Source: Oscillospiraceae bacterium (GTDB lineage: Bacteria > Bacillota_A > Clostridia > Oscillospirales > WRJC01). From it: 9,843 bases of DNA. How positions within the stretch are numbered: the stretch's first letter is position 1; every line of letters starts with the position of its first letter. The position numbers and the translations under genes are program-made. The DNA lies in contig WQXD01000121.1 in assembly GCA_009785015.1 (NCBI GenBank), positions 1-9,843 of the forward strand. Direction: 5' to 3'. The notes beneath the pieces were generated by a model. The model made no database searches and had not been told where the DNA came from. It saw only the letters and a list, made by a program, of their open reading frames with translations. Positions 1-9,843 of this stretch are shown one piece after another.

Positions 1-84
1 ACCCCATGGGCGAAAAAAATTAAAGACTTTTTTGTAAATTTTCCGTACCGGCAAATAAATCTTGCAAAAACCGCGTTTATGTGA
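1..84 (+). other. Left-edge region without an identifiable gene
   Basis: This is AT-rich sequence before the first promoter. One forward frame is open from base 1 to a TGA at 82-84, and another reaches a TAA at 21-23 (reading Pro-Met-Gly-Glu-Lys-Asn). Either could be the last codons of a gene to the left, but both are too short to recognise. No stem followed by a T-run was found, so no terminator is called. Confidence 0.3.
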
Positions 85-90
85 TATAAT
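62..90 (+). promoter_or_regulatory. Extended -10 promoter of the SBP-Cdr operon
   Basis: TTGCAA at 62-67 is followed after exactly 17 bp by a perfect TATAAT at 85-90. TG at 82-83 adds the extended -10 motif (TGATATAAT). Transcription should start near 97, giving a leader of about 45 nt before the ATG at 142. The same 11-mer TGATATAATCG occurs in the aspS promoter at 5901-5911. Confidence 0.75.
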
Positions 91-113
91 CGGAATAATC
101 GGATTATACCGAT
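89..113. promoter_or_regulatory. Near-perfect 25-bp palindrome, candidate operator
   Basis: The dyad is centred on G101. The left half reads ATCGGAATAATC (89-100) and the right half GATTATACCGAT (102-113). Eleven of twelve positions pair and only A94/A108 fails. It begins in the -10 box and covers the predicted transcription start, the usual place for a repressor to block initiation. In RNA it could form a 5' hairpin, but the one-base centre makes a DNA site more likely. The cognate regulator is not in the window. Confidence 0.6.
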
Positions 114-141
114 GTATATTTTTTAAAGGAGCTGCAATTTT

Positions 142-1650
142 ATGAAAAAAATTATACCTCTTTTGCTTTTTTTGGCTGTCGCGTTTTGTTTCGGCTGCCA
201 AAGCGGCGAAAAAACGGCCGAAAATATTAAACCGGAGCTGCCGGAAGGGGATGACGCCGGTTTTGCCGAAGAAAACGCCGAAAACGACATATACAACATG
301 AAAAAAAGGGAGAGCATAAAGGACAATCTCCCCGAAACGGATTTCGGCGGCGGCGTGTTCAATATCCTGCAGCGCACCGAATGGAATTATGAATTTTTGG
401 CGGAATCCGAAAACGGCGATGTGGTAAACGACGCGGTGTACAAACGAAACCTCACCGTCGAGGAGAGGTTCAACGCCAAATTAAACTCCGTCGACGTCAT
501 GGGCGGCTGGAACGAACAGGAGATTTATCTGAAAAAAGTGCGCAACAGCGTGGCGGCGGGAGACGACGAGTTTCAGCTGCTGTCCGGCTATGCGGCGTAC
601 ATGCCGAAACTTCAGACGGGCGGGTATCTCATAAACCTCCACGCATTGCCCCATGTCGATTTTGACAAAGCCTGGTGGAGCGCGGACCTGAAGGAAAATT
701 TCACCATCAACGGGAGGATGTTTTTCGCGACGGGAGACATTTCGCTCTCTTTATGGGAAGATATCCTCGCCGTATATTTCAACAAGCAGATGATAGCCGA
801 TTATGAGATCGAAAATCCCTACGACCTCGTGCGTTCGGGAAAATGGACCATAGACAAGTTAAACGAGATATGCAAAAATGTGTACAAGGACGTGGACGGG
901 GACGGAAAGCCGTCGGAAAAAAGCGATATATTCGGTTACGCCACAGACACCACGAATTACGTCGACGGATTCTTCGGAGCCTTTGACTGCCCCGTGATAA
1001 AAAAAGACGCTGACGGCGTCCCGTATCACGCCCAGAATATCCAGAAAATGGCCGATATCGTCGATACGTTGTATGCGTTTTTGTGGGAAAGCCCGGGTGT
1101 TTACGCGAATCCGGTTTCGGATCCCGGACCCCGAAATTTATACAGATATATCTTTGAAGAGGGCCGGGCGATGTTTTTGCCGGAACTTCTGGGGAATGCG
1201 CAGGCGCTGCGGAGCATGGACACCGATTTCGGCATAATACCGTACCCGAAGTGGGACGAAGCGCAAAAAAATTATCTGACCACGTCCGTGGCGTATTTTT
1301 CCATGTTCTGCGTGCCGGCGACTGTCCAAAATCTGGATATGACCGGGATCCTGACCGAGGCGCTGTGCGCGGAAAGCTACAAAAAGGTGATTCCGGCCTT
1401 TTATGAAATAGCCCTGAAATCCAAATATTCGAGGGACGACGAATCGGCTGAAATGATAGACATAATCAGAAGCGGGCTCACGTTCGACTTCGGGAAGGTA
1501 TATGTCACGGAACTCGCGTACTCGATGAATATCCTGAGGGATCTGATGTCCGCGAAAAAAAACAATTTCACTTCCACGTTCGAAAAGGGCGAACGCTCGT
1601 ACAATTCCGCTCTGGCAAAACTGCTTGCCACTTTTGATACTGATATATAG
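142..1650 (+). CDS. Extracellular solute-binding lipoprotein (carbohydrate ABC transporter, family 1-like)
   Basis: This is probably the extracytoplasmic substrate-binding subunit of a carbohydrate ABC importer, anchored by lipid to the outer face of the membrane. The 502-residue product has a charged start, a hydrophobic stretch at residues 4-18 and Cys19 preceded by Gly. The lipobox is irregular, with Cys and Phe at -3 and -2. An acidic linker covers roughly 20-68. The binding-protein fold starts near 70 and includes GDVVNDAVYKRN (92-103) and TVEERF (105-110), which recur in its paralogue at 4293-5786. An EF-hand-like loop DVDGDG follows at 250-255. The ATG has AAAGGAG at 125-131, 10 nt upstream. 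It is first in an operon with the reductase 16 bp downstream. The substrate is unknown and no permease lies nearby. The family call is firm; the sugar class is inferred. Confidence 0.85.
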   Translation: MKKIIPLLLFLAVAFCFGCQSGEKTAENIKPELPEGDDAGFAEENAENDIYNMKKRESIKDNLPETDFGGGVFNILQRTEWNYEFLAESENGDVVNDAVYKRNLTVEERFNAKLNSVDVMGGWNEQEIYLKKVRNSVAAGDDEFQLLSGYAAYMPKLQTGGYLINLHALPHVDFDKAWWSADLKENFTINGRMFFATGDISLSLWEDILAVYFNKQMIADYEIENPYDLVRSGKWTIDKLNEICKNVYKDVDGDGKPSEKSDIFGYATDTTNYVDGFFGAFDCPVIKKDADGVPYHAQNIQKMADIVDTLYAFLWESPGVYANPVSDPGPRNLYRYIFEEGRAMFLPELLGNAQALRSMDTDFGIIPYPKWDEAQKNYLTTSVAYFSMFCVPATVQNLDMTGILTEALCAESYKKVIPAFYEIALKSKYSRDDESAEMIDIIRSGLTFDFGKVYVTELAYSMNILRDLMSAKKNNFTSTFEKGERSYNSALAKLLATFDTDI

Positions 1651-1666
1651 GGAGGACAAAAAATTT

Positions 1667-3316
1667 ATGAACAGGATTATCATAGTCGGCGGGGTCGCCG
1701 GAGGGGCTTCGTCCGCGGCGCGTCTGCGCAGATTGGATGAAAGGGCCAAGATCATCATGTTTGAGAGGGGCGAACATATTTCGTTTGCCAACTGCGGATT
1801 GCCGTATTATATCGGGGGCGCTATAGAAAACCGCGAGGATTTGATTCTTTGGAATCCGGAAAGTTTTCGCCGGCGTTTTGATATCGACGTGAGGATTCGG
1901 ACCGAAGTATTGTCAATTGACCCGAAGGCAAAAACGGCGCGGGCAAAAAACCTGCTCACCGGCGAAATTTATTTTGAAACCTACGACAAGCTCATACTGT
2001 CGCCCGGAGGCGTTCCGATAAAAACACCGATAGCGGGCAGCGAATCGGAGGGCGTGTTTACCCTGAAAAATATCGCCGACGCCGACCGCGTCAAAGAGTA
2101 CATACAAAAAAAGCGCCCGCAAAGCGCGGCCGTGATCGGGGGCGGTTTTATCGGAATCGAAATGGCCGAAAATCTGAGGGAAGCAAAAATGGAGGTGAGC
2201 ATCGTCGAATTTTCGGATCAGGTGCTCGCGCCTTTGGATATCGACATGGCCTGCGACGTGCACCGTCATCTGCGAAAAAACGGCGTTTCGCTGTATCTGA
2301 AAAACAAAGTGCGGGAAATCAAAGCGCAAAACGGCCGTTTGAGCGTCGAGCTGCAAAACGGGGCGATAGAAGCCGATATGGCGATTCTCGCCGTCGGAGT
2401 CACCGCCGACAGCCGGCTGGCGAAAGAGGCCGGATTGGAGCTGAATGCAAAAGGCGGCATTGTGGTCGACAAGCATATGCGCACCTCGGATCCGGATATA
2501 TACGCGGTGGGCGACGCGGCGGAAACCGCCGATTTCGTCACGGGGCAAGCCGCGATGATTCCGCTCGCCGGCCCCGCGAACAAGCAGGCGCGCATAGCCG
2601 CGGACAACATCTGCGGCATAGCGTCCGAGTATGCGGGCACGCAGGGCTCCGCCGTCGTGAAAGTGTTCGATATGACGGCGGCCTCCACCGGGATAAACGA
2701 AAAGACCGCGAAACGGCTCGGCATGGACTACGACAAGGTATTTTTGTGGCTGCCGGGCCACGCGGGCTATTACCCCGGCTCGCGGCCCATGTCGATGAAG
2801 CTGATTTTTGAAAAAGACGGCGGAAGAATCCTGGGGGCGCAGCTTGTCGGATTCGAGGGCGCGGACAAACGCTGCGACGTGCTGGCTGTGGCGGTGCGCG
2901 CGAAAATGACGGCCCATGAGCTGACCCGGCTTGAACTCTGCTACGCGCCGCCGTATTCGTCCGCCAAAGACCCCGTGAACATGGCGGGATACGCGATTGA
3001 AAATATACTGACCGGCAAAGTGAAAAATTTCCACTGGCACGACGCGGACTCGCTGCCCCGCGACGGCAGCGCAAATTTGCTCGATGTGCGGACCCCGCCG
3101 GAAACCGCACGGGGGAAAATAGAGGGATTTATGAACATCCCATTGGACGACCTGCGCGGAAGGCTCGGGGAATTAGACAAATCCAAGCCCGTGTATGTCC
3201 ATTGCCAGAGCGGAATGCGCAGTTACCTCGCCGTCCGGATACTGGCGCAAAACGGGTTTGACGCGTACAATCTGAGCGGCGGGTACAGGCTGTACAGCGC
3301 GGTCAAAAATCAATAA
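1667..3316 (+). CDS. cdr: CoA-disulfide / persulfide reductase with C-terminal rhodanese domain
   Basis: This cytoplasmic FAD enzyme of the pyridine nucleotide-disulfide oxidoreductase superfamily should use NAD(P)H to reduce CoA disulfide, CoA persulfide or polysulfide. Residues 4-19 hold the FAD dinucleotide-binding motif (GGVAGGASSAAR from 8). The single redox Cys43 lies in SFANCGLPYY, the CoA-disulfide reductase signature. A second nucleotide-binding motif GGGFIG is at 158-163, and the FAD motif YAVGDAAE is at 279-286. YAPPYSSAKDPVNMAG at 426-441 is the conserved dimer segment. Residues 456-546 form a rhodanese domain with active-site loop HCQSGMRS and Cys513. At 549 residues it fits the fused CoADR-rhodanese form. 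The start at 1667 is chosen for GGGAGG at 1650-1655, 11 nt away; an in-frame ATG at 1625 overlaps the upstream gene and has no such site. Whether CoA disulfide or persulfide is the true substrate cannot be read from sequence. Confidence 0.9.
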   Translation: MNRIIIVGGVAGGASSAARLRRLDERAKIIMFERGEHISFANCGLPYYIGGAIENREDLILWNPESFRRRFDIDVRIRTEVLSIDPKAKTARAKNLLTGEIYFETYDKLILSPGGVPIKTPIAGSESEGVFTLKNIADADRVKEYIQKKRPQSAAVIGGGFIGIEMAENLREAKMEVSIVEFSDQVLAPLDIDMACDVHRHLRKNGVSLYLKNKVREIKAQNGRLSVELQNGAIEADMAILAVGVTADSRLAKEAGLELNAKGGIVVDKHMRTSDPDIYAVGDAAETADFVTGQAAMIPLAGPANKQARIAADNICGIASEYAGTQGSAVVKVFDMTAASTGINEKTAKRLGMDYDKVFLWLPGHAGYYPGSRPMSMKLIFEKDGGRILGAQLVGFEGADKRCDVLAVAVRAKMTAHELTRLELCYAPPYSSAKDPVNMAGYAIENILTGKVKNFHWHDADSLPRDGSANLLDVRTPPETARGKIEGFMNIPLDDLRGRLGELDKSKPVYVHCQSGMRSYLAVRILAQNGFDAYNLSGGYRLYSAVKNQ

Positions 3317-3326
3317 ATGCCAAAAA

Positions 3327-4265
3327 TCACCTTATATCCCGCAAGGCCCTCAATACATTCATCTGGTCTTCGTCTATATGGCCGTCGCGGAACATGCACA
3401 CATCCACCGTCACCACCCCGCCGCGCCCGTTGACCTTCGTTATATAATCGCGCATATACGCTCCCGTGTATTTGGTGCCGGGCTGGCACCAGCCGTTGTA
3501 TATGTTGCCGTCCGGCGGGACGCCCAAAAACGACAGCGTGTGCCACTGCGCGCCGCCGATGAAGCGGCTGTCCGGCAAATCCGTGAAGTCGTTCATTTCG
3601 CCCGTCGTGAAATCGTCGCTTACGCTGTAAGCGGAAACTCTCTTCTCCACGCCGAGGTTCAGGGCGACGAGCGCGTCACGGTTTCCCGCCCGCAGCGCGT
3701 CGGCCATGATTTTGAGCTTTTCTTCATCATAGCCGATGAACGCGTAACAGCCGTCCGCCCACCAGCCCCTGACTTTCGCGCCGTATTTTTTGCTGTATTC
3801 CTCTACGACCCCGGCCCACTTCGAAACGAACTCCGCGGACACCTTGTCGTTTTGGCTCACATAGCCGAACGACCCGCCCGCCTGCGGGTCGTCGAGCGGG
3901 CCGTCGCCCGTGAAGTACAGCAGCAAGTCGATGCCGCGCTTATTCAAGGCCGAATAGATATCTTCGATGAAATCGCGTTTCGCGCAGGCTTCGCCGGGCT
4001 TGTACCCCGTGATCCGGTCGTAGGTCGTGTTCGGGGCGAGCATATATTTGCTCCTTTGCATGATTGTCAAACACAGGTATCCCGCATTTACTTCCGCTAT
4101 TTGCGAAGCGATGAAGTCGGCGTCAAGCGAATCTATATATCCGCTCCAGTCCGTTTTGCCTTTTCCCATATTAGCGGCTCTGCCGGGGTTGTTTTGCACG
4201 CCGTCCAACAGATGGATGAACATGCCCCATTTTTTGTCGTGAAACCAATCTGTCTTATGTGCCAT
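3327..4265 (-). CDS. GH29-like (alpha-L-fucosidase-like) TIM-barrel hydrolase, cytoplasmic
   Basis: This 312-residue protein resembles the catalytic domain of GH29 alpha-L-fucosidases. It opens with WFHDKKWGMFIH (7-18), matching the family N-terminus WF-DAKFGIFIHW. It carries VRGWWADGCY (165-174), which corresponds to the W-x-D-G segment holding the GH29 nucleophile, making Asp171 the candidate nucleophile. FTTGEMNDF (219-227) and GGAQWHTLSFLG (237-248) may add active-site residues. It has no signal peptide and none of the C-terminal beta domain found in many GH29 enzymes, so it should act inside the cell on an imported compound. The start has GGAGG (4276-4280 on the opposite strand), 10 nt upstream. 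It lies 27 bp after the solute-binding lipoprotein gene and is probably co-transcribed with it. Fucose specificity is not shown; the family assignment is moderate and the substrate unknown. Confidence 0.6.
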   Translation of the reverse strand: MAHKTDWFHDKKWGMFIHLLDGVQNNPGRAANMGKGKTDWSGYIDSLDADFIASQIAEVNAGYLCLTIMQRSKYMLAPNTTYDRITGYKPGEACAKRDFIEDIYSALNKRGIDLLLYFTGDGPLDDPQAGGSFGYVSQNDKVSAEFVSKWAGVVEEYSKKYGAKVRGWWADGCYAFIGYDEEKLKIMADALRAGNRDALVALNLGVEKRVSAYSVSDDFTTGEMNDFTDLPDSRFIGGAQWHTLSFLGVPPDGNIYNGWCQPGTKYTGAYMRDYITKVNGRGGVVTVDVCMFRDGHIDEDQMNVLRALRDIR

Positions 4266-4292
4266 TTTGTTTTTTCCTCCATATTCAATTAA

Positions 4293-5786
4293 CTATAGTT
4301 CTTTATACGCGTTTATCAGTTTTTCCAAAGCTTTTTCATATGACGCCTCTTTTTTTTCATAAGCGGAGACAAAATCCCGGTTCTTTTTTTCGACCAGTTC
4401 CCGGAGCAGAAAATGCACTCCGTTTATACTGATTGTGTTCACATACCCGAAATCGAAGTATATTCCGTCGTGAATTATATCGAGCATTTTAGACGTCACG
4501 TCGTCGCGCGAATATTTGATTTTGAGGGCCGTTTCATAATAGGTCGGGGTCAAATACCTGTAGCTTTCAGCCGCCAGGGCTTCAGTGACGGCGCCGACAA
4601 AATCAAGCCTGTCATTGCTTACGGGAATACAGAAAAGAGAAAAGCCGTCCTGGGTAAGCCCCAAATATTTTTCCTGGGATTCATCGTATTTGGGCGAGGG
4701 GAGTATTCCGAAATCATCCTGCATATCCCTGAGATTTTCGGCGAATTCCAAATATCCGATATTGAACAGGGCTTCCCCTCTTTTAAACAGTTCGCGAGAA
4801 GGGCGCTCGCCCGATTCGGGAATACAATACGCGCCCTGATTTTCATGGAACAGCGCGATTATTTTGCTCAGCCTTTCGATGGTTCCGGGCGAATTTATTG
4901 TGAGGGACGGATAACCGTCGCTGCCTTTCGGCGCCAGCGACTGGCCCATCGCGACAAACATCTGGTCGGTAAAATTTCCCGGTTCCACACACAGGCCAAA
5001 CGTATCCCCGATATTTTTTTCGTTGTCGCCGTTTGTGTCCCTGTATACGTTTTTGGTTATTTCATAAAGCCGGTCGTAAGTCCATTTATTGTCCAATACC
5101 GTCTGGTACAAATCTTCTATTCCGTAATCGCTCTGCAATTTTTTGTTGAAATAGAAAACCATCATACTGCCTATCATTGTCTGGCTCAAATCGCCCGTCA
5201 TAAAATAGAGCTTGCCGTCGATAGTCAGTTCATCTTCGAGCTTCTGTATCCACCACGGGGCGCCGCTGTCTATATACGGCACGTTTTTGTTCCAGTTTAC
5301 AAAAATTCCGTCGGCGGCGAGCGGAGCCACGGCCACCGAATACCCCGCGACCAAATTATGGGTATTGTCCCCCGCGTTGACGCTGTTTTTTATGGTGTTG
5401 TTAAAACTCGCCTCGTTTCCCCATATACCGGGGATTTTGACGACGTCTATAGTTATGTCAAATCTTTCCTCGACGGTTCTGCTCCTTTGGTAAATGGCGT
5501 CGTTTACAATATCTCCGGTTTCCTCCTCGACCCCCATCTCCGTGCCGAATATTATCTCGCTCCTCGACAGTATGGTGAAAGTATCTCCGGCAAATTTCAG
5601 ATCCGGCGGCACGCCGTCCGGAGTATTTTCCCTTTTGATTTCGGTCGTTTCCTCCAAAACCGCTTCGCCGAAAGTATCATCCGTACTTTTGGCGTCGCCG
5701 TCGATTTTGGCGCGGGTACAGCCCGCCCCCATTCCCAAAAGTATTCCCGCAGATAAAAATACCGCAATTATCCGTTTGATAAACAT
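4293..5786 (-). CDS. Extracellular solute-binding lipoprotein (carbohydrate ABC transporter), paralogue of the first
   Basis: This 497-residue lipoprotein is presumably the substrate-binding part of an ABC sugar importer. It has a hydrophobic signal at 5-20 and GMGAGC with lipid-modified Cys23, a better lipobox than its paralogue at 142-1650. A Thr/Glu-rich linker (24-65) precedes the binding domain. The two proteins align along their full length. Shared blocks include GD(I/V)VNDA(I/V)Y, TVEERF, PWW/AWW at 177-179, a Trp-Thr segment before the EF-hand-like loop, and a C-terminal SYEKALEKL/SYNSALAKL helix. The loop DTNGDNEKNIGD (250-261) keeps the 12-residue calcium-loop spacing better than its paralogue. 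AAGGAGA (5795-5800 on the opposite strand) lies 8 nt before the ATG. It is first in an operon with the GH29-like gene, which suggests both handle the same glycan. No permease is in the window. Confidence 0.87.
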   Translation of the reverse strand: MFIKRIIAVFLSAGILLGMGAGCTRAKIDGDAKSTDDTFGEAVLEETTEIKRENTPDGVPPDLKFAGDTFTILSRSEIIFGTEMGVEEETGDIVNDAIYQRSRTVEERFDITIDVVKIPGIWGNEASFNNTIKNSVNAGDNTHNLVAGYSVAVAPLAADGIFVNWNKNVPYIDSGAPWWIQKLEDELTIDGKLYFMTGDLSQTMIGSMMVFYFNKKLQSDYGIEDLYQTVLDNKWTYDRLYEITKNVYRDTNGDNEKNIGDTFGLCVEPGNFTDQMFVAMGQSLAPKGSDGYPSLTINSPGTIERLSKIIALFHENQGAYCIPESGERPSRELFKRGEALFNIGYLEFAENLRDMQDDFGILPSPKYDESQEKYLGLTQDGFSLFCIPVSNDRLDFVGAVTEALAAESYRYLTPTYYETALKIKYSRDDVTSKMLDIIHDGIYFDFGYVNTISINGVHFLLRELVEKKNRDFVSAYEKKEASYEKALEKLINAYKEL

Positions 5787-5817
5787 ATTTTTTTCTCCTT
5801 GTATAATATAACGCTAC

Positions 5818-5833
5818 GATATGATAGCATATC
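5818..5833. promoter_or_regulatory. 16-bp dyad over the minus-strand -10 box, candidate operator
   Basis: GATATG (5818-5823) and CATATC (5828-5833) are perfect inverted repeats separated by ATAG. The dyad contains the whole -10 hexamer of the minus-strand promoter (5821-5826), so a bound protein would block RNA polymerase. It is short and AT-rich, so chance is possible. It does not resemble the 89-113 palindrome. Confidence 0.35.
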
Positions 5834-5849
5834 CTGCGCGAAATTTCAA
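5821..5849 (-). promoter_or_regulatory. Promoter of the SBP2-GH29-like operon
   Basis: On the minus strand, TTGAAA (5844-5849) is followed after 17 bp by TATCAT (5821-5826), with TGC directly before the -10 box as an extended -10 element. Transcription should start near 5814, leaving a leader of about 28 nt that ends in the ribosome binding site at 5795-5800. The promoter is divergent from the aspS promoter, with about 30 bp between the two -35 boxes. Confidence 0.65.
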
Positions 5850-5880
5850 TGATAATTTTGTGAACATATTTTCAATCTTG

Positions 5881-5909
5881 TTGTATTTTTCAAAAATTTA
5901 TGATATAAT
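5881..5909 (+). promoter_or_regulatory. Extended -10 promoter of aspS
   Basis: TTGTAT (5881-5886), a 17-bp spacer and a perfect TATAAT (5904-5909) are preceded by TGA, the extended -10. Transcription should start near 5916, so the leader before the synthetase ATG at 6057 is about 140 nt, unusually long compared with the other genes here. A partial dyad, TATGA (5899-5903) with TCATA (5914-5918), flanks the -10 box. Confidence 0.7.
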
Positions 5910-5959
5910 CGTGTCATACAGGGCAAGAAGCGAAACTTTTAAAGAAAGGATGTGATGAA

Positions 5960-6175
5960 ATGCGGCATACAGATTATGCCGGAATAGATGGTTTCCGTAA
6001 TTTTATCGGCTGTAACCCAAACAAAACAAATTCTAAATTACGGAGGTTGTCAAATTATGTCCAATACTTTAAATATTTTAAATATTTCTGCCCAAGTCTC
6101 AAATTCATATGCCCAAGCAGAGCGGCTGCATACCCGTATCGGGCAGGAGGCGCAAGTCCGCGGCATAATCTATAA
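5960..6175 (+). CDS. Possible leader ORF upstream of and overlapping aspS
   Basis: This 71-codon ORF has its own site AAAGGA at 5945-5950, 9 nt before the ATG. Its first 32 codons lie in the aspS leader. Residues 14-24 hold four Asn codons: AAT at 5999, AAC at 6014, AAC at 6020 and AAT at 6029; a fifth comes at residue 32. Translation would run through both arms of the helix that hides the aspS ribosome binding site. The part after 6057 is out of frame with aspS and may be open only by chance. No match to a known protein is recognised. It may be a regulatory leader peptide rather than a functional product. Confidence 0.35.
   Translation: MRHTDYAGIDGFRNFIGCNPNKTNSKLRRLSNYVQYFKYFKYFCPSLKFICPSRAAAYPYRAGGASPRHNL
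5963..5981 (+). promoter_or_regulatory. Leader hairpin just inside the upstream ORF
   Basis: CGGCATA (5963-5969) and TATGCCG (5975-5981) form a perfect 7-bp stem with a 5-nt loop, CAGAT. It begins at the second codon of the leader ORF. No T-run follows, so it is not a terminator. It may be part of the folded leader, and GCCG at 5978-5981 could also pair with CGGC at 6007-6010. Confidence 0.45.
5991..6047 (+). promoter_or_regulatory. Shine-Dalgarno-sequestering helix of aspS
   Basis: TCCGTAATTT (5994-6003) is the exact reverse complement of AAATTACGGA (6035-6044), giving ten Watson-Crick pairs. G-U pairs 5993/6045, 5992/6046 and 5991/6047 can extend it. The right arm contains the whole GGAGG (6042-6046) of aspS. 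The 31-nt loop is A/C-rich and looks unstructured. While this helix is intact, initiation at 6057 should be poor; a ribosome on the leader ORF would open it. No T-box sequence was seen. Confidence 0.6.
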
Positions 6176-7400
6176 AATACGGGAAATGTCGGGTTTTGCC
6201 TTTGTCGTTTTGCAAACCGGAAAAACTTTTTTGCAATGCGTTTACTCCGGACAATATTCACAGTTCGCATTATCCGAGCTCCGCGAAAACATGAGCGTCG
6301 TATTTGCCGGGAAGGTGATCGGCGAAGAACGGAGCCGCACCGGCGTCGAACTCGAAATATGGTCGTATAAATGTCTGGCCGCCCCCCTCTGCGCGCCGCC
6401 GGTCGTGATCAACAACAAAGAAGTCAAAGCCTCGCTCGAGACGCTGCTCGATTACCGGCCTTTGAGCCTGCGAAACGCGAATGAACGCGCGATATTTCGG
6501 ATCCAGGCCGGTATCTGCCGGGCGCTGCGCAGGTTTTTCGACGAAAACAATTTTACCGAAATCCATTCGCCCAAAATCGTCTTCGGCGGGGCGGAGGGCG
6601 GCTCGAATATTTTTCGCCTCGAATATTTCGGGCGCGAAGCCTACCTGACCCAGAGCCCGCAATTCTATAAACAGATCATGGTGGGCGTGTTTGAGCGCGT
6701 ATACGAGATTGCCCCGGTTTTCAGGGCGGAAAAGCACGACACGTCGCGGCATGTAAACGAATACACCAGCGTGGACCTCGAAATGGGGTTTATCGAAAGT
6801 TTTTATGAGCTCATGAGCTTGGAAACAAAAATGCTGTCGGAAACCATGGATTTTCTGCGCGAACATTATCCGGAGGAAATCGCGCTGCTGAAAGCCGAAA
6901 TACCAATAATCACCCAAATCCCGGCCGTGGCTTTTTCGGAGGCCAAAAACATGATCGCAAAAGTCACGGGCCGCCAAACCGAAGACTTCGGGGATTTCGA
7001 CCCGGAGGAAGAAAAAACGCTCTCGGAAATCATAAAAAAGCAGACCGGCTGCGATTTTGTGTTCGTGACGCATTACAAATCCTCAAAGCGCCCCTTTTAC
7101 GCCATGGATTCAGAACAAGACCCGGAAGTGACCGAGAGCTTCGATTTGCTGTTCCGCGGAATGGAAATCACCACGGGCGGCCAGCGCATCCATGATTACG
7201 GGGAACAGGTAAAAAAAATGAAATCCCGGGGAATGGATACGGCGGCGTTTTCAAGTTATTTGATGGCGCACAAGCACGGGCTGCCTCCGCACGGGGGGCT
7301 GGGGCTGGGATTGGAGAGGCTGACTGCCAAACTTTTAAATTTTCAAAATATCCGCCGCGCCGCCATGTTTCCCAGGGACATCGCCAGGCTGGAACCGTGA
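6057..7400 (+). CDS. aspS: Archaeal-type aspartyl-tRNA synthetase (aspartate--tRNA(Asn) ligase)
   Basis: This class IIb synthetase charges aspartate to tRNA-Asp and, in non-discriminating forms, also to tRNA-Asn, where the GatCAB amidotransferase makes Asn-tRNA. The 447 residues begin with an OB-fold anticodon-binding domain (about 17-105). The catalytic domain has motif 1 near 159-174, LTQSPQFYKQ (197-206), motif 2 with FRAEKHDTSRH (222-232), EITTGGQRIHDY (370-381) and motif 3 GGLGLGLERL (413-422, Arg421). Its length and motifs fit the archaeal-type enzyme, not the roughly 590-residue bacterial AspRS with its GAD insertion. The QSPQ and GGQRIHDY segments argue against AsnRS. The start at 6057 is chosen for GGAGG at 6042-6046, 10 nt away; an in-frame ATG at 5988 lacks a site. 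No gatCAB genes are in the window. Non-discrimination is inferred from family, not seen. Confidence 0.88.
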   Translation: MSNTLNILNISAQVSNSYAQAERLHTRIGQEAQVRGIIYKIREMSGFAFVVLQTGKTFLQCVYSGQYSQFALSELRENMSVVFAGKVIGEERSRTGVELEIWSYKCLAAPLCAPPVVINNKEVKASLETLLDYRPLSLRNANERAIFRIQAGICRALRRFFDENNFTEIHSPKIVFGGAEGGSNIFRLEYFGREAYLTQSPQFYKQIMVGVFERVYEIAPVFRAEKHDTSRHVNEYTSVDLEMGFIESFYELMSLETKMLSETMDFLREHYPEEIALLKAEIPIITQIPAVAFSEAKNMIAKVTGRQTEDFGDFDPEEEKTLSEIIKKQTGCDFVFVTHYKSSKRPFYAMDSEQDPEVTESFDLLFRGMEITTGGQRIHDYGEQVKKMKSRGMDTAAFSSYLMAHKHGLPPHGGLGLGLERLTAKLLNFQNIRRAAMFPRDIARLEP

Positions 7401-7402
7401 CC

Positions 7403-7430
7403 GTGACAATTGTTGTAAACTGAATAATAT
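7403..7430 (+). promoter_or_regulatory. Weak promoter candidate before the dehydrogenase gene
   Basis: GTGACA (7403-7408) and TAATAT (7425-7430) are 16 bp apart in the AT-rich 56-bp gap after aspS. Neither box is strong. No terminator hairpin was found in the gap, so read-through from aspS is equally plausible. Confidence 0.25.
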
Positions 7431-7456
7431 TAAAAATATATGGAGAATTAAAAATC

Positions 7457-8557
7457 ATGAAATTAAAAGCTGCAGTATTCGCAAATCCCCAAAAACCGTT
7501 TGAAATCAGGGAATTTGAAATGACAAAACCCGATAAAGGTTTCGCGCTTATCAAAATGCAGGCAAGCGGAATCTGCGGGACGGATATACACATATATGAG
7601 GGAAAACTCGCGCTGCCGTTTTCGCCCATGGTCATAGGCCATGAGTTTGTCGGCGAGATATGCGATATCAATATGCAGGATTCGGCCGATAGCGGATTAA
7701 AAAAGGGCGACAGGGTGATTGTCAACGTCGCGAAGGCCTGCCACGAATGTTATCTGTGCGAAATGGGCGAGAGCGCGACGTGCCAGAATCTGGACGTCAC
7801 GTATTTCCACGAACTCGACAAGCCGCCTCATGTGTTCGGCGGTTATGCGGATCACACATACGCGCCGCTTGGCAATGTCTTAAAAATACCGGACGAAGTG
7901 CCCTCGAAAACAACCGCGATATTCGCGTGCGCGGGCCCGACGGTGATAAACGCCGTCAGATGCTGCGGAGGGCTTGATTTGAAAAACGTGAATACGCTTG
8001 TAGTCCAGGGGCTTGGGCCCATAGGCTTGTTTTCGGTGTTGTACGCGAAGGCAAACGGGGTCAAAAACATCGCCGTCGTCTCCACGGGCAAAAACAAAAA
8101 GAGAACGGACCTCGCGAAATCTTTCGGAGCCGGTTGTTTTCTCAGCATAGCCGAAATGCCCAAAGAGGAGAGGGTGAAAAAAGTGACGGAGATTAGCCGG
8201 GGGATCGGAGCGGACTGCGTGATAGAGGCGTCGGGCAATCCCGATGCGTTCAATGAGGGCATGGAGATGCTGAGAAACAGAGGCGTGTACCTTGTTCCGG
8301 GGCTGTATTCCGACAGGGGCGAAATCAGCATCAAGCCGCACATGATCACATTCAAGGCGCTGCAGATCATCGGCTCGGCGCAGTATTCTGTCGAAGATCA
8401 GAAAAAATACCTCGAATTCATCAAAAACAACAGCGGATATTGGGATTTGATCGACAGCGTATGCACTCACCAGTGGCATATCGGGGAAATAAACGAAGCG
8501 GTAGACACGTGCGTGAAAGGCGAATCGGTCAAGGCGATTTTTGTGAATGAAGAATAA
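7457..8557 (+). CDS. Zinc-dependent medium-chain alcohol/polyol dehydrogenase
   Basis: This 366-residue MDR-superfamily enzyme should interconvert an alcohol or polyol and its carbonyl with NAD(P). The catalytic zinc site is visible as Cys40 in GICGTD and His62-Glu63 in GHEF; Cys158 in FACAGPT is a possible third ligand. A complete structural zinc site has Cys95, Cys98, Cys101 and Cys109 with the normal 3-3-8 spacing. The Rossmann motif GLGPIG is at 185-190. The layout resembles sorbitol/L-iditol and threonine dehydrogenases, but the substrate cannot be set from sequence. The ATG has GGAG at 7442-7445, 11 nt upstream. The gene follows aspS by 56 bp on the same strand and ends at a clear terminator, so it may be the last gene of an aspS transcript or have its own weak promoter. 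Confidence 0.87.
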   Translation: MKLKAAVFANPQKPFEIREFEMTKPDKGFALIKMQASGICGTDIHIYEGKLALPFSPMVIGHEFVGEICDINMQDSADSGLKKGDRVIVNVAKACHECYLCEMGESATCQNLDVTYFHELDKPPHVFGGYADHTYAPLGNVLKIPDEVPSKTTAIFACAGPTVINAVRCCGGLDLKNVNTLVVQGLGPIGLFSVLYAKANGVKNIAVVSTGKNKKRTDLAKSFGAGCFLSIAEMPKEERVKKVTEISRGIGADCVIEASGNPDAFNEGMEMLRNRGVYLVPGLYSDRGEISIKPHMITFKALQIIGSAQYSVEDQKKYLEFIKNNSGYWDLIDSVCTHQWHIGEINEAVDTCVKGESVKAIFVNEE

Positions 8558-8575
8558 TTAAACGCAAAAAAAATA

Positions 8576-8604
8576 TGCGGTACGCGATGTACCGCAATTT
8601 TTTT
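8576..8604. terminator. Bidirectional intrinsic terminator between convergent genes
   Basis: TGCGGTAC (8576-8583) and GTACCGCA (8589-8596) form a perfect 8-bp stem with loop GCGAT. The plus strand continues with a run of seven T (8598-8604). On the minus strand the stem is followed by another T-run, from the A-run at about 8566-8573. It should end both the dehydrogenase transcript and the sigma/anti-sigma transcript from the right. Confidence 0.85.
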
Positions 8605-8616
8605 GTGATCGTGTTT

Positions 8617-9747
8617 TCAATTAAAGAATTGATCGATATAATAATCCAGCAGATTCGGCGGCGTATACATGTCGTATTGTGCCTGGTTTATCAATCCCTT
8701 CGCCAGCAAATCGTCGCAAAATGGGATTATTTCGTTTTTCAGCAAATACTCATATTCTGATTGCGAATTTATCCCTATGGGATTTCCGAATTTATCTTTG
8801 CCGTAGGCAAAAATTTCTGAATTATATTGGTAATTCTTATCAATATAACCAACAACCCAATAATCTTGAGGGAAAACTTCATAAACAAAATATCCGTTTG
8901 AGTCAAAGTATTTGGATTTTTCTGATGGTGACATACTCAATCCGCCCCGTATTTCATCGGATTTTCCATTTATTGTTCTTGAAGCACACAATACTTCGTT
9001 TTTTATTTTGTCTGCGTATATTTCATATGATTCAATATTTTCAAGTAATCTTTTATAAATTTTTTCTTTTTCTTCATCGGATATTTCCATAAATTCATCT
9101 AATGATGCTCTATATTCATCATACCGTTTTTTTTCGGGTTCCAAACGTTCTTTTACATATGTTTCGTAAGTGTGCCATTCGATATCGAGAAGCAGTATGT
9201 TTTCCGTTGCCCCGAATCTGACATGCGCGTAGGCAGGGTCAACCTTTTTCGGCAGCGCTATGCCGTTATCTACACACATCTGATACATATCATAGCCGGT
9301 CAAGTCGGTATACTCGCGCAGATATTCTATCATTTCATTTTGTTCTCTCACGCTTGTATTCGGGTCGAGCACATAGACGCCGTTAAAAAAACAATAATAA
9401 ATACTAATTTTATTCACGGCCCTCTGGTCGGTGATGAGGGCCATTATTTTTTCCTCGAAAAATGTTTTTTCAATAATCGGCGGCAAAAACAATTCGATAT
9501 CTTCGGTCGGATATTTTGGATTTGTCGCGTCTGCCCCGACGTCGTCAGGCGTGTTAGTAGTCAACAGCGCGGGCAGTATAGTTACAATCCCGATAACCAG
9601 CGCAATCATTGCGGCGGCTGAAAGTATCGTAGTTAAAACAGATTTTGTTTTATTGCTTTTTTGATATTTTTCATAAGTCAAAGTTTTGTCTATCATTTCT
9701 GTAAGGGTGTCGTTGTCTATGCTGTCTATGAAAGATTTTTTGTTCAT
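8617..9747 (-). CDS. Single-pass membrane protein, probable anti-sigma factor
   Basis: No close family is recognised. The 376-residue product has a charged cytoplasmic N-terminus of about 36 residues, one strong membrane helix at about 37-62, and an extracytoplasmic part of some 310 residues. The stretch at 193-255 is rich in Glu and Lys and likely helical. The C-terminus (FCDDLLAKGLINQAQYDMYT, 343-362) faintly resembles a SHOCT motif. The start has AAAGGAGG (9757-9764 on the opposite strand), 9 nt upstream. The ATG overlaps the stop of the sigma factor gene as ATGA, indicating translational coupling. A short N-terminal domain, one membrane segment and a place directly after a sigma gene are what suggest a membrane anti-sigma factor; no zinc-binding HxxxCxxC is present. 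The 3' half is markedly AT-rich. The topology is firm and the function is inferred. Confidence 0.65.
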   Translation of the reverse strand: MNKKSFIDSIDNDTLTEMIDKTLTYEKYQKSNKTKSVLTTILSAAAMIALVIGIVTILPALLTTNTPDDVGADATNPKYPTEDIELFLPPIIEKTFFEEKIMALITDQRAVNKISIYYCFFNGVYVLDPNTSVREQNEMIEYLREYTDLTGYDMYQMCVDNGIALPKKVDPAYAHVRFGATENILLLDIEWHTYETYVKERLEPEKKRYDEYRASLDEFMEISDEEKEKIYKRLLENIESYEIYADKIKNEVLCASRTINGKSDEIRGGLSMSPSEKSKYFDSNGYFVYEVFPQDYWVVGYIDKNYQYNSEIFAYGKDKFGNPIGINSQSEYEYLLKNEIIPFCDDLLAKGLINQAQYDMYTPPNLLDYYIDQFFN

Positions 9748-9843
9748 ATAATAATTCCTCCTTTTGTCAAAAAGTTTTTGATTTTGTTTTTCAGTCTGTT
9801 CAAGCGTATATCCACCGCGTTGCGCTTGATTTTGAAAGTTCTC
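9744..9843 (-). CDS. C-terminal fragment of an RNA polymerase sigma factor (region 4)
   Basis: Only the last 32 codons are in the window; the gene continues past the right edge. The reading frame ends TFKIKRNAVDIRLNRLKNKIKNFL plus a short tail in separate terms: TFKIKRNAVDIRLN, then RLKNKIKNFL, then TKGGIII and TGA. The pattern of a turn, a valine, then RLNRLKNKIK matches the recognition helix of sigma region 4 in ECF-type factors. The stop TGA (9744-9746) shares bases with the ATG of the next gene. It is too short for the sigma subfamily to be set. Confidence 0.7.
   Translation of the reverse strand, partial: RTFKIKRNAVDIRLNRLKNKIKNFLTKGGIII

Follow-up and report, generated by a model that had tools for sequence, protein, structure and literature searches.

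Our analysis suggests that the leader open reading frame (ORF) ahead of aspS in the window (the whole stretch of 9,843 nucleotides analysed here) is probably a translational attenuator that senses the charging of tRNA-Asp, in which a ribosome stalled at the tenth leader codon, Asp10, would free the gene of a spare aspartyl-tRNA synthetase (AspRS). We infer that the leader is translated, that ribosomes stall on it when Asp is short and that aspS is thereby induced. A strong Shine-Dalgarno (SD) sequence would load ribosomes on the leader ORF. When Asp-tRNA is ample, the ribosome would clear Asp5 and Asp10, and a helix (helix 2) would re-form behind it, leaving the aspS SD mostly hidden. When Asp-tRNA is scarce, the ribosome would wait with Asp10 in the A site and cover the first 13 nt (5987-5999) of the left arm of helix 2; with this arm masked, GGAGG at 6042-6046 would become free and aspS would be translated. 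The aspS product would be an auxiliary enzyme, with tRNA-Asp as its probable specific substrate, made in addition to a housekeeping AspRS of the bacterial type. Most relatives have, farther upstream, a first leader with an Asp run and a terminator-like hairpin, which would add an apparent stage of transcription attenuation; the window does not have this stage.

The leader ORF and the helix at the aspS start

The leader ORF (5960..6175, forward strand) opens with the ATG at 5960 and has 71 codons; it is free of stops up to aspS and, in a different frame, extends over the aspS start (6057). Its conserved part consists of codons 1-10, MRHTDYAGID. Both Asp codons in this part are GAT on the forward strand, codon 5 at 5972..5974 and codon 10, the proposed stall codon, at 5987..5989, with whose three nucleotides the left arm of helix 2 begins. 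The leader has its own strong SD, GAAAGGATGTGAT (5944..5956, forward strand), which we take to be approximately the full complement of the 16S tail; the consensus across 28 aligned leaders is GAAAGGAGGTGAT. The original prediction had placed the ORF start, its SD and four in-frame Asn codons (5999, 6014, 6020 and 6029) correctly. A rival ORF of ten codons from the ATG at 5955 was rejected because the 28-leader alignment keeps only the 5960 start. Since it carries no stop before aspS, the leader of the window may allow a higher basal level of expression.

Reading by eye, we found a putative promoter with an extended -10 element, TGATATAAT, at 5901..5909 of the forward strand, which is absent from the sites listed by a scan of the sequence. 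From this element a transcript start at ~5916 is likely. Such a start would lie ~44 nt before the leader ORF, too close for the upstream Asp leader seen in relatives to fit in.

The core of helix 2 is a perfect 10-bp pairing of TCCGTAATTT (5994-6003) with AAATTACGGA (6035-6044). After folding, the helix spans 17 pairs including G-U, with its left arm at 5987..6003 and its right arm at 6035..6051, both on the forward strand, and GGAGG at 6042-6046, the SD of aspS, is buried in the right arm. Sequence and folding together thus bear out the helix that had been predicted to extend through G-U pairs and to bury this SD. The hallmark of erm- and cat-type attenuators, a helix that hides the SD and whose left arm lies within the leader ORF, was found in the window and at other loci too.

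Taken by folding energy alone, the signal in the window is modest, as 2 of 200 shuffles were as good for 5915-6075 and 9 of 200 for 5985-6062. The pairing between the aspS start region and the nucleotides that follow Asp10 gives a modest signal as well, equalled by 15 of 300 shuffles. The sequence of helix 2 is not conserved among the relatives. Judged by eye, in about half of 23 folded loci the aspS SD or start is paired to a stretch whose first nucleotide is 0-8 nt away from where the Asp10 codon starts. The post-Asp10 pairing gives a Fisher value of 2.4e-5 over these 23 loci, counted as independent though they are related, and it reaches p <= 0.05 individually in five of them. On comparative evidence, the arrangement of leader and helix in the window is more than chance.

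We placed a model ribosome on the leader so that a chosen codon occupied the A site, using an assumed footprint and equilibrium folding, and computed the cost of unfolding the aspS start region. With Asp10 in the A site, the modelled ribosome covers the left arm up to 5999. We scored 23 of the 28 loci, leaving out five with a long spacer (offset >135 nt); several aspS starts were picked by SD strength, and that of L105 by hand. Moving the ribosome from codon 5 to codon 10 lowered the opening cost by a mean of 3.60 kcal/mol over the 23 loci, against 0.66 kcal/mol for shuffled spacers, where the largest of 40 shuffled sets gave 1.18. The drop exceeds 2 kcal/mol in 13 of the 23 loci (57%, against 16% of shuffles). 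In the window the cost falls from 10.9 to 5.6 kcal/mol, a change equalled by 0 of 40 and 1 of 200 shuffles. At L183, a locus found later and used as an outside test, it falls from 9.3 to 3.0 (a drop of 6.3 kcal/mol, reached in 2 of 200 shuffles). The structural switch expected of leader-peptide attenuation is therefore a calculated one, both for the set and for the window. That a stall near the left arm frees the aspS SD had been proposed for the window; the calculated effect recurs in relatives whose helix sequences differ, but not in all of them, as 10 of the 23 loci have no such drop.

Other types of control were also looked for. The T-box model of Rfam (RF00230) has no match in the window up to E = 1, and no T-box consensus occurs within 700 nt upstream of aspS, so that the absence of a T-box noted earlier is upheld. 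The window has one terminator-like site, at 5980-5997, where shuffles give 0.4. A trp-type order, with an intrinsic terminator between leader and gene, was not found in the window.

Leader relatives and the Asp-run leader upstream

Relatives of the leader were collected in two ways. A scan of genome contigs, from which the best 80 of 496 aspS loci were kept, found the 5960-type leader in the 8 nearest loci (52-71% identity) and no match to the pattern in the 72 others. A covariance model of the 55-nt leader core, trained on 9 leaders, was run on 10 individual genomes and on samples of larger groups. It matched 7 of 295 genomes in one order and 22 of 397 in one family, where 15 of 24 matches are leader-like and 9 precede other genes. 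It also matched 5 of 391 genomes in one class (three decayed), and in three further samples 5 of 58 genomes (four decayed), 3 of 27 (one without aspS nearby) and 2 of 21 (both known already). No exact-pattern copies of the leader were found in viral contigs.

Our comparison set holds the 28 leaders, the window included, that have aspS downstream. Left out were a degraded copy (L091), a fragment without aspS (L114), the decayed leaders L129-L132 and L134, which has no aspS. L106 is counted among the 28 though its aspS is only 34% identical, and it is absent from the tree described below. The SD, the start codon (ATG in 26, GTG in 2) and the frame of codons 1-10 are kept in all 28 leaders. Codon 5 is Asp in 28 of 28 (GAC 19, GAT 9) and so is codon 10 (GAT 21, GAC 7), and a Glu codon occurs at neither. 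These two Asp are the sole invariant residues within codons 1-10, the remaining codons being variable (e.g. His3 is replaced by Gln in five leaders). The model that found the leaders was trained on 9 of the 28 and hence has a built-in bias toward Asp5 and Asp10; the weakest leaders (E ~3e-7) lie far from this training set. The leader has 12-28 codons in 22 of the 28 loci, compared with 71 in the window.

Codons 2-7 of the leader form a hairpin (hairpin 1; 5964-5968 with 5976-5980, forward strand) with the Asp5 codon in its loop. Across the set, 97.9% of 140 cells are paired and 13 cells are changed on both sides. Two-sided changes occur in three of the five pairs. None of 500 shuffles reached the covariation score, nor did any slid version of the alignment. 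Hairpin 1 is a real RNA helix. It has no part in the proposed stall at Asp10, and we count this against our account.

A second small ORF with the run Asp-Asp-Asp, often ending in Arg-Asp-Asp-Asp-Arg, lies further upstream at 21 of the 28 loci when searched within 450 nt, whereas such an ORF arose in 5 of 1040 shuffled upstream regions. The window has no Asp-run ORF upstream. At L116 it is present farther upstream, L001, L003, L103 and L106 have upstream ORFs with broken Asp runs, and the upstream region of L005 is interrupted by the end of its contig. Between the Asp-run ORF and the 5960-type leader, a hairpin of at most -13.8 kcal/mol followed by a T run was found in 20 of the 21 loci, a count made without a shuffle control; at L119 the hairpin reaches only -4.2, and at L002, L101, L104 and L133 it was picked long and may not be a true terminator. 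This upstream leader looks like a classic Asp transcription attenuator. Equilibrium folding gave the switch expected of such an attenuator in only 4 of the 21 loci and the opposite in one, and hence no general switch. An M-box or another known riboswitch, guessed at by look upstream of the relatives' leaders, found no support in Rfam.

Some copies of the leader have changed. In L129-L132 (genomes G720-G723) and L175 both leaders are decayed: the upstream ORF ends in LNNGYNI, the 5960-type start has become ATT and Asp10 is lost. These leaders precede an aspS-like gene that is only 26-28% identical; in G720 the gene behind the decayed leader is a second bacterial-type AspRS that follows a T-box motif. 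The Asn in the decayed upstream ORF, at the place of the relatives' Asp, could possibly reflect a switch of specificity. L091 (G004) is a degraded second copy, in which the leader runs directly into a shortened aspS, and the leader of L106 (G276) likewise stands ahead of a distant aspS.

The aspS gene and its clade

The gene behind the leader, aspS (6057..7400, forward strand), encodes an archaeal-type aspartate-tRNA ligase of 447 aa (NF003483, 515.7 bits; cut-off 353). Its neighbours are unrelated to it, namely a divergent gene without a family match and a zinc-dependent dehydrogenase downstream, and no gatCAB was found in the window. Elsewhere in the window, the products of 142-1650 (forward) and 4293-5786 (reverse) are lipoprotein-like and appear by eye to be paralogues; neither Pfam nor NCBIfam gives a match for them at E <= 0.001. 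The gene at 3327-4265 (reverse) encodes an Alpha-L-fucosidase-like protein with a weak Pfam match (30.0 bits against 25.2), and that at 1667-3316 (forward) a CoA-disulfide-reductase-like protein with a C-terminal rhodanese domain, which scores under the NCBIfam equivalog cut-offs.

Archaeal-type aspS genes (E <= 1e-90) occur in 39 of 295 genomes in the order of G001 and in 126 of 397 genomes in the family of G004, 11 of which have two matches. From the latter family 30 aspS loci were listed and the 18 new ones examined. Six of these (54-62% identity) have the Asp-run ORF without a 5960-type leader, and the other 12 (50-54% identity) have T-box motifs. In a tree of 87 proteins, from which L106 and the short L110 were left out, 33 rows with leaders fall within one clade of 34 (support 100/97), and the 34th, L013, has an Asp-run leader. 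The 23 T-box rows fall outside this clade. Except at L172 and L173, the sole two of 18 loci with a T-box at the gathering level of Rfam, the T-box labels, including those of L014, L015, L142, L143, L145, L146, L162 and L164, rest on GGTGGNACCGCG or near variants; L001-L016 gave no such Rfam match. The codon AAC, for Asn, stands at the specifier position, as read by eye, in 14 of the 23 T-box rows. Control by Asn thus appears to belong to a sister group, the archaeal-type AspRS whose genes carry T-box motifs.

Two residues of the anticodon domain bear on the specificity of the enzyme. Tyr39 of the window protein aligns to His of 1n9w, named a non-discriminating AspRS in the PDB listing, and to Trp of 3nel, which we take to be discriminating; Arg94 aligns to Pro of 1n9w and Lys of 3nel. 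Presumably His and Pro at these two positions mark non-discriminating AspRS and set specificity. The window aspS has neither. In the leader clade (n=34) residue 39 is Tyr in 28 rows, His in 4, Cys in 1 and Thr in 1, while it is His in 23 of 23 T-box rows and in 28 of the 30 rows that lack both leader and T-box. Residue 94 is Arg or Lys in 33 of 34 leader-clade rows and Pro in 21 of the 23 T-box rows. Because the His/Pro pair is mostly missing from the clade, Asp-tRNA(Asp) is a likelier product than Asp-tRNA of the Asn route. The residues therefore speak against the earlier assignment of the enzyme to the Asp-tRNA(Asn) route.

A bacterial-type AspRS scored above the cut-off in 16 of 19 genomes tested, with none above it in the other three, and AsnRS scored above its cut-off in 17 of the 19; one of the 19, G720, has a decayed leader only. 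As most of these genomes also carry the bacterial enzyme, the archaeal-type aspS looks like an inducible spare for tRNA-Asp. Judging from its sequence, the aspS of the window is probably such a spare, and we infer a second AspRS in the window's own genome. The acquisition of an additional AspRS is described as rare in bacteria in the available part of one source, which discusses it with GatCAB and the formation of Asn (PMC4206432). Five genomes (L172-L176; G002, G775, G653, G720 and G007) have a second AspRS of bacterial type, preceded by a T-box motif that Rfam matches in L172 and L173 only, and hence some genomes, e.g. G002, have three AspRS genes. In four loci of a sister group without the leader (L009, L010, L011 and L012) a 6S RNA lies upstream of aspS on the opposite strand, and L013 has an Asn- and Ser-rich repeat (2220-2430) near the 5' end of its AspRS gene, ahead of the part that matches other AspRS.

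Alternative explanations, known systems and meaning

The original prediction was that shortage of Asn is sensed, with a ribosome stalled at the Asn codons between 5999 and 6029, near 6014-6022, exposing aspS for the Asn route. Four Asn codons do stand in the window leader, a modelled ribosome at codon 14 also opens the aspS start (4.8 kcal/mol), and AAC is frequent at the putative specifier of the sister T-box group. The alignment of homologues, proposed as a check, kept the ORF start in all 28 leaders but not the Asn codons: Asn occurs within codons 11-25 in only 10 of 28 and is absent from the two nearest relatives, L001 and L002, so that 18 leaders have none after codon 10, while Asp5 and Asp10 are present in 28 of 28. 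Farther upstream, 21 of 28 loci have a leader with Asp-Asp-Asp, and the clade is mostly without the His/Pro pair of the T-box group. Sensing of Asn is hence highly improbable, and the stall is predicted at 5987-5989 instead.

Plain translational coupling, in which any ribosome translating the leader melts the helix and expression is tuned with nothing being sensed, we consider unlikely. The leader overruns the aspS start in five of the 28 loci (the window, L102, L103, L106 and L112; six with the chosen start of L005), and since no stop precedes aspS there, passing ribosomes would also melt helix 2 at those loci. In the ribosome calculations, too, movement along the leader opens the helix. Coupling leaves unexplained, however, why Asp10 stands at the switch position in 28 of 28 leaders, why the codon is always GAY and never one for Glu, and why an Asp-run ORF lies upstream. 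It is quite unlikely, too, that the leader RNA serves chiefly for binding, with hairpin 1, perhaps together with helix 2, as an operator for AspRS or tRNA-Asp. Such an operator would fit the covariation of hairpin 1 inside the ORF and the modelled ribosome at Asp5, in the loop of hairpin 1, which leaves aspS closed. But all 28 leaders retain their SD, start codon and reading frame, and the loop carries a GAY codon and not GUC, the anticodon of tRNA-Asp. The leaders L129-L132, whose Asp10 and start codon have decayed, still show the hairpin, but the gene downstream of them is no aspS of the clade.

An Asp-sensing attenuator would have several known counterparts. In translational attenuators of the ermC and cat type, drug-dependent arrest of the nascent chain in a leader frees a hidden SD. 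The window leader likewise crosses one arm of an SD-hiding helix and a stalled ribosome would free the SD, but the stall is proposed to occur at cognate Asp codons on uncharged tRNA, and no drug is implied. Vecchione and Sello reportedly described in 2010 an auxiliary tryptophanyl-tRNA synthetase of Streptomyces under ribosome-mediated transcriptional attenuation and linked to indolmycin resistance. It resembles our case as a spare synthetase switched by leader codons for its own amino acid, and differs in being actinobacterial, specific for Trp, transcriptional and linked to indolmycin, while no inhibitor link is known here. Saad is said to have reported in 2012 and 2013 T-box control of the Asn-route AspRS and GatCAB in Clostridium acetobutylicum. 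There, too, an extra clostridial AspRS gene is governed by tRNA charging, but its T-box reads tRNA-Asn directly without a leader ORF, whereas the leader here would be translated through Asp codons. In Escherichia coli, the pheST operon with its pheM leader and thrS with its operator are housekeeping synthetase genes, and the thrS enzyme is its own repressor. They share with our case the control of a synthetase operon via leader translation or an mRNA operator, and differ as housekeeping genes for other amino acids.

Many synthetase genes in Firmicutes are under T-box control. For hisS this control is described in the available part of one source, which also reports hisS paralogues of bacilli with His leader peptides and transcription attenuation (Genome Biol 2010, PMC2965389). 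To our knowledge these paralogues and the Streptomyces enzyme are the closest in kind to our case. The hisS paralogues, too, are duplicated Firmicutes synthetase genes in which a leader with cognate codons replaces the T-box; unlike them, the leader here would sense Asp, and a translational stage is present, which in the window is the sole one. A predicted element upstream of aspS in Shewanella is given as a tRNA synthetase leader, with no Asp leader peptide mentioned in the available part of the source (PMC2659441). The literature on leaders and attenuation, searched mostly outside subscription papers, yielded no description of an Asp leader peptide ahead of a clostridial aspS.

Our data suggest a natural pair, a T-box with an Asn-type enzyme and an Asp leader with an Asp-type enzyme, in which the specificity of the enzyme appears to have changed in step with its regulator. 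We speculate, tentatively, that in a clade of Clostridia an AspRS derived from the archaeal-type family, which elsewhere serves the Asn route, has moved from Asn to Asp in its tRNA specificity as well as in its regulator, and that two serial Asp leaders, acting on transcription and then on the ribosome binding site, hold the spare gene off until the housekeeping AspRS fails, e.g. through a natural AspRS inhibitor; the window would have the translational stage only. This clade of synthetases appears to use leader peptides with cognate codons instead of a T-box, at the level of translation and with amino-acid-specific sensing within an erm-like arrangement. The sampled clade has retained the spare gene along with its Asp sensor, and shortage of Asp-tRNA may therefore be a recurrent challenge for these organisms.
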